The notes under the pieces: model-generated
Database searches by the model: none
What the model was told of the DNA's origin: nothing
What the model saw: only the letters and a program-made list of their open reading frames with translations
Part shown: positions 1 to 64,000 of the stretch, one piece after another
Position numbering within the stretch: the first letter of the stretch is position 1
Layout: each line of letters begins with the position of its first letter
Made by a program: the position numbers and the translations under genes
From: Corallococcus coralloides DSM 2259
GTDB lineage: Bacteria > Myxococcota > Myxococcia > Myxococcales > Myxococcaceae
NCBI RefSeq assembly: GCF_000255295.1
Contig: NC_017030.1
Span: 8,158,328-8,222,327 of the forward strand
Direction of reading: 5' to 3'
DNA length: 64,000 nt

Positions 1-69
1 CGTGGGCCTGACGATATCGCGGGGGGCTCGCCCAGGAAGCGCGGAAGACTGGTAGCTTTCACATTTGCC

Positions 70-885
70 ATGCGTCTTCTTCCGCGCCTCGTTGTCCTCA
101 GCGTCCTGTTTGGAACCCCTGCCCTGGCCGGTCCCGTCCCGCCCGGCTGCGAGGAGGACGCCACCACGTGCAAGGAGGACTGCACCATCGAGTACGGCGG
201 CAACGGCGCCGCCCTCAAGAAGCTGACGCGCTGTTTCGACGGCTGCCTGGAGACTCGCACCCAGTGCACCCGTCGGTTCAACGCGGTGAACAACCGGGCG
301 CCGGACGCACCGGAGGCCGCGCCCGAGCGCCGGACGAGCAAGACGGAAGCGGCCAAGCTGCGCGAAATCCAGGAGAAGGACCGCCGCCGCGAGGAGGACC
401 CGTTCGGCGACGAGGAGAACAAGCAGCCGCGCGCGAGGCCGGTGCGCGACTCCTACGATGATCCGCCGGAGCCGCCCCCGGAGCGCACGGGCTACCGCGC
501 GTCGGACGAGAAGCCCGCGAAGAACAACGGGCGGCAGCAGGCAGCCGTCCCAGCGAAGGCCCGGGAGCCGGCGCGCACGCCGCCCCCGCCCTCTCCCGCC
601 GTGGCGCCCGAACCGGAGCCCCGGCGCGCGGAGACGCCCGACATCGAGGCCTTCGCGGAGCCGCCGCCCCGCGCGGAGCCGCCCCCGCGCAAGCCCGAGC
701 CGAAGCCGGTGGTGGCCGAGCCCGCGCAGCCGAGCCGCTCGGACGACGAGGACCTGCCGGCCCCGCCGCCTCCGCCGGTGGCGAAGAAGGAGCCGCCGCC
801 CCGCATTCAGGAGCCGCCGCGTCCCGCCATTCCGGCGGAGCCCGCCCGGAAGGACATCTCCGAGTGGGACCCCAACGGCGACTGA
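70..885 (+). CDS. Secreted Cys/Pro-rich hypothetical protein (271 aa)
   Basis: I do not recognise this family. The N-terminus has a clear type I signal peptide (basic start, hydrophobic core, cleavage expected after ALA near residue 20), so the protein should be exported. The mature N-terminal part holds six cysteines at residues 27, 34, 38, 55, 59 and 66. Four of them form two CxxxC pairs 16 residues apart, which suggests a disulfide-linked helical hairpin. The remaining roughly 190 residues are low-complexity: charged at first (RRREEDPF), then rich in Pro, Glu and Arg with many PPP runs, likely a disordered periplasmic or wall-spanning linker. No C-terminal anchor is seen. It is a single-gene unit followed by a strong hairpin. 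The reading frame is well supported by GC-rich third positions; the function is unknown. Confidence 0.8.
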   Translation: MRLLPRLVVLSVLFGTPALAGPVPPGCEEDATTCKEDCTIEYGGNGAALKKLTRCFDGCLETRTQCTRRFNAVNNRAPDAPEAAPERRTSKTEAAKLREIQEKDRRREEDPFGDEENKQPRARPVRDSYDDPPEPPPERTGYRASDEKPAKNNGRQQAAVPAKAREPARTPPPPSPAVAPEPEPRRAETPDIEAFAEPPPRAEPPPRKPEPKPVVAEPAQPSRSDDEDLPAPPPPPVAKKEPPPRIQEPPRPAIPAEPARKDISEWDPNGD

Positions 886-913
886 CGCCGTCTGCCGCAC
901 GAGCACGCAGCCA

Positions 914-951
914 GAAGCCCTCCGCGAGGCAGCCTGCCTTCGGAGGGCTTC
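914..951. terminator. Bidirectional hairpin terminator between convergent genes
   Basis: Perfect 11-bp inverted repeat GAAGCCCTCCG / CGGAGGGCTTC with a 16-base loop. It lies between the stop codon at 885 and the convergent stop at 957. A short T-rich stretch (GTTCTTC) follows on the plus strand. Its place between tail-to-tail genes supports termination for both. Confidence 0.75.
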
Positions 952-956
952 GTTCT

Positions 957-1808
957 TCAGCCCGCGCGCTCGCGCTCCACGTCCAGGACGCGCTGCCAGA
1001 GCGCGAAGGGCGACACGCCCACGTAGCCGCTCTCCTGGCCGTCGTTGCACTCGATGACGATCCACCGGCCGGACACCTCCTGGGCCACGTCGACGACGAG
1101 GAACGGGAGCACGACCCGGCGCGCCGCCTCGCCCGCGAGCGCCAAGGCGTCCCGCTCTTCCTGGGGCGTCAGCGCGTACGGCGTCCCCTGCCACCAGTAG
1201 GGCCCGAAGCCCACCAGCTGCTGCCGCCACCAGAAGGTGCGGAACTCGAACGAGCGCGGCAGCGCGTCCGCGCCCTGCGTGTCGTCCACGCGCCGCAGGG
1301 GCCGCAGCTCGCGGCACACCACCTGCTGCCAGTGCAGGATGTCGTCCTGAGCGTAGGCGTCCATGGCCTGGCGGAAGGCCTCCGGTCCCTCGATGATGGA
1401 GAGGGACTTGCGATGGCGGCTCGTCTGCCGCGCGCCCTTGAGGAACACCGGCCAGCCCAGCTGCGCCTCCACCGTGCGCGCGTCCGGAGGCGTGTCGAAC
1501 CAGCGGCTCCGGGGCGTCAGGTCCTCCAGCAGCGGATACCAGCGCGGAAGCTCCGTCGCGAGCAGGTGCTGCTCCGGCGAATGCACCAGCCGCACGCCCT
1601 GCGCCTCCAGCTCGCGGTAGCGCTCCGCGTAGTCGGGCCACGCGCCCGCGCGCGCGACGACTTCGATGGGCTCGTCGGGCAGCACATACGGCCGGCGGCA
1701 CGCGAAGAACCGGTCGAAGGCGAAGTCATAGACGCCCTTCCCCGTCGCCGCGGTGAGCAGCCACAGGCGGTCCTCGACCTTCAGGAGGTCCTCTCCGGGA
1801 CGCAGCAT
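957..1808 (-). CDS. ATP-grasp domain-containing protein (283 aa)
   Basis: This looks like an ATP-grasp fold protein of the kind annotated as ATP-grasp domain-containing (DUF4343-like). The central WPVFLKGARQTSRHRKS stretch gives the nucleotide-binding lysine strand. Near the C-terminus, WIVIECNDGQESGYVG matches the metal-binding E-x-N signature of ATP-grasp enzymes. Such enzymes join a carboxylate to an amine or thiol through an acylphosphate, but the substrate here cannot be told from sequence. There is no signal peptide, so it should be cytoplasmic. It is separated by 42 bases from the downstream end of the exporter gene and may be transcribed alone or as the last gene after it. Confidence 0.75.
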   Translation of the reverse strand: MLRPGEDLLKVEDRLWLLTAATGKGVYDFAFDRFFACRRPYVLPDEPIEVVARAGAWPDYAERYRELEAQGVRLVHSPEQHLLATELPRWYPLLEDLTPRSRWFDTPPDARTVEAQLGWPVFLKGARQTSRHRKSLSIIEGPEAFRQAMDAYAQDDILHWQQVVCRELRPLRRVDDTQGADALPRSFEFRTFWWRQQLVGFGPYWWQGTPYALTPQEERDALALAGEAARRVVLPFLVVDVAQEVSGRWIVIECNDGQESGYVGVSPFALWQRVLDVERERAG

Positions 1809-1850
1809 GGACGGCAGCGTGCGTCCGCCGCCCTTCCCGGGTCAACGCCC

Positions 1851-2801
1851 TCAGCCCGCGCGCACCACCACCGGCGCGGCCTTCACCGGCACACCCTGCG
1901 TCAGCCGCACGCCCACGAGCACCAGCGCGCCACCCAGCGCCAGCTCCCAGTGCAGCGCTTCATCCAGGAAGAGCCACGCGACCAGCGCCGTCACCGCCGG
2001 TTGCAGGTTGGAGAAGATGGCCACGCGCGACGCGGGCACCTTGGACAGCGCGTAGGACCAGAGCAGGTACGCCACCACCGACGTCATCAGCCCCACGTAC
2101 ACGATGGAGGCCTTCGCCGCGGCGCTGGAGGCCCACACCGCCTCGGGCTCCAGCACGAACGGGGCGAGCGGCAGCTGCAACACCGTGGCGACCGTCATCG
2201 TCCAGGCCGTCGCGCGCAGCGGTCCATGCTCGGTGGCCAGGGACTTTCCTTCCGTCGTGTAGACCACCCACGCCACCACCGCCGCGAGGATGAGCAGGTC
2301 GCCCTCCAGCGTGCCCCGCGCGCTCGCGAGTCCCCGGCCCAGGAGCAGCACCACCACGCCCACCAGCGCCGTGAGGATGCCCGCCGTCGTCCGCGTGGAA
2401 GCCCGCTCCCGGCCCAGCACCAGGCTGGCCACGTACACGCCCAGCGGCGTGAGCGCGTAGAACAGCGCCGCGTGCGCCGCCGTGGAGCGCGACAGGCCGG
2501 AGAAGAACAGCGTCTGGTTCACCGGCCCGCCCATCAGCCCCAGCAGCGCGATGCGCGGCCACGCATGGCGCGGCGGCAGCTTCCGCCCCGGTGTCAGCGC
2601 GAGCAGCGCCACGAACGCGACGCCGCAGACGAGGAAGCGCCACAGCACCACCGTGAACGGCGACAGCTCCGTCATCGCCCGCTTCGCGGCCAGGTACGTG
2701 CCCGCGCTGATCAGCACCTGCACCGTCAGCGCCGCGTACACCCGCCCGAGCGGCGGAGTCTCGGCGGACGGCGTCACGGCTCCAGTTGCAGAAGCGCCCA
2801 T
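1851..2801 (-). CDS. EamA/DMT-family transporter (316 aa)
   Basis: An inner-membrane protein of the drug/metabolite transporter superfamily. It has ten hydrophobic segments arranged as two EamA repeats of five. Each repeat includes the typical glycine-rich helix followed by an acidic end (for example WLFLDEALHWELALGGALVLVG in the second repeat). These proteins usually export small metabolites such as amino acids; the substrate is unknown. The frame is open for another 89 codons upstream, but that part has no membrane segment and lies wholly inside queG. The ATG at 2801 gives a normal DMT length. The gene overlaps the end of queG by 28 bases, so the two are probably translationally coupled. 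Confidence 0.85.
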   Translation of the reverse strand: MGASATGAVTPSAETPPLGRVYAALTVQVLISAGTYLAAKRAMTELSPFTVVLWRFLVCGVAFVALLALTPGRKLPPRHAWPRIALLGLMGGPVNQTLFFSGLSRSTAAHAALFYALTPLGVYVASLVLGRERASTRTTAGILTALVGVVVLLLGRGLASARGTLEGDLLILAAVVAWVVYTTEGKSLATEHGPLRATAWTMTVATVLQLPLAPFVLEPEAVWASSAAAKASIVYVGLMTSVVAYLLWSYALSKVPASRVAIFSNLQPAVTALVAWLFLDEALHWELALGGALVLVGVRLTQGVPVKAAPVVVRAG

Positions 2802-3799
2802 CGTGCGGCGCTGCGTACCAGCTCGCTGTCGTCGCCGCTGAGTTTTTCGAGCAGCGGCCGGGCGTGCGCCTGCCGTGCGACGCCCAGTGCATAGACAGCG
2901 TTGCGCCTCAAACCGTCGTACCGCGCGCGCGCCAGCGCCGTGCCTGGAATGAGTTCCTTGTATTGCTCGGGTGTCAGCGCCGCCAGCTCCAGCGTGCCCA
3001 GCGAGGCCACCGCGCGGGGCATGAAACGCTCGTCGTCCGCGAACACCGGCTTGCGGTTCAGCGGGCACACCTGCTGGCAGATGTCGCAGCCGAAGATGAG
3101 GTTGTCGAACTTGAGCCGGAACGCCTCCGGCACGTCACGGTCGCGGTTCTCGATGGTCTGGTACGACAGGCACGCGCGCGCATCCACCTGCCGGTTGCCC
3201 ACCAGTGCGCCCGTGGGACACGCCATGAGACACCGCCGGCAGGAACCGCACCGGTCCGCCACCGGTCCATCCGGGTACGCGTCCACCTCCGCGTCCAGGA
3301 TGAGCGTGGCCAGCAGCACCCACGAGCCGTGCGACTCCGTGATGAGACAGCCGTTCTTGCCCACGTAGCCCAGGCCGCCGCGAGCGGCCCAGACCTTCTC
3401 CATCATGGGTCCGCTGTCCACGCCGCCGTAGGTGCCCAGCCCCGGGTACCAGGCGTTGATCGTCTTGCGGAACGCCTTCATCCGGTCGCGCAGCGTGGAG
3501 TGGTAGTCGCGGCCCCTCGCGTACCGCGCGATGGGTGAGCCCTGCGACGGCTCATCGTCCCGCCAGTAGTTGTTCGCGAATGACAGCACCGTGCGCGCTC
3601 CCGGAAGGAGCACCGACACGTCGAGCCGCTCCTCCGCGCGCGATCCCATCCAGTCCATGTCCGCGTCGTAGCCGGCCTCCAGCCACGACATCAGCGACGA
3701 CGGCGGAATGGGCTCCGCGCGCGCGAAGCCGATGAGGTCGAAGCCCACGTCCTGGGCGAGCTGCCGGAGCCGGGCAGTGGGCAGTTGCGTCGCGTACAC
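2774..3799 (-). CDS. queG: Epoxyqueuosine reductase QueG (341 aa)
   Basis: QueG carries out the last step of queuosine synthesis, reducing epoxyqueuosine to queuosine in tRNA anticodon position 34, using cobalamin and two 4Fe-4S clusters in the cytoplasm. Both cluster motifs are present: CGSCRRCLMACPTGAL near residue 185 and CDICQQVCPLNRK near residue 240. The N-terminal region has the family pattern GFDLIGFARAEP, and the C-terminus ends in a HEAT-like repeat (LRRNAVYALG...), as in other bacterial QueG proteins. Length is typical. It stands three bases upstream of the cobalamin adenosyltransferase stop, so the two cobalamin-related genes may share a transcript. Assignment is firm. Confidence 0.95.
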   Translation of the reverse strand: MYATQLPTARLRQLAQDVGFDLIGFARAEPIPPSSLMSWLEAGYDADMDWMGSRAEERLDVSVLLPGARTVLSFANNYWRDDEPSQGSPIARYARGRDYHSTLRDRMKAFRKTINAWYPGLGTYGGVDSGPMMEKVWAARGGLGYVGKNGCLITESHGSWVLLATLILDAEVDAYPDGPVADRCGSCRRCLMACPTGALVGNRQVDARACLSYQTIENRDRDVPEAFRLKFDNLIFGCDICQQVCPLNRKPVFADDERFMPRAVASLGTLELAALTPEQYKELIPGTALARARYDGLRRNAVYALGVARQAHARPLLEKLSGDDSELVRSAARWALLQLEP

Positions 3800-3802
3800 G
3801 GC

Positions 3803-4363
3803 TTACTTCGTCGGCTTCTCGGGGATCCACTTCACGTCCGGCAGGCCGGCGCGGAAGTTCACCAGCCGGGCCACCACGAAGAGCAGGTCCGACAGGCGGT
3901 TCAGGTACATGGCCACGGCGGGCGGGGCCTTGTCCTCGCGAAGCAGCGTCACCACCCGGCGCTCGGCGCGGCGGCACACCGTGCGCGACAGGTGCAGCGC
4001 CGCGGCCGCGGGCGAGCCTCCCGGGAGGATGAAGTGCGTCATCTTCGGCAGCTCCTCCTCATAGCGGTCGATGTGGCGCTCCATCTCCTCCACCCACTCC
4101 GGGCGCAGCTCCGGGATGTGGGCCGCCGCCTTGGTGTGCGGCGGCGTGGCCAGCACCGCGCCCACCGTGAAGAGCTGGTCCTGGATGCGCTGGAGGAAGT
4201 GCTCCAGGTCCGCCGGCAGCGGGAACGTGCGGGCAAGGCCCAGCGTGGCGTTGAGCTCGTCCACCTCGCCGTAGGCGTCCACCAGCGCGTCGTCCTTCGC
4301 CACGCGGCCACCGCCGAAGAGGCCCGTCTCCCCGGCGTCGCCGGTCTTCGTGTAAATCTTCAT
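3803..4363 (-). CDS. Cob(I)alamin adenosyltransferase, PduO type (186 aa)
   Basis: Transfers the 5'-deoxyadenosyl group of ATP to cob(I)alamin or cob(I)yrinic acid diamide to make adenosylcobalamin. The N-terminal KIYTKTGDAGETGLFGG and the following VDELNATLG are signatures of the PduO/MMAB family. The helix RTVCRRAERRVV carries the conserved arginines of the ATP site. Length is normal for the stand-alone bacterial enzyme. It is the first gene of a short minus-strand set followed by queG, a corrinoid-dependent enzyme, which makes functional sense. The start at 4363 is the first ATG, 104 bases from the divergent thyA start. Confidence 0.93.
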   Translation of the reverse strand: MKIYTKTGDAGETGLFGGGRVAKDDALVDAYGEVDELNATLGLARTFPLPADLEHFLQRIQDQLFTVGAVLATPPHTKAAAHIPELRPEWVEEMERHIDRYEEELPKMTHFILPGGSPAAAALHLSRTVCRRAERRVVTLLREDKAPPAVAMYLNRLSDLLFVVARLVNFRAGLPDVKWIPEKPTK

Positions 4364-4417
4364 GGCAGCCCTTTTTTAGCGATGCGACACATGCGCCGCT
4401 GTGCGGTGGAGACCCGC

Positions 4418-4433
4418 GATCATTATTTTGATC
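4418..4433. promoter_or_regulatory. AT-rich dyad in the adenosyltransferase/thyA divergent promoter region
   Basis: An inverted repeat GATCA / TGATC with a 6-base AT spacer lies in an otherwise GC-rich 103-base divergent intergenic region, 34 bases before thyA. The AT-richness suggests promoter or operator elements, but no specific regulator can be named. Confidence 0.3.
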
Positions 4434-4466
4434 ACCCGTTCGACCCCGCCTAGGAAAAAGGGCCCA

Positions 4467-5261
4467 ATGCAGCCATACCTGAGTCTGATGGAGCACGTCC
4501 TGAAGCACGGGACGAAGAAGGGCGACCGGACCGGCACGGGGACGCTGAGCCTCTTCGGCCACCAGCTCCGCTTCGACCTCACCCAGGGCTTCCCCCTGGT
4601 GACGACGAAGAAGCTCCACCTGAAGTCCATCATCCACGAGCTCCTGTGGATGCTCCGGGGCGACTCCAACGTGCGCTCGCTCCAGGAGGTGGGGGTCACC
4701 ATCTGGGACGAGTGGGCCAACGCGGACGGAAGCCTGGGCCCCGTGTACGGCCACCAGTGGCGCTCCTGGAACACGCCGGACGGCGGCCACGTGGATCAGA
4801 TGCAGCAGCTGGTGGACGGGCTGAAGAAGAACCCGGACTCGCGCCGCCACTTGGTGAGCGCGTGGAACGTGGCGGACGTGCCGTCCATGAAGCTGCCGCC
4901 CTGCCACGTGATGTTCCAGTTCTACGTGGCGGACGGGAAGCTCTCCTGCCAGCTCTACCAGCGCAGCGCGGACATCTTCCTGGGGCTGCCCTTCAACATC
5001 GCGTCGTACTCGCTGCTCACGATGATGGTGGCGCAGGCCACGGGACTCACCGCGCACGAGTTCATCCACACCGTGGGTGACGCGCACCTGTACCTGAACC
5101 ACGTGGAGCAGGCGCAGGAGCAGCTCAAGCGCGAGCCGCGCCCCCTGCCGCGCATGCACCTGAACCCGGACGTGAAGGAACTGTTCGCCTTCCGCTACGA
5201 GGACTTCACGCTGGAAGGCTACGACCCGCACCCCGCCATCAAGGCGCCCGTGGCCGTATGA
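4467..5261 (+). CDS. thyA: Thymidylate synthase ThyA (264 aa)
   Basis: Methylates dUMP to dTMP with methylenetetrahydrofolate, yielding dihydrofolate. Conserved features include the dUMP/folate loop near the N-terminus ([20 protein letters not shown]), the catalytic cysteine in [11 protein letters not shown], and the [17 protein letters not shown] block. The ATG at 4467 was chosen because a strong AGGAAAAAGGG ribosome binding site lies just before it and the length (264) equals the E. coli enzyme. The frame extends upstream for 22 codons without homology. Its stop overlaps the folA start (ATGA), so the two are an operon that makes dihydrofolate and recycles it. Confidence 0.97.
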
Positions 5262-5746
5262 GCCCGCGCGTGTCCGCCATCGTCGCCATGGCGGCGAACC
5301 GCGTCATCGGCCAGGGCAACACCCTGCCCTGGCGCCTGCCGCCGGACCTGGCGCGCTTCAAGCGTCTGACCCTGGGCCACACCCTGGTCATGGGTCGCAA
5401 GACGTACGACTCCATCGGGAGGCCCCTACCCGGCCGCACCACCGTGGTCCTCACCCGCCAGCGGGACTGGGCCGCCCCGGCTGGCGTCCACGTGGCCCAC
5501 ACGGTGGACGAGGCGCTGCATCAAGCACGCGGCGACAGCGAGGTCTTCATCGCGGGCGGCGCGGACCTCTACGCGCAGACGCAAGCGCTGTGGCACCGGC
5601 TCTACCTCACCCGCATCGAGCGGGACTTCCCCGGCGACGCCTTCTTCCCGTCCGTGGACCTGACCGGATGGAGGTTGGTGGAGGAGGAACGGCACCCGGA
5701 GGGTGACCTGCCCTTCGGTTTCTTCACCTACGAGCTTCAGGGCTAG
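5258..5746 (+). CDS. folA: Dihydrofolate reductase (162 aa)
   Basis: Reduces dihydrofolate produced by ThyA back to tetrahydrofolate with NADPH. The N-terminal [21 protein letters not shown] contains the substrate loop tryptophan, followed by [12 protein letters not shown], and [22 protein letters not shown] is the NADPH-binding block. The [13 protein letters not shown] motif matches the conserved IGGG(A)xxY strand. Length is normal. The start codon overlaps the thyA stop by four bases, indicating translational coupling. Firm assignment. Confidence 0.97.
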
Positions 5747-5809
5747 CCCTTATTCCTGGCGTTCTCTGGACGACTTATCGTGCGGGTTCCTCTCACCGAA
5801 GGAGCGTGC

Positions 5810-6037
5810 ATGCGTCGTCACCTGATTCGTGGACTGGGGCTGTTCGCGGTGCTGGGCCTGGCTGCCTGTGGCGGGCCCATCGAGGAAGGCACGAGCCCGG
5901 AGATGGGTGCCCAGGAGCAGGAGCTGCGGCAGTGCCCGGACACCGGCGTCTGTCCCGCCGGCGAGGTCTGCTACTACGGCCCGGGCGGCCCCTGCTATCC
6001 GTGCCGGACGTTCCCGCAGTACTGCGAGCTGCCCTGA
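5810..6037 (+). CDS. Small Cys-rich lipoprotein (75 aa)
   Basis: The ATG at 5810 follows an AAGGAG site with 5-base spacing, preferred over an upstream in-frame GTG at 5780. The N-terminus is a lipoprotein signal peptide with the lipobox LAAC, giving a mature lipid-anchored peptide of about 55 residues. The mature part contains six cysteines in a compact pattern (CPDTGVCPAGEVCYYGPGG, then CYPC and a final C), likely forming disulfides. Small Cys-rich lipoproteins of this sort are common in myxobacteria and lack assigned function. It appears to be a single-gene unit, followed by hairpins at 6044-6100. Confidence 0.75.
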   Translation: MRRHLIRGLGLFAVLGLAACGGPIEEGTSPEMGAQEQELRQCPDTGVCPAGEVCYYGPGGPCYPCRTFPQYCELP

Positions 6038-6071
6038 GTCATCCCCGGGAACACCCCGGGTGTTGACCCGC

Positions 6072-6100
6072 GAGCCCCCCCGTTTCCCGAGGGGGGTCTC
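6072..6100 (+). terminator. Probable terminator after the small lipoprotein gene
   Basis: A C-run / G-run hairpin (GAGCCCCCC paired with GGGGGGTCTC, one C-T mismatch, 9-base loop) lies 35 bases after the lipoprotein stop. A second small dyad (CCCGGG twice, 6044-6060) precedes it. No U-tract follows, which is common in high-GC genomes. Confidence 0.5.
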
Positions 6101-6159
6101 ATGAATTGATCTTGATTCGCAGAATTGAACACCCGTGACGTGGTTGGTAGAAGACGGCC

Positions 6160-8040
6160 GTGAAACACGCCGCCTCCCTCACGTTGTGCCTGCTGCTCGC
6201 GCTGTCCTCTTCTGCCCGGGCCGAGGCTCCGGCGACCGACGAGGGGCGCACCTGGCACCGGCTGGTGGGCATCCTCCAGTACCTCCAGGCGGACTATCCG
6301 GCGGCGGTGTCGTCGCAGTCGGAGTTCGAGCTGACGGAGCAGAAGAGCTTCGCGGCGGAGGCGCTGGCGGCGGCGAAGGAGCTGGGCCCGGCGGCGGCCA
6401 CGTTCGTGCCCCGCGTGGAGGCCATCCAGGCGCGCGTCAATGAAGCGAAGGACCCGGAGGGCGTGAGCCGCGACTGCGGGGAGCTGGTGGAGAGCCTGGT
6501 GCTCGCCGGGGGCCTGGCGCGCAGTCCTCGCGTGGCGCCGGACCTGGAGCACGGCAAGAAGCTCTTCCAGGCCAACTGCACGGCGTGCCACGGCGCGGAG
6601 GGCAAGGCGGACGTGGCCATCGCGGCGAACATGGAGCCGCAGCCGGCGAACTTCCACGACCCGGAGCTGATGGAGGACGGGCTCACGCCGTACAAGGCGT
6701 TCAACACCACCAGCTTCGGCGTGCCCGGCACGGCGATGCCGGCCTTCCCCACGCTCACCGAGGACGACCGCTGGTCGCTGGCCTTCTTCGTCTTCACCCT
6801 GCGCCAGCCGCCGTGCCAGGGCGAGCCGCCCAACGCGTCGCTGGAGCGGCTGGCCACGTCCACGGACGCGGAGCTGGCGAAGGCGTTCGGCGCGGAGAAG
6901 GTGGCGTGCCTGCGCCGGAACATGCCGGACGCGGACGAGGAGAAGGTCCTGCTCAACGCGCGCGCGGCGGTGGGCCACGCGATGCGCATGGGCGCGGAGG
7001 GCGACTACGTGGGCGCGAAGAACGCGCTCCTGGACGCGTACCTGAACGGCCTGGAGCCGGTGGAGCCCAAGCTGCGCGGGCGCGACCCGGCGCTCACCCA
7101 GAAGCTGGAAGAGGCCTTCATGCAGGCGCGGCTCGCCGCCGAGCGCAAGAGCCCGCACCTGCAGGACGAGGGGCGTGAGCTGCTGTCGCTCCTGGACCAG
7201 GCGCGCAAGACCACGGGGAGCACCACGGACGTGCTGTCCGTGGCGTGGCTCACGCTGCTCATCCTCCTGCGTGAAGGCTTCGAGGCGACCATCATCGTCA
7301 CGGCGCTGCTGGCGGCGCTGAAGAAGATGAAGGCCATGGACCAGGTGCGCGTGGTGCACGCGGGCTGGGTGTCCGCGCTCATCGCGGGCGCCCTCGCGTA
7401 CATCGTGGGGCGCAAGCTGCTGGCGGGCGCTCAGCGCGAGTGGCTGGAGGGCGTCACCGCGCTGGTGGCGGTGGCCATGCTGCTGTACGCGGCGCTGTGG
7501 CTCAACGCGCGCGCGAACGTGAGCCACTTCATGGGCGAGCTGCGCCAGAAGATGCAGGGCGCGCTGGGCCGGGGCAGCACGGTGGGCCTGTTCGTCATCG
7601 CGTTCACGTCCGTGCTGCGTGAGAGCTTCGAGACGGCCATCTTCCTCCAGGGCCTGGCGGTGGACTCCGCGGCGGGCGTGGTCTGGGGCGTGGTGGCGGG
7701 CGTCGTGGCGCTGGCGGTGCTGGTGCTCTTCGTCAACCGCATGGGCTACCGGCTGCCCATGAAGACGCTCTTCAACCTCTCCACGGTGGTGATGGTTGTG
7801 ACGGCGGTGATGCTGCTGGGCAAGGGCATCCACTCGCTGCAGGAGGTGGGCGCGCTGCCGCTGGTGCCGGTGCGCTTCATCTACGTGGACATGCTGGGCC
7901 TGTATCCGGATGCGCTGTCGCTGGTGCCGCAGGCGCTGCTGGCCGTGGCGCCGCTCGTCTACCGGGCCCTGCGCCGCCGGCCTCGTGAGGAGACGCCCAC
8001 TTCCGGCGACAGCGCGACGCCGACGCAGCCCTTGCGGTAG
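6160..8040 (+). CDS. Cytochrome c-FTR1 iron permease fusion (626 aa)
   Basis: A membrane protein predicted to carry iron across the inner membrane. After a signal peptide (SSSARAEA near residue 22) comes a periplasmic helical region and a cytochrome c domain with one heme site, CTACH (residues 140-144), and a later methionine in GTAMPAFPTL. The C-terminal half is an FTR1-type permease of several helices. The two iron-binding motifs are REGFE (371-375) and RESFE (487-491), as in FTR1/EfeU proteins. Fusing a redox heme to FTR1 suggests it oxidises Fe(II) itself, in place of the separate ferroxidase used by yeast Fet3 or EfeB. The start is GTG at 6160. The downstream gene follows after 12 bases and may be co-transcribed. 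Confidence 0.88.
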   Translation: MKHAASLTLCLLLALSSSARAEAPATDEGRTWHRLVGILQYLQADYPAAVSSQSEFELTEQKSFAAEALAAAKELGPAAATFVPRVEAIQARVNEAKDPEGVSRDCGELVESLVLAGGLARSPRVAPDLEHGKKLFQANCTACHGAEGKADVAIAANMEPQPANFHDPELMEDGLTPYKAFNTTSFGVPGTAMPAFPTLTEDDRWSLAFFVFTLRQPPCQGEPPNASLERLATSTDAELAKAFGAEKVACLRRNMPDADEEKVLLNARAAVGHAMRMGAEGDYVGAKNALLDAYLNGLEPVEPKLRGRDPALTQKLEEAFMQARLAAERKSPHLQDEGRELLSLLDQARKTTGSTTDVLSVAWLTLLILLREGFEATIIVTALLAALKKMKAMDQVRVVHAGWVSALIAGALAYIVGRKLLAGAQREWLEGVTALVAVAMLLYAALWLNARANVSHFMGELRQKMQGALGRGSTVGLFVIAFTSVLRESFETAIFLQGLAVDSAAGVVWGVVAGVVALAVLVLFVNRMGYRLPMKTLFNLSTVVMVVTAVMLLGKGIHSLQEVGALPLVPVRFIYVDMLGLYPDALSLVPQALLAVAPLVYRALRRRPREETPTSGDSATPTQPLR

Positions 8041-8052
8041 CCTTCCGTCCTG

Positions 8053-8799
8053 GTGAAGCGCACACGGCTGTCCCCACTCCTTGCCTTGCTGCTCGTGCCG
8101 GGCCTGGCCTCCGCCCAGGAGGCCCCCGCCGAGCCGGCACAGGCTCCCGCCGGGAGCCTCACGCCCCCACCGTTGGTGGGCGCGCCGGACCAGGACGTGC
8201 CTCCGCCTCCGGACGTCACCTCCGGCGACGAGCTCTCCACGCGCACCTCCGTCACCCCGGAGGCGCTTCCTTCCGTGAAGGCCGCGCCCGCCGCGAAGGA
8301 CCCGGTGCCGCGCGTGGCGGTGGAGGTGCTGGGGGGCACGGCGGGTGGCGTCGTGGGCGCGACGGTGCTGGGCTCGGTGGGGTACCTGCTGGGGTCCGCC
8401 ACGGTGGGCTGTGACGAGTGCCTGGTGATGGCCGTCGCGGGCGCCGCGGCGGGAGGCATCATCGGCATCCCGGTGGGCACCTACGCGGGCGGCCGGTTCA
8501 TGGGCGGGCGCGGCCGGGTGGGCGCGACGGTGGCAGGGAGCATGGTGGGCTGGGGCGCGACGTTCCTGGCGCTCACGCTGGTGAACAGCGGAGGCAGCGA
8601 AGCGCCGCCGGCCCTCAACGCCGCCCTCTTCATCCTGCCGGTGGTGGGCGCGAGCGCGGGCTTCGAGCTGTCCCACGCCAATGCCCTGCGCAAGGAGGCC
8701 GCGATACAGGAGGCCCCAGCAGGCCCGTCCGTACGCCTGATGCCCGTGGCCACCTACAGCTCCAAGGGCCCGCACCTGGGCCTGATGGGCAGCTTCTAG
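8053..8799 (+). CDS. Glycine-rich membrane hypothetical protein (248 aa)
   Basis: Not a family I recognise. A signal peptide (GLASAQEA, cleavage near residue 21) is followed by a Pro/Ala-rich linker of about 60 residues. Then come two or three Gly/Ala-rich hydrophobic segments (GGTAGGVVGATVLGSVGYLL and similar) resembling the glycine-zipper helices of outer-membrane or inner-membrane stabilising proteins. A CDEC pair sits between the first two segments. The GTG at 8053 is 12 bases after the FTR1 fusion stop, so it may be an accessory protein expressed with the permease. Function unknown. Confidence 0.7.
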   Translation: MKRTRLSPLLALLLVPGLASAQEAPAEPAQAPAGSLTPPPLVGAPDQDVPPPPDVTSGDELSTRTSVTPEALPSVKAAPAAKDPVPRVAVEVLGGTAGGVVGATVLGSVGYLLGSATVGCDECLVMAVAGAAAGGIIGIPVGTYAGGRFMGGRGRVGATVAGSMVGWGATFLALTLVNSGGSEAPPALNAALFILPVVGASAGFELSHANALRKEAAIQEAPAGPSVRLMPVATYSSKGPHLGLMGSF

Positions 8800-8822
8800 G
8801 TCGAACGCGTCAGGAGCAGGAC

Positions 8823-9476
8823 ATGACCATCACCATCACCGCCTTTGAACGCTCGCCCGATCGCGGCAGGGGACTGGCGCGGGACATGCGGGTGCGCTGG
8901 GCGCTGGAAGAGGTGGGCCAGCCCTACGACGTCCGTCTGGTGTCGTTCGAAGCGATGAAGCAGCCCGCGCACAAGGCGCTGCATCCGTTCGGTCAGATCC
9001 CGACCTACGAGGAGGGCGAGCTCGCCCTGTTCGAGTCCGGCGCGATTGTCTTCCACATCGCGGAGCGCCATGCCGGCCTGCTGCCGGAAGATTCGAATGG
9101 CCGCGCTCGCTCGATCGCGTGGATGTTCGCGGCGCTCAACACGGTCGAGCCGCCCATCTTCGACCGCAGCCTGGTGACGATTCTCGAGCGCGACCAGCCC
9201 TGGTACGAGCATCGCCTGCGCGCGCTGGACGACCTCATCCGGAAACGGCTGGACGACCTCTCCGCGCGCCTCGGCGCTGCCGACTGGCTCGACGGCGCCT
9301 TCAGCGCGGCGGACATCCTCATGGTGACGGTCCTGCGCAGAGCGCAGGCGATGGGCATCCTCGAGGCGTATCCGAGCCTCGCCGCCTATATTGCCCGCGC
9401 CGAAGCGCGCCCGGCCTACCAGCGTGCGTTCGCCGCGCAACTGGCGGTGTTCAACGCCGTGCCTCCGACCGGGTGA
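8823..9476 (+). CDS. Glutathione S-transferase family protein (217 aa)
   Basis: A two-domain GST. The N-terminal thioredoxin-like fold (residues 1-85) includes the cis-proline loop FGQIPTYEEGELALFESGAI, where ES binds the gamma-glutamyl group. The C-terminal all-helical domain contains the conserved N-capping/hydrophobic staple pattern FSAADILM. It likely conjugates or reduces electrophilic substrates in the cytoplasm; the specific substrate is unknown. The ATG at 8823 is chosen because an AGGAGCAGG site lies immediately upstream; the frame is open further upstream but only as an out-of-frame copy of the preceding gene. Confidence 0.88.
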   Translation: MTITITAFERSPDRGRGLARDMRVRWALEEVGQPYDVRLVSFEAMKQPAHKALHPFGQIPTYEEGELALFESGAIVFHIAERHAGLLPEDSNGRARSIAWMFAALNTVEPPIFDRSLVTILERDQPWYEHRLRALDDLIRKRLDDLSARLGAADWLDGAFSAADILMVTVLRRAQAMGILEAYPSLAAYIARAEARPAYQRAFAAQLAVFNAVPPTG

Positions 9477-9486
9477 CGGCGCGGGC

Positions 9487-9855
9487 CTACGACTCGGACG
9501 GGCCCGAAAGCAGCGGCATCACGTCCACCGCGTCGCACGGGAAGATCGTCATGTGCGGGTGATTCTCGAACAGCTTCGCCGCGGCTTCGTGCGACGGCGC
9601 GCGCACGACGACGAAGACGGTCAGCTCGTTCACGGCGTCCGCCACGCCCTCCAGCGACGTCCGCTTGGTTGAGCCGAGCGGGCCGCCCCCGTAGACGATG
9701 ACGTCCCGGTGCTTCGCGTCCCAGGCCTTCACGGCGGCGACGCCGGCTTCGGCCTTCGCGCGCCGATCCTCTTCGGACATCGCATCCCAGGCCCGCCAGC
9801 GCGGACTCGTCTTGTTGCTGAGGAAGACCGCCAGATAGGTGCCGTCCGTGCTCAT
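9487..9855 (-). CDS. YciI-related domain protein (122 aa)
   Basis: A small cytoplasmic protein resembling the YCII/DGPF family (ferredoxin-like alpha+beta fold). Visible pattern: YLAVFLSNKT strand, a helix containing MSEEDRRAKAEAGVAAVKAW, the strand DVIVYGGGPLG, and the C-terminal HPHMTIFPCDAVDVMPL. These match the HPH...I.V.P.... arrangement of the family. Family members include dehalogenase-like enzymes and sigma-factor-associated proteins; no function can be assigned here. The start at 9855 begins MSTDGTYLAV; a longer open frame upstream runs through the next gene and is not coding. Confidence 0.75.
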   Translation of the reverse strand: MSTDGTYLAVFLSNKTSPRWRAWDAMSEEDRRAKAEAGVAAVKAWDAKHRDVIVYGGGPLGSTKRTSLEGVADAVNELTVFVVVRAPSHEAAAKLFENHPHMTIFPCDAVDVMPLLSGPSES

Positions 9856-9875
9856 GCGTGCCCTTCCCTTCGCGC

Positions 9876-11402
9876 TCAGGCTCCGACGCGGAACCAGGTG
9901 AATGATTCCTCGCGCACGCGGCCCTCCGCCACCAGCTTCTCCAGGGACGCCAGGGCGCTGCGCTCCGCCACCGGATGCAAGAGCGGCGGCGTGTCCGCGT
10001 AGGCCGTGGCCACCACCTCCGCGAGCGTCGCGCCCGTCGCGGGCACGGCCTCCAGGATGAGGGCCTCGCGCTGGGCGCGGTGGCGCAGGTACTCGTTCAG
10101 CTTGCCCGGGCCATCCGGCACCGGCGACCCGTGCGCGGGGTACAGCGTCGTCACGGGCCAGTCGCGCAGCCGCTTCAACTGCGTGAGGTAGTCCACCATG
10201 TTGCCTTCCGGCGGGTCGATGACGATGGAGCCCACGCTCGCCACCATGTCCCCCACGATGGCCGCCTTGCTGCGCGAGTCCACCAGGCACAGGTGACCGC
10301 GCGCGTGCCCCGGCGTGTGCAGCACGTGCCAGCGCTGCACCATCGGCCCGTCCAGGTTGAGCACCTCGCCGTCCTCCAGCAGCCGCTCCACCGGGAAGTC
10401 CAGCCGGTCCGCCGTGCGCGCGTGGCACCAGAGCGGAATGCCCAGCCGCTCCTTCACCGCGAACGCCCCGCCCACGTGGTCGCCGTGATGGTGCGTGAGC
10501 ACCACCGCCACCGGACGCGCACCCTCCGCCTTCAGGCCCGACACCAGCGACAGGAGCTTCGCGTACTGCTTCACGTCCGACGAGCCGGGGTCCACGATGA
10601 GCAGGTCGCCCGTGCCCAGCACGTACGCATTGGTGTGCGTCGCCGGAGGCAGCGTGGGCGTCTCCAGCGCCACCACGCGCACGCCGCGCTGGAACTCGAT
10701 GCGCTGGGCCACGTAGCCCGGGCAGTACGGCGGCGTGCACAGCTTCGCGCGCGCGTCCGCTTCGTCCGTGAACTCCGACAGCACCTGCAACGCGTGCTGC
10801 GCGGGCGGATGCAGCAGCGCCGTGCCGTCACTCCAGCGCGACAGCGCGTCCTCCGGGCGGATCCACGCGCCTTCCGTCAGCTCGCCCGGGATGATGCTCG
10901 CCGCCGCGCCCTCCGGCAGCTCCACCAGGTAGAAGCGCGTGTCGAAGCGCACCGGGATGGCCGGCGGCGTCACCCAGCGCCCCGCGGGCTTGAGGTCCTC
11001 CGCGCGCAGGGACAGCGAGTGGCGCACCAGCCACTCGCTCCACTTCGCCGTGCCCGCGAGCAGCGCCGCCCGCCCCTCCTCCAGCGTCTCGGGAGACAGC
11101 GCGCTCGCGCCTTCCGCCAACAGCACGCCCGCTTCCTCGAACAGCTCGCGAGCCGCCGCGGAGCGCAGCGCGGCCTCTTCTCCCTGGGCGCCCTGCACGG
11201 GGACTTCGTGGTCGTCCTTGTCCAGCTTGCCGCCGGGGAAGGCGTAGAAGCCGCCCGCGAAGGCGAGCGCGCGCTCGCGCTTCACCCAGAACACCTCCAC
11301 GCCGGAGTGCGCGCGGCGGTAGAGGATGACCACCGAGGAGGGCCGTGGCTCCACGGGGGTGTGGGGCGCGAAGAGGCCCATGCCGGGAAGGGGCTCGCTC
11401 AT
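9876..11402 (-). CDS. Nudix hydrolase-metallo-beta-lactamase fusion (508 aa)
   Basis: Two enzymes in one chain. Residues 1-220 form a NUDT19-like Nudix domain: GGFYAFPGGKLDKDD, an insertion, then AAARELFEEAGVLLAE, which completes the Nudix box with its metal-binding glutamates. Residues 235-430 are a metallo-beta-lactamase domain with the zinc motif THHHGDHVGG, then HTPGHARGHLCL and the later GDMV and YPAHG strands, closest in style to LACTB2-type hydrolases. The last 70 residues look like the winged-helix tail found on LACTB2 proteins. NUDT19 proteins hydrolyse CoA or acyl-CoA, so the fusion could process a CoA derivative and a thioester or phosphoester, but this is inference. The start at 11402 begins MSEPLPGMG. 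Confidence 0.85.
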   Translation of the reverse strand: MSEPLPGMGLFAPHTPVEPRPSSVVILYRRAHSGVEVFWVKRERALAFAGGFYAFPGGKLDKDDHEVPVQGAQGEEAALRSAAARELFEEAGVLLAEGASALSPETLEEGRAALLAGTAKWSEWLVRHSLSLRAEDLKPAGRWVTPPAIPVRFDTRFYLVELPEGAAASIIPGELTEGAWIRPEDALSRWSDGTALLHPPAQHALQVLSEFTDEADARAKLCTPPYCPGYVAQRIEFQRGVRVVALETPTLPPATHTNAYVLGTGDLLIVDPGSSDVKQYAKLLSLVSGLKAEGARPVAVVLTHHHGDHVGGAFAVKERLGIPLWCHARTADRLDFPVERLLEDGEVLNLDGPMVQRWHVLHTPGHARGHLCLVDSRSKAAIVGDMVASVGSIVIDPPEGNMVDYLTQLKRLRDWPVTTLYPAHGSPVPDGPGKLNEYLRHRAQREALILEAVPATGATLAEVVATAYADTPPLLHPVAERSALASLEKLVAEGRVREESFTWFRVGA

Positions 11403-11419
11403 GGTTGCACCGTCGTCCT

Positions 11420-12718
11420 TCAGGGTTGCGTCGTCTGGCCGAGCAGCCGGCCCATCATCTCGCGCGCCCGCTCCGCCTGGTCCGGCCGGACATAGAGCCG
11501 CGTCAGTCGCACCGCGCCACTGTAGCGCTGGTAGAGCGGTGTGTAGCGCGCCACCTCCGTCAGCCGCCCCGTGGACACGTCCAGGATGAACAGCCCCGGG
11601 TTGCCGCCGCCCCCGGAGGACCCCACGTACTTGCTGAGCGCCCCCTTGGACAGCACCGTGTAGTGCTCGAAGCCGCCGCTGGTGAGCGCGCTGTTGAGCA
11701 CCTCCAGGTCGTAGCCGGTGTCGCGCTCCGTGAACTGCGCCAGCAGCTTGAAGCCCTGCCGGCGGCTGATGCGCTCCGCCCACCGGTTCTTCGAGCGGCG
11801 CAGCGTGTACCAGAGCGCCGCGTCGTCGCAGAGGAGGAAGGACTCCGGGTCGTGGGGAATCTCGAACTCGCCGGGCGTCTCCTCGTAGTACCGGCGCAGC
11901 ATGTGGTCGAAGTTCACCGACGTGTGGTGCAGGTACACCGACACGAACATGTGGTAGCGGCTGAGCAGGAAGTCCTCGAACGCGAACGCCGCCGCGCGCG
12001 ACAGGGCCAGCACCGCGCGCCCGTCCTTCACCGCAGGATTCAGGTTGGAGACGATCCAATCCATGTCGTACCGGCCGTAGTTCACGCCCGTGTAGAACGA
12101 GTCGCGCAGCAGGTAGTCCATCCGGTCCGCGTCCAGCTCACCGGAGACGATGGCGCGCAACAGCGGCGCCCAGTCCACGCCCTTGTACGTGAAGCCCGGG
12201 TCCTTGGGCGGCTTCGCGCCCGTAATCAGCGCCACCGCCGCCATGGGGGTGATGCCGCGCGGACCGAACTCCTTCTGGATGATGTCCGTCAGCGAGCTGT
12301 CCAACAGCAGCTTCGCCGTGTAGTCCTCGTGGGTCGCCTGCTCCCCTTCCGCCACGGAGTCCAGCCAGCCGGGCAGCCGCAGCAGCGACCGCCGGGGCGC
12401 GATGCGCTCGGACGCGTGCGACAGGGGCATGTGCCCCAGGTCATGGCAGAGCACCGCCAGGCGCACGGCGGTGCAGAAATGTTCACGCACATCGTCCGGC
12501 AGCTCGGAGCGGCTGGCCACGGCGTTGAAGACGCGCGAGGCGACGTACATGGCGCCCAGGCAGTGGGCATGGCGGGTGTGGGTGGCGCCGGGGAAGGCCA
12601 TGTCCCCGAAGCCCAGCTGCCGCACGTAGCGCAGGCGCTGGTAGAAGCGACTGTCGATGACGGCCTTCTCCGGGTCGCTCACCGGGATGACGCCGTGAAT
12701 GGGGTCGCGAATCCGCAT
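11420..12718 (-). CDS. HD-domain phosphohydrolase, SAMHD1/dGTPase-like (432 aa)
   Basis: The N-terminal RIRDPIHGVIPVSDPEKAVI and RLRYVRQLG are hallmarks of the SAMHD1-like HD family. Metal ligands are visible as H50 in THTRHAH, H92-D93 in VLCHDLGHMPLSH and an aspartate in the ELDADRMDYLLRD segment near residue 198. The DYLLRDSFYTG stretch is also conserved. Such proteins hydrolyse dNTPs to nucleoside and triphosphate, or act on related nucleotides, in the cytoplasm. The ATG at 12718 is in good register with family N-termini. The next gene on this strand (Nudix-MBL) starts 17 bases downstream, so the pair is likely co-transcribed, which hints at nucleotide clean-up. Confidence 0.88.
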   Translation of the reverse strand: MRIRDPIHGVIPVSDPEKAVIDSRFYQRLRYVRQLGFGDMAFPGATHTRHAHCLGAMYVASRVFNAVASRSELPDDVREHFCTAVRLAVLCHDLGHMPLSHASERIAPRRSLLRLPGWLDSVAEGEQATHEDYTAKLLLDSSLTDIIQKEFGPRGITPMAAVALITGAKPPKDPGFTYKGVDWAPLLRAIVSGELDADRMDYLLRDSFYTGVNYGRYDMDWIVSNLNPAVKDGRAVLALSRAAAFAFEDFLLSRYHMFVSVYLHHTSVNFDHMLRRYYEETPGEFEIPHDPESFLLCDDAALWYTLRRSKNRWAERISRRQGFKLLAQFTERDTGYDLEVLNSALTSGGFEHYTVLSKGALSKYVGSSGGGGNPGLFILDVSTGRLTEVARYTPLYQRYSGAVRLTRLYVRPDQAERAREMMGRLLGQTTQP

Positions 12719-12885
12719 GTCGTCCTTGTTGGGACCTGAAGCCGGGGGTGGCCGGTTTCCGCTCCAACGGGTCACCCACCGTAGCGCATACCTCGGCAGG
12801 CGGTAGCCCTGTGAGGGACCGACCGGCCACCACGCCACAGGCTGGGAAGGTCCGTGGGGACGTGCTAACCCTCGGGGCACTCCGA

Positions 12886-13986
12886 ATGCACATCATCCTG
12901 CTGCACAATCGTGACCACGACCTCCTCGAGGACGACCCCGGGCGCGAAGCCCGCGAGGACGTGGTCCGGGTGGCCGAGAGCCTGGCCCACGCGCTCAGCC
13001 GGGACGGCGTGGTCGCCGAGCCGCTCGCCATCGAAGGAGACCGGCTGGACTTCGTGGAGGCCCTGCGCTTCCTCCAGCCCGACCTCGTGGTGAACCTCTG
13101 CGAGTCGCTGGCCGCCGACAGCCGCGGAGAGATGGCCGTCCCCTGCCTCCTGGACGCGCTCGGCCTGCCGTACACCGGCTCGTCCGCCCTGTCGCTGGGG
13201 CTGGCGCTGCACAAGCCCAAGGCCAAGGACGTGCTGCGCGCCCACGGCGTCTCCACTCCCGCATCCTTTGTCGTGCGCAAGCGCGAGGACGCACTGGCGG
13301 TGGACCTGCCGTGGCCGCTCATCGTGAAGCCCGCGCGCGAGGACGCCAGCGTGGGCATGGACTTCGACTCGGTGGTGACGGAGCGCTCGGCGCTCGTGCG
13401 GGCGTGCGAGTCCGTGCTGCGCACCTTCCATCAGCCCGCGCTGGTGGAGCAGTTCATCCCGGGACGCGAGGTCTACGTTCCGCTGTTGGGCAACAGCCCG
13501 CGACAGGCGCTGCCGCTCACGGAGATCCACTTCGGTCGCGCGTTCGACGACCGGCCGAACATCGTGTCGTACCGGGCCAAGTGGGAGGCGGAGTCACCGG
13601 AGTACCGGGACTCGCCCACGGGGCCCTGCCGGCTCGACGCAGTGCAGGAAGCGCGTTGCATCCAGACGGCGCTGGAAGCATTTGCAGCGCTGGATTGCCA
13701 GGACTATGGACGCGTGGACCTTCGGGTGTCGCCCGAGGGTGTGCCGTACGTCATCGACATCAACCCCAACTGCGACCTCCATCCGGGCGCGGGGTTCGCG
13801 AAGGCGGCGCAGGCCGCCGGCATGGACTACGCGGCCCTGGCCTCGCGCATCGTGGAGGTCGCTCTCGAAAGAGCCCATGGAAATCCGCACACTCGAAAGA
13901 AAGGACCGGGAACCGCTCGCCGCGTTGATCCGGCGAATCGAAACCTTCTCGCAGGAGGAGCAGGACTGCGCCATCGAGCTGGTTGA
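12886..13986 (+). CDS. D-alanine-D-alanine ligase-like ATP-grasp protein (366 aa)
   Basis: An ATP-grasp carboxylate-amine ligase related to Ddl. The first 100 residues form the N-terminal domain (MHIILLHNRD...LVVNLCES). YTGSSALSLGLALHKPKAKDVL is the Ddl-type helix block, PLIVKPAREDASVGMD carries the ATP-binding lysine, VEQFIPGREVYV the acidic strand, and the C-terminal DINPNCDLHPGAG matches the metal-binding [EI]xNxxP loop with Asp in place of the usual Glu. The substrate is uncertain; many such stand-alone homologues do not make D-Ala-D-Ala. The ATG at 12886 fits the family start. The last 110 bases overlap the next gene in another frame, so this protein has a basic, poorly conserved tail. 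Confidence 0.85.
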   Translation: MHIILLHNRDHDLLEDDPGREAREDVVRVAESLAHALSRDGVVAEPLAIEGDRLDFVEALRFLQPDLVVNLCESLAADSRGEMAVPCLLDALGLPYTGSSALSLGLALHKPKAKDVLRAHGVSTPASFVVRKREDALAVDLPWPLIVKPAREDASVGMDFDSVVTERSALVRACESVLRTFHQPALVEQFIPGREVYVPLLGNSPRQALPLTEIHFGRAFDDRPNIVSYRAKWEAESPEYRDSPTGPCRLDAVQEARCIQTALEAFAALDCQDYGRVDLRVSPEGVPYVIDINPNCDLHPGAGFAKAAQAAGMDYAALASRIVEVALERAHGNPHTRKKGPGTARRVDPANRNLLAGGAGLRHRAG

Positions 13987-14353
13987 CACCGCGCTCACGG
14001 CGGGCAACCGGGACTACTCCATCCTCGTGGCGGACCGCGGTCAGGACGGCGGCGGGCTGGTGGGGTACTGCTGCTACGGCCCCACGCCGATGACGGAGCA
14101 CGCGTTCGACCTGTACTGGATCGCCTCCGCGCCGGAGGTGCGGGGCCAGGGTATTGGCGCGCAGCTCATCTCCTCCATGGAGGGCGACCTGCGCCGCCGC
14201 CGCGCGCGGCTCATCCGCGTGGAGACGAGCGCCACGGAGGCCTACGGACCCACGCGCGGCTTCTACGCGTCCATGAAGTACGGTGAGGAGGCGCGCATCC
14301 GCGACTTCTACAAGCAGGGTGACGACCTCATCATCCTGACCAAGCGCCTGTAA
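13877..14353 (+). CDS. GNAT-family N-acetyltransferase (158 aa)
   Basis: A GNAT fold protein. The acetyl-CoA binding loop is APEVRGQGIGAQLISSME (the R/Q-x-x-G-x-G/A motif), preceded by the strand FDLYWIASA and followed by LIRVETSATEAYGPTRGFYASMKY, the usual end of the domain. It transfers an acetyl group to an amine of an unknown substrate. The first residues MEIRTLERKDREPLAALI are a typical GNAT N-terminus, which supports the start at 13877 even though that lies 110 bases inside the upstream ATP-grasp gene. Co-expression with that ligase suggests both modify the same amino-acid-like compound. Confidence 0.87.
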   Translation: MEIRTLERKDREPLAALIRRIETFSQEEQDCAIELVDTALTAGNRDYSILVADRGQDGGGLVGYCCYGPTPMTEHAFDLYWIASAPEVRGQGIGAQLISSMEGDLRRRRARLIRVETSATEAYGPTRGFYASMKYGEEARIRDFYKQGDDLIILTKRL

Positions 14354-14374
14354 TTCCCCCTCACGAGCGGGCAG

Positions 14375-15928
14375 ATGCCTTCCATGAACCGACCGATGCG
14401 ACGCACCCGTCTGGGATTGTTGAGCCTGCTCGCCCTGCTGACAGGGGCGCCCTCCCCCGCCTGGGCCCAGGCCCCTGCCGCGCTGAAGAACCAGGCGAAG
14501 GCCGCGGCGGCCAAGGCCCAGGCGAAGACCTCCCAGGCCCCGCAGGCCCAGGAGCTCTCCGACGCGCTGAAGGCCCCGCGCCCCAAGGGCGGCGAGTACT
14601 TCGGCCTGTACCTGATGGACAAGAAGGTGGGCTGGTTCTTCACGGACCTGACGGTGCTGCCGGGCAACAAGGCCCAGAGCATCAACGAGCTCATCTTCAA
14701 GGCGCAGGTGGGCACGCGCGTGTCGGAGCGCGTGCACCGCGAGGTGCGCGTCTACGAAGCGAAGCCGGGCGGCAAGCTGCTGTCCTTCACCGTCACGCAG
14801 AAGGGCGACGGCGGGGACAACGAGCTGGTGGGCACCGTGACGGGGGATTCCCTGCGCGTGGTGCGCAAGCGCCCGGGCCAGCCGGATGAAGTGCTCAAGC
14901 CCATGCCGCTGCCCAAGGAGACGATTGAGGACGCGGACCAGGCGCGCGTGGCGCTGCTTCGAGGCCAGAAGGTGGAGGGCTCGACGCTGGACGGCACGGA
15001 CCTGGAGACCTACCGCACCGTCACCACGGTGGAGGCGCCCGAGGAGCAGATGCTGGGCGGCGTGAAGGTGAAGCTGTCGCGGGTGAGCACGCTGTCGGAG
15101 AAGGAGAAGGTCCCGGTGGCGGCCTTCCTGACGACGGACGGCAAGATGGTGCGGGTGGACTTCGGCCAGACGATGCAGGCGCGGGCCGAGTCCGAGTCGG
15201 TGGCGAAGCGGATGGACCTGGTGGAGGTCTTCGGCCTCACGCGCGTGGTGCTGCCCAAGCCGCTGCCCGCGAAGGCGCGCGAGGTGCCCGGCCAGGTGAA
15301 GCTGGTGATGAAGAACCTGCCGGAGAAGTTCCAGCAGGACACGTACCGGCAGAAGTACCAGCGGCTGCCGGATGGCCGCGTGGAGGTGACGCTGCTGGCG
15401 GCGCCGCCTTCGCCCAAGGGCCGCGTGGCCCGGCCGGTGGCGGACCCGGACGGTGGGGAGAACCTCAAGTCCACGCTCGCGGTGGAGGCGGACGCGCCGG
15501 CCATCAAGGCGCAGGCCAAGAGCATCATCCGCGAGGAGAAGGACGCGTACACGGCGGCGCGGATGCTGTCCGCGTGGGTGTACAGCAACCTGCAGAAGGA
15601 CTACGGCGCCAGCGCGGACCGGGCCACGGACGTGCTGCGCCAGAAGAAGGGCGACTGCACGGAGCACTCGCTGCTCACGGTGGCGATGCTGCGCGCATCC
15701 GGCATCCCCGCGCGCCGCGTGGACGGCGTCATCTACATGGTGAACTCCGACGGCGTGCCCGCGCTGTACTGGCACGAGTGGGTGGAGGCCTTCGTGGGCG
15801 AGTGGACCCAGTTGGATCCCACGTTCAACCAGCCCGTCGCGGACGCCACGCACTTCTACGTGGGCTACGAGGGGAACGCGGAGATCACGCCCCTCATCGG
15901 TTCGCTCCAGGTCACGGACGTGAAGTAG
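14375..15928 (+). CDS. Exported transglutaminase-like protein (517 aa)
   Basis: A periplasmic or secreted protein with a signal peptide ending SPAWAQ near residue 32, an Ala/Gln/Lys-rich linker, then about 300 residues without recognised domains, and a C-terminal transglutaminase/protease-like domain. The catalytic triad is intact: Cys428 in KKGDCTEHS, His467 in LYWHEW and Asp481 in QLDPTFN. Bacterial members act as proteases or peptide-modifying enzymes; the target is unknown. The ATG at 14375 begins MPSMNRPMRR; an internal ATG four codons later is also possible. It is followed at once by a convergent gene. Confidence 0.87.
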   Translation: MPSMNRPMRRTRLGLLSLLALLTGAPSPAWAQAPAALKNQAKAAAAKAQAKTSQAPQAQELSDALKAPRPKGGEYFGLYLMDKKVGWFFTDLTVLPGNKAQSINELIFKAQVGTRVSERVHREVRVYEAKPGGKLLSFTVTQKGDGGDNELVGTVTGDSLRVVRKRPGQPDEVLKPMPLPKETIEDADQARVALLRGQKVEGSTLDGTDLETYRTVTTVEAPEEQMLGGVKVKLSRVSTLSEKEKVPVAAFLTTDGKMVRVDFGQTMQARAESESVAKRMDLVEVFGLTRVVLPKPLPAKAREVPGQVKLVMKNLPEKFQQDTYRQKYQRLPDGRVEVTLLAAPPSPKGRVARPVADPDGGENLKSTLAVEADAPAIKAQAKSIIREEKDAYTAARMLSAWVYSNLQKDYGASADRATDVLRQKKGDCTEHSLLTVAMLRASGIPARRVDGVIYMVNSDGVPALYWHEWVEAFVGEWTQLDPTFNQPVADATHFYVGYEGNAEITPLIGSLQVTDVK

Positions 15929-15944
15929 TCCGGTGGGCGTGCTG

Positions 15945-15968
15945 CCCGGGCCGCCTCAGTGGCCCGGG
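15945..15968. terminator. Hairpin between convergent genes
   Basis: CCCGGGCC and GGCCCGGG are paired across an 8-base loop between the transglutaminase stop (15928) and the end of the SSP411-type gene (15956). The right arm lies inside the last codons of the minus-strand gene. Probable shared terminator; no T tract. Confidence 0.4.
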
Positions 15969-18046
15969 GCCGCCACCAGCCGCTCCGCGAGCAGGCCCTG
16001 TTCGGTGATGGGCCGCTCGCAGACGAAGCCGCGGCAGAGGTACGCGGCGCCCTTCCCTTCCACCGGGTCGCGCCCCTCGAAGAGCTCCTGGAGGCGCGCG
16101 GGCGGCGGAGCGCTGGTGTCGTGCCAGCCGAAGGAGAACACGGGCGCGTAGGTGCGGTTCGCGGCGGCCAGCAGCGGGGCCACGGCCTCGCGAGTCCCCG
16201 CGAAGGTGACGCCGGACGCGCCGTCCACCAGCGAGTCCGCCGCGAGCCCCAGGTGGCCGTAGCCCATGGGGTTGCGCACCAGCTGGTCGTGCAGCTTGGC
16301 GACGTAGTGCTCCGGCTGGTCCAGGTGGCACACGTCGCCGGTGAGCGCGGAGAGCGTCACCTGCGCCTCCGTCAGCGTGGACGCACCGGACGGGAAGGCG
16401 TTGTCGAAGAGGGAGAAGGCCGCCACCACCAGGTCCTTCTGTCCCCGGGGCGCGGACAGGTACGCCTGCTTCTCCTCGTCCCAGAACAGCTCCACCGCGC
16501 GGTGCGCGAGCGCGTCCGCCGCGTCCAGGTACTTCGCGTCGAAGGTGGCCTGGTAGAGCGCGGTGAGGCCGGAGGCGAAGTCGCCGTAGTCCTCCAGGAA
16601 GCCATCGATGCGGCCCTGGCCGTGCTGGTACGAGCGCAAGAGCCGCTTGCCGTCCCACATCTTCGCGAGCACGAAGTCCGCCGCGTCCGCCGCGAGCTTC
16701 GCCCAGTCCGGCCGGTCGAACACGCGCGACGCCAGCGCGAGCCCGCGGATCATCAGTCCGTTCCAGCCCGCCAGAATCTTGTCGTCGCGGCCCGGCTTCA
16801 CGCGCTGCTCACGCAGGAGGAAGAGGACGCGGCGCGCCTCCGCCAGCTCCTTCTCCACCGCCTCCACGGGGCGGCCCTGCTCCTTCGCGAGCTGCTCCAC
16901 GGGGACGACGACCTCCAGCACCGTGGCGCCGTGCTCGAAGTTGCCGCCGGGCTTGATGCCGAAGTGGCGCAGCACGGTGTCCGCCTGCTGGCCCACGGAC
17001 AGGGCCGCGCGGACCTCCTCGGGATGCCAGACGAAGAACTTCCCCTCCTCGCCTTCGCTGTCCGCGTCCTGCGTGGCGTAGAAGCCGCCGGCCGGATCGG
17101 TCATCTCGCGGCGGACGTACTCGACGGTCTCCTCCACGACCTTGCGCCAGAGCGGCCGAGACTCCACCTGCTCTGCTTCCGAGTACAGGTGCAGGAGCTG
17201 GGCGTTGTCGTAGAGCATCTTCTCAAAGTGGGGCACCAGCCAGCGCTCGTCCACGGAGTAGCGGTGGAAGCCGCCGCCCAGCTGGTCGTAGATGCCGCCC
17301 AGGGCCATGCGCTCCAGCGTGCGGAACACCGCGGCCTTCAGGGGCTCCCCGCCGCCGCGCCGCCATGCGCGCAAGAGCAGCGCCACGTTCATGGGGTTGG
17401 GGAACTTGGGGGCGCCACCGAAGCCGCCGTTCACGGGGTCCATGCGCTTCAGCATGGACTGGCCCATGGCGACGATGTCCTCCGCGGACAGGTGCGCGGG
17501 GGCGGCGTCCAGGCCGTGGGTGGACAGCTCGCCCAGGCCCTCCTGGAAGCGTTTGGCCTGCTCCTCGATTTCATCCGCCTTGTTCTCCCAGGCGTCGCGC
17601 AGCGCGGTGAGCAGGCGCGGGAAGCCGGGCCGGCCGTAGCGGTCCGAGGGCGGAAAGTAGGTGCCGCCGTAGAAGGGGCGCAGGTCCGGGGTGAGGAACA
17701 CGGTGAGGGGCCAGCCCCCGCCCTGCCCCATGAGCTGCACGACACCCTGGTAGATCTGGTCCAGGTCGGGGCGCTCCTCGCGGTCGACCTTGATGTTGAT
17801 GAAGCCCTCGTTCATCAGGCGCGCGATGTCCGGGTGCTCGAAGGACTCGTGGGCCATGACATGGCACCAGTGACACGCGGAGTAGCCCACGGAGAGCAGG
17901 ATGGGCTTGTTCTCCGCGCGGGCGCGGGCCAGGGCTTCGTCCCCCCAGGGGTACCAGTCCACGGGATTCGTGGCGTGCTGGCGCAGGTACGGCGACGGCT
18001 CCTGGGCCAGACGGTTGGTATGTCCAGAGGGGGGATGGTCGTCCAT
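15956..18046 (-). CDS. SSP411/YyaL-type thioredoxin-domain protein (696 aa)
   Basis: Belongs to the DUF255 family (human SPATA20, B. subtilis YyaL). The N-terminal thioredoxin-like domain has the family signatures [21 protein letters not shown] and the redox-type motif CHWCH at residues 58-62 ([11 protein letters not shown]). The remaining 500 residues form an alpha/alpha-barrel resembling N-acylglucosamine epimerases/glycoside hydrolases, with [35 protein letters not shown] as a conserved segment in parts. It is cytoplasmic, with no signal peptide. The biochemical role is not settled. The start at 18046 ([12 protein letters not shown]) is chosen because family homology begins immediately after it; the longer upstream open frame is not conserved in character. 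Confidence 0.9.
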
Positions 18047-18207
18047 GGGGTGCTCCCGGTGTGCAGCGGCTTCGCGGTCCTTCACATTGTGAGCCTGGGT
18101 TCGCGGGGGCAAGCCGAAATGGTCGCACTCCCCGCTGGCCAACGGCCCTCCGGTGCGCTTTGTCCAGGGGCGTGCGTGCGTCCGCCCACTCCAGCCCCGG
18201 CCCGGGA

Positions 18208-19524
18208 ATGAAGACGTGCCTCGCCCTGGTGGCACTGGGCGTGGGGGTGCGGCTCGCGCTGGCGCTGGGAACGGACGTCTACTTCGACGAAACCTATTAC
18301 TGGCAATGGGCCCGGCATCTCGCATGGGGATATTTCGACCATCCGCCGATGGTGGCGTGGCTCATCGCCGCGCTGGGCATCCGGGGGACGTCGCTCCTGT
18401 GCGGGCTGGGGACGGGCGTGGCGGTGTGGGGGCTGGCGCTGGACGTGTACCGGTCCAGGGACGCGGCCTGGAGGGCGCTGGCGCTGTGGAGCGCGGTGCC
18501 GGTGGGCATCCTCTCCGGAGTCTGGGCCACTCCGGATTCGCCCATGCTGCTGTTCTGGGCGCTGGGGTTGTGGGCGCTCTACCGCGAGAAGTGGGTGCTG
18601 GCGGGGCTGACGTGTGGGCTGGCGCTGTTGTCCAAGTACCCGTCCGTGCTGCTGGGGCTGGCGTTCATGGTCGCGGCGTTGAAGGCGCGGCGGCTACCCG
18701 CGGGGGCGTGGCTGACGGCGGGGCTCGGGTTGCTGTGCTTCCTGCCGGTGGTGTTGTGGAACGCGAGCCATGACTGGGTGGGGTTCAAGTTCCAGCTGAA
18801 CCATGGCCTGGGCGGGCGCGGCGGGTGGGCGACGTTCGGCGAGTACGTGGCGGGGCAGTTCGCCATGGGCGGGCCGGTGCTGTTCCCGCTGGCGCTGGTG
18901 TACGCGGTGCGAGGGCCCCGGGAGCAGTTCCTGCTGCGCATGGCGGCGGTGATTCCGCTGCTGTTCTTCGGCTACGCGGCGGCGAAGACGCGGGGCGAGG
19001 CCAACTGGCCGGCGGCGGCGTACGTGGCCGCGTGCATTGGCGTCGCGGGGATGCGGCCGGTGTGGCAGCGGGCGGCGGCGTGGAGCGGGATGGCGGTGGT
19101 GCTGGCGGTGACGTCGCACCTGTTGTTCCCGGTGCTGACGTTCGAGCGCGACACGGTGCTGGCGAGGACGCACGGCTGGGGCGTGCTGGAGCGGCTGAGG
19201 ACGCCGGAGCAGCTGTTCCCGGGCATGGCGCCCGGTCCCACTGCGGTCTACGCGCCCACGTACCAGTTGGCTTCGCAGGTGGCGTACACGGCCGGCGTGG
19301 AGACAGACACGGTGGGCCCGTCACGGCGCAAGAGCCAGTATGACCTGTGGCCTGAGCTGGAATTGAAGCCCGGTCAGGACGTGCTGTGGTGTTCGGAGAA
19401 CGGCGCGGCGCCGCCGGAGGAACTGGTGCAACGCTTTGGTTCTGTGGAAGGCCCCGTGAAGCTCACGGGCGTCTTCCGGGGTCGGCGGCTGCACACGTTC
19501 ACTGTGTGGCGGCTGACCAGGTGA
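18208..19524 (+). CDS. GT39/ArnT-like membrane glycosyltransferase (438 aa)
   Basis: A polytopic inner-membrane enzyme with about ten hydrophobic helices and a C-terminal soluble region. The first extracytoplasmic loop contains [15 protein letters not shown] followed by [11 protein letters not shown], which is the DE-containing catalytic loop of the GT39/PMT-like (ArnT, GT83) superfamily. These use polyprenyl-phosphate sugars to glycosylate lipids or proteins on the periplasmic side. The donor and acceptor are unknown. The ATG at 18208 starts immediately before the first helix; the preceding 147 bases in frame are unlike coding sequence. It is divergent from the SSP411-type gene with 161 bases between the starts. 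Confidence 0.85.
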
Positions 19525-19623
19525 CGGACGCGAGCGTCCTGCCCCTAGGATTTCTCACGCATATTCTCGAGCAAACCCAAGCCCAGCCCCCGGTCATTCA
19601 CCTTCCTTCGCGCTGATGAGCTG

Positions 19624-20160
19624 TTGCATCCGCACGACCTCCTCACGGTCTGCGCGGCGCTCGCGACACATCTGGACGAGGACACACCCCAGGAGTCGGA
19701 CTGGCATCGGCGACTGGCCCGTGCGCTCTTCCAACATCTCAATCTGTTGGACCTGCCCCAGGCCCGTGCAGTCGCTTCAGCCGAGAACGGTGCCGAACTC
19801 CGTCAGGCCCTGGGGGACCGCGACGTGCGGCCGCTCGCGCCCGGATTTGAACTGACGAACGCCTGGCGCTATCGCCATCAACTCCTTGCACTCCCGCTTC
19901 TTCCACTGCTGGAGGGACATCCCTTCTGGTTCACGTTCCCGAGAAAGCTGCCAGCAGTGCTCCGCCCGATGGCGGAGCACGTGTCCGACGGCCTGCTGAC
20001 GCCTGCGCTGGCTGCGGAACGTCTCGTCAGCGAGTTGGACCGCGTCATCATTGCGTTCTGGGGTTGCCCGGTCGAGCAACTGGACTCCAGCGTGACGGCT
20101 GCGGCGCTTGAGGCGCAGGGGCTCGACCTCCCACAGCCGCCTCGCGACGAGGACTTCTAG
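19624..20160 (+). CDS. Unrecognised protein with no canonical start (178 aa or longer)
   Basis: The frame is clearly coding by third-position GC but I do not recognise the family. It is rich in Leu, His and Arg with several amphipathic helices (HRRLARALFQHLNLLDLPQARAV), and ends in an acidic PPRDEDF. The first available start is a TTG at 19624 with no good ribosome binding site. The frame is open upstream to 19549, and the residues just before (FTFLRADELL) read like protein, so the true N-terminus may lie upstream and be lost or frameshifted. It opens the lower-GC segment that follows. It may be a 5'-truncated gene. Confidence 0.55.
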   Translation: MHPHDLLTVCAALATHLDEDTPQESDWHRRLARALFQHLNLLDLPQARAVASAENGAELRQALGDRDVRPLAPGFELTNAWRYRHQLLALPLLPLLEGHPFWFTFPRKLPAVLRPMAEHVSDGLLTPALAAERLVSELDRVIIAFWGCPVEQLDSSVTAAALEAQGLDLPQPPRDEDF

Positions 20161-20425
20161 CGCGGTGTTCACGGCGTCAGCGCGACATTGCCCGATCGAC
20201 TTGGCCCAGTCCGCAAGAGTCGCAGGATTGACCACGATAAGGCTCGGACAACCCCGCCCCCGCCGCTCAAAAACGGAACCGGACTGCTGGCCGATAGAGT
20301 GGCCTCCCCGTAGAAGCCATGCTGACGGCAGTAGAGGACGAGGCCCCGTCAGCCGTCATCCAAGAATTCCAACTTCCAGCACATCTACGAGGCGGAAATC
20401 CGCCCACACTCAGGAAAGGGCACGA

Positions 20426-21859
20426 ATGGCTGTCCTGCAAAAAGCGCAACTGCAAACCGATGGCGAAACCCTCGTACTTTCTCTTTGGGTTGAGCCTGCA
20501 GGCGAATTGCCGCACCAACTGCGTGCGGCATTGGTCCTCCATGATGACATCATGGTCGACTCCTTCGCCTGGTGGTGCGAGTGCGAACGGAAGGCCGATA
20601 CCTGGGTGGGACGGCTGCAAATTGGGAGTGGCTCCGGACAGGCTCGCCTCCTCGAACTCGCGAACATTGTCGACCCGGCGGGTGTGCCAGTCAGCATGCC
20701 GGCTGCTCACCTGTTCCTCGAGCGCCCTGGCAATGCGGCCTGGACTACAGGCGCGGACGCGGAGGCCGAGAAAGTCCGCCTGGCGGCAAAGCGAGATGCT
20801 TACTTCAATGCTCCTATTGTTGGTGCAGCCGCCACTGGAGCGGACCCGACCTTTAGCATTGTCCTGCTGGCTGACAACCTTCGCCTGACGAAGATCCAGC
20901 GTATTCCTGGGATCCAAGTCATCCCACTGGCCAGCTCAACAGTTGGCATAGATGTCGCACATGTCCTCAATGACGTAATGAGGCAACTTCGTTTCGGCAG
21001 CGGCATCAACCTCGATAAGTGGATGGAGTCGATGCAGGATCGTCGGCCAGCGGCAATCGTGCATGCCCCGCGAGTTCAGGCCGCCGACCATTCAATTGCT
21101 GTAAAGGCTTGCTTGCAATCCGTTCACCCCTTACTGGACTTGCTAGCACTGCGTAGGGGAGACTCACCAAGACTCCTAGGTGGCGTCGCTGCGACAGCCG
21201 ACCGCAACGGAGTCATGCAGTGCATGGCCTATTGGGTTGCGGGAGCTGGCTACGCGGGGAACGTGCTTGGAGGAATGACCTCGGGTGAGGACCCTCACAC
21301 CTTGGTGCGGTACTGGAATGCACTCTCCAAAGATCCGAGGACGAAACTGTGGCTAGCATTGTACGCCGACGCAATTGCCGACGACCGTTGGGATTATCGC
21401 CTGTTTCGGTGCTTCAATCTTCTCGAAGGCATTGCCACGGAGATAGTACCAGACAATGTCGTCATTCGTGACGGCACCGGGAAACCCCGGTTGATGCCCG
21501 ACAAAAAGCCTTATACGACCCGCCACGCACGAGGGAAGGTTTACGAATTACTGCGAGGCGTGGCTGCGAAGGGACAAGAGGCTGAGAGCAACTTCACGGC
21601 TCCCCTTCAGGATGGCTCAAGCGCTGAACTTTGGGACGAAGTTGAAATTTGGGTTGCAGTACGGAATTCCGTTGCACATCGTGGAAGTTGGGAACTGCCC
21701 ACTGGAGAGCGTCCGACGGCGGCGCATTCGTCTACCGAAGCCCAAATCATCAGGCGTTCACAGGACAACACCCTGTCTGAGGGCATTTGGTCTGTTGTGC
21801 ATGCTCTTCGTACAGCAGTTGAGTCTACAATCCGTGCAGCCCTTCGTGGCCGGCTCTGA
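20426..21859 (+). CDS. HEPN-motif protein, candidate defence RNase (477 aa)
   Basis: Start ATG at 20426 has an excellent AGGAAAGGG site 5 bases upstream; the frame is open for 106 codons before it but those are not protein-like. Residues 1-270 resemble no family I know. The C-terminal 180 residues are helical with LLDLLALRRGDS, YADAIADDRWDYRLFRCFNL and LEGIATEI, and end in WVAVRNSVAHRGSW. RNSVAH (R413, H418) fits the R-x4-6-H active-site motif of HEPN RNases, and the layout is like Apea-type HEPN domains in phage-defence and toxin proteins. GC content and third-position GC are well below neighbours (codons such as GCA, TTT, ATT are common), suggesting acquisition by transfer. Nuclease activity is inferred. 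Confidence 0.7.
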   Translation: MAVLQKAQLQTDGETLVLSLWVEPAGELPHQLRAALVLHDDIMVDSFAWWCECERKADTWVGRLQIGSGSGQARLLELANIVDPAGVPVSMPAAHLFLERPGNAAWTTGADAEAEKVRLAAKRDAYFNAPIVGAAATGADPTFSIVLLADNLRLTKIQRIPGIQVIPLASSTVGIDVAHVLNDVMRQLRFGSGINLDKWMESMQDRRPAAIVHAPRVQAADHSIAVKACLQSVHPLLDLLALRRGDSPRLLGGVAATADRNGVMQCMAYWVAGAGYAGNVLGGMTSGEDPHTLVRYWNALSKDPRTKLWLALYADAIADDRWDYRLFRCFNLLEGIATEIVPDNVVIRDGTGKPRLMPDKKPYTTRHARGKVYELLRGVAAKGQEAESNFTAPLQDGSSAELWDEVEIWVAVRNSVAHRGSWELPTGERPTAAHSSTEAQIIRRSQDNTLSEGIWSVVHALRTAVESTIRAALRGRL

Positions 21860-21898
21860 AATTGGCACCAAAGCCGCCCCATGGGGAATCCGCTCCGG

Positions 21899-21936
21899 CA
21901 CGAAACCGGGAGACAGTGCGCTCCCCCGGCTTCGTG
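21899..21936. terminator. Hairpin between convergent HEPN and lipoprotein genes
   Basis: Imperfect long stem: CACGAA..CCGGGAG pairs with CTCCCCCGG..TTCGTG across an 8-base loop, between the stops at 21859 and 21944. Probable bidirectional terminator. Confidence 0.5.
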
Positions 21937-21943
21937 GCTCACG

Positions 21944-22549
21944 TCAGGGGCACATCGTGCCTTCGCGGCGGCACACGCGGTCGCCGCAGAAGCAGGAGTA
22001 GCCCGACTGGCAGGGGCCGCAGGTGCCACCGTGGTAGCCCTCCGCCGTTACGTTGACGGAGGCGAGCACCTTCGTGTGCGCGGTTCCTTCGTAGAGCCGG
22101 AACACCATGTTGTCGCCCGCATGGAACCAGGGCGCGACCGCGCAGCCACTCGGCGCCCGGGTGAAGAGCGCTTCGGGCAGACCCGCCGCGGCCACCCAGA
22201 CCTCTCCCGTGGTGGCATTGCTGACGCTCCAGCAGATGGTCGTCGACCCCAGGGTCGTGACGTCGAGGTTGATGCGCACGTTTGTCGGGTTCGCCGAAAT
22301 GGTTCCCGTGGCATTCGGCACGCACGTGGATTCATTCCCCAACCTGGGCAGACAGGGATGCTCTGGCGAGTCGCACCGCGCCGAACAAGTTGACGAGACC
22401 TTGGTGTAGCCAGGGGGACAGAGGCCACAGACGACAATCGTGTTGCTCGCCGCGCTCTCACTGGACGCGAGCACTGCGTCCTCGGAGTCCGGACCTGCGC
22501 AGGAAATCACGGCAATGGCGGCAAGCATCAACGGCAGGATGTGCTTCAT
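21944..22549 (-). CDS. Cys-rich lipoprotein (201 aa)
   Basis: A lipoprotein signal peptide with lipobox VISC (cleavage before Cys17) and an AGGAGG-like ribosome binding site upstream of the ATG at 22549 support the start. The mature chain has a Cys-rich N-terminal module (CGLCPPGYTKVSSTCSARC), a central beta-rich part, and a C-terminal CGPCQSGYSCFCGDRVC cluster. The Cys spacing is reminiscent of small EGF-like or knottin folds. No family recognised. It ends the minus-strand run that begins with the AfsA-like operon, 77 bases after the UbiA stop, but has its own ribosome binding site and may have its own promoter. Confidence 0.78.
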   Translation of the reverse strand: MKHILPLMLAAIAVISCAGPDSEDAVLASSESAASNTIVVCGLCPPGYTKVSSTCSARCDSPEHPCLPRLGNESTCVPNATGTISANPTNVRINLDVTTLGSTTICWSVSNATTGEVWVAAAGLPEALFTRAPSGCAVAPWFHAGDNMVFRLYEGTAHTKVLASVNVTAEGYHGGTCGPCQSGYSCFCGDRVCRREGTMCP

Positions 22550-22625
22550 GGTCGGTCACTCCTCCTACGGGTGGTAGGGCCGCAGCCGACCATGGACCTG
22601 AAAGCAATCCCAGCCGATTTTCACT

Positions 22626-23513
22626 CTAAGTGAAAGACCGTACAAGCATGACGAAGAGGAACACGAAGTAGCTCCGCGCCGCTAACCGTCCCGACTGAGC
22701 CCGCGGCCTGCGGCTCTTGAAGAACAGCATCAGATTGATCACCGCCATTCCCAGGGGCAGCAGGAAGAGCCAGCCTGGGGTCAGCCACAGGTAGAGCCCC
22801 GACGCTCCGGCCATCATCGCGAAGGCAATCACCGCGCTGGCCGTGGAGCCCACTTCGTCTGAGTAGAGCTTCTCTCCCGGCTTCGTGGTCCCGAGCCACG
22901 CCGTCTTCCGCATCACCTCCCAGTGCAGATAGAGGAAGACCATTGCCAGGATTGCCAGCAGTCCCTGTGGATTCAGCGGCGTTCCGGTGCGCTCCGCGTG
23001 CGCTACCCAGACGTAGAGGCCGTGGCCCACGTGGAGCTGGATGGCGATTCCAATCATCAGGAACATGCTGCGCTGGTACGCGACCCAGTGCTTCTCCAGC
23101 GCCCAGAGCACCAATGCGTGCACCATGATTCCAAGCAGAATCGCGGCCCTTACCCAGGACACGGCCAAATTCGTCCCTAGCAACACGGCCGCGTTGAGCC
23201 CCAGCGCCACGTACAGGTCTCCGAAACTGACGTCCCCTTTCGCCAGACCCCGGTTGGGGTTGTGGACCAGGTCGTATTCGTAGTCGCGCAGCTCATCCAC
23301 GATGCGCATGAAGTAGCCCACGCCGAAGATGCTCAGCGCGACGTGCAGCAGGTCCAGGGAGAACGCCAGCCCCCTGCCCCCGTCGAGCACGCCAAACATC
23401 CCGTCCAGGCTCACGCACCAGAGTGAGACCACCAGCAGGTAGAACAGCGGCGGGTAACGCTGCACGGAGAAGCGCAGCGTCGCCCGCGCCCGGTCCATGA
23501 CGGTCCTGCTCAT
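22626..23513 (-). CDS. UbiA-family prenyltransferase (295 aa)
   Basis: A membrane protein with about nine helices. The Asp-rich motif DELRDYEYD (D73, D77, D81) followed by VHNPNRGLAKGDVS matches the first metal/pyrophosphate-binding motif and the following R-x-L-x-x-G-x-I-S stretch of UbiA enzymes. The second DxxxD-type motif is not obvious; a KPGEKLYSDEVGS stretch sits where it is expected. UbiA proteins transfer prenyl chains onto aromatic or glycerol-type acceptors in the membrane. The ATG at 23513 overlaps the stop of the upstream dikinase gene (ATGA), so the two are translationally coupled. It is the last gene of the AfsA-like operon. Acceptor unknown; a prenylated lipid or signal is inferred. 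Confidence 0.85.
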   Translation of the reverse strand: MSRTVMDRARATLRFSVQRYPPLFYLLVVSLWCVSLDGMFGVLDGGRGLAFSLDLLHVALSIFGVGYFMRIVDELRDYEYDLVHNPNRGLAKGDVSFGDLYVALGLNAAVLLGTNLAVSWVRAAILLGIMVHALVLWALEKHWVAYQRSMFLMIGIAIQLHVGHGLYVWVAHAERTGTPLNPQGLLAILAMVFLYLHWEVMRKTAWLGTTKPGEKLYSDEVGSTASAVIAFAMMAGASGLYLWLTPGWLFLLPLGMAVINLMLFFKSRRPRAQSGRLAARSYFVFLFVMLVRSFT

Positions 23514-26206
23514 GCCGCCACCAGCGTGACGGTTCCCGTGGAACCATCCACTCGGACCCTCGCTCCGTCCGGGATGCGCGTGGTCGCATTCGCCACTCCC
23601 ACCACCGTGGGGATGCCGAACTTCCGGCCCGCGATGGCTGTGTGCGACAGCATGCTGCCGCGCTCCACCACGATGCCTCCCGACGCCAGCATCAGGAACA
23701 GCCAACCGGGGTCCGTCTCCTTCGCGATGAGGATGTCGTCCTTGCCCAGCGTGCCCACCGCGCCCGGGTCCAGCACGATGCGCGCGGTCCCCTCCACGAT
23801 GCCCGCGCTCGAACCGATTCCCTTGAACAGCGAGGCGTTGTCGCTCGCGGCCTCCACGACCCTCGGGATGCCGTCCGCCACGCTGCCCACCGTGGTGAAG
23901 TCCCTTGGCGGCTGGCGATCCTGGTTGTCCTGCTGCTCCCGCCGCCGCAGCTTCGTGAGCTCGCCCAGGTTCCTCGTGACGCTCCGGCCCTCGAAGTGGT
24001 CCAGCACCTCGCGCATCGTGAGGTAATGCACGTCCAGCGGCGCATCCAGCACGCCCCGCTCCGCCATCCGCTGACCGAGCGCCGCGAACACCTGCTTGCT
24101 GAAGCCGAAGAGCTGGCCTCGCCAGAACCGGCTGTCCTCGCGCAGGCCAATCACCGTCCGCAGCCCTGCCAGGAGCTTCTCGATGGCCAGCTTCCGCAGC
24201 GGATGCCCCTGGAGGAGCGTGGCCAGCTGCGCTTCCGCCTCCGTGCGCCTTGCCCTGTCCGATGTCCTCAACTCCTCACGCGTCACCGACGAACGCGCGT
24301 AGGACTGGACGACTCGCACCAGGTCCCACGGCGTGTCCCGCAGGTTCGGTCGCTCCACGTTCAGCTCCTGCACGCCCCGGTCCCCGAACTCGCTCAGGTG
24401 CTCACGGAAGGCGCGAGCGACTCCAGGCGGCACATCCCCCGCGTCGATGCTCCGCCAGAGGGCTTCCGCCTCGCCTTCGTCGAAGCGCTTCGCCAGCGCC
24501 GGGTCCGCTCGCACCATCTCCGCGAGCGCCACCGCGGAGAGCAACGCGTGAGTACCCGCGTCCGGCTTTGCCCCGCACATCAGGCCCACCAGCAACGCGC
24601 TGGGGTCTTCCCCGGTCCACTTGAGCAACAGCCTGCGCGCCAGCCCGAAGCACGTGTTGATGTACCAGTGATTGATGAGCGTCAGGCCCCACCAGTTCCC
24701 CACCTCCGTCCAGACGTGCCGGAAGTGATGGATGAGGACCAGCGGGTCCTCCTTCTCCACGGGTCGAGCCCTGAGCCCCGCGAGCGTTCGCTTCCACCAG
24801 GCCTCGAATGCGTCGAAGTCCCGCTGGAACGTCGCGGTGACAGACAGCGCGCCCAGCGCGGAACGCCCCAGCGCGTATGCGTAGCTCGCCGTATTGGAGA
24901 AGCTCTCGCGGTGGCCCGGCAGCCGGATGACCAGCGATGCGTCCCGCTGGAGCACGTCCTCCAGGTCCCGCATGGAGGTGGCCGCGATGAACGGGTTGAT
25001 GCCATTGACGTGCATCAGGTTCGACAGCGAGTGGTAGACGCGCCCGTCGATGAACCCCAGCATGTTCTGGAACGCGGGCGTCTGGTCGTGCAGGGCCCTC
25101 GCGTCCGCGCCCTTCATGCGGCGCAGCAGGTCGTAGAAGATGACCTCGTAGAAGTAGCTGGCCAGTGAGTACGTCAGCGGCGTCGTGACACCCGGGAAGC
25201 TCTCCGAGACGTTGCCGCATCCCCATACACGGATCTTCCGGAAGTCGAACGCGATGGGCCGCGCCTGCAATACGTGCAGCGTGCCGTCCTCCGTGAAGGT
25301 GCCCTCGATGTCCTGGGGCATGCCGAAGCTGCGCTCGATGTCCTTCGCCAGCGCGGCCAGCCGCTTCAGCTCTTCATCCGTGAGGCACGGCGCGTCCCGC
25401 AGGTGCTCCGGCACGGGGCGGCGGACCAGCTCGCCTCCGGGCTCGGGGTTCTCACAGAGCATGTCTGCCTTGTGGGCCAGCTCCCGGTCGATGTGGCCCG
25501 TCTCCGGGTGGATGAAGTAGTGGTCCACGCCCACCTTCTCCTGGACCACCCCTTCCCCGATGCCGTGCCCCGCGACGACCAGCGTGCGACGCTCGGTCGT
25601 CTTCGGGTCGCATGTGAAGGCCACGAACGAGCGGCGGCCGGGGATCATCCGCTGCACTCCCACCGCCACCATCAGCCCCCGGACGTCGCGGCCCTGCGCC
25701 AGCCGATAGATGAGCCCCTCCGGCGTGTAGGCGGAGGCCCAGCAGCGGCGGATGCGGTCCAGCAGCGTGTCCCTCCGCACGTAGAGGAACGTGGAGCTCA
25801 CGCCCGCGAACGGGTCCGTCTCCGAGTCCTCGCTCTCATCCAGCGCACGGCCCACCACGGAGGCCCGCACGGCCACCATGCCTCCCGCGCCGAAGGTCCG
25901 GTCAAAGGCATCCAGGAGGGTGGCTTCGCGCTCGGCTCCCAGCGGAACCTGGAGGAAGAGCTTCTCAATCTCCTCCGCGACGCGGCGGATGTCCTGATGC
26001 GACGTCCGGTCCACCGACGTGGTGAGCCGGTGGATGTCGGCTTGGAGCGGAGCCGCCACCTCCTGGAACATCGTGGTCGTGAGGCAGAAGAACTCGGGGA
26101 CCGGGAAGCCGTGCTTCGCCAGGTGCTGCTGGCGCGCGAACTTCTGGCCGACGTGCTGGGGGTCGCCGGCCTCGGTCATGGAGACGAGCGGTTGGGGGGA
26201 AGGCAT
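23510..26206 (-). CDS. Rifampin-phosphotransferase-like dikinase (898 aa)
   Basis: Has the layout of PEP synthase/PPDK relatives without the PEP-binding TIM barrel. Residues 1-330 are a PPDK_N-type ATP-binding domain (VGQKFARQQHLAKHGFPVPE; VAVRASVVGRALDESED then GVSSTFLYV; EGTFTEDGTLHVLQARP). Residues 340-780 are a mainly helical domain without recognised motifs. Residues 800-898 are the swivelling phosphohistidine domain with ERGSMLSHTAIAGRKFGIP, His855 being the phosphate carrier. This order and the length of about 870-900 residues match rifampin phosphotransferase, which moves a phosphate from ATP to a small-molecule hydroxyl. It is in an operon for a small molecule, so it probably phosphorylates an intermediate. 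Confidence 0.85.
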   Translation of the reverse strand: MPSPQPLVSMTEAGDPQHVGQKFARQQHLAKHGFPVPEFFCLTTTMFQEVAAPLQADIHRLTTSVDRTSHQDIRRVAEEIEKLFLQVPLGAEREATLLDAFDRTFGAGGMVAVRASVVGRALDESEDSETDPFAGVSSTFLYVRRDTLLDRIRRCWASAYTPEGLIYRLAQGRDVRGLMVAVGVQRMIPGRRSFVAFTCDPKTTERRTLVVAGHGIGEGVVQEKVGVDHYFIHPETGHIDRELAHKADMLCENPEPGGELVRRPVPEHLRDAPCLTDEELKRLAALAKDIERSFGMPQDIEGTFTEDGTLHVLQARPIAFDFRKIRVWGCGNVSESFPGVTTPLTYSLASYFYEVIFYDLLRRMKGADARALHDQTPAFQNMLGFIDGRVYHSLSNLMHVNGINPFIAATSMRDLEDVLQRDASLVIRLPGHRESFSNTASYAYALGRSALGALSVTATFQRDFDAFEAWWKRTLAGLRARPVEKEDPLVLIHHFRHVWTEVGNWWGLTLINHWYINTCFGLARRLLLKWTGEDPSALLVGLMCGAKPDAGTHALLSAVALAEMVRADPALAKRFDEGEAEALWRSIDAGDVPPGVARAFREHLSEFGDRGVQELNVERPNLRDTPWDLVRVVQSYARSSVTREELRTSDRARRTEAEAQLATLLQGHPLRKLAIEKLLAGLRTVIGLREDSRFWRGQLFGFSKQVFAALGQRMAERGVLDAPLDVHYLTMREVLDHFEGRSVTRNLGELTKLRRREQQDNQDRQPPRDFTTVGSVADGIPRVVEAASDNASLFKGIGSSAGIVEGTARIVLDPGAVGTLGKDDILIAKETDPGWLFLMLASGGIVVERGSMLSHTAIAGRKFGIPTVVGVANATTRIPDGARVRVDGSTGTVTLVAA

Positions 26207-26220
26207 GTCAGGGGATTCCT

Positions 26221-27183
26221 TCAGGAACGAAAGTCATTGAGCGCGCTTCGCAGGGCATCCACCGGGGACCTCGCCAACAGGTCCTCCGGCCCGAGCACCG
26301 CCGCGAGCCGCGAGACATCCAGACACTGTGAATGAGCCAGCAACTCCAGACGCTCCGCCATCGCCCGGGCCCTCCGGCTGGGGACCTCTCGCATGGCTCG
26401 CGGGAGCCAGCCGGGGGCACGGACCTTCACGAGTGGAGGGGGCAGGCCCAGCCCCCGCCCCACCGTGCCCAGGAACTCTCCTCGCAGGAGCGGTTGTGAG
26501 TACGCGACGTTGAACGCCTGCTGCTCGGGACGCGGCGTCTCCACCATCCGCCGCGCGAGTCTCCACAGAATGCGGCCCAGGTCATCCACGTCGATGACCG
26601 AGCACCCCACCGCGTCGCCCCCGACCTGCACGCCCTGCTTCAGGAGCTTCACCATCGCGGGCAGGACGAACCGGTCCCCGCGCCCGAGAAGAAAACGCGG
26701 CCTGAGCAGCGCCGCATGCAGACCGGTCCGGACCGCGTGTTCCGTGACGACGTCCTCCGCCGCCACTCGGGAGCGGGCCAGGGCAGTGACGGGCCGGAGC
26801 GGATGATCCTCCTTCACGCCCCGATGGGGGCCCGCGCCATAGACAGACATGGAGCTGCCGAAGAGGACGCCCCGGCAATCTCCCGTGAGCCGCGAGAGGA
26901 GCCGCCGTGTTCCGTCCACGTTGGTCCTCTCGTAGCCCGTGCCGTCCGTGTCCCGCTGCTTCGTGGCCAGGTGCAGGACGACGTAGGGATACGGCGGGAA
27001 CAACGCCTCCGGGATGCCGTGCAGATCTCCCCGCACGACGTTCACGCCGTCTCCCCACTCGCGGCCGTCGGGCGAGCGCACCAGCGCATGCACGGGATGT
27101 GCTCCGCGCTGGCGCAGGAACGCCTGCCCCACCATGCCGGTCGCGCCCGTGAGCACGACTCCGAAGCCGCCTACCAGACCCAT
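26221..27183 (-). CDS. NAD-dependent epimerase/reductase (320 aa)
   Basis: Extended SDR family. The Rossmann loop is GVVLTGATGMVGQAFL at residues 8-23; GDLHG and LHLATKQRD give the second and fourth strands; FGSSMSVYG is the active-site Ser strand. The usual YxxxK is not plain: after SSMSVYG the expected position reads LARSRVAAED, so catalytic Tyr and Lys may be replaced. The gene overlaps the methyltransferase end by 13 bases and is followed after 14 bases by the dikinase gene. In butyrolactone pathways a reductase acts after the AfsA step, which makes a similar role attractive here, but substrate is unknown. Confidence 0.85.
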   Translation of the reverse strand: MGLVGGFGVVLTGATGMVGQAFLRQRGAHPVHALVRSPDGREWGDGVNVVRGDLHGIPEALFPPYPYVVLHLATKQRDTDGTGYERTNVDGTRRLLSRLTGDCRGVLFGSSMSVYGAGPHRGVKEDHPLRPVTALARSRVAAEDVVTEHAVRTGLHAALLRPRFLLGRGDRFVLPAMVKLLKQGVQVGGDAVGCSVIDVDDLGRILWRLARRMVETPRPEQQAFNVAYSQPLLRGEFLGTVGRGLGLPPPLVKVRAPGWLPRAMREVPSRRARAMAERLELLAHSQCLDVSRLAAVLGPEDLLARSPVDALRSALNDFRS

Positions 27184-27818
27184 GGGACCAGCCGCTTGCG
27201 GCTCGCCGCGTACTCGGCGTAGCCCGGAAAGGAGCCCAGCAGGAGCCGCTCCTCGTGCCGGATGCGCAGGAGGACCGCCGGCACGAACAGCAGCGCGAAC
27301 ACCGCGATGCCCACGACCGCGGGGAACACCAGCAGGTAGCCCACGTGCGCCAGCAGCATGCCGGTGTACGCCGGGTGCCGGAGCCTCCGGTACACGCCTT
27401 CCGTCACGAGCAGGCTCGCGTCCGGCAGCCGCACCCGGTGCGAATAGGCCTTCCCCAACGTGCGGATGGCCGTGAGCCGCAGCGACACCCCGGCGATGAA
27501 GCAGAACAGCCCCACGGCTCGCGGCACCGGCCCCACATCCAGCGTGGGGAGCGCGACCGCCAGGAGGATGGTGGTCAGACGGGCAATCGCATACAGCTCC
27601 AGCGTGGCGCTGTCCCGCTCCGCGGTGGGCTTGCTCGTCTCCCGCAGCGTCACCCGGCTCTCCACCAGCATCCACGTCACGTACAGGCCCAGCATCAGGG
27701 CCGCGATGGGCCGGCTGTCCTCCGGCGTCCGCAGCACCTGACGGATGCCCAGCGGAATCAGCAGCCCCACGCCCGTCACCAGCAGCAGCGTGGGCATCCA
27801 ACGGTGCAGGCCCTTCAT
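27171..27818 (-). CDS. Isoprenylcysteine carboxyl methyltransferase-like protein (215 aa)
   Basis: An integral membrane protein with five to six helices. The C-terminal pattern LVTEGVYRRLRHPAYTGMLL is the conserved ICMT/PEMT-type SAM-binding segment (G-x-Y-x-x-x-R-H-P-x-Y-x-G), followed by RIRHEERLLLGSFPGYAEYA, where EE and Y are conserved. Family members methylate carboxyl groups of prenylated substrates or phospholipid headgroups using S-adenosylmethionine at the membrane. The ATG at 27818 overlaps the AfsA-like stop by four bases. In this operon the likely substrate is the same hydrophobic, perhaps prenylated, molecule made by its neighbours. Confidence 0.87.
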   Translation of the reverse strand: MKGLHRWMPTLLLVTGVGLLIPLGIRQVLRTPEDSRPIAALMLGLYVTWMLVESRVTLRETSKPTAERDSATLELYAIARLTTILLAVALPTLDVGPVPRAVGLFCFIAGVSLRLTAIRTLGKAYSHRVRLPDASLLVTEGVYRRLRHPAYTGMLLAHVGYLLVFPAVVGIAVFALLFVPAVLLRIRHEERLLLGSFPGYAEYAASRKRLVPWVW

Positions 27819-28639
27819 GACGCCGCCTTCGCGCTCACGGCGCCAATCAGCCCCGAGTAGCAGCAGGTGTCTTCCTGCCAGCCCTGCACGGCGATCCACA
27901 TGCGGTTGCGGCGCCCGTCGCTGCGCACCGGCTCCGCCCACTCCGGGAGCCGGAAGCTGGCGAAGGTGCGGATCACCACCGGCACGTCGGTGCGCACGAA
28001 GCGCCGGAACTCCAGCGTCAGGCGCGTCAGGATGAGCGACCAGTCCAGCGGCAGCCCCACACCGTGGATGGCCGCGATGGCCGCCTGCCGGGCCAGCTCC
28101 GTGAGGAGCATGCCCTGCACGTGCTCGGAGGGATGGTCGAAGACGAACTCCGGCGAATCGGTGAACGCGTTGAACTGATGGAGCGCCCCCACCCGGCAGG
28201 CGTTGGCGAGCAGCACGTTCGCCGGGTCGCGCTTGTGCACGAGCACCGGGTCGATGCGCTCCAGCGGCCGGGCCTGCTCCGCCTCACTGAAGGACTGCCG
28301 TCCCTCGGAGACGGGGTTGCGCACGGGGATGCGGGCCAGGAGCTCGGAGACGTTCTCCGGCGGATCCTTCTTCCACTGCTCGCCCACGCGCACGCCCACT
28401 GGCGTGGCATCCGCCCACTCCGCCAGCGCGGGGAACTCGGCGGCGCGCGCGCCCAGGTAGAGGCCGCAGTGCTCCTGCAGCACGGCGGCCAGGAACTCCG
28501 CCTCCTCCACGCTCTTCACCGGGATGCGACAGGGGTGCTCGACTTCCGAAAGAAGGGGGTCCGGGACGAGCAGGAAGGGGACGGCCTCCGGCGACGCCAC
28601 CCGCAAGCGGCGCTCGGGATGACTGGAAACGGAATCCAT
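27815..28639 (-). CDS. AfsA-type hotdog protein (A-factor biosynthesis-like, 274 aa)
   Basis: Resembles AfsA, the enzyme that joins a beta-ketoacyl-thioester to dihydroxyacetone phosphate to start gamma-butyrolactone hormone synthesis in Streptomyces. The signature VHKRDPANVLLANACR (residues 134-149) corresponds to the VHKR...VLLT strand of the AfsA hotdog repeat, and FDHPSEHVQGMLLTELARQ (168-186) to the following helix with its E-x-x-RQ. An N-terminal repeat is less clear, though GVRVGEQWKKDPPENVSE could be a remnant. Length is close to AfsA (about 300). First gene of a five-gene operon. Its ribosome binding site lies in a hairpin (28642-28672). Family membership is fairly sure; the actual product is inferred. 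Confidence 0.8.
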   Translation of the reverse strand: MDSVSSHPERRLRVASPEAVPFLLVPDPLLSEVEHPCRIPVKSVEEAEFLAAVLQEHCGLYLGARAAEFPALAEWADATPVGVRVGEQWKKDPPENVSELLARIPVRNPVSEGRQSFSEAEQARPLERIDPVLVHKRDPANVLLANACRVGALHQFNAFTDSPEFVFDHPSEHVQGMLLTELARQAAIAAIHGVGLPLDWSLILTRLTLEFRRFVRTDVPVVIRTFASFRLPEWAEPVRSDGRRNRMWIAVQGWQEDTCCYSGLIGAVSAKAAS

Positions 28640-28641
28640 GT

Positions 28642-28672
28642 CTGCCTTTCTCCAACTGAGGGGGAAAGGCAG
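28642..28672 (-). promoter_or_regulatory. Hairpin covering the ribosome binding site of the AfsA-like gene
   Basis: Perfect 9-bp inverted repeat CTGCCTTTC / GAAAGGCAG with a 13-base loop, ending two bases before the ATG at 28639. In the mRNA the 3' arm includes the AAAGG that forms the ribosome binding site, 5 bases from the start. Folding would hide it, so translation of the operon's first gene could be controlled by something that opens the stem. Confidence 0.6.
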
Positions 28673-28735
28673 TCTAGGAATCGCGATGTCTCAACACGAG
28701 AACCGGGGAAGGCCCGCTTTCACGAGGCGGGAGAT

Positions 28736-28761
28736 CAGACCCGCAGGGATTCGTGGGTCTG
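28736..28761. promoter_or_regulatory. Dyad upstream of the AfsA-like operon
   Basis: CAGACCC / GGGTCTG, 7 bp perfect with a 12-base spacer, about 100-120 bases upstream of the AfsA-like start. It is flanked by two direct copies of TTTCACGA (28718-28725 and 28762-28769). Candidate operator for a regulator of the operon, or a terminator for the preceding gene that ends at 28829. Confidence 0.4.
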
Positions 28762-28828
28762 TTTCACGAACCATCATGACACGTCGCGAAATGCGTCTTG
28801 GATTGAGACGGCCGGTGCGCCCTCCGGC

Positions 28829-30595
28829 TCACTGTCCCTCGGGAGACTCCGGTTCACAGCGGACCAGCACCTCCAGCTTCTCCCCACCACCGCCCAGGTA
28901 GATGGTGCCCGTCGTGGGCGTCGCGTCGGAGTACTGGCGACCCACCGCCACGCGCACGTGGTGTGTCTGCGTGAGGATACCGTTCGTGGGATCGAAGCCC
29001 TTCCAGCCGACCTCCGGAAGGTAGACCTGCACCCACGCGTGGGAGGCCTCCGCCTGCGCCGTGTTCGCGTGCTTGGGCCCCGTGTAGAGGTAGCCGCACA
29101 CGTAGCGCGCCGGCACACCCAAGAGACGCGCCAGGCAGATGAACACGTTGGCGAAGTCCTGACACACGCCCTTGCGCGCCGAGTACACGCTGAAGGCCGT
29201 GGTGTTCAGCGTCGTGGTGCCCTGCGCGTACTGGTACTCCTTGAAGATGGAGTAGTTGATGTCCAGCAGCGTGTCCAAGAGGTCGTAGTCGTTGCGGCGC
29301 GCGAAGCTCATCGCGTACTCCAGCAACTCCTCCAGCTGCGTGTCCGGCAGCTCCGGCGGCAGCAGGTACGGCTGGAGCATGTTCGCCTGCCACGGCATCC
29401 ACACCAGCGGCAGCACCGAGCGCACGTGCAGCGGCCGGTACCCCAGCGGATCCGTGTCCCGCAGCTCCACGCGCGAACGGGCCTCCATCACCAGCTCCGT
29501 GTAGGGCGTGTCCACCACCGCGCGGCGCACGCGGTTGCCGAAGACGTCCTCGTACTCCGACCGCGTCACCCCTACCGACAGCTTCACTTCATGTGACAGC
29601 AGCGACTGGAGCCGGTCATGCATCGGCGTCAGCCGAAGCAGGTGCGAGCTGCGCTCCACCGGCCTGTCGTAGCGGTAGACCGTGCGGTGCAACACGTCCA
29701 TCACCCGCACCGGCATCTCCGGCGGCCGGCGCAGGCGGCTTCGCGCCTCGAACTCCGCCGCCATCGCGGGCGCGACCGTCCCCTTCCCTTCCGCCTCCGG
29801 CGGCAGCACCTCCACACGGATGGCCCCCTGGCGCACCAGCACCAGCGCGCCCGGCGACAGCTGCGTCCAGTTCGCGTCCACCTCCGTGCGCGACGCCAGC
29901 GGCTGCGTGGCGACGATGACGCCCTTGCGGCTCTTGGCGCCCCGGCGCGTGAGGTCCAGCTCCACGTCGTCGTCGCCCAGCACCAGCCGCTCGTAGGGCG
30001 GCGACACCTGCCATACCCACGCCTGCGTCGCGTTGGTGCGGTCCGCGTACACACACAAATCCCTGCCGTCCGACACCACCAGCGTCAGCGGCCCCAGGCG
30101 GTTCATCTCCTCCAGCCACGCGCGCAGGCGGGGCGCGTCCACGTCCCCCAGGCTCCGCCAGCCCTGCTCCTGCATCCAGTCCAGGAAGCGGCAGAACAGC
30201 GTCTCCGAGTCCGTGGAGCCCACCGGTTCGAAGCGCGCCCCCGGCGCGATCTGGAGCCGCTGCTCCAGGCTGCCGCTGTGCGCGAGCAGCCAGTCCCGGC
30301 CCCAGGCGCTGCGCACGAAGGGCTGCGTGTTGGCCTCCGTGAGAGGGCCCCACGTCGCCGTGCGCAGGTGCAGCATCAGCAGCGAGGACTCCAGCGGATC
30401 CCACGTGGCCACCAGCTCACTGCGGCGGCTGTGCAGCTGGGGCGCGGCTTCCTTGAGCACCGTGGCCGCGAACTCGCCGCCCGGGTAGTAGCCCACGCCC
30501 CAGCCGTCCGGAGGCTTCTGTCCGGGGGCGAGGCAGCGCAGGTCCAGGCCAGGGGCGAGCTCTCCCTCGAAGGACAGCGCGAGCAGGTTCAACAT
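28829..30595 (-). CDS. Glutamine amidotransferase-like/transglutaminase fusion (588 aa)
   Basis: N-terminal residues 1-270 match class II glutamine amidotransferases of the YafJ type (LLALSFEGELAPG; GWGVGYYPGG; LHLRTATWGPLTEANTQPF; LLAHSGSL). However, the N-terminal nucleophile Cys2 is missing: the chain begins Met-Leu (codon TTG). Residues 300-588 are a bacterial transglutaminase-like domain with its N-terminal beta module (LHRTVYRYDRPVERSSHLLRL) and an intact triad Cys478 (RKGVCQDFAN), His519 (ASHAWVQV) and Asp535 (GFDPTNG). It is the third gene of a conserved trio with the alpha-E and circularly permuted ATP-grasp proteins, thought to build or break a peptide-like product. The start is 11 bases after the alpha-E stop. 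Confidence 0.88.
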   Translation of the reverse strand: MLNLLALSFEGELAPGLDLRCLAPGQKPPDGWGVGYYPGGEFAATVLKEAAPQLHSRRSELVATWDPLESSLLMLHLRTATWGPLTEANTQPFVRSAWGRDWLLAHSGSLEQRLQIAPGARFEPVGSTDSETLFCRFLDWMQEQGWRSLGDVDAPRLRAWLEEMNRLGPLTLVVSDGRDLCVYADRTNATQAWVWQVSPPYERLVLGDDDVELDLTRRGAKSRKGVIVATQPLASRTEVDANWTQLSPGALVLVRQGAIRVEVLPPEAEGKGTVAPAMAAEFEARSRLRRPPEMPVRVMDVLHRTVYRYDRPVERSSHLLRLTPMHDRLQSLLSHEVKLSVGVTRSEYEDVFGNRVRRAVVDTPYTELVMEARSRVELRDTDPLGYRPLHVRSVLPLVWMPWQANMLQPYLLPPELPDTQLEELLEYAMSFARRNDYDLLDTLLDINYSIFKEYQYAQGTTTLNTTAFSVYSARKGVCQDFANVFICLARLLGVPARYVCGYLYTGPKHANTAQAEASHAWVQVYLPEVGWKGFDPTNGILTQTHHVRVAVGRQYSDATPTTGTIYLGGGGEKLEVLVRCEPESPEGQ

Positions 30596-30606
30596 GGCGG
30601 CGGACT

Positions 30607-31593
30607 CTATCCGGCCATCTCCTGGGTGCCCACCTGCGCGGGCGCCTTGCCGAAAAAATCACGGGTGATGCTCGTGCAGAGCGCGTCCGTGCCCTCCACC
30701 ATGCGCGTGAGCAGCGCGTGCACCGACGCGCCCTCCGGCTCCAGCGTCTGGGGCTTCAGCTGTTCCACCAGGGGCACCAGCTGGTTCAGGCACTCCTCTC
30801 CCGGCTGCCCCCGGCCCACCACCGGACACAGGTGTCCCAGGTAGCGCCAGGCGGACTCCAGGCAGTGGCGCACGGAGCGCGGGAAGCGCGGCTCGAACAG
30901 CAGGAACGCCGCCACCGCGTCTCCCGTCACCCGGCCCTGGTGGCTCTTCATGAAGGGCTCGAAGCCGGAGCATGCGCGCAGGAGCGACAGCCACAGCGCC
31001 GTCTCCACCACGCGGTGCGTGTGCCGCATCTGGCTGAAGACGTGGTGGTGCACGTCCAACAGCCGCGACGTCTGCCCCACCCGCTCCAGCATCACGCCCA
31101 GCCAGATGAACTCCTGGGGCGTGTCGTGCAGCATGGTGCTGTCCAGGAAGCCCAGGCACAGCTGCACCATGCGCCGGATGTGCTGGTAGAAGCCGAAGCG
31201 CGACGCGGCGTACTCCGCCCGGCCCGCCTCGCCGGTGAGGAAGTGGTACAGCTCGTTGGTCACCTCCCAGCACTCGCGGCTGATCACCTCGCGGATGGTG
31301 CGCGCGTTGTCCCGCGCCATCACCACCGTGGCCATCAGGCTGGAAAGGTTGTCCTCCTCCCAGGTGAGGAAGTCCTGCACCTTCTCGCCGTCGGCTTCCG
31401 CCTTCGCGCCGTGCTTGCGCGCGAAGGCTTCGCGCTCGCCGAAGATGGCCAGCGCCGGCATCCAGGACTGGTCCGCGGGCAGGTCCGCGTCCAGCGCCAG
31501 CTGATCCGTCATCTGCAGCACCCGCGCGACGCTCTCCAGCCGCTCCAGGTAGCGCCCCAGCCAGAAGCAGTGCTCCGCGATGCGGGCGATCAT
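30607..31593 (-). CDS. Alpha-E domain-containing protein (328 aa)
   Basis: An all-helical cytoplasmic protein of the alpha-E family. The N-terminus MIARIAEHCFWLGRYLERLE is the family signature, and later HDTPQEFIWLGVMLERVGQTSRLLDVHHH is also typical. It has no known independent activity but is nearly always next to a circularly permuted ATP-grasp protein and a transglutaminase, as here, and is believed to be part of the same peptide-bond-forming system. The ATG at 31593 has a strong AGGAGG site and overlaps the ATP-grasp stop by four bases. Confidence 0.92.
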   Translation of the reverse strand: MIARIAEHCFWLGRYLERLESVARVLQMTDQLALDADLPADQSWMPALAIFGEREAFARKHGAKAEADGEKVQDFLTWEEDNLSSLMATVVMARDNARTIREVISRECWEVTNELYHFLTGEAGRAEYAASRFGFYQHIRRMVQLCLGFLDSTMLHDTPQEFIWLGVMLERVGQTSRLLDVHHHVFSQMRHTHRVVETALWLSLLRACSGFEPFMKSHQGRVTGDAVAAFLLFEPRFPRSVRHCLESAWRYLGHLCPVVGRGQPGEECLNQLVPLVEQLKPQTLEPEGASVHALLTRMVEGTDALCTSITRDFFGKAPAQVGTQEMAG

Positions 31594-33062
31594 GCGTCCT
31601 CCTTCTGCACCCAGGTGTCCTTGGAGCCACCACCCTGGCTGGAGTTCACCACGTAGGAGCCCGCGCGCAGCGCCACGCGCGACAGGCCTCCTGGCAGCAC
31701 CCAGGGCCCCTGCGGCGAGGTGAGGATGTACGGGCGCAGGTCCACGCGGCGGGCCACGACCTGACCGCTCGCCGCGTCCCAGGTGGGGCACGTGGACAGC
31801 TCCACGCGCGGCTGCGCGATGTAGCGGCGCGGCTGGGCGAGGATGCGCTGGCGGAAGTCCTCGCGCTCCTCCTTCGTGGACTGCGGTCCCATCAACATGC
31901 CGTAGCCGCCGGCCTCGTCCACCGCCTTCACCACCAGCTCCTCCAGGTGCTCCAGCACGTAGCGGCGGTCGTCCTCGCGCGCGCAGACGTACGTGGGCAC
32001 CTGCGCGAGCAGCGCGGGCTCCCCCAGGTAGTAGCGGATGATTTCCGGCACGAACGCGTACACCGCCTTGTCGTCCGCCACGCCGTTGCCCGGCGCGTTG
32101 GCGAGCGCCACGTTGCCCGCGGCCCACGCACGCATCAGCCCCGGAACGCCCAGCATGCTGTCCGGGCGGAAGGCCTCCGGGTCGATGAAGGCGTCGTCGA
32201 TGCGGCGGTAGATGACGTGCACGCGCTTGGGTCCGCGCGTGGTGCGCAGCCATACGCGGTCGTCGTCCACGAAGAGGTCCGCGCCGTGCACCAGCTCCAC
32301 GCCCATGGTGCGCGCGAGGAAGCTGTGCTCGAAGTAGGCGGAGTTGTACGGGCCCGGCGTCAGCACCACCGCGGTGGAGCGGTCCGGATCCACCGGCGAT
32401 GACGCGCGCAGCGTCTCCGCGAGCTTCGCCGGGTAGTGGTCCACGCGCCGCACCCGCGTGCGCTCCAGCACCTCCGGCAGCACGCGCTTGGAGAGCACCC
32501 GCCCCTCCATCACGTACGACACGCCCGACGGCGTGCGCAGGTTGTCCTCCAGCACGCGGAAGGTGCCCTGCCCGTCGCGGATGAGGTCGATGCCCGCGAT
32601 GTGGATGCGCACGCCGCCCGCCGGCCGCACCCCGCGCAGCTTCGGCAGGTACTGGGACGTGCCCAGCACCATGGCCTTGAGCTCCGGGCGTCCTTCGAAG
32701 ATGCGCTGCTCGCCGTAGACGTCGTCCAGGAACAGGCCCAGCGCTCTCACGCGCTGCTCCAGCCCGCGCTCCACCTGCGCCCAGTCCGACGCCGACACCA
32801 GCCGGGGGATGAGGCAGAAGGGGAAGATGCGCTCCGTGCCGCGCCGGTCCGCGTAGACGGAGAACGTCACGCCCTGGTTCATCAGCGCCCGCTCCGCCAG
32901 CGCCTGCATCCGGGAGAACTCCTCCGGGGAGCGCGCGCCCAGCCGATCCAGCAATCGCAGCACGTCCGGCCGTGGCGTGTCGCCCGCGCCCAACAGCTCA
33001 TCCCAGGTGCCCGGCTGGATGGCGTATCCGTCGAAGAGTCCTCGGACCTGAAGCTGCCTCAT
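31590..33062 (-). CDS. Circularly permuted ATP-grasp type 2 protein (490 aa)
   Basis: Belongs to the DUF404/DUF407 circularly permuted ATP-grasp family. Visible features include VTFSVYADRRGTERIFPFCLIPR in the N-terminal part, FRVLEDNLRTPSGVSYVMEGR (the metal-binding E-D-N segment placed before the rest of the domain because of the permutation), VIYRRIDDAFIDPEAF, NAPGNGVADDKAVYAFVPE and VVKAVDEAGGYGMLMG near the C-terminus. It is predicted to ligate an amino acid or peptide carboxylate to an amine. First gene of the trio with the alpha-E and transglutaminase fusion. The 268 bases upstream contain clear dyads. Confidence 0.92.
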   Translation of the reverse strand: MRQLQVRGLFDGYAIQPGTWDELLGAGDTPRPDVLRLLDRLGARSPEEFSRMQALAERALMNQGVTFSVYADRRGTERIFPFCLIPRLVSASDWAQVERGLEQRVRALGLFLDDVYGEQRIFEGRPELKAMVLGTSQYLPKLRGVRPAGGVRIHIAGIDLIRDGQGTFRVLEDNLRTPSGVSYVMEGRVLSKRVLPEVLERTRVRRVDHYPAKLAETLRASSPVDPDRSTAVVLTPGPYNSAYFEHSFLARTMGVELVHGADLFVDDDRVWLRTTRGPKRVHVIYRRIDDAFIDPEAFRPDSMLGVPGLMRAWAAGNVALANAPGNGVADDKAVYAFVPEIIRYYLGEPALLAQVPTYVCAREDDRRYVLEHLEELVVKAVDEAGGYGMLMGPQSTKEEREDFRQRILAQPRRYIAQPRVELSTCPTWDAASGQVVARRVDLRPYILTSPQGPWVLPGGLSRVALRAGSYVVNSSQGGGSKDTWVQKEDA

Positions 33063-33202
33063 GGTGGACCTCGTCTCGTCACCGAAGACATACGACGCCC
33101 TGCGTCAACCGCACTGTAGCGAGGGCTGGAGGCGTGTGACAGAAGCCGGCCGCGCACGTGCGGGTTCCCGAGGGCGGCGGCCGATGGTGAACACATGAAA
33201 CA

Positions 33203-33213
33203 GGTGTGACACC
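33203..33213. promoter_or_regulatory. Perfect 11-base palindrome GGTGTGACACC
   Basis: A symmetric 11-mer in the divergent region between the ATP-grasp gene (start 33062) and the ELWxxDGT gene (start 33331). It is the right size for a dimeric regulator half-site pair. Confidence 0.35.
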
Positions 33214-33224
33214 GGCGGTGCGCA

Positions 33225-33247
33225 ACCTGTCGGACAGTCGGACAGGT
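33225..33247. promoter_or_regulatory. ACCTGTC/GACAGGT dyad in divergent promoter region
   Basis: Perfect 7-bp inverted repeat with a 9-base spacer, plus an outer CAACC...GGTTG pair and two tandem GTCGGACA units inside. It lies about 85-105 bases before the ELWxxDGT gene and about 165 before the ATP-grasp gene. Candidate operator controlling one or both. Confidence 0.45.
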
Positions 33248-33330
33248 CGTGGGTTGTAGCCCGGCGGGGGCGTGATGACGGTGCGCCCCCAGCAGGACAG
33301 GTGGCGGGCAGGCGGGCGTGGGAGGCGGGC

Positions 33331-35853
33331 ATGGGGATGGTCAGCGGTCGTGCGTGGCTTTCGGCGTTGGCGTTGGCGGTGGGCGCGGCCCCGGCGTTCG
33401 CGCAGGGCGAGCCCGCCCAGATGGATCCGATGACCGTGCGCCGGGTGGCGGACGTCGCCGGCGATCCCCGCCTGGTCCTCTCTCCCCAGAGCTTCGATTC
33501 GCACGCGACCGTGGAGCTGAACGGGCGCCTGTATTTCCTTTCCGGCGCGCCCCGGCCCGACGGCGGGACGGTCAACGAGCTGTGGGTGACCGACGGCACG
33601 GCGGCGGGCACCCGGTCGCTGCGGGAGTGGCTACCGCCCTCCACGCGCATCGACCTGGGGTCGCTGCGCGCCACGTCCCACCGGCTGTTCTTCACCGCGA
33701 CCACGGACGAGACCGGTCGCGAGCTGTGGACGAGTGACGGCACGCGCGAGGGAACGCACCTCACGCGCGAGCTCAGCCCTGGCCAGGCCCACGGCATGTC
33801 CCTCCAGGCTCCGGTCATCGCGCTCGGGGACGTCGTGCTCTTCGCTCCGTCGGGCACGGGCACGACGGAGTTCGACCTCTGGAAGTCGGATGGCACCGAG
33901 GCGGGCACCGTGCCGGTCAAGGACATCGCCCAGGGCCCCGCGTCGCTGCTCACCACCGGCTTCGTGCGCGCGGGTGACACCGTCTTCTTCGGCGCGCTGG
34001 GCCCTGCGGGGGATGAGCTGTGGCGCACGGACGGCACTGCGGCGGGCACCTGGATGGTGCGGGACCTCCAGCCCGGGCTGGACAGCGCCTTTCCCCGGGA
34101 GCTCACCGCCGTGGGCCGCACCCTCTACTTCGCCGCCCAGAATGACCGGATGGGCCATTCGCTCTGGAAGACGGATGGCACGACGGAGGGCACGGTGCTC
34201 GTCGCGGAGTTTCCGCGCCCTGACGCGGGGAACCACCTCTTCAATCTCACCGCGCTGGGCGACAGGTTGTTCTTCACCACGTTCGTGCCGGGGGGCGTCG
34301 CGCTGTGGCGGACGGATGGCACCGAGGCGAGCACCCGGCCGGTGATGATCCAATCCTCGAAGACGTTCGGTGGGACCAGCGCGCAGCTCATCCCGGTGGG
34401 CCACCGGCTCTACATGGTGAGCCACGACACCCTCTCCGGGGACTCGCTGTGGGTGACGGACGGGAGCCCGGAGGGCACCCGGCGGCTTCCGAGCCCTACC
34501 CCGCTCGGTCGTGAATTCATCCGCGGCGCCGCTGCGTGGGAGGGCGGACTCGCCTTCATCCGGACGACGCCGACGGGGGCGAACGAACTGTGGATGACGG
34601 ACGGCACCCTTGATGGCACGGTCCGGCAGACGCGGCTGCCGTCTGGCAACGCGAACGTCCCCCCCACGGGACTGGTGCCCTTCCAGGGCGCGCTGCTGAC
34701 GACCGCGGGTGACGCGTGGACGCCGAACGCCGTGTGGCGGCTGGAGCGGGATGAGGCGTCGCCGACCTTCGTGTGCCCGGCCAGCCGGGACGTGCCCTCC
34801 AACAATCCCGCGGGCACCCTGACGCAGGGCTTGGCGCCGGTCCTGATGACCGGTCCGGTCACGGCCTCGGTGCGCACCACCCATCCGGACGACAGCATGC
34901 TGCCGCTCTACCAGCCCGTCCTCGTCACCGCGCGGGCCGAGGACGCCACGGGCCGGCTCGCGTACTGCGCCACCTTGATGACGTCGCGGGACCTGACGGG
35001 GCCGGCGATCAACGGCTGCCCGACCCAGCTGACCATGAGCACGCGGTCCATCAACGGCCTCCCCTTCTACTACCCGACCCCGAACATCCAGGACGAGACG
35101 AGCCGGGAAGTGCTCGTCACCTACAGTCCGGAGAACGGCACCGTGCTGCCCCTGGGCACCACCCAGGTGAGCATGACGGCGAAGGATGTGGCCGGCAATG
35201 TGACCACCTGCTCCTTCCCCGTCACCATCATTGACGGCCAGGCCCCCGCCGGCGCCTGCAAGGTGAACGAGGTCCGCGTGGAGGCGGAAGGGCCCCACGG
35301 CGCGCACGCCTGGTGGCCGGAGGCCACGCCCACCGACAACATCTCCAGCAAGGTCACCGTCACCAGCACGCACGCGTCCGGCGACCTGTTCCCGCTGGGC
35401 CTCACCCGCGTGGAGCTCATCAGCACCGACGAGGCGGGCAACAGCACCACGTGCGAGATCCAGGTCCGGGTACGCGACTCGCGTCCGCCCGTGCTCACCT
35501 GCCCGGAGGACCAGACGCTCACCACCGCGGTGATGTCCGGCACCCGCGCGGAGTACCCGGAGGCCACCGCCGCGGACAGCGTCTCCGAAGCGGAGCTCCT
35601 CTACAGCCCCGTCGTGGGCACGCCGCTCGCGCCGGGCCTGCACGCGGTGCAGGTCACCGCCATCGACAAGGCCGGCAACGCGGCGCTCTGCAACTTCCAC
35701 GTGACCGTGCAGTACGACCCGACGAGCGACATGCGGACGAGCATGGGCTGCTCGGTGGGCAGCAGCTCGGAGTCGGCGGTGGGCTGGGTCGCGCTCGTCG
35801 CCCTCGCCTGGACGCTCAGCCGCCGTCTGAAGGACGGCCAGCCGCGCGCGTGA
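33331..35853 (+). CDS. ELWxxDGT/HYR-repeat surface protein (840 aa)
   Basis: After a signal peptide (GAAPAFAQ near residue 25) the first half holds about eight ELWxxDGT repeats (ELWVTDGTAAGTR, ELWTSDGTREGTH, DLWKSDGTEAGT, ELWRTDGTAAGT, SLWKTDGTTEGT and so on), which form a beta-propeller-like fold. The second half holds three HYR-type immunoglobulin-like domains (for example PLGTTQVSMTAKDVAGN). The C-terminus, GCSVGSSSESAVGWVALVA then RRLKDG, is a sorting tail like MYXO-CTERM. It should be a cell-surface protein. An ATG at 33331 with a GGGAGG site is chosen over GTG at 33301. Exact role unknown. Confidence 0.88.
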   Translation: MGMVSGRAWLSALALAVGAAPAFAQGEPAQMDPMTVRRVADVAGDPRLVLSPQSFDSHATVELNGRLYFLSGAPRPDGGTVNELWVTDGTAAGTRSLREWLPPSTRIDLGSLRATSHRLFFTATTDETGRELWTSDGTREGTHLTRELSPGQAHGMSLQAPVIALGDVVLFAPSGTGTTEFDLWKSDGTEAGTVPVKDIAQGPASLLTTGFVRAGDTVFFGALGPAGDELWRTDGTAAGTWMVRDLQPGLDSAFPRELTAVGRTLYFAAQNDRMGHSLWKTDGTTEGTVLVAEFPRPDAGNHLFNLTALGDRLFFTTFVPGGVALWRTDGTEASTRPVMIQSSKTFGGTSAQLIPVGHRLYMVSHDTLSGDSLWVTDGSPEGTRRLPSPTPLGREFIRGAAAWEGGLAFIRTTPTGANELWMTDGTLDGTVRQTRLPSGNANVPPTGLVPFQGALLTTAGDAWTPNAVWRLERDEASPTFVCPASRDVPSNNPAGTLTQGLAPVLMTGPVTASVRTTHPDDSMLPLYQPVLVTARAEDATGRLAYCATLMTSRDLTGPAINGCPTQLTMSTRSINGLPFYYPTPNIQDETSREVLVTYSPENGTVLPLGTTQVSMTAKDVAGNVTTCSFPVTIIDGQAPAGACKVNEVRVEAEGPHGAHAWWPEATPTDNISSKVTVTSTHASGDLFPLGLTRVELISTDEAGNSTTCEIQVRVRDSRPPVLTCPEDQTLTTAVMSGTRAEYPEATAADSVSEAELLYSPVVGTPLAPGLHAVQVTAIDKAGNAALCNFHVTVQYDPTSDMRTSMGCSVGSSSESAVGWVALVALAWTLSRRLKDGQPRA

Positions 35854-35874
35854 GCCATGGGCCGTGGCGGCGCG

Positions 35875-35896
35875 GGGGACTTCCGCTACAGTCCCC
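35875..35896 (+). terminator. Weak hairpin after the ELWxxDGT gene
   Basis: GGGGACT / AGTCCCC, 7 bp with an 8-base loop, between the stop at 35853 and the next start at 35907. Could be a partial terminator or attenuator; no U-tract. Confidence 0.3.
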
Positions 35897-35906
35897 TTCG
35901 CGCCCC

Positions 35907-36449
35907 ATGGATCTCACCCTCTTCGTCGTCGGACTCGTGAAGGTCGTCCTCGGCGGCCTCGTGGCCGCGCTCGGCATTGGCCTGAGCATGCGCGGCCTGA
36001 GCCGCCTCCTGGACAGCCACCCCGTGGAGGAGCTGCGCCAGGGCAACGTCGCCGCCGGGCTGGTGCATGCGACGAGCCTCGTGTCGCTGGGCCTGCTGGT
36101 GCAGCACGCGCTGAAGGCCACGGGCGACGCGGTGGACCTGGCGGTGCAGAACCCGCCCGTGTCCTCCGTCTCGGTGCTCCAGCTGCTGGGGCTGGCGCTG
36201 GTGCACGTGGCGCTGTCGCTGGCGGTGGGCGTGGCGGTGCTCGCCCTGGGCGTGCGGCTGTTCGACAAGATGACGCCGGGCATCGAGGAGCTGGCGGAGG
36301 TGCGCAAGGGCAACATCGCCGCGGCGCTCCTCCTGTGCGCGTTCCTGCTGGTCATCGCGCTGCTCACCGCGCCGGGCCTCCAGGCCGCGCTCAACGGGCT
36401 CATCCCCTTCCCGCAGCTGCCCACCGGGATGCTGCGCGCGCCCGCCTGA
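35907..36449 (+). CDS. DUF350 family membrane protein (180 aa)
   Basis: Four to five membrane helices forming two repeats, each with the DUF350 pattern: LLDSHPVEELRQGNVAAGLVHA in parts for the first and ELAEVRKGNIAAALLL for the second. The conserved GN-x-AA motif is in both. The family is often next to potassium-channel or stress genes, but here the neighbour is a transglutaminase-like protein. The ATG at 35907 starts right at the first helix. The next gene begins 7 bases after the stop, so the two are co-transcribed. Confidence 0.85.
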   Translation: MDLTLFVVGLVKVVLGGLVAALGIGLSMRGLSRLLDSHPVEELRQGNVAAGLVHATSLVSLGLLVQHALKATGDAVDLAVQNPPVSSVSVLQLLGLALVHVALSLAVGVAVLALGVRLFDKMTPGIEELAEVRKGNIAAALLLCAFLLVIALLTAPGLQAALNGLIPFPQLPTGMLRAPA

Positions 36450-36456
36450 AGCCGCC

Positions 36457-37329
36457 ATGCTCGCGCGCTCGTGGAAGACGCTGCTGTCGCTGGTGCTGAT
36501 GGGCGCGCTCATGGCCTTCGCCAGCTGGGAGCTCGTGCTGGCCCGGAAGGCGGGCAGGCTTCCGGATCCTCCCCAGCCGCGGACGGAAGTCCCCCCGGCG
36601 GAGCCGCAGGAAGCGATGCGGGACCTGGGCCTGGTGCTGGTGCCGGAGGACACGCCGCCGGAGCGGGCGAAGTCCTATGACTGGCGCGTGGACGGGATGG
36701 AGCCCGCCCGTCAGCAGCTGGCCTACGGCCTGGGCGAAGCGGTGGAGCGCGGGCTGGAGCAGGCGCACCGCGACTACAGCGTGCGGCTGCGCTACCGCGC
36801 CATGGGCCCGGAGCGCTTCACCTACGTGGCGCCGCCGGGCTGCGGCACGGACATGCGCTGCATCTACGCGGAGCTGATGAAGAGCAACGCGGAGCCGGTG
36901 CGCGTGCTGGGCGAGCGCTTCGCCACCTCCATCCGCGAGCGCGACCTGGACGCGGCGCAGGCCACCGAGCTCATCCTCGGCTTCGTGCGCCGCATCCGCT
37001 ACGAGCTGCCCGGCGACGAGCCCTTCGGCATCGTCCCGCCGGGGCTGGTGCCCGCGCAGGACCGGGGCGACTGCGATTCCAAGGCGGTGCTGGCGCTGAT
37101 GCTGCTCAGGCAGGTGGGCGTGGACGCGGTGATGCTCTATTCGGACGCGCTCGCGCACGCTGCCATCGGCGTGGGGCTGCCCGGCACCGGCACCCGCATC
37201 CCCTTCGCGGGGCGCGGGTACCAGTACGCGGAGCTCACGGCGGAGGGCTGGCCGCTGGGGATGATTCCGCCGCAGTACGACAAGCCGCAGCTGTGGCGGG
37301 TGCTGCCGCTGCCGGACGTGCAGGGCTGA
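36457..37329 (+). CDS. Membrane-anchored transglutaminase-like protein (290 aa)
   Basis: One N-terminal hydrophobic helix (residues 8-27) then a periplasmic domain. The C-terminal half has the bacterial transglutaminase-like Cys helix RGDCDSKAVLALMLLRQVG (Cys206) and a strand with the matching His (ALAHAAIGV, His234). A clear Asp is harder to place. Such proteins occur with a DUF350 partner, as here at 35907. The last 95 bases overlap tail-to-tail with the GT2 glycosyltransferase on the other strand. Start ATG at 36457, 7 bases after the preceding stop. Substrate unknown. Confidence 0.82.
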   Translation: MLARSWKTLLSLVLMGALMAFASWELVLARKAGRLPDPPQPRTEVPPAEPQEAMRDLGLVLVPEDTPPERAKSYDWRVDGMEPARQQLAYGLGEAVERGLEQAHRDYSVRLRYRAMGPERFTYVAPPGCGTDMRCIYAELMKSNAEPVRVLGERFATSIRERDLDAAQATELILGFVRRIRYELPGDEPFGIVPPGLVPAQDRGDCDSKAVLALMLLRQVGVDAVMLYSDALAHAAIGVGLPGTGTRIPFAGRGYQYAELTAEGWPLGMIPPQYDKPQLWRVLPLPDVQG

Positions 37330-39187
37330 GCGCGAGCTTCGCCGCCTTGCGCAGCTCCGCGTCCGCCCAGAGGGCCACGAGCGGCGCGAAGAAGCACCGG
37401 AACGCCTTCATCCCGAACATCACGGCGGCCCCCAGGAACAGGTCCGGTGGAGAGAGGTCCGCCCTGGCGAGGAACGCGCCCGAAAGAGCGAGCCACGCGC
37501 TGCCCGCCAACAGCTCCTCGCGCGTGGAGGCAAGCGCGGCCCGCCACCCTCGCGAGGACGCCTTGAACTTGCTGGTGCGCCGCCAGGCCAGGGGCTGACG
37601 GGAGAAGCCCCAGAGCCGCGCGCTCCGCCGGGTGTGGCTCAAGGCCGCGCCGACGAGTTTCACCGCCGCCATGGACCGGGCCCCGCATCCGAGCAGCCGG
37701 CTGATCAACCCATCGTGCACGACCCCATGGAGGACTCCCATGCCCAACAGGATGAGGGCCTCCGGCGGCAGGGGAATCGTTCGCCCGTCGAGCAGCAGCC
37801 CCAGCAGACCCAGCGTCACCAGGGCCTCCGGCACCCGCCCCAGCAGCCCGGTCAGGGCCTCCAGCCCGCAGAACACATGGATCCACCGCGGTTCCGACAC
37901 GAGGCCGGACCTGCCGCGGGGCGTGGTCAGCAGCGCGCGCCAGTGCGTCCGCAGCTGCTGGCACGGCCCCGCGGTCCAGCGGAAGCGCTGCGCCTTGAGC
38001 TGCTCGAAGTCCTGCGGCAGCAGGCCGTGGCTGAAGCTCTGGCGCAGGAAGAGTCCCTGCCCTTCTCGCAGGACGAGCCGCAGGGACAGCTCCGTGTCCT
38101 CCGTCAGGCACGTCTCCGACCAGCCCCCGGCCGCCTCCAGCGCCTGGCGCCGGATGAGACACGCGGTCCCGATGATCAGCGCGCCGCCCCACTCATTGAG
38201 GCCCGGGAACATGAGCCCGTTGTTCAGCCGCTCCTCCCAGTAGGAGCCCTCCAGGAATCGGTTTCCCTTCCAGTCACGGTAGTCGTGCGGCGTCTGCACG
38301 TAGGTGATGGACGGGTCGTCGAAGAAGCCCACCAGCCTTGAAAGGAAATCCGGCGCGCAGACGTAGTCCGCGTCCAGCACGGCCACCAGCTGCGTCCGCG
38401 CGGGTGTCAGCCGCAACGCCAGGTTGAGCGCCCCACCCTTCGCGCCCGACAGGGGGTCCACATGGACGAAGTGGAAGCGCCCGGCCCGGCTCGCGCACCA
38501 GGCCTGCACCGGACGCCAGAGCGCCGGGTCCCGGGTGTTGCTGTCCACCACGACGACGTCGAAGGCCGGGTAGTCCTGCCGGTTCAGCGCCTCCAGGGTG
38601 GCGATGACCATCCCAGGCGGCTCCGCGTAGCAGGGGACGTGCACCGTCACCCGGGGAAGCGGGGCCTCCCGACGCGCGGGCAGTGCCTGCGTCGGACGCA
38701 GGAACGTGCGCCGCAGCAGCGGCTGGAGCATCGCGGCGTTGAAGGCCAGCTGGTAGGGCACCTGGAGCACCGTCACGGCCAGGCCCAGGAGCCACCCGGC
38801 ATACAGCACGTGTCCCGCGAAGGAGGACAGCGCCGGGGCCTCCCAGAACCAGCGCAACGCGATGAGTACCGAGACCCCCAGCAACAACAGCTGGTTCGAC
38901 ACGAGGAGGGGCCGCACGGCCGAGTCGTGTTGCATCCCCACGCAGAGCGGGACGGCGACGAGCAGTGTGAACACGAGCGCGGGCAGCATCCCCACCACGT
39001 CCCCGGTCACCGCGAAGGTCAGGAGGGCGGCGGCCGCGCAAAGACCTCCCATCAGGCTCCAGCTCGCGCGGCGCGGCTCCACCCCGCGGCGCAGGTTGCG
39101 AACCATCAGCAGCAGGACGCCCACCTGAATCACCACGGCGAAGCACACCAGGGGGCCCACCGCCACCGCTGTCATCCCGCTCGCCAT
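37235..39187 (-). CDS. GT2 family glycosyltransferase, cellulose-synthase-like (650 aa)
   Basis: A membrane processive-type glycosyltransferase. Four N-terminal helices are followed by the GT-A domain with VTVHVPCYAEPP, the first Asp in VVVDSNTRD, the DxD motif VLDADYVCAP, the TED motif CLTEDTELSLRL and QRFRW, the Q-x-x-R-W hallmark. Further helices follow at the C-terminus. It should add sugars to a growing polysaccharide or lipid at the inner membrane. The ATG at 39187 has a GGGAGG site 6 bases upstream and is preferred over one at 39217. The Ala/Pro-rich last 30 residues lie in the region of overlap with the convergent gene and may be a recent extension. Confidence 0.9.
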   Translation of the reverse strand: MASGMTAVAVGPLVCFAVVIQVGVLLLMVRNLRRGVEPRRASWSLMGGLCAAAALLTFAVTGDVVGMLPALVFTLLVAVPLCVGMQHDSAVRPLLVSNQLLLLGVSVLIALRWFWEAPALSSFAGHVLYAGWLLGLAVTVLQVPYQLAFNAAMLQPLLRRTFLRPTQALPARREAPLPRVTVHVPCYAEPPGMVIATLEALNRQDYPAFDVVVVDSNTRDPALWRPVQAWCASRAGRFHFVHVDPLSGAKGGALNLALRLTPARTQLVAVLDADYVCAPDFLSRLVGFFDDPSITYVQTPHDYRDWKGNRFLEGSYWEERLNNGLMFPGLNEWGGALIIGTACLIRRQALEAAGGWSETCLTEDTELSLRLVLREGQGLFLRQSFSHGLLPQDFEQLKAQRFRWTAGPCQQLRTHWRALLTTPRGRSGLVSEPRWIHVFCGLEALTGLLGRVPEALVTLGLLGLLLDGRTIPLPPEALILLGMGVLHGVVHDGLISRLLGCGARSMAAVKLVGAALSHTRRSARLWGFSRQPLAWRRTSKFKASSRGWRAALASTREELLAGSAWLALSGAFLARADLSPPDLFLGAAVMFGMKAFRCFFAPLVALWADAELRKAAKLALSPARPAAAAPATAAACRTAAESSPAASPPP

Positions 39188-39398
39188 CGATTGCCTCCCC
39201 CACCCGGATTGCGCCACCAGGGGAGATGGCCTCCCCGTGGCCTCTGGCCCACCGCCCCCTCGGAATGGACCCGCGCCACACTCCAGGACACTTCACCGCC
39301 AGCCCGCTGGAGCTTCACAGGCAATTCTATTATTTCTGCTCTATCCGGGATGCGCCGTCCCAGGGCGGACATCCCCTTACCCAGGTGGGGACAGGCAC

Positions 39399-40691
39399 AT
39401 GGCTGTTTCACGGACGTGGATGACGGGGCTCACGGCGGGGCTGGTGGCGCTGGCCGGCGGCTGTGGCGACGCCGGGGACACGGTGGTTCCGAGCGCGGTG
39501 GAGCAGGCGCTGGGCGCGTGCACGCACTCGGTGACGACGAACACGTACAACGGGCCGGACTACTGGGGCACGCTCGTCATCAAGAACACGGGGACGGTGG
39601 CCATCGCCAATCCGGTCATCGCGCTCGACGTGCCCTCGGGCGTGACGTGTGACGATGATCAACCCGGCTGGACGCACACACAGTCGGGCCGCACGTGCAC
39701 CTTCACGCGCACGTCGTCGCTGACGGTGGCGGTGAACGCGTCCTACACGTTCAACTACTCCACCAACTCCAACACGTCCTTCACCGCGGCCAACGTGAAG
39801 GTCCAGTCCGACAGCTGCGGCGGCACGTCCCCTGGCGGCTCCGGCCTCACCGCGAACCAGAAGAAGGTGGCCGAAGGGCTGACGAGCATCTGGGAGAACG
39901 ACACGCCCACGCTGGACTACGCCTATTCGGAGAACATCGGCGACGGGCGCGGCTACACCAACGGGCGCGCGGGCTTCTGCACCGGCACGGGCGACGCCAT
40001 CCAGGTGGTGCAGTGCTACCGGGCCCTGCGCACCGAGGCCAATGGCAACCGCCTGGCGAAGTACTGGAACGGGCTCACCGTCATCAACAACCGCTTCCTG
40101 TCCACCGGCCAGTCCCAGGCCTCCACGGCGGAGCTGGATGCCGTGGGCAACTGGACCGCGGACTGGGCGGCCAGCTTCAACACCGCCGCCACCCAGGCGG
40201 ACTTCAAGCAGTGCCAGGACCAGGTGAGCGACGCGCTCTATTACACGCCCACCATCAACGAGGCCGCGAAGTGGGGCCTCACCCAGGCGCTCACCAAGGC
40301 CGCGCTCTACGACGCGTCCATCAACCACGGCTTCTCCGGCATGAAGGACCTCATCCGCCAGGCCAACACGGCCCTGGGCAACAGCGGCCAGGTGGCGCCG
40401 GTGGTGGGCTACAACGGCATCACGGAGTCCGCCTTCCTCCAGAAGTTCCTGGAGAAGCGCCGCGACGTGCTGGCCGGGGACTCCACCTGGGTGGAGGCGG
40501 TGGACCGCGTGGCCGCGTACGAGAAGCAGCGCCGCCGCGGCAACTGGGACCTGGGCACCGCCCTGCGCAACGACGTGCGCGCCCGCGACTGCTGGACGAC
40601 GGCCTACCCGGCGAGCGGCTACACCGTGCGCAGCATCAACCCGGACGGCACCTGGAGCACGCCGTCCTCGTACACGTATTCCTGTCAGTAG
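39399..40691 (+). CDS. Secreted GH46 chitosanase with N-terminal binding-type domain (430 aa)
   Basis: Signal peptide-like N-terminus with a possible lipobox (LAGGC), then about 110 residues resembling a cellulose-binding CBM2-type beta-sandwich (Cys at both ends, many Thr/Asn/Trp). From residue 152 comes the GH46 domain: LTSIWENDTP (catalytic Glu166), IGDGRGYTNGRAGFCTGTGDA (catalytic Asp182). Spacing of these residues is two less than in Streptomyces N174 chitosanase (E22/D40). It hydrolyses chitosan outside the cell, fitting a predator of fungi or a soil degrader. ATG at 39399 has an AGGTGGGGA site. The 211-base upstream region has an AT-rich patch suitable for a promoter. Confidence 0.88.
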   Translation: MAVSRTWMTGLTAGLVALAGGCGDAGDTVVPSAVEQALGACTHSVTTNTYNGPDYWGTLVIKNTGTVAIANPVIALDVPSGVTCDDDQPGWTHTQSGRTCTFTRTSSLTVAVNASYTFNYSTNSNTSFTAANVKVQSDSCGGTSPGGSGLTANQKKVAEGLTSIWENDTPTLDYAYSENIGDGRGYTNGRAGFCTGTGDAIQVVQCYRALRTEANGNRLAKYWNGLTVINNRFLSTGQSQASTAELDAVGNWTADWAASFNTAATQADFKQCQDQVSDALYYTPTINEAAKWGLTQALTKAALYDASINHGFSGMKDLIRQANTALGNSGQVAPVVGYNGITESAFLQKFLEKRRDVLAGDSTWVEAVDRVAAYEKQRRRGNWDLGTALRNDVRARDCWTTAYPASGYTVRSINPDGTWSTPSSYTYSCQ

Positions 40692-40751
40692 GCAGGACAG
40701 TCCGGCACACGGGCCGTGACGGAGGGCGCCCCGGGATGGCATGACCGGGAC

Positions 40752-42677
40752 ATGGCCCGTGACGTTTCGTTCTTCGACAGGCTCGGCTCGCTGCTCGCCC
40801 AGGAGCGCGAGGCCGAGAAGGCCCGCATGACCTCGCTCGCGCAAGGGCTCACCCTGCGCGAGCGCGAGGAACAGGGCCTGTCCGTGCTGGACCTGGAGAC
40901 CGTCGAGGAGGAGGTGGGCCTGGGCGGCCGCATCCTCCTCACGCTCGCCCGCGCGGACCGGGGGAGGCTGCCCACGCGCGTGTCCAACGGCGACCTGGTG
41001 GCGGTGCTGCCCCGCCGCGCGGAGGTGAAGGACCCGGCGAAGGCGCTCGTGTCGCGCGCCACCTCCACCCGCATCCAGCTGGCCTTCGACCGCGAGCCGC
41101 CCGCCTACCTGTCCGAAGGGCTCCTGCGCCTGGACGTCGTCCCCAACGACGTCACCTACGAGCGCGTGCGCGCGGGCCTCCAGCGCGTGAAGGCGATGGA
41201 CAAGGGCCAGGAGCGCCACAAGCGCGAGGTGCTCCTGGGCAACGAGCCCCCGCGCTTCGACAACACGAAGGACTTCACCCCCACCCGCCCGCTCAACCCG
41301 GAGCAGCAGGACGCCGCGATGCGCGCCCTGGCCGCGGAGGACTTCTTCCTGGTCCACGGCCCGCCCGGCACCGGCAAGTCCACCGTGCTGGCGGAAGTGG
41401 CGGCCCAGGCCGTGGCGCGCGGTGAGCGCCTGCTGTGCACGGCGGCCAGCAACGCCGCGGTGGACCACCTGCTGGAGCTGTGCCTGGAGCAGGGCCTGCG
41501 CGCCATCCGCGTGGGCCACCCCGCGCGCGTCGCCGCCCGCCTGCAGGAGCACACGCTGGACATCGTGGTGGAGGAGCACCCGGACCGCGTCGTCAGCCGC
41601 GACCTGTTCGACGAAGCCTTCGACCTCTTCGGCTACGCGCGGCGCCAGCGCAGCCAGGGCCGCAGCCGCGAGCGCTTCTCCAATGCCCGCTCCTCCACGG
41701 CCGAGGCCAAGGACCTGATGGACGAGGCGCGCAAGCTGGAAAAGAAGGCCGTGAAGGCCGTGCTCGCCCGCGCGGACGTGGTGTGCGTGACGCTCGCGAG
41801 CCTGGGCTCCGGCGTGCTCGCGGGCGAGGAGTTCGACCGCGCCCTCCTGGATGAAGCCACCCAGGCCACCGAGCCGCTGGCCTTGCTGGGCTTCCTGCGC
41901 GCGCCCAAGGTGGTGCTCGCCGGAGACCCGCAGCAGCTGCCGCCCACCGTGCTGTCCCAGGAGGCCGCCAAGGCGGGCCTGGGCACGAGCCTCTTCGAGC
42001 GCCTGCTCCAGGACCACGGCGACGAGGTGAAGCGCATGCTGCGCGAGCAGTACCGGATGAACGCCGCCATCATGGCCTTCCCCTCGAAGGAGATGTACGG
42101 CGGAGAGCTGCGCGCCCACCCGTCCGTGGCGGACCGCACGCTGAGCAGCGTGCTCGACTCCGGCTCGGGCGCGGAGGTGGACGCGCCGCCGGTGCTCTAC
42201 CTGGACACCGCGGGCAAGGGCTTCGACGAAGAGGTGGAGCCCACCACGCACTCCCTCCTCAACCCGGGCGAGGCCACCTACGTCATCGCCCGCGTGCGCC
42301 AGCTCCTGTCACTGGGCCTGGCTCCACGCGAGGTCGCCGTCATCGCCCCGTACAGCGCCCAGGCCCGCCACCTGCGCGAGGCCCTGGAGGCCGTGCATCC
42401 CGAGGTGGAGGTGGACACCGTGGACGCGTTCCAGGGGCGGGAGAAGGACGCCATCCTGGTCAGCATGACCCGCTCCAACAGTGAGGGGCAGCTGGGCTTC
42501 CTCAACGACCTGCGCCGCATGAACGTGGCCCTCACCCGCGCCCGCCGGCACCTGTTCGTCGTGGGCGACTCCGCCACCCTCAGCAGCCACCCCTTCTACG
42601 CGCGCTTCATCGAAGGCACCCAGACGGACGGCGGCTACCGCTCGGCGTGGGAGTGGCCGGACCCCGCTGAACAATGA
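40752..42677 (+). CDS. SF1 DNA/RNA helicase, IGHMBP2/DNA2-like (641 aa)
   Basis: Superfamily 1B-type helicase. Walker A is VHGPPGTGKSTV at residues 203-211, the DE box is ALLDEATQATEPL, motif III GDPQQLPPTV, motif IV/V YRMNAAIMAF and VDTVDAFQGREKDAI, and motif VI RMNVALTRARR. The N-terminal 190 residues match the beta-barrel region of IGHMBP2-like proteins (NGDLVAVLPRRAEV). Cytoplasmic. It may help with replication, repair or RNA remodelling. The start could be GTG at 40716 or ATG at 40752; the ATG is chosen because family similarity begins there. No operon partner is evident. Confidence 0.9.
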   Translation: MARDVSFFDRLGSLLAQEREAEKARMTSLAQGLTLREREEQGLSVLDLETVEEEVGLGGRILLTLARADRGRLPTRVSNGDLVAVLPRRAEVKDPAKALVSRATSTRIQLAFDREPPAYLSEGLLRLDVVPNDVTYERVRAGLQRVKAMDKGQERHKREVLLGNEPPRFDNTKDFTPTRPLNPEQQDAAMRALAAEDFFLVHGPPGTGKSTVLAEVAAQAVARGERLLCTAASNAAVDHLLELCLEQGLRAIRVGHPARVAARLQEHTLDIVVEEHPDRVVSRDLFDEAFDLFGYARRQRSQGRSRERFSNARSSTAEAKDLMDEARKLEKKAVKAVLARADVVCVTLASLGSGVLAGEEFDRALLDEATQATEPLALLGFLRAPKVVLAGDPQQLPPTVLSQEAAKAGLGTSLFERLLQDHGDEVKRMLREQYRMNAAIMAFPSKEMYGGELRAHPSVADRTLSSVLDSGSGAEVDAPPVLYLDTAGKGFDEEVEPTTHSLLNPGEATYVIARVRQLLSLGLAPREVAVIAPYSAQARHLREALEAVHPEVEVDTVDAFQGREKDAILVSMTRSNSEGQLGFLNDLRRMNVALTRARRHLFVVGDSATLSSHPFYARFIEGTQTDGGYRSAWEWPDPAEQ

Positions 42678-42740
42678 TTGTCATCCCAACGACTCAGGGC
42701 TGCCCCGGAGGACTACGCAAGGAGTGCGACCCGGGCGCCC

Positions 42741-42775
42741 GAAATTTGTCGCCCCGCTGAACGAATTTTGTCACC
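42741..42775. promoter_or_regulatory. Tandem GAAATTTGTCGCC-type direct repeats
   Basis: GAAATTTGTCGCC (42741-42753) and GAATTTTGTCACC (42763-42775) are direct repeats with 11 of 13 identities, 22 bases apart start to start, about two helical turns. They lie 105-140 bases upstream of the 63-residue gene in an AT-richer patch. Possible tandem binding sites for a regulator. Confidence 0.35.
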
Positions 42776-42878
42776 TGCTCGGTCGCCGGGCGCGGGAGAC
42801 GGCCGGAAATCAGGCATTTGGCTCCGTCCGGGAGGTCGGCACGAAGGATGCTTTCCCTTCTCGACACGGAGGGAATGC

Positions 42879-43070
42879 ATGTCTCAAGCGCCTGTGGTGA
42901 CCAAGGAGAATGACGTCTGGGTGATTCGGATCGACCGGCCCAACGGCAAGACCCAGGAGTACCGCTGCGCCACGGAGAGCCAGGCCCGGCAGCTGGCCAT
43001 GGTGCTCGGCAAGCCGGACACCGGCGGTCCGCCGCGCCCGGCGGCGGCGTCGACCAGCACCGTCGCGTAG
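42879..43070 (+). CDS. Small conserved-looking hypothetical protein (63 aa)
   Basis: The ATG at 42879 has an ACGGAGGGA site at good spacing, and codon use is GC-rich in third positions. The protein is soluble with a short beta-rich core (DVWVIRIDRPNGKTQEYRC, then a helix ATESQARQLAMVLG) and a Pro/Ala/Ser-rich tail. It has no signal peptide. I do not recognise a family. It is preceded by a 201-base intergenic region with tandem repeats and followed 53 bases later by the alpha/beta hydrolase gene. Confidence 0.68.
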   Translation: MSQAPVVTKENDVWVIRIDRPNGKTQEYRCATESQARQLAMVLGKPDTGGPPRPAAASTSTVA

Positions 43071-43123
43071 GGTCGCCAGCACCCGGGGGGACGGAGTAAG
43101 CCGGAGGGCACGAGGAGACACCC

Positions 43124-44011
43124 GTGCCCGCCGCCGCATTCGAATCCCTCACCGTCGACGCAGAAGGGCTGCCGCTGCACGTGCGGCAGCGTGGTCCCCA
43201 GGGCGCCCCCGCCGTGCTGCTGCTTCACGGGTGGCTGGACCATTCCCACAGCTTTGATCCGCTCTGCGAGCACCTGCCCGAAGCCTGGCGCACGGTGCTG
43301 CTCGACTTTCGCGGCATGGGCGAGAGCGGCCACGTGGGCCCCGGCGCCGCGTACCACTTCAGCGACCACCTGCTGGACGTGGAGGCCACCCTGGACGGGC
43401 TGGCCCTGCCGCCGGTGCACCTGGTGGGGCACTCGCTGGGCGGCATCGTCGCGCTCGCGTACGCCGCCGCGCGCCCGGAGCGCGTGAAGAGCCTGACCCT
43501 CATCGAGAGCCTGGGTCCTTCCGGCGGCCCGCCCACGGGCGCCGTGCAGCGGCTGCGCGGCTTCCTGGGCGACTCGCGCCGGCCGCCCAACCGCAAGCGC
43601 TACCCCACCGTGGAGGCCGCCGCGGAGCGCCTGCGACAGGCGAACCCCACCCTCTCCCCGGACGCGGCGCGGCTCTTCGCGCGCCATGGCACCCGGCGGA
43701 CACCGGAAGGCGACTTCGCCTTCACCTTCGATCCGCGCCACCGCCGCCGCTTCGGCCAGGGCTTCGACGAGGCCCAGTGGCTGGCGCTGGAGGCCGCCGT
43801 GACCTGCCCCGTGCAGCTCTTGCGCGGCACCGAAGGCCTGTCCCCCGCCCCGGAGCTGCTGGAGGCGCGGCTGGCCGCCCTGCGCACGCTGGCCGCCCCG
43901 CCCCGCTTCTTCGAAGGCGGCCACCATGTGCACCTGGAGCAGCCGGCCGCCATCGCCGCCGCGATCGCGGCCTTCGTCGCGACCCCGGCGACCGAAGCGT
44001 CAAGTTCATGA
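43124..44011 (+). CDS. Alpha/beta-fold hydrolase (295 aa)
   Basis: A cytoplasmic serine hydrolase. The oxyanion segment is LLLHGWLDHSHSF, the nucleophile elbow is LVGHSLGGIVAL, and the C-terminal EGGHHVHLEQP supplies the catalytic His. The usual acidic residue after strand 6 reads RGTEG rather than a clear Asp, so Glu may serve. It resembles epoxide hydrolase/MEST-like hydrolases. Start is GTG at 43124. A weak insertion (TGAVQRLRGFLGDSRRPPN) forms the lid region. Substrate unknown. Confidence 0.88.
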   Translation: MPAAAFESLTVDAEGLPLHVRQRGPQGAPAVLLLHGWLDHSHSFDPLCEHLPEAWRTVLLDFRGMGESGHVGPGAAYHFSDHLLDVEATLDGLALPPVHLVGHSLGGIVALAYAAARPERVKSLTLIESLGPSGGPPTGAVQRLRGFLGDSRRPPNRKRYPTVEAAAERLRQANPTLSPDAARLFARHGTRRTPEGDFAFTFDPRHRRRFGQGFDEAQWLALEAAVTCPVQLLRGTEGLSPAPELLEARLAALRTLAAPPRFFEGGHHVHLEQPAAIAAAIAAFVATPATEASSS

Positions 44012-44157
44012 CCTGAAAAGTTGGGGGTGCAGGTTGGCAAAAGGTCGGGAAAAACCTTTCACCCTCCAGGGCACCCCGGTTCCCTCCAGCGCTCACTTGG
44101 TCGCTGAAGTGTCCGCCAAGTCCTTGATTTCCGGTGGCCGAGGATCAGCGCCGCTGT

Positions 44158-44174
44158 CCGGCACGGGTCTTGAT
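44158..44174 (+). promoter_or_regulatory. Possible sigma-54-like promoter (weak)
   Basis: CGGCACGGGTCTTGAT resembles the sigma-54 consensus TGGCAC-N5-TTGC with correct spacing, but the key -12 GC reads GA. It lies about 80 bases before the start at 44249. Only a weak candidate. Confidence 0.2.
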
Positions 44175-44248
44175 TAGGGGGAGCCCGAGCTGGATCACGT
44201 GTCCCGGGCATCCGTGTGCGTGTGGTGGGGAAGGGTGGGGAGCGGACA

Positions 44249-47248
44249 ATGGTGATGGGGTGGAGGGGTCGGTTCGTCCTGCTGGCGTCGTTGGTGGCAG
44301 GGACGATGGCGTGTCACGAGGAGGACCAGACGCGCGGGGTGCAGGCCACGGCGGTGCTGGACGTGGACGCGCTCGACTTCGGCGAGGTGCCGGTGGGCGA
44401 GTGGCGTGAGAAGGAGGTCCGCATCCGCAACGTCGGCTACGTGCCCTTCTCCGCGCTGGAGGCGTTGGGGCTGGGCAACAACCCGTCCTACCAGGTGGAG
44501 CTGACGGACGGCGGCGGCCGCGTGCCTCCGGGCGAGTCGCACGTCGTCAAGGTGCGCTTCCACCCGCTGGCCGAAGGGCCGGTGGAGGAGACGCTGCGCG
44601 TGACGACGGACGCCAACGTGGGCGCCCTGCAGCAGCTGCCCGTGCAGGGCATGGGCACGCCCACGCGCATTGGCGTCAACCCGCCGGTGCTGGACTACGA
44701 GACGCTGGAGGTGGACAGCGACCGCACGCTGGAGGTCACCGTCACCAACCCGGTGGACCTGCCGCTGACCCTGAAGGTCGCGGGCGAGAACGCGGATCCG
44801 TTCACCGCGGACACCATCACCGTGCCGCCCAACAGCACGCAGGTGGTGAAGACGAAGTACCTGCCCCGTGCGCTGGGGCAGATGGGCGCGCGGCTGGAGG
44901 TCGTCTCCTGCGAGACGTGCACCCCGTCCGTGGTGGACCTGAAGGGCAACTCCGTGGCGAGCGCCTTCGTGTTCGACCCGGCGCCGGTGCCCTTCGACGA
45001 GATTCCGGTGCACGAGCGCACCGAGTCCTTCACCCGCGCGCGCAACGTCACCTGGCGCCCGGTGACCATCTCCGCGCTGGCGACGAGCGACCGGGCCTTC
45101 TCGCCGCTGTCCAAGCCGGAGGGCGCCACGGTGCAGCCGGGCGAGGTGGTGGAGATGCGCATGGAGTTCGCCGCGCGCTTCTCCGGCCCCAACGTGGGCA
45201 ACCTCACCGTGGCGTACGCGTCCGACAAGGCGCGTGAGTCGCGCGTGATGCTGGATGCGCGCGGCGGCCGGCCCACGCTGGCCGTGGCCCCGGTGGCGCT
45301 GGACTTCGGCGAGCTGCCGGTGGGCGGCAAGGTGGAGCAGGTCATCCGCATCACCAACGCGGGCAGCAACGGCCCCCTCACCTTCACCGGCGTGCGCGCG
45401 GACGGCGACGCGGTGCAGTTCGACGTGGCCACGCCCACGCGCGGCACGCAGAACTACCCCTGGAAGGGCGGCACCTGGCCCACGCTGGAGGCCAACGGCC
45501 TGCAGATCAACCCGGGCGACGACGCGCTGGAGCTGAAGGTCTACTTCGAGCCCAAGAACGAGGGCACCTTCACCGCCACGCTCTACGTGCAGTCCAACGA
45601 CCTGTTCACGCCCGAGCGGGCCATCACCCTGACGGGCCGCGCCCGCACGTCCGGCCCCTGCGTGTATGAGCTCCTGCCGCAGCCGTCGCTGGAGTTCGCC
45701 AACGTGGTGCCGGGCCGCGGCGCGGTGCTGGGCTTCTACTTCCGCAACCCGGGCCGGGCCGAGTGCGCCATCAAGAACGTGCACCTGTCCAATGACGGCG
45801 GCGGCGTGTTCTCCATGCCGGGCGGTCCCATCACGGGCGGCGTGGTGCTCTACGACACGGCCTTCAGCTCCATGATTGCCTTCCGCGCGCCCACCACGGG
45901 TGGCGAGTTCAACGGCGAGCTGATGCTCACCGTCAACAACCCGGCCCACCCCACGGTGACGCTGCCCATCCACGCGGTGTCCAACCCGTCGTGCCTGGTG
46001 GCCACGCCGTCCTTCGTGGACTTCGGGCCCATCCGCTACGACTGCCCGGCGCAGCCGCGCAAGACGTTCCTGTCCAACCGCTGCAGCGAGCCGCTCACCG
46101 TGGGGGACGCCATCATCGGCAACGGCACGTCCAAGCAGTTCTCCCTGCGCACGCCGGTGACGGCGCCCATCACGCTCCAGCCCGGCGAGGGCTTCGAGAT
46201 GGAGGTGGACTACGCCCGCAACGTGCTGGGCCAGCACTACAGCCCGCTGTACTTCCAGACGAGCACGGAGGCGAACCGCTTCCTCGTCCCGCTCCTGGCG
46301 GAGACCAACCACGAGGGCATCCAGGTGGACCGCTTCACGCAGGGCACCGACAGCCAGCTGGACGTGCTCTTCGTGGTGTCCAACACCACCACCATGGAGC
46401 CCTACCAGCAGCGCCTGCGCAACGCGATTCCCGGGTGGCTGGCGCGCGCGAAGGAGCTGAACGTGGACGTGCGCGTGGGCGTCACCAGCACGGGCCTGGT
46501 GCAGCGCCAGGGGCTGTGCGGCGGCGGCGCCAACGGCGGTGAGGCCGGCCGGCTCTTCCCGGTGGACGGCAGCCGCGCCCGCGTGGTGTCCGGCAACAGC
46601 GCCAACGCGGCGGCCACCATCCAGTCCAACCTGGACGTGGGCCTGTGCCACAACCTGGTGCAGGGCCTGGAGACGATGCGCCAGGGCCTGTCCGCCCCGC
46701 TGTCCGAGCAGGCCGATGACGTCCGCACCCCGCAGCCCAACGACGGCAACCTGGGCTTCACCCGCGCCGCCGCCCGCATGGCCGTGGTGGTGCTGGCGGA
46801 CGAGGACGACCACTCCGGCTTCGCGCCCGACAGCTACATCCAGTTCCTCCAGACGCTGAAGGGCACGGGCATGTCCCAGCGCAGCAACCTGCACGCGCTC
46901 GTCCCCAGCGGGACGTCCTGCTCCACCGCCGGCTCCAGCGCGGACCGCTTCACCTCGGTGGCCCGGGGCACGGGCGGCTCCGTGGGCTCCATCTGCGAGG
47001 GTGACTACCGCGGGTTCCTGGACCCCATCATCCAGCAGGCCGGTGAGCCGCAGGCGGACTTCCACCTCACCGCGACGCCGGACGGCACCTCGGAGATGAG
47101 CGTGCGCGTGAACGGCCGCACGCTGGGTGCGGACCAGTGGACCTACGACGCGGGCCGCAACGCGGTCATCTTCGCGGCGGGCTCCGTGCCCACCCCGGGC
47201 CAGTCCGTGGAGATCCGCTACCGGAGCATCTGCGCCGCGACGCCGTAG
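44249..47248 (+). CDS. Choice-of-anchor D/ASPM-like repeat lipoprotein (999 aa)
   Basis: A long exported protein beginning with a signal peptide that ends in GTMACHE, a possible lipoprotein site. It contains at least five tandem Ig-like modules of about 100 residues with the pattern LDFGEVPVGE or LDFGELPVGG at their starts (ASPM/SPD-2-Hydin or choice-of-anchor D type). From residue 705 comes a von Willebrand-like domain (DVLFVVSNTTTMEPYQQRL, with the MIDAS-type D-x-S replaced by V-S-N), and a C-terminal beta domain. Likely on the cell surface, perhaps an adhesin. ATG at 44249 begins MVMGWRGR. It ends before a strong terminator. Confidence 0.85.
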   Translation: MVMGWRGRFVLLASLVAGTMACHEEDQTRGVQATAVLDVDALDFGEVPVGEWREKEVRIRNVGYVPFSALEALGLGNNPSYQVELTDGGGRVPPGESHVVKVRFHPLAEGPVEETLRVTTDANVGALQQLPVQGMGTPTRIGVNPPVLDYETLEVDSDRTLEVTVTNPVDLPLTLKVAGENADPFTADTITVPPNSTQVVKTKYLPRALGQMGARLEVVSCETCTPSVVDLKGNSVASAFVFDPAPVPFDEIPVHERTESFTRARNVTWRPVTISALATSDRAFSPLSKPEGATVQPGEVVEMRMEFAARFSGPNVGNLTVAYASDKARESRVMLDARGGRPTLAVAPVALDFGELPVGGKVEQVIRITNAGSNGPLTFTGVRADGDAVQFDVATPTRGTQNYPWKGGTWPTLEANGLQINPGDDALELKVYFEPKNEGTFTATLYVQSNDLFTPERAITLTGRARTSGPCVYELLPQPSLEFANVVPGRGAVLGFYFRNPGRAECAIKNVHLSNDGGGVFSMPGGPITGGVVLYDTAFSSMIAFRAPTTGGEFNGELMLTVNNPAHPTVTLPIHAVSNPSCLVATPSFVDFGPIRYDCPAQPRKTFLSNRCSEPLTVGDAIIGNGTSKQFSLRTPVTAPITLQPGEGFEMEVDYARNVLGQHYSPLYFQTSTEANRFLVPLLAETNHEGIQVDRFTQGTDSQLDVLFVVSNTTTMEPYQQRLRNAIPGWLARAKELNVDVRVGVTSTGLVQRQGLCGGGANGGEAGRLFPVDGSRARVVSGNSANAAATIQSNLDVGLCHNLVQGLETMRQGLSAPLSEQADDVRTPQPNDGNLGFTRAAARMAVVVLADEDDHSGFAPDSYIQFLQTLKGTGMSQRSNLHALVPSGTSCSTAGSSADRFTSVARGTGGSVGSICEGDYRGFLDPIIQQAGEPQADFHLTATPDGTSEMSVRVNGRTLGADQWTYDAGRNAVIFAAGSVPTPGQSVEIRYRSICAATP

Positions 47249-47288
47249 CCTGGGGGCCGTAGGTTCACGGGTTCGTGACGCAGCGCGG

Positions 47289-47329
47289 CCGGGCCGGTCC
47301 CAGAGGGGGCCGGCCCGGTTCGCGTTTTT
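47289..47329 (+). terminator. Strong intrinsic terminator
   Basis: CCGGGCCGG / CCGGCCCGG, 9 bp perfect with a 12-base loop, followed by TTCGCGTTTTT. It lies 40 bases after the choice-of-anchor gene stop and 55 before the kinase start. One of the few hairpins here with a true T-run. Confidence 0.8.
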
Positions 47330-47383
47330 GCGGAAGCCCGGGCTTTTGAGATCCGCGCTGACGCGGCTATCGTCACGGCCGGA

Positions 47384-49117
47384 GTGGAAACGTTCGGCCG
47401 CTATGAATTGCTGCGCAAGCTGGCCACCGGCGGCATGGGGGCCGTCTATCTGGCCCGGCAGAAGGGACCGGTCGGGTTCCAGAAGCTGCTGGTGGTGAAG
47501 CGGCTGTTGCCCCACCTGTCGGAGGACGACGAGTTCCTCCAGATGTTCCTGGACGAGGCGCGCATCGCGGCGCTGCTCAACCACCCCAACATCGCGCAGA
47601 TCTACGAGATGGGGGACGTGGACGGGCAGTACTACATCGCGATGGAGTACGTGCACGGCGAGCCGCTGGGTTCGCTGGTGCCGCGCGCGTCGGCGCACCC
47701 GGGCGGGTTTCCCCTGGGCCTGCGGTGCCGGATCATCGCGGAGGCGGCGGCGGGGCTGGATGCGGCGCACAACGCGCGCAGTCCGTCCGGCCGGAAGCTG
47801 TCGCTCATCCACCGGGACGTGTCTCCGCAGAACGTGCTGGTGGGCTTCAACGGCGGCGTGAAGCTCATCGACTTCGGCGTGGCGAAGGCGCAGGGCAAGC
47901 TGTCGCAGACGGTGGTGGGCACCATCAAGGGCAAGCACGCGTACATGTCCCCGGAGCAGGCGCGGGGCGAGCCGCTGGATGCGCGCTCGGACGTGTTCGG
48001 CCTGGGGACGGTGTTCTACGAGCTCTTGACGGGCGGCCGCCTGTTCAAGCGCGAGACGGAGATGGCCACGCTCAAGGCCGTCGTGGGGCACAAGATCGTC
48101 CCGCCGTCGGAGGCCGTGCCCGGGATTCCGAAGTCGTTGGACCCCATCGTCTTCAAGGCGCTGGCGCGCAAGCGCGACGACCGGTTCTCCACCGCGGGCG
48201 AGCTGCAGCTGGCGCTGGAGGAGTTCCTCCAGCAGGAGAAGCTGTCCGGCACCAGCGCGCACCTGGCCGCGTTCATGCGGGACGTGTACGCGGACGAGCT
48301 GGAGGAGGAGCGCTTCGCGGCCGAGCCGACGATGATCTACTTCGACCCGCGCCTGATGGCCCGGCCGGGCAGTGCCGCTTCCGCGAAGGCCCCGGCCCCC
48401 GGGACGACGCCGTCCGCGAGCAAGGCGCAGGCCCCGGCGAAGACGCCGCCCCGTGCGCCGGAGCCGTCGGTGAGCCAGTCGTCGACGAAGGCCGCCGCAT
48501 CGCCGGAGGACTCCGGCATGGGGCCTGCCGCGGAGCGGACCTCGCGCACGAAGGAGAACTCCGGCCTGAGCCGTCCGGAGGCCCGGCCCGTGAGGACGCG
48601 GGAGAACACGGGCGTGAGCCTCGCGGACACGCGGCCCCTGCACGACGAGGACTCGGGCCGGCCCACCTCGAAGCACGAGGCCATGCGCGGCGAGGCGCGT
48701 GCCTCCACCGGGAGGTTCGATGCCGTGCGCGGCGAGGACGCGGGCCCGGCTCGCTCCTCCACCGCGAAGCATGAGGCCGTGCGCGCTGAAGAGACGGGCC
48801 CGGCTCGCGCCTCCACCGCGAAGCATGAGGCCGTGCGCGCGGAGACCGGCCGCTCGTCCACCGCCCAGTTCGGCGCGGTGCGCGCGGAGGGCTCGAAGCC
48901 GTCCCGTCCGCCCGAGGGCTCCACGGGAAGCCGTTCCGCGGCGAAGGCCGTGAAGGTCTCCGGGGATACGACGGGGAGCCGCTCCGCCGCGAAGGCCGTG
49001 CGTACACAGGAAGACTCCGTCGGGACCAAGGCGCCCGCGAAGACGGGCCGCACCGAAGGCTCCGTGTCCTCCGCCCGGCGTCCGGCTCGCGGCACCGGGC
49101 CCGACTCCGACAAGTAG
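47384..49117 (+). CDS. Ser/Thr protein kinase with repetitive tail (577 aa)
   Basis: Eukaryotic-like kinase of the PknB type. The Gly loop is LATGGMGAVYLA, Lys39 in VVKRLL, the catalytic loop HRDVSPQN (143-150, with Ser in place of the usual Lys, common in this myxobacterial subgroup), DFG at 163-165 and SPEQARGE as the activation segment. The domain ends near residue 290. The remaining 280 residues are disordered and rich in Ala, Pro, Ser and Thr, with four copies of an A-R-A-S-T-A-K-H-E-A-V-R-A-E-like unit and two TGSRSAAKAV units. No membrane helix. Start is GTG at 47384. The tail may be a phosphorylation or scaffolding region. Confidence 0.9.
   Translation: METFGRYELLRKLATGGMGAVYLARQKGPVGFQKLLVVKRLLPHLSEDDEFLQMFLDEARIAALLNHPNIAQIYEMGDVDGQYYIAMEYVHGEPLGSLVPRASAHPGGFPLGLRCRIIAEAAAGLDAAHNARSPSGRKLSLIHRDVSPQNVLVGFNGGVKLIDFGVAKAQGKLSQTVVGTIKGKHAYMSPEQARGEPLDARSDVFGLGTVFYELLTGGRLFKRETEMATLKAVVGHKIVPPSEAVPGIPKSLDPIVFKALARKRDDRFSTAGELQLALEEFLQQEKLSGTSAHLAAFMRDVYADELEEERFAAEPTMIYFDPRLMARPGSAASAKAPAPGTTPSASKAQAPAKTPPRAPEPSVSQSSTKAAASPEDSGMGPAAERTSRTKENSGLSRPEARPVRTRENTGVSLADTRPLHDEDSGRPTSKHEAMRGEARASTGRFDAVRGEDAGPARSSTAKHEAVRAEETGPARASTAKHEAVRAETGRSSTAQFGAVRAEGSKPSRPPEGSTGSRSAAKAVKVSGDTTGSRSAAKAVRTQEDSVGTKAPAKTGRTEGSVSSARRPARGTGPDSDK
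48695..48892 (+). repeat. Tandem coding repeats in kinase tail
   Basis: Four degenerate repeats of about 16-18 codons, of the form ARASTxKHEAVRAEETGP, at protein positions about 438-503. The middle two are almost identical at the DNA level (both contain GCGAAGCATGAGGCCGTGCG). Such repeats expand and contract by recombination. Confidence 0.6.
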
Positions 49118-49168
49118 GCTCCAGGAGCGCCGCGACCGGCCGTCTCGGGCCCCGCTCGAAGCGCCCAG

Positions 49169-49189
49169 GGCCCGCGAGCAACGCGGGCC
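49169..49189. terminator. Bidirectional hairpin terminator
   Basis: GGCCCGCG / CGCGGGCC, 8 bp perfect with a 5-base AGCAA loop, between the convergent kinase (stop 49117) and PhnD-like gene (stop 49215). Confidence 0.6.
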
Positions 49190-49214
49190 TCGCGATGCCG
49201 GAGCCTCGCTGCGG

Positions 49215-50039
49215 CTACAGGCTCGCCAGGGCCACGCGGTACAGCGCGCGGTAGCCCATGCGCGGGGCCACTTCGAAGCGGTCCGCGTTGAAGATGTCGC
49301 GCAAGAGCGCCTGCCCGTCCGGCGTGGACTGCAGCCCCAGGAGCGCCGTCTCCAGCGCGGCCACCAGCGGCGCGGGCAGCCCCATGGCCACCGGCACGCC
49401 GTCGTTGGGGGCCTCGTCCGTGTACGCCAGGAGCTCGAACTTCGCGCCCATGCCCGGCCCCAGCACGTCCTCCACGCCCGTGGTGAACGTGAGCGCCGTG
49501 GAGGCCGGCGGACAGAAGACGCTCGTCACGTCCGCCCTGCCCTCCAGCACCGCCTCCAGCGCCCCCTGGTACGAGCCCGTGAACTGCTGCGACACGAACG
49601 CGCGCGACGGCTCCAGCCCCTGCGTCTTCAGGAACGCGCTGGGCAGGAGGTAGCCCGCCACCGAATCGCGGTCCACCCACGCCGCCTTGGCGCCCTTGAG
49701 CTTCTCCAGGGTCAGCCCGGAGCCCGCCCGCCCCACCAGCGCGGAGCGGTAGCTGGACATGCCCCGGCGCACCCCGCGCGTCAGCACCCGCACGCCCATG
49801 GCCTCCATGCGCGCGCAGACGAAGGGCGGCGCCCAGGCCGCGTCCGCTCGCCCGGACAAGAGGTCCTTGGCCAGCGTCTCGTAGCTGGTGGCGACATTCA
49901 CCTCCACCAGCTTGCCCAATGCGCGCTGCAGGAACGACGCGAGCCGTTCCGCACGCTCGCGCGCCGTTTCACTGCCCAGGGACGGCGGCAGGCCGAAACG
50001 GAAGGAGTGCCGCGAACCTGAGGGGACGTGCGGGGTCAT
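49215..50039 (-). CDS. PhnD-like substrate-binding protein without signal peptide (274 aa)
   Basis: Resembles the periplasmic binding proteins of phosphate/phosphonate ABC transporters (PhnD family): FRFGLPPSLG at the start, LGKLVEVNVATSYETLAKDLLSGRADAAWAPP in parts, SYRSALVGRAGSG, then SAFLKTQGLEPSRAFV and DEAPNDGVPVAMG. The unusual point is that there is no signal peptide or lipobox, so it may be cytoplasmic. No ABC transporter genes adjoin it. It may bind a small ligand for another purpose. It starts 12 bases after the TerB-like stop (50052), probably in the same operon. Confidence 0.78.
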   Translation of the reverse strand: MTPHVPSGSRHSFRFGLPPSLGSETARERAERLASFLQRALGKLVEVNVATSYETLAKDLLSGRADAAWAPPFVCARMEAMGVRVLTRGVRRGMSSYRSALVGRAGSGLTLEKLKGAKAAWVDRDSVAGYLLPSAFLKTQGLEPSRAFVSQQFTGSYQGALEAVLEGRADVTSVFCPPASTALTFTTGVEDVLGPGMGAKFELLAYTDEAPNDGVPVAMGLPAPLVAALETALLGLQSTPDGQALLRDIFNADRFEVAPRMGYRALYRVALASL

Positions 50040-50051
50040 ACGACTCCCTGC

Positions 50052-50876
50052 TTACCCCTGCTGGTCCAACCGCGCCACTTCATCGTCCGCCAGACCGAAC
50101 GTCGCCTGGAGCAGATCCAGGATCCGCTGCTCCGCGTGACTCGTCCGCCCGGACGCATGGGCAATCTTGGTGGCCAGCTGGTACGCCTTGACGCGCTGCG
50201 AATGCGTGGCCAGCCCGTGCGCCAGGACCTGGAGCCGCTGGGGCAGGCCGTCCGTGGCCAGCGCCGCCACGGACTCGCTCACGAAGCCCTGCGCCCGCTC
50301 CGGGCTCACGTTCTGGAAGAGCGGATCCGCCGCGAAGCTCTCCACCATCGCGCGCGCCTCCGCCTCCTTCAGTTGGCCGTCCGCCGCCAGCACCAGGACC
50401 ATCACCTCCGCGAACAGCCGCTCCAGGGGCTCGCCCAGCGCCTCCGACAGGCTGCCCCCCTGCTCGATGACGTCGATGATCTGCGCGACCTCGTCCTCGG
50501 AGATGCCCAGCGCCGCCTGGAACGTCTTGAGCAGCCCCAGCTCGGAGCGGGTGGCCCGCTGATCCGCCAGCGCCACCGCCGCCGCCAGGCCGAAGGCCAG
50601 CATCCGGTTCTTGTGGTCCGGCAGCCGCCGGCGCAGCGAGGAGAGGACATCCTCCAGGTTGCGCGCCTCCGCCAGCCGCACCGCGCTGGTCTCCACCAGC
50701 AGGTTCAGCTCGTTGGACTGCGTGCCCTCGAACTCCGGGCGCTCCAGCACGCGGGCCAGGAGCGTCTGCATCTCGCGCTGGGACACGCTGCCGTCCGCCA
50801 TGGCGGCCAGCAACATGGCCTCCACCAGCGCCGCGTTGCGCTCCTTGCGCGCCTTTACTGCCTGCTCTCGAGCCAT
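50052..50876 (-). CDS. TerB-like helical protein (274 aa)
   Basis: An all-helical cytoplasmic protein with two repeats of a TerB-type fold: [25 protein letters not shown] at the start, and later [26 protein letters not shown]. The A-D-G-x-(V/L) turn is a mark of the tellurite-resistance TerB family. Function unknown; TerB-like proteins often act with stress or membrane systems. Start ATG at 50876 overlaps the end of ttcA by 22 bases, so the two are coupled. Confidence 0.8.
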
Positions 50877-51700
50877 GGACTGGCGCTCCCTTGCGTGTCG
50901 TTGGTGGGGGGGGTGGCCACGGGCCCGTCTTCCGTCGCGTTCAGCGGGTCCGGGTTCAGCGTCTTGTCCAAGAGGTGCGTGGGCCGCACGTTCGACATCG
51001 CGTTGAGCAGGCTCTGGCGGACGTTGGGGATCTCCTTGCCCAGGTCCTCCACCAGCTTCTGCATCCGCTTGCGCTGCAGGTTCTCCTGCGACCCGCACAG
51101 GTCGCAGGGGATGATGGGGAACTGCTTCGCCTCCGCGAACTGGATGATCTCCTTCTCCGGCGCGTAGCACAGCGGCCGGATGACCACGTTGCGGCCGTCA
51201 TCGCTCTTCAGGAGCGGCGGCATCGCCTTGAGGCTCCCGGCGAAGAACATGTTCAGGAGCATCGTGTGGATGAGGTCGTCGCGGTGGTGGCCCAGGGCGA
51301 TCTTGTTGCAGCCCAGGTGCACGGCGGCGTTGTAGAGGATGCCCCGGCGCAGGCGCGAGCACACCGAGCACTGCGTCTTCCCGGGCGGGGTCTTCTCCAG
51401 GACGATGCTGTAGGTGTCCTCCTTCAGCATCTTGTAGGCGTAGCCTTCCTTCTGGAAGTAGCCCTCCAGGATGTGGCCGGGGAAGCCCGGGTGGCCCTGG
51501 TCCAGGTTCACGGCCAGCAAGTCGAACTTCACGGGGGCTCGCCGCTGCAGCTCTCGCAGCAGGTGGAGCATCGTGTAGGAGTCCTTGCCTCCCGACACGC
51601 CCACCATGATGCGGTCCCCGGCCTCGATGAGGCGGAAGTCCGCGATGGCCCGGCCCATGTGGCCAAGCAGGCTTTTTTCAAGACGTTGGGCGTCGTTCAT
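50855..51700 (-). CDS. ttcA: tRNA 2-thiocytidine biosynthesis protein TtcA (281 aa)
   Basis: Thiolates cytidine 32 of tRNA using ATP and an iron-sulfur cluster. The PP-loop is SGGKDSYTM (residues 36-44). Two CxxC pairs, CSVC and CDLC, supply cluster ligands. LGHHRDD and the downstream [12 protein letters not shown] are also conserved. The start could be ATG at 51712 or 51700; the second begins [13 protein letters not shown] and has an AGG-type site further upstream. A Ser/Thr/Pro-rich tail of about 20 residues at the C-terminus is not conserved. Overlaps the TerB-like gene by 22 bases. Firm identity. Confidence 0.93.
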
Positions 51701-51777
51701 CGGCGGGGCCATCCTAGCGGCGGTTCGGGAAAAAACACGTCAAAGGGGCGGGCCGGTCCGCTAGCCTGCTCCCCGCG

Positions 51778-52947
51778 ATGCCGACCTTCCCTCAGGGTGC
51801 CTTGGATGTGGTGGACCGCGCGGGCGAGGAAGCCGCCACGCGGGTGCTGGAGGCCGCGCCGGAAGTGGCGGTGGACCTGGAGGCGGACGCCATGCACGCC
51901 TTCCGCGCCCGCCTGTGCTTCCTCCAGCTGGGCACCGACACGGACATCTTCCTCTTCGACACGCTCCAGCCGGGCGTGGATCCGCGCCTGCTCTCCCCCA
52001 TGATGGAGGACCCCGCGCGCACCAAGTACTTCCATGCCGCCCAGGGCGACCTGCAGTTCCTGGCGGAAGCGGGCGTGCGCGTGCGAGGCCTCTTCGACAC
52101 ACACCGCGCGGTGACGCTGCTGGGGTGGCCCAAGGTGGGCCTGGCGGACCTGGCGCGTGAGCGCCTGGGCGTGGAGCTGCCGAAGGAGCACCAGCAGTCC
52201 GACTTCTCCCTGCGTCCCCTGCCCCCGGGCATGCGCGACTACATCGCCAACGACGTGCGCTACCTCTGTGAGCTGGGCCGCCAGGTGCGCGACGCGTGCC
52301 GCGAGGCGGACATCCTGGAGGAGGTGCTGCTGGACTGCGAGCGCATGTGCGCGGAGGCCGAGGCCCGGCCGGAGGTGGGCGCCGAGTACAAGCCCAAGCT
52401 GTCGCGCACCGGCCTCAGCACGGCCCAGTACGCGCTCGCGTACGCCATCGCGCAGGGGCTGCACAAGCTGCGGCTGGAGTGGGCGGAGAAGGACAACGTG
52501 CCCATGGGCCGCATGCTGTCCAACATGGCCATCACCGACCTGGCCCTGAAGCAGCCGGACACGCACAAGGACCTGGCGCGCGCGGCCGGCGTGCGGGGCG
52601 CGGTGGTGCGCGCGCACGGCGACGACATCCTCGCCCTCATCCGCGACCATCAGCAGAAGGCCACCCGGGGCGAGCTGGACCTGGACCGTGAACCCAAGGG
52701 TCCGCGCGACCCCCACCGGCGCAAGCGCGAGGACGCGCTCAAGGCGTTCCGCGTCGAGCAGGCCACGCTGCGCAAGGTGACGCCCAGCGTGGTGCTCACC
52801 AATCCGCTCATGGACGCGCTGGCGTCGAAGCCTCCCGCGAGCGTGGAGGAGCTCTCGCAGCTGCCGTACCTCGGGGAAAAGCGGATCAAGCTGTACGGCG
52901 ACAAGTTGATCGCGTTGCTCAAGCCCTTTCCGGTGCTGGGCAGCTGA
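51778..52947 (+). CDS. rnd: Ribonuclease D-like exonuclease (389 aa)
   Basis: 3'-5' exoribonuclease of the DEDDy family. Exo I: VAVDLEADAMHAF; Exo II: HAAQGDLQFL; Exo III: YIANDVRYLCEL, giving the D-E-D-D and Tyr set. The C-terminal residues 310-385 make an HRDC domain (RKREDALKAFRVEQA...LPYLGEKRIKLYG). RNase D trims tRNA 3' ends. Length is like E. coli RNase D. Start ATG at 51778 is 66 to 78 bases from the divergent ttcA start. Firm. Confidence 0.93.
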   Translation: MPTFPQGALDVVDRAGEEAATRVLEAAPEVAVDLEADAMHAFRARLCFLQLGTDTDIFLFDTLQPGVDPRLLSPMMEDPARTKYFHAAQGDLQFLAEAGVRVRGLFDTHRAVTLLGWPKVGLADLARERLGVELPKEHQQSDFSLRPLPPGMRDYIANDVRYLCELGRQVRDACREADILEEVLLDCERMCAEAEARPEVGAEYKPKLSRTGLSTAQYALAYAIAQGLHKLRLEWAEKDNVPMGRMLSNMAITDLALKQPDTHKDLARAAGVRGAVVRAHGDDILALIRDHQQKATRGELDLDREPKGPRDPHRRKREDALKAFRVEQATLRKVTPSVVLTNPLMDALASKPPASVEELSQLPYLGEKRIKLYGDKLIALLKPFPVLGS

Positions 52948-52978
52948 CGTTCCCCCGCGACGAAGAGGCAACTGCTGT

Positions 52979-52996
52979 ACGATTCGGCTGAATCGT
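52979..52996. promoter_or_regulatory. ACGATTC/GAATCGT palindrome
   Basis: Perfect 7-bp inverted repeat with a 4-base spacer, 30-50 bases after the RNase D stop and about 145 before the Cys-rich gene at 53140. Could be an operator or a short RNA hairpin. Confidence 0.35.
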
Positions 52997-53139
52997 GCGC
53001 GGTGCTTCTGCATCCCTTGCCGGCTCGCTGTCCATGACCCCGGAACGCAGGTGTTGAGGCCCCATCTGCGGCTCCGGTGCTGGTTGCGAGAACGGCGTCC
53101 GTGCGTACCTTTGACGCCGCACACAGGGAGGGCGTGGTC

Positions 53140-53496
53140 ATGCTGGGAGCCAGGACAGGCGGGGCGCGGATCGAGGTCTCCCGGTGCATCGCCGCGAGCC
53201 TGAAGTGCCAGACGGCCTGCGAGGCCGGCATGGCACGCCTGACGGCCCAGGGCGTCGCGGCGGATGACGACGCGGTGCGCCTCTTGCGCCAGTGCGCGGA
53301 GCTGTGCGAGCTCAACGTGCGCGCGCTCCAGAAGGAGAGCCGCCTGTCGCGCCGCACCGCCAGCCTGTGCTTCGAATTGGGCAGCCAGGTGGCCCGCGCC
53401 GCGTGGCTGGAGGCGCAGGACCCGGACTCGCACGCGCTCGCGCGAGACGCGCTGCACCTGGCGCGCGCGTGCCGCCCGCTGGTGTTCGCGGCCTGA
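53140..53496 (+). CDS. Cys-rich four-helix protein, DUF326-like (118 aa)
   Basis: A small soluble helical protein. The arrangement RCIAASLKCQTAC, then LLRQCAELCELN, and later SLCFEL and RACR gives about eight Cys lined along helices, as in DUF326/four-helix-bundle copper-binding proteins (the Csp-type storage proteins). No signal peptide, so cytoplasmic copper binding is the natural inference. The ATG at 53140 has an AGGGAGGG site 7 bases before it. The 192-base upstream region holds a palindrome at 52979-52996. Confidence 0.75.
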   Translation: MLGARTGGARIEVSRCIAASLKCQTACEAGMARLTAQGVAADDDAVRLLRQCAELCELNVRALQKESRLSRRTASLCFELGSQVARAAWLEAQDPDSHALARDALHLARACRPLVFAA

Positions 53497-53520
53497 GGCT
53501 CTAGAGGGCGCTAGAGGGCT

Positions 53521-55025
53521 CTAGAGCTTGATGCCGTACAGCGCGCCGTACTTCGCGCGCAGGTACTGGAGGAAGTCCCGGTCCGTGAGCCCCTCGCCGG
53601 TGATGGCGCGCACGCGCTCCTCCGCGGGCAGCCGGAAGCCGTGCGAGTGCAGGTTCGCGCGCAGCCACCCCAGCAGGGACGACGTGTCGCCCCTGGCGAG
53701 GTCCGCCTCCAGCGACGGCAGCGCCCGGTTCGCGGCGGCGTACAGCGAGGCCGCGTACAGGTTGCCCAGCGAGTACGTGGGGAAGTAGCCCAGCTCGCCC
53801 CAGGCCCAGTGGATGTCCTGGAGCACGCCCTGCGTGTCGTCCGGGGGCGTGATGCCCAGGTAGCGCCGCATGCGCTCGTTCCACGCGGACGGCAGCTCCG
53901 ACACGGGCAGCTCATCGCGCAGCATCGCCAGCTCCAGCTCGTAGCGCAGGGCGATGTGCAGGTTGTACGTCACCTCATCCGCCTCCACGCGGATGAGCGA
54001 CGGCACCACGTGGTTGATGCCCGCGTGGAAGCCGTCCAGGTCCACGTCCGCCAGCGCCTCCGGGAAGGACTCCTTCAGCGCGGGGAAGTGGCTCACCCAG
54101 AAGGCGCGGCCCCGGCCCACCAGGTTCTCCCACAGGCGGGACTGGGACTCGTGCAGGCCCATGGAGGGCACGGACGCCAGCGGCGTGCGGTGGTGCTCCG
54201 GGGAGAAGCCCTGCTCGTACAGGCCGTGGCCCGCCTCGTGGAGCGTGCCGAAGAGGGCGGCCGGCGGCCACGTCGGATCCAGGCGCGTGGTGAGGCGCAC
54301 GTCCTGCGCGTGCACGCTGTTGGTGAAGGGGTGGATGCTCACGTCCTGGCGGCCCGACTCCAGGTCGAAGCCCACGGCCTTGAGCAGCCGCATCGTGAAC
54401 TGCCACTGCTGGCCGGTGTCGTAGGTGCGGCCGGAGAGGAACGTGGGGAAGGCCCGCTTCTGCTCGCCCAGCGCGGCCACCATGGGGATGAGCGAATCGC
54501 GCAGCGCGGTGAGCACCGGCGTCAGGCGCTTCACGCGCATGCCGGGCTCGAAGCCCTCCAGCAGCGCGTCGTAGCGCTCGCCATCGTGGCCCTGCGCGTC
54601 CGCCTGCTCGCGGCGCAAGGCCAGCAGCGCCTCCAGCGCGGGCTGGAAACGCTCGAAGCGCTTCGTCGTGCGCGCCTCGCGCCAGGCCTGGAGCCCCTCG
54701 CCCTGCGCCTCCGCCAGCGCGGTCACCAGCCGGGCGGGCAGGCGCACCGCGCGGTCGCGCTCCCGGGCGAGGACGCGCACCATGGCGCGCTCGTCGGGGG
54801 TGAGGGCCTCGAAGTCCGGCCCCCTTCCCCGGCGCGGGCCAGGGCCTCCCCCAGGCGCGGGTCCACCAGCCGCTCGTGGTGGATGGCCTGGACGGTGGCC
54901 AGCTGCTGGGCGCGGGCGGAGGCCGCCTTGGAGGGCAGGTAGACCTCCCGGTCCCAGGAAGCCAGGTTGATGACGCTGTTCAGGTCGTTCAGCTCATGCA
55001 TCCGCGAGCGCAGCCAGGAGTCCAT
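53521..55025 (-). pseudogene. M32 carboxypeptidase with a frameshift
   Basis: Two adjoining frames together make one M32 (Taq-type) metallocarboxypeptidase. The N-terminal frame from ATG 55025 reads LNSVINLASWDREVYLP and LATVQAIHHERLVDPRLGEAL, typical of the family. Near 54815-54830 the frame shifts; the second frame continues with DFEALTPDERAMVRVLARE and carries the zinc motif HEAGHGLYEQG, plus ESQSRLWENLVGR and later conserved helices to the stop at 53521. One extra base in the G/C run at about 54820 would restore a single 501-502 residue protein, the normal family length. It is either a real mutation or a sequencing error in a homopolymer. Confidence 0.8.
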
Positions 55026-55069
55026 GGCCTGTGTTTCTAGCGCGCTTCCAGGGTATGAGGACGCCCGCG

Positions 55070-55612
55070 ATGGCCAACATCCTCCAATTCTTCATGGCAC
55101 CCGACGACGAGGTCGCCTTCTTCCGTCACCTGGAGCGGCACGTCCTGGAGGTCTACCCCCGGCGCGTGCCGCCGGACTGGGTGCCCTTCCGGGCCACCCC
55201 GGACAACATCCCGCGCCTGCCGGAGGAGGACCTCTACCTGGTGGCCAGCGAGATTGGCCCCGCCATGGTGGACAAGGTGAAGCGCGGCCCGGACAAGGGC
55301 TTCTGGCGCATCGACGAGGTGCGCTCGCCCGTCATCTTCATCGAGCGCTCGCGCCGCAACGAAGAGGGCGAGCTGCTCAGCGGGAAGATGTGGGTGGAGC
55401 TGGAGGTGACGTCCCAGACGGGCCGCCGCGACGCGGCCCCGGACAAGTTCCGCCGCCTCTACATGGAGGTGGAGGAGTTCGTGAAGAAGACCTTCCGCCG
55501 GGGTGACCCGAAGGACTTCTTCGTGGGCAACCGCGCCGCGCGCCTCTTCAAGGAGGGGCTGGTGCTGCGCGACTCCGCCTTCCGCGGCGGCACCGTGGTG
55601 CCGCACAAGTAG
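55070..55612 (+). CDS. Conserved hypothetical protein (180 aa)
   Basis: Not a family I recognise, but the composition is clearly coding. The protein is soluble and mixed alpha/beta: MANILQFFMAPDDEVAFFRHLERH, then LVASEIGPAMVDKVKRG, IDEVRSPVIFIERSRRNEEGELLSG and a C-terminal helix with FRRLYMEVEEFVKKTFR. The N-terminal FMAPDDEVAFF is reminiscent of bacterial proteins found next to peptidases, but no function can be given. ATG at 55070 is chosen, with an alternative at 55055. It is divergent from the M32 gene and ends in a strong terminator. Confidence 0.75.
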   Translation: MANILQFFMAPDDEVAFFRHLERHVLEVYPRRVPPDWVPFRATPDNIPRLPEEDLYLVASEIGPAMVDKVKRGPDKGFWRIDEVRSPVIFIERSRRNEEGELLSGKMWVELEVTSQTGRRDAAPDKFRRLYMEVEEFVKKTFRRGDPKDFFVGNRAARLFKEGLVLRDSAFRGGTVVPHK

Positions 55613-55613
55613 T

Positions 55614-55651
55614 CGCTTCCGGGCCGGGGGCGTTCCCCCGGCCCTGAAGCG
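55614..55651. terminator. Very strong bidirectional terminator
   Basis: GGGCCGGGGG / CCCCCGGCCC, 10 bp perfect with a CGTT loop, extended across a C-T mismatch by CGCTTC / GAAGCG. It sits exactly between the convergent stops at 55612 and 55655. The most stable hairpin seen in the window. Confidence 0.85.
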
Positions 55652-55654
55652 TTG

Positions 55655-57283
55655 CTAGCTGCCGGTCGCGGCCGACGCGGACTGGCGCAGCAGCGGGGCC
55701 TCGGAGACGAACTTCAGCTCCGGGTGCTTCTCCTCGGCGTGCTGGAGCGCCCAGTCGTCGCGGAAGAGCACCAGGGGCAGCCCGTCGCGGTCCTGCACCG
55801 TCTGGCGGTTGCCTTCCCAGTCGAACGACTTCGGGTCGAAGTTCTGCCCCACCACCCACCGGGCGTGGCTGAAGGGCAGCCGGTCCAGGGCGATCTTCGC
55901 GCCGTACTCGTGCTCCAGGCGGTACTGGAGCACTTCGAACTGGAGCGCGCCCACCACGCCGACGATGGGGTCCTTCATGCCCATGGCGAGCTGCTGGAAG
56001 ATCTGCACCGTGCCCTCTTCGGACAGCTGCTCCAGGCCCTTCTCCATCTGCTTGCGGCGCAGCGGATCCTTCGAGCGCACCACCGCGAAGAACTCCGGGC
56101 TGAAGCGCGGGACGCCCTCGAACAGCACGTCCTGCGCGCCTTCCGCCAGCGAGTCGCCGATGCGGTACTGCCCCGGGTCGAACAGGCCGATGACGTCCCC
56201 CGGCCACGCGTCTTCGATGGACGTGCGCTCGGCGGCCATGAACTGGCTGGGCTTGGCGAGCCGCACCTCCTTGCCCAGGCGCGAGTGGAACGCGTTCATG
56301 CCCTTCACGTAGCGGCCGGACACCACGCGCATGAACGCGATGCGGTCGCGGTGCGAGGGGTCCATGTTCGCTTGGATCTTGAAGACGAAGCCCGCGAACT
56401 TGGGGTTCGTGGGCTCGCGCGGGCCCTGCGTGGTGGGGCGCGACGTGGGCGCGGGCGCCAGGTCCAGGAACGCGTCCAGGAAGGGCCGCACGCCAAAGTT
56501 GGTCATCGCGCTGCCGAAGAACATGGGCGACAGCTGGCCCGCGTCCGACTTCTCGCGCGTGAACTCGTCCCCGCCGATGTCCAGCAGCTCGATGTCCTCC
56601 CGGAGCTTCGCCAGCTCGTTCTCCGTGAGGACCGTCTTGATCTCCTCCGAGTCGATGGACACCGAGCGCTCCGCCACTTCCGACTCGCCGTGCGAGCCCT
56701 CCGCGGAGAACACGTGCACCACGCGCGCCTGCCGGTCGTAGACGCCCCGGAACTCCGGCCCCATGCCAATGGGCCAGTTCATGGGGTACGAGCGGATGCC
56801 CAGCACCTGCTCCAGCTCGTTCATCAAGTCGAGCGGCTCACGGCCGAAGCGGTCCAGCTTGTTGACGAAGGTGAAGATGGGGATGCCGCGCATGCGGCAC
56901 ACCTTGAAGAGCTTCTTCGTCTGGGGCTCCACGCCCTTCGCCGCGTCGATGAGCATCACCGCCGCGTCGGCGGCGGACAGCGTGCGGTAGGTGTCCTCGG
57001 AGAAGTCCTGGTGGCCCGGGGTGTCCAGCAGGTTCACCGCGTGGTCGCGGTAGCTGAACTGGAGCACGGAGGACGTGACGGAGATGCCGCGCTCCTTCTC
57101 CAGCTCCATCCAGTCGCTGGTCGCGTGGCGACGCGCCCGCTTGGCCTTCACGCTTCCGGCCAGGTGGATGGCGCCGCCGTAGAGCAGCAGCTTCTCCGTC
57201 AGGGTTGTCTTTCCCGCGTCGGGGTGGGAGATGATGGCGAAGGTCCGTCGCCGGGCGACCTCCCTCTCGAGCTCATTGACCAT
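55655..57283 (-). CDS. prfC: Peptide chain release factor 3 (542 aa)
   Basis: A GTPase that removes RF1/RF2 from the ribosome after peptide release. G1 is SHPDAGKTT (residues 19-27), G2 region is RGISVTSSVLQF, G3 DTPGH, G4 NKLDR, and the later domains include GDVIGLFDPGQYRIGDSL and GVVGALQFEVLQYRLEHEYG, which distinguish RF3 from EF-G. The length is normal. Start is ATG at 57283 (MVNELEREVARRR). It is divergent from the RidA gene, 122 bases from its start. Firm. Confidence 0.96.
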   Translation of the reverse strand: MVNELEREVARRRTFAIISHPDAGKTTLTEKLLLYGGAIHLAGSVKAKRARRHATSDWMELEKERGISVTSSVLQFSYRDHAVNLLDTPGHQDFSEDTYRTLSAADAAVMLIDAAKGVEPQTKKLFKVCRMRGIPIFTFVNKLDRFGREPLDLMNELEQVLGIRSYPMNWPIGMGPEFRGVYDRQARVVHVFSAEGSHGESEVAERSVSIDSEEIKTVLTENELAKLREDIELLDIGGDEFTREKSDAGQLSPMFFGSAMTNFGVRPFLDAFLDLAPAPTSRPTTQGPREPTNPKFAGFVFKIQANMDPSHRDRIAFMRVVSGRYVKGMNAFHSRLGKEVRLAKPSQFMAAERTSIEDAWPGDVIGLFDPGQYRIGDSLAEGAQDVLFEGVPRFSPEFFAVVRSKDPLRRKQMEKGLEQLSEEGTVQIFQQLAMGMKDPIVGVVGALQFEVLQYRLEHEYGAKIALDRLPFSHARWVVGQNFDPKSFDWEGNRQTVQDRDGLPLVLFRDDWALQHAEEKHPELKFVSEAPLLRQSASAATGS

Positions 57284-57405
57284 GATCCGAGGCCAACTAT
57301 CACGGGCGGTCGTTCCTTGCAGCTGTGCAAGCAGCGCCTGGAGGTCCGGCCGGGCTCCGGCCCTCCGGGGCAGCCCTTCCTGAGCCCCCACATCGGAGCC
57401 ACGCC

Positions 57406-57804
57406 ATGCAGCGCATCCTCCATGCCACCGGCACCCCCTGGGAGCCCCGGGTGGGCTACTCGCGGGCGGTGCGCACGGGCCCCTTCGTGTCCGTCTCCGG
57501 CACCACCGCCACGGACGCGGACGGCCAGCTCGTGGGTGAAGGGGACGCGTACCGGCAGGCGGCCCAGGCGCTGTCCAACATCCGCGCCGCCCTGGAGGCG
57601 GTGGGAGCCCGGCTGGAGGACGTGGTGCGCACGCGCATGTACGTCACGGACATCTCGCGCTGGGAGGAGATCGGCCGCGCCCACGGCGAGGTGTTCGCGG
57701 CCATCCGCCCCGCCACCTCCATGGTGGAGGTGAAGGCGCTCATCGACCCGCGGATGCTGGTGGAGATCGAAGCGGACGCGGTGGTGGCGTCCGCCCTGCC
57801 CTGA
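57406..57804 (+). CDS. RidA/YjgF-family protein (132 aa)
   Basis: Small trimeric enzyme family that deaminates reactive enamines/imines made by PLP enzymes. Pattern: [27 protein letters not shown] in parts, [34 protein letters not shown], and the C-terminal [27 protein letters not shown], where the arginine of R-P-A-x-(S/T) is the key residue. Subfamily is uncertain; it resembles the Rid-like deaminases with WEP motif. ATG at 57406 chosen from homology. Stop is 4 bases from a convergent stop. Confidence 0.9.
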
Positions 57805-57808
57805 CGGC

Positions 57809-58912
57809 CTAGAACTCGGCGGTGACGAAGTCGGGCACGGTGTCCGGCGCACCGGGGTTGCCGGGCTCGGGCGTCAGGTCGTTGCCTTTGCCCTCGGGGA
57901 TCATCAGGTCGCCACGCAGCTCCACCGCGGGGCAGTCCTGGCTGCTTCCCACGCGGCTGCCGGGCACCTCGATGCAGCCCGAGTCCGCGCAGTCGAGGAG
58001 GACGCGGTAGAGCTCCTTCTCCTGCGCGTCCCAGCAGGAGGCGCCCACGTAGTAGGCATTCGCCGTGATGTCGCCGCCCCAGGCGCGCACGTCCGCGCGG
58101 CCGCCGGTGCCGGGGATGTGGCGGACGGAGGAGAGCACCCACTCCTTCTCGGGGGTCGCGGTGTTGGGGAGGTTGTACGGGGCGAGCACGCGCACGCGGG
58201 TGACGCCGGTGGCCTGGAGCTTGTGGCCCACGAAGGCGCCGGTGACGGCCTCATGCGTGTCGCGGTTCGGGGTGAAGCTCTCCAGCCGGTACGCCAGCGA
58301 CTTGGTGCCCTGGCCGAAGTGGGCGAAGGACATCATCAGCTTGCCCCGGCCCCGGTAGGACGGGGCCACCTCCTTCAGGTTGTCCAGGGAGATGGCCAGC
58401 GTGCCCCGGCCCCGGTGCGCCTCGCCCTCACGGTTGAGCGCGCCCGCGGCGATGAGCATGTAGGCGACGTCCTCCGCGCTGTTCAGCGGACGGGCCTCCA
58501 GCTTCCATTCGTAGCGCCGGCCCCTGCCCTTGTGGATGGAGAGCTTGAAGGTGGCGTTGGCGCGGTCCTTCGGGCCGTACACGAGCACGTCATGGGGCTG
58601 CGCGTCGGCCGACTGCTTCGCCAGGTCCGCGATGGGCACCAGCGCCTGCCGGAGCGTGTCGTTGAGCGCCTTCACCTCCAGGCGGGCGCCCTCCAGCATC
58701 GCGGCGCCCTGCCCGTCGAGCGAGGCCTCCACCTGCATCAGGTCCTGGGCCACGAGCGCGGCGCCGTCCTGCGCGAGCGCGGCCGTGTTGATTTCGAGCG
58801 ACGTGCCCGCGAAGTCCGGCAGGGACTCCACCGCCTCCTGATCATCCACCCCACCGCACGCCGTCGACAGCACCAGGGCCGAGCCCACCGCCAACGTCTT
58901 GTTCCAGCGCAT
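57809..58912 (-). CDS. Lipoprotein of unknown function (367 aa)
   Basis: ATG at 58912 has a GGAGAAGG site 5 bases upstream, and a lipoprotein signal peptide with lipobox STAC. The mature chain has a helical N-terminal region (LMQVEASLDGQGAAMLEGARLEVKALNDTL), a beta-rich central part with repeated RGRG-type turns (HKGRGRRYEW, HRGRGTLAIS, YRGRGKLMMS), and a C-terminal region with four Cys (SCWDAQ, LDCADSGC, QDCP). I do not recognise a family. Probably outer-membrane attached. The divergent 169-base region to the HhH gene contains a GGGAA/TTCCC element. Confidence 0.78.
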   Translation of the reverse strand: MRWNKTLAVGSALVLSTACGGVDDQEAVESLPDFAGTSLEINTAALAQDGAALVAQDLMQVEASLDGQGAAMLEGARLEVKALNDTLRQALVPIADLAKQSADAQPHDVLVYGPKDRANATFKLSIHKGRGRRYEWKLEARPLNSAEDVAYMLIAAGALNREGEAHRGRGTLAISLDNLKEVAPSYRGRGKLMMSFAHFGQGTKSLAYRLESFTPNRDTHEAVTGAFVGHKLQATGVTRVRVLAPYNLPNTATPEKEWVLSSVRHIPGTGGRADVRAWGGDITANAYYVGASCWDAQEKELYRVLLDCADSGCIEVPGSRVGSSQDCPAVELRGDLMIPEGKGNDLTPEPGNPGAPDTVPDFVTAEF

Positions 58913-58989
58913 CGTCCTTCTCCGGGTCGAAAGGTTCGCGTGACTGCCTGCTGCCAATTTCAACCCGGCCGGCACGGCGCGGTTGCGGG

Positions 58990-59007
58990 GCGGGGAATTT
59001 TTCCCGC
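58990..59007. promoter_or_regulatory. GCGGGGAA...TTCCCGC dyad in divergent region
   Basis: Near-perfect inverted repeat with a T-rich centre, in the 169-base region between the lipoprotein and HhH genes. Could be an operator; also the only AT-rich patch of the region. Confidence 0.3.
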
Positions 59008-59081
59008 GCGGCCCCGCGTGTGCGCGGGTGTCAGCCCCCGGAGTGGCCGTCCTCCCTCGGAGCCCCTACCTTCCAGGTACC

Positions 59082-59987
59082 ATGGGCGTTGAATGGAAGA
59101 GCAACATCGACATCGCGGACGCGCTGGAGCGGGTGGCGGACCTGCTGGAGACGCAGGACTCGATGCCCTTCCGGATAGGGGCCTACCGCAAGGCGGCGGC
59201 GACCATCGCGAACTGGCCGGACTCCGTGGCGCAGGTGCTGGCGGCGGAGGGAGAGGCGGGCCTGCGGGCGTTGCCCGGCGTGGGTAAGAGCATCGCGGGG
59301 ACGGTCGCGGAGCTGGTGCGCACGGGACACGTGGGGCTGCTCGAGCGGCTGGAGGGGGAAGCGTCCCCCGAGGGCCTGCTCGCCAGCGTGCCCGGCATCG
59401 GACCGGAGCTGGCGAAGCGCATCCATGACGCGTTGGACATCACCACGCTGGAGGCCCTGGAGCTGGCCGCGCACGACGGGCGCCTGGAGCGGGTGGAGGG
59501 CTTCGGCCCCCGGCGCGCGGAGCAGGTGCGCGAGGTGCTGGCGGCGCGGCTGGGGCGCAACCGGCGCGAGCGCGAGCGGGCGCGCTCTCACGGGGGCGAG
59601 GACGGGCCGCGTCCTTCGGTGGCGCTGCTGCTGCGCGTGGACGCGGACTACCGGCGCAGGGCGGAGGCCGGGGAGCTGCGCCGCATCGCGCCCAAGCGCT
59701 TCAATCCTTCTGGTGAGGCCTGGCTGCCGGTGATGCGCGAGCACGTGGACGACTGGAACTTCCGCGCGCTGTTCTCCAACACGGCGCTGGCGCACCAGCA
59801 GAACGCCACGGATGACTGGGTGGTCCTCTACTACGACCAGGACGACGTGGCAGGCCAGTACACCGTGGTGACCTCCCACGTCGGCCCGCTCAAAGGCAGA
59901 CGCGTGGTGCGCGGGCGCGAGGACGAATGCCTCGCGTACTACTCCCGCAGGGACACGGCGCACGAAGCGCCGCACGCGGGGGCCTGA
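59082..59987 (+). CDS. PolX-like helix-hairpin-helix protein (301 aa)
   Basis: Residues 1-190 resemble the N-terminal 8-kDa and fingers region of PolX/Pol beta DNA polymerases: NIDIADALERVADLLETQ and PFRIGAYRKAAATIANWP, followed by three helix-hairpin-helix motifs LPGVGKSIAGTVAEL, VPGIGPELAKRIH and VEGFGPRRAEQV. The nucleotidyltransferase and PHP domains of full PolX are absent. The C-terminal 110 residues (RIAPKRFNPSGEAWLPV...WNFRALFSNTALAHQ...DDWVVLYYD) form another domain found after such HhH regions in related proteins. It likely binds DNA ends or gaps. ATG at 59082. Confidence 0.87.
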   Translation: MGVEWKSNIDIADALERVADLLETQDSMPFRIGAYRKAAATIANWPDSVAQVLAAEGEAGLRALPGVGKSIAGTVAELVRTGHVGLLERLEGEASPEGLLASVPGIGPELAKRIHDALDITTLEALELAAHDGRLERVEGFGPRRAEQVREVLAARLGRNRRERERARSHGGEDGPRPSVALLLRVDADYRRRAEAGELRRIAPKRFNPSGEAWLPVMREHVDDWNFRALFSNTALAHQQNATDDWVVLYYDQDDVAGQYTVVTSHVGPLKGRRVVRGREDECLAYYSRRDTAHEAPHAGA

Positions 59988-60000
59988 GTCCCCAAAGCAA

Positions 60001-60033
60001 CACGGGGCAGGCATTGCATGAGCCCGCCCCGTG
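60001..60033. terminator. Bidirectional hairpin terminator
   Basis: CACGGGGC / GCCCCGTG, 8 bp perfect, with an inner GGC/GCC pair, between the convergent HhH (stop 59987) and kelch (stop 60046) genes. Confidence 0.7.
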
Positions 60034-60045
60034 CCAGCATCCGGC

Positions 60046-62220
60046 TCAAGGCGCCGGTGTGTACACGTCGACAGCGGAGCGCGCGCCGCCGCTTCCACTG
60101 CCGCCCGCGACCAGCACGCGGCCAGAGGGCAGCAGGGCCAGGCCGTGGTGCGTGTTGCGCGTGGACTGGACGCCCGCGAGCGTCCACGCGTTCATCGCAA
60201 CGTCATACACCTCCGCGGAGTCGAGCACGCCCAGCCCCGAGCCGCCCTCCCCCGTCACCACCAGCACGCGGCCCGTGGACAGCGCCGTGGCGTGCGGCAG
60301 GTAGCGCGGCATGTTCATCGACGCGACGGTCTTCCAGGTGCCGCTCGCCACGTCGTAGAGCTCCGCCGAGCGCAGCGGTCCATCCACGCCCCAGCCTCCC
60401 GCCACCAGCACCTGACTGCCATTGCCCAGCGGCACCGCGATGTGGCCGTAGCGCGCCACCGCCATGGACGCCGTGGGCCGCCACGTGCCCGTGGCCGGAT
60501 TGAACAGCTCCGCGCTCGCGGTGATGGCGTCCGCCCCGGTGGAGCTGCCGCCCATCACCAGCACCTCGCCCGAAGGCAGCGGCACGGCCGCGTGGTACGT
60601 GCGCGCGTGTCCCATGGAGCTCGTGGGGCTCCAGGTGCCCGTGGCCGGGTTGAACAGCTCCGCGCTGGCGAGCGTGGAGGTGGTGCTCGCGCCCGACGCG
60701 CCGCCCGCCACCAGCACCTGGCCGGAGCCCGGGAGCAGCGTCGCGGTGTGACGGGCCCGTCCCGTCCCCAGGTCTCCCACTTGCGTCCACGCCCCCGTGG
60801 CCGGCGCGTACACCTCCGTGGCGGACAGCCACGTGGAAGCGTCCCGCTGCCCGCCGCTCACCAGCACGCGGCCGTCACTCAGCAGCGTGGCGGAGTGCAG
60901 GAAGCGCGCGGTGCGCAGCGAGCCGGTGTCCTGCCAGCTGTTCTTCGCCTCGTCGTACAGCACGGCGCTCACGAGCGCCGCGCCCGACGAGGACGCCCCG
61001 CCCGCCACCAGCACGTCACCCGTGTTCAACCGGGTGGCGCTGAGCTGCGAGCGCGCGGAGCCCAGGCTCGCGGCCGTGCTCCACGGCAGGGCGGACGGGC
61101 GGTAGCGCTCCGCGGTCGCGATGAGCGAGCCCGCCTGGGGCACGCCGCCCAGCACGAGGACCTCTCCCGACGGGAGCAGCGCGGCGGCGTGGCTGATGCG
61201 GCGCGAGGACATCATCGCCGTCGCCGTCCAGACGCCGGTGGCCGGAGTGTAGAGCGCGGCGCTGTCCAGGTAGGGCTGGCCGCCCGTGGAGCCGCCCGCC
61301 ACCAACACCTGCCCGGAGGGGAGCAGCGTCGCGGTGTGGAAGACGGACTGGGACGGCAGCAGGCCCTGGGGTGTCCAGGTGCCGGTGCCCGGGTCGAACA
61401 GCTCGGACGTGTTCGTGGCGAGGCTGCCCGCGAAGCCGCCCGCCACCAGCACCTGCCCGGACAGCAGCAGCGTCGCCGTGTGCCCCGTGCGCTGCGTGAC
61501 CATGCGGCCCACCGCCGTCCACTCACCCGTCGCGGGGTTGTAGCGCTCCGCCGTCGCGAGCACGTTCCCGTTGGCGCTGTCCCGGCCGCCCGTCACCAGC
61601 ACCTGCCCATCCGGCAGCAGCGTCGCCGCATGGCCCAGGCGGGCCGCGCTCATCCGGCCGGTGACGGACCAGGAGTGGGTCGCGGGGGAGTAGAGCATCG
61701 CGCTGGACAGCGCGTTGCCAAAGCCGCTGTCGCCGCCCACCACCAGGACCCGGCCGTCGGGGAGCAGCGTCGCGGTGTGCTGGGAACGGGGCAGGTCCAG
61801 TCCCGTCGCGGCGGACCAGCTGTTGGTGTCCGGGTCGAAGAGCTCCGCGCCGGCCGAGGCCAGCACGGAGGTGCCTCCGCCCACCACCAGCACCTTGCCG
61901 GAGGCCAGCAGCGTGGCGGTGTGGCGCTGGCGGCTCGTGGCCATGGCGCCCAGCGAGAACCAGCGGCCGGTGCGCGGATCATGAAGCTCCACGGCGGACG
62001 TGCCTCCGCCCGCGACGAGCACATAGCCACTGCGCAGCAGGGTGGCCGTGGCGTCCACGCGCACGGAGGCCATGGTGCCGGCGCTGCCCCATGAGGACGC
62101 GTCCAGGCGCGAGGTGGAGGTGGAGGGAGGGTCAATGAATGACGGGGCTTCGGGGGCACAGGCTGTCGCGGACGCAAGCGCGAACGCGGCCAGCAGGCCG
62201 TGAAAACGGATACGGGTCAT
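60046..62220 (-). CDS. Kelch-repeat lipoprotein (724 aa)
   Basis: Signal peptide with lipobox TAC (SATACAPE) then about a dozen kelch repeats of 45-55 residues. Each repeat has the sequence pattern HTATLLPSGQVLVAGG followed by SAELFNPATGTW, the typical G-G doublet and Y/F..W of kelch blades. Two six- or seven-bladed beta-propellers are likely. Outer-membrane lipoproteins of this type are abundant in myxobacteria and are thought to take part in surface binding. The DNA repeats are visible as well. No operon partner. Start ATG at 62220. Confidence 0.92.
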   Translation of the reverse strand: MTRIRFHGLLAAFALASATACAPEAPSFIDPPSTSTSRLDASSWGSAGTMASVRVDATATLLRSGYVLVAGGGTSAVELHDPRTGRWFSLGAMATSRQRHTATLLASGKVLVVGGGTSVLASAGAELFDPDTNSWSAATGLDLPRSQHTATLLPDGRVLVVGGDSGFGNALSSAMLYSPATHSWSVTGRMSAARLGHAATLLPDGQVLVTGGRDSANGNVLATAERYNPATGEWTAVGRMVTQRTGHTATLLLSGQVLVAGGFAGSLATNTSELFDPGTGTWTPQGLLPSQSVFHTATLLPSGQVLVAGGSTGGQPYLDSAALYTPATGVWTATAMMSSRRISHAAALLPSGEVLVLGGVPQAGSLIATAERYRPSALPWSTAASLGSARSQLSATRLNTGDVLVAGGASSSGAALVSAVLYDEAKNSWQDTGSLRTARFLHSATLLSDGRVLVSGGQRDASTWLSATEVYAPATGAWTQVGDLGTGRARHTATLLPGSGQVLVAGGASGASTTSTLASAELFNPATGTWSPTSSMGHARTYHAAVPLPSGEVLVMGGSSTGADAITASAELFNPATGTWRPTASMAVARYGHIAVPLGNGSQVLVAGGWGVDGPLRSAELYDVASGTWKTVASMNMPRYLPHATALSTGRVLVVTGEGGSGLGVLDSAEVYDVAMNAWTLAGVQSTRNTHHGLALLPSGRVLVAGGSGSGGARSAVDVYTPAP

Positions 62221-62351
62221 CGAGGGGGACTTCCTTCACTTCATGGGGGATGCGGCTCTCACCGCATGGGGGGCGGCCCCTTAACCCAGACGAAGGAAAG
62301 ACACCAAGCGGAATTCCTATCAATCATCACCCACAGGTATCATCGGGATTC

Positions 62352-63275
62352 ATGAGAATGATTCTCTCCGCCGCGCTGGCCTCCCTCCTGTGGGGCTGCG
62401 GCGCGACCCAGCCCGTCGTCGAGACCCACTACCGCTCCCATTCCCTCCAGGAGCAGGGCGACCTCCGGGTCGGCGAATACATCTCCTCCGAGTGGTCACT
62501 CCAGACCGCGTCCTATTGGATTGAAGGACCGGAAGGCCTGGTCCTCATCGACACGCAATTGCTGCCCTCCGCGCTGCGCAAGGAGCTGGCGTTCGCGAAG
62601 AGCGTCACCGGCAAGGAGGCGAAGCTCGCCATCGTCCTCCACGCGAACCCGGAGAGCTTCAACGGCACGGCCCTCCTCAAGGAGCTGGGCGTCCCCGTCG
62701 TCACCTCCGGCCCGGTGCGCGAGCGCATCCCCGCGGTCCACGAGAAGTGGGCACCCTCCCTCTTCAAGAAGTACTGGAACGGCCGCTATCCACGGGAGCC
62801 CGCGCTCGCGGACAGCTTCGGTGACAGCACCCGCGAGCTGAGCGCTGCGGGCCTCACGCTGAAGGCCCACGTCCTGGGCGCGGGCTCCAGCGCGGCCCAC
62901 GTCGTCGTGGAATGGGAGGGCCACCTCTTCACCGGCGGCCTCGTCGCGCGGGACACGCACACCTGGTTCGAAGGTGGCGACACCACCGAGTGGCTCCAGC
63001 GTCTGGAAGAGCTGCGCGCCCTGAAGCCGAAGTGGATCCACCCGGGGCGCGGCCTGCCCGGCGGCCCGGAGCTGCTGGACGCGCAGACCGCCTACATCCA
63101 GGCCGTGCGCGAGGAGGTGACCCGCGAGCGGCGCTCGGAGCACCCCAGCGCGGATCCGCTCGCGGCGGTGGAGGCGAAGCTGAAGGAGCGCTACCCCGGC
63201 TACGCCTACGCGCAGCTGCTGCCCCACGTGGTGCGCGCGGAGTGGGCCCGGCAGGCGCCCCGGCCCGGGCCCTGA
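62352..63275 (+). CDS. Metallo-beta-lactamase-fold lipoprotein lacking zinc motif (307 aa)
   Basis: Signal peptide with lipobox WGCG. The mature chain follows a metallo-beta-lactamase fold: SYWIEGPEGLVLIDTQLLPSA in the first part, the position of the zinc motif HxHxDH reads VLHANPESFNGTALL, so only one His remains, then HVVVEWEGHLFTGGLV and HPGRGLPGG near the end. Loss of the zinc ligands makes a standard hydrolase unlikely. The C-terminal helix region (VEAKLKERYPGYAYAQLLPHVV) is like that of other MBL-fold relatives. Outer-membrane attached. ATG at 62352. Confidence 0.78.
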   Translation: MRMILSAALASLLWGCGATQPVVETHYRSHSLQEQGDLRVGEYISSEWSLQTASYWIEGPEGLVLIDTQLLPSALRKELAFAKSVTGKEAKLAIVLHANPESFNGTALLKELGVPVVTSGPVRERIPAVHEKWAPSLFKKYWNGRYPREPALADSFGDSTRELSAAGLTLKAHVLGAGSSAAHVVVEWEGHLFTGGLVARDTHTWFEGGDTTEWLQRLEELRALKPKWIHPGRGLPGGPELLDAQTAYIQAVREEVTRERRSEHPSADPLAAVEAKLKERYPGYAYAQLLPHVVRAEWARQAPRPGP

Positions 63276-63279
63276 GGAC

Positions 63280-64000
63280 TCAGCTGCTCGCGGACGTGTA
63301 GTGGCGGATGGACATCAACCACACCCACCGCGCCACCGCCGCGAACGCCACCGAGCCCACCACCGCGCCCACGAGCCACGTCCACGGCAGCCGGCCCAGC
63401 AGCGCCAACGCAGGGAAGGTGGTCATCAGCGCCAGCGGGATGATGAAGGTGAACACCCACGCCAGCGAGCCCCGGAACACCGAGGACGGCCACCGGGCCG
63501 CGTCGAAGATGGACGTGAACAGGTACGTGAGGTTGTCCACCTTCACCACGAAGAAGGCCGCGCTCACCACGAGGATCCACATCGAGTAGAGGATGAGCAT
63601 GCTCGTCCCGAGCAACACCAGCGACGCGAACACGCCCGGCAGCGACGGCCAGCGCCCCAGCGACACGAACGCGTAGACGAACAGCCCCACGCCGGACAGC
63701 ACGTTCACCGCTCTCCACGGCAGGAAGCGCTGCGTGGACACCAGGAACTGCGCGTCCGCCGGCTTGAGCAGCACGAAGTCCAGCGTGCCCTTGCGGATGT
63801 GCTCCACCATGCCCGTGAGGCTGGGGCTGATGGCGCCCTCCAGCACGCCCTGCAGCAGCGTGAACCAGCCCACCACCAGCAGCGACTCCTGGAACGTCCA
63901 GCCCTCGATGCTGGGCCGCGCGCCGAAGACGACGAACAGCGGCGCCAGCGCGGTGAACGTCCACGCGAGTGACGTCAGCCCCTCCGCCAGGAAGTCCGCG
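63280..64000 (-). CDS. ABC-2 family transporter permease, partial (at least 240 aa)
   Basis: Six membrane segments expected; the part seen has about five (residues such as LTSLAWTFTALAPLFVVFGA upstream, then LLVVGWFTLLQGVLEGAI and LAWVFTFIIPLALMTTFPA). The segment MVEHIRKGTLDFVLLKPAD is a sign of the ABC-2/DUF990 permeases. The reading frame is open to the right edge, so the N-terminus is outside the window. The stop is 4 bases from the convergent lipoprotein stop. ATPase partner probably beyond the edge. Substrate unknown. Confidence 0.85.
   Translation of the reverse strand, partial: ADFLAEGLTSLAWTFTALAPLFVVFGARPSIEGWTFQESLLVVGWFTLLQGVLEGAISPSLTGMVEHIRKGTLDFVLLKPADAQFLVSTQRFLPWRAVNVLSGVGLFVYAFVSLGRWPSLPGVFASLVLLGTSMLILYSMWILVVSAAFFVVKVDNLTYLFTSIFDAARWPSSVFRGSLAWVFTFIIPLALMTTFPALALLGRLPWTWLVGAVVGSVAFAAVARWVWLMSIRHYTSASS

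Follow-up and report, generated by a model that had tools for sequence, protein, structure and literature searches.

A conserved palindrome across the ribosome binding site and candidate promoter of an AfsA-like operon in Corallococcus coralloides

The AfsA-like operon and its leader

The window, which is the whole 64,000-nt (64-kb) stretch of Corallococcus coralloides DNA that was analysed, carries on its minus strand an operon headed by an AfsA-like gene (27815–28639). The 274-aa product shares the PF03756 hotdog domain (residues 133–229; 79.2 bits, cut-off 24) with the AfsA/ScbA gamma-butyrolactone synthases. It differs from them in having a single PF03756 stretch and in scoring 51.1 bits against the ScbA/BarX equivalog, below the cut-off of 200. 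The genes that follow, all on the minus strand, encode an ICMT/PEMT-like methyltransferase (27171–27818), an NAD-dependent epimerase/reductase of the SDR type (26221–27183), a PEP-synthase-like phosphotransferase/ligase with PPDK_N and mobile His domains (23510–26206), and a UbiA-like prenyltransferase (22626–23513). The last of these assignments is weak (PRK13592, 42 of 443 bits), and a Pfam search of the UbiA-like protein gave no match. The PEP-synthase-like protein also matches, along most of its sequence but below cut-off, rifamycin phosphotransferase and the prodigiosin ligases PigC/RedH, and perhaps carries out a ligase or kinase step of a small-molecule pathway. An earlier reading of the letters alone, the first-pass annotation, had described the genes after the first as coupled, and the junctions bear this out. 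ATGA overlaps join the methyltransferase gene to the AfsA-like gene and the prenyltransferase gene to the PEP-synthase-like gene, the methyltransferase and epimerase genes share a longer overlap, and a short gap separates the epimerase gene from the PEP-synthase-like gene.

On the minus strand, two perfectly complementary 9-bp arms separated by a 13-nt loop are followed by AC and then by the ATG of the AfsA-like gene (28637–28639). The 5' arm, CTGCCTTTC, occupies 28664–28672, the loop, CCCCTCAGTTGGA, 28651–28663, and the 3' arm, GAAAGGCAG, 28642–28650, within the ribosome binding region; together they make up an interrupted palindrome of 31 bp. Consensus folding of the aligned loci described below adds two further invariant C–G pairs beyond a bulged A. 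The first-pass annotation had reported a perfect 9-bp stem two bases before the ATG with the ribosome binding site AAAGG in its 3' arm, and both are confirmed. The Shine-Dalgarno region, GGAGAAAGG (28645–28653, minus strand), is complementary to the 3' end of 16S rRNA; all three 16S genes in the genome end in CCTCCTTTCT, which can pair with AGAAAGG. AAAGG and the G preceding it lie inside the 9-bp stem, and the GGA of GGAGAAAGG lies in the loop. Folding of the leader, which had been proposed as a check, placed the hairpin in both the MFE and the centroid structure of the minus strand of 28600–28828.

The mere existence of such a stem is not significant. Counting perfect arms of at least 9 bp with loops of 3–20 nt, the 64-kb window holds 17 distinct dyads, against a mean of 11.65 (sd 3.4) in 20 dinucleotide shuffles, and by chance about 0.7% of 40-nt leaders would carry one. 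Genome-wide this amounts to about 60 leaders, if a gene number of 8,500 is assumed. It is the conservation of the hairpin, unlike its presence, that is noteworthy.

The palindrome is also a single one. CTGYCTTTC followed within 0–30 nt by GAAAGRCAG has a single match in the 10.08-Mb genome, and the palindrome is likewise found at one place when up to three mismatches are allowed at fixed spacing, which rules out a genome-wide repeated element. The combination of GTTCTCGT, a spacer of 17–23 nt and TAGAC has one other match in the genome, with a different spacing. Among the matches listed for the 96 genomes of the family, TAGACTGYCTTTCCC with at most one mismatch lies at 47 places in 33 genomes; 30 of these places were inspected, and the second arm was present at all 15 AfsA loci and at none of the 15 others. 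G033, a genome from a different genus of the same family, has ten copies of TCGACTGTCTTTCCC among the matches listed, possibly as a mobile or repeated element.

Conservation and pairing among relatives

Orthologues were sought in the same 96 genomes, the C. coralloides locus itself being counted among the close ones. An AfsA-like match was found in 19 genomes, close in 15 (73–100% identity) and weak in four (35–39%); the close orthologues are from 13 of the 16 genomes of the own genus and from two of the seven of a second genus. The hairpin is kept at all 15 close loci, where the 78 nt from −75 to +3 (negative positions are counted upstream from the ATG) align without a gap. The 75-nt block opens with an upstream box; after a 19-nt spacer that varies more come TAGACTG, which never changes, and the palindrome, and the ATG follows the block. 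No such block was seen by eye before either of two candidate starts in each of the four weak relatives (L017–L020).

Parsimony changes were counted on a tree built from the coding sequences of afsA, in which support is weak at several nodes (lowest 29). The reference, 77 four-fold codon sites, gave 2.16 changes per site, and the region upstream of the block (−115 to −78) gave 3.8, a value inflated by the ungapped comparison. Within the block the rate is 0.63 in the upstream box (−75 to −57; 12 changes in 19 columns), 1.56 in the spacer (−56 to −39; 28 in 18 columns) and 0.25 in CTAGACTG (−38 to −31), with no change at all in TAGACTG. The hairpin has rates of 0.67 (5' arm; six in nine columns), 0.69 (loop) and 0.11 (3' arm; one in nine columns). 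The free positions in the hairpin are −30, with four changes, and −16 (28655), with six; the remaining 12 loop positions total three. The pyrimidine tract from −29 to −17 has six changes in 13 sites, against 2.16 for each four-fold site. The first eight bases of the Shine-Dalgarno region and the ATG are invariant at 15 of 15 loci. By eye, a less strictly conserved stretch around CGGGTC(T/C)TGAT was noticed at about −110 to −95 in several of the loci.

Standard pairs fill 163 of the 165 base-pair cells (11 pairs, 15 loci), and seven of the 11 pairs are invariant. The pair −30/−6 is U–A at seven loci, C–G at four, U–G at three and C·A at one; as DNA, the symmetry is thus imperfect, this pair being non-Watson–Crick at 4 of 15 loci. 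Two other pairs show U–G forms, and locus L008 has C·A at another pair. Comparison of the leader in relatives for compensating changes had been suggested by the first-pass annotation. The stem was found in every close relative, and one pair has changed on both sides, but the covariation is weak: 55 of 500 shuffles matched the observed pairing percentage and covariation score. Sliding the partners by up to three columns left 37–65% paired, and a slide of +3 gave a covariation score of 0.126, slightly higher than the 0.112 of the true register. Three of the four changes at −30 occurred in the clade where the partner is G (P 0.09). Strong covariation was not found in these shuffle and clade tests. 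From this alignment it can be said that complementarity is maintained, in a manner that would suit an RNA stem, a DNA palindrome or co-conserved neighbours, which these data do not separate.

Predicted hairpin energies at the 15 loci range from −8.1 (L011) to −15.3 kcal/mol, and the change in L008 is absorbed through a shifted pairing (−12.2 kcal/mol predicted). In long transcripts from all 15 loci, a stable stem is predicted to enclose the Shine-Dalgarno, and a 25-nt leader starting at −25 is predicted to fold weakly (−2.7 to −5.1 kcal/mol). The first-pass annotation had proposed that translation might be switched by temperature, by a ligand or by a competing RNA structure. None of the three found support: the ribosome site is predicted to be about 89% paired at 20–42 °C and still about 80% at 80 °C, so that an RNA thermometer is rejected, the predicted stem being too stable to open in the growth range; no Rfam family matched at gathering scores across the window; and no conserved competing partner, as a riboswitch-like fold would need, is present within the 78-nt aligned block. 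The consensus fold of that block contains the hairpin, one 4-pair helix in the upstream box, and nothing else.

Candidate promoter and transcription start

In −10 elements the positions that matter most are the T, A and T of TAnnnT. TAGACT, at 28671–28676 on the minus strand (−37 to −32), has all three and is invariant at 15 of 15 loci, and is proposed here as a −10 element. The invariant TAGACTG (28670–28676) overlaps the 5' arm, the first two bases of which are the last two of TAGACT. Going by the spacing to TAGACT, transcription would start about 7 nt past it, within 28662–28666, a range whose midpoint, −25 (28664), is the final base of the 5' arm. The upstream conserved box, GGCCTTCCCCGGTTCTCGT (28696–28714, minus strand, −75 to −57), ends 19 nt upstream of TAGACT; relative to a start near −25 it would lie at about −50 to −32, the usual place of a −35 or activator region, and may be one. 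Conservation ends just upstream of the box, as it does in a simple promoter. With a start above the stem, the −10 element would have to lie where the block is least conserved. The conservation pattern therefore suggests that transcripts start near 28664, inside the hairpin. This is the circumstance that the first-pass annotation had named as refuting its switch; it is suggested by the pattern of conservation, with the putative start placed from TAGACT. A sigma-70 scan of 28500–28950 called no promoter, TAGACT included, and no good −35 hexamer is evident. The proposed start also falls within a conserved all-pyrimidine tract (−30 to −19), which is unusual for a start.

For the hairpin to be part of the operon's own mRNA, transcription must start at or above 28672. 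Translation would then be switched by a ligand, a protein or a competing RNA, or by a choice of start site that includes or omits the 5' arm. This is improbable in our estimation, even though the retention of a nearly fully paired stem at every close locus is consistent with it, as are the varied forms of the −30/−6 pair and the tendency of −30 to change where its partner is G. It requires the promoter to lie further upstream, where the block has no conserved −10 element to serve it, and the pairing score is one that shuffles reach often enough; moreover, it meets neither a conserved alternative fold in the block nor an Rfam match, and the predicted stem is too stable for a thermometer. The switch interpretation of the first-pass annotation is, overall, partly supported at best. 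The choice of start site has a parallel in Escherichia coli pyrC, which has a start-site-switch hairpin. The two leaders are alike in a pyrimidine-rich start region whose inclusion could hide the ribosome site; they differ in that here the 5' arm begins within the proposed −10 element, so that the usual start would already lose the arm.

It might also be supposed that the −10 element, the initial transcribed region and the Shine-Dalgarno are each conserved independently and are complementary by chance. The chance rate of dyads in leaders given above leaves room for this, a conserved block would itself preserve a chance dyad, and the covariation is weak. However, the tract from −29 to −17 is more constrained than start regions normally need to be, and the most variable stem position is still paired at 14 of 15 loci; such a coincidence seems to us doubtful.

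Possible roles of the palindrome

A stable stem that holds the Shine-Dalgarno is likewise found in the leaders of the phage T4 genes e, soc, 49 and I-TevI. For e and I-TevI, PMC3014915 and PMC2988022 describe long transcripts that hide the ribosome site and others, made from a promoter lying within the 5'-strand DNA, that leave it open. The arrangement proposed here matches these cases. By analogy, the main function of the stem could be to block translation of transcripts arriving from upstream genes, with the operon's own promoter in the 5' arm giving a translatable mRNA. Several observations fit. The AfsA-like gene is preceded, 190 nt away, by the end of a transglutaminase gene on the same strand, no intrinsic terminator was found between the two, the hairpin forms in the predicted fold of the long leader, and the change in L008 is compensated by the shifted pairing mentioned above. 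Fourteen loci could be assessed for their upstream neighbour (L010, which ends at a contig edge, was left out). Nine have an intact same-strand neighbour, which is the transglutaminase gene in seven (L002, L004, L007, L009, L011, L012 and L013) and another gene in two (L014 and L016); in L005 a truncated same-strand remnant is present. In the other four (L003, L006, L008 and L015), however, the nearest called upstream gene is divergent and the stem is nevertheless kept, with 11, 11, 10 and 11 of 11 pairs, respectively. Some of these losses of the upstream gene are recent, for traces of it persist in divergent loci; L006 has a decayed transglutaminase tail besides its divergent neighbour. The conserved loop, too, is left unexplained. 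A lock on read-through transcripts as the main function is, in our view, rather unlikely. The parallel with the T4 leaders, so far as these sources describe them, has further limits: this is a bacterial operon and no late phage gene, its promoter and start are proposed from sequence, and in 4 of 14 assessable loci the upstream gene is divergent.

The upstream gene set itself (28829–33062) comprises CP-ATP-grasp, alpha-E and GATase/transglutaminase genes, and appears to have been lost or truncated in L003, L005/L023, L006, L008 and L015. The transglutaminase gene of C. interemptor (L023) ends directly next to the beginning of the ATP-grasp gene.

The explanation that we consider best, and hold tentatively, is a promoter whose start is spanned by a palindrome working at the DNA level. 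The hairpin would then be the 3' half of a conserved promoter and ribosome-binding module of the AfsA-like operon. With TAGACT as the −10 element, the operon's own transcripts would begin near −25 (28664) and lack most of the 5' arm, leaving the ribosome binding site open, and the palindrome would exert no folding-based control on the main mRNA. It would most likely act in double-stranded DNA, as an operator whose binding protein would span the start site. Additionally or instead, transcripts from further upstream may fold the hairpin, and the operon would stay untranslated on them.

The proposed operator half-sites read GYCTTTCnCC, and a third similar copy, GCCTTCCCC, lies within the upstream box (28705–28713, minus strand, −74 to −66) as a direct repeat of GCCTTTCCC in the 5' arm. 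This copy is at most one mismatch from GYCTTTCCC at 12 of 15 loci and missing at three, and the inverted copy of GYCTTTCCC, the 3' arm, is present at all 15. At the density of the window, 0.018 such 9-mers would be expected per 37 nt; the copy was spotted post hoc, and shared ancestry makes it one observation rather than twelve. The loop has changed about as little as the 5' arm, a constraint that base pairing by itself would not impose, and at 15 of 15 loci the palindrome is conserved at the candidate promoter, itself proposed from the same alignment. The persistence of the palindrome at the 4 of 14 assessable loci with a divergent upstream gene also fits an operator. Repressor operators that overlap the −10 element and the start site form a general class, of which TetR-type sites are an example. 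The likeness here lies in a 31-bp interrupted palindrome across the proposed start, together with an upstream half-site-like copy, and the differences in the lack of a second genomic site and in the imperfect symmetry in some relatives. An operator usually recurs or adjoins the gene of its regulator; here, the palindrome is single in the genome, and a Pfam scan of 16 proteins from the window revealed no DNA-binding domain.

One palindrome might even do two jobs, as a DNA operator at the start and as an RNA lock on transcripts begun elsewhere, although we think such a combination improbable. If it were true, expression of this small-molecule (AfsA-type) operon would depend on which promoter made the message, and the device of T4 lysozyme and I-TevI would have a chromosomal counterpart. 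Should the lock hold in itself, it would provide a cellular example of the control device described for T4 in the corresponding passages of PMC3014915 and PMC2988022.

The literature searched contained no paper naming both Corallococcus and AfsA. If transcription does start inside the stem, the locus would caution against calling ribosome-site hairpins translational switches before the start is known, and the conservation of the surrounding promoter would be what decides. The palindrome probably spans the transcription start and so resembles a DNA control site, or a lock on stray transcripts, more than a heat- or ligand-sensing RNA switch. It also gives an uncharacterised AfsA-type operon in Corallococcus a candidate control site.
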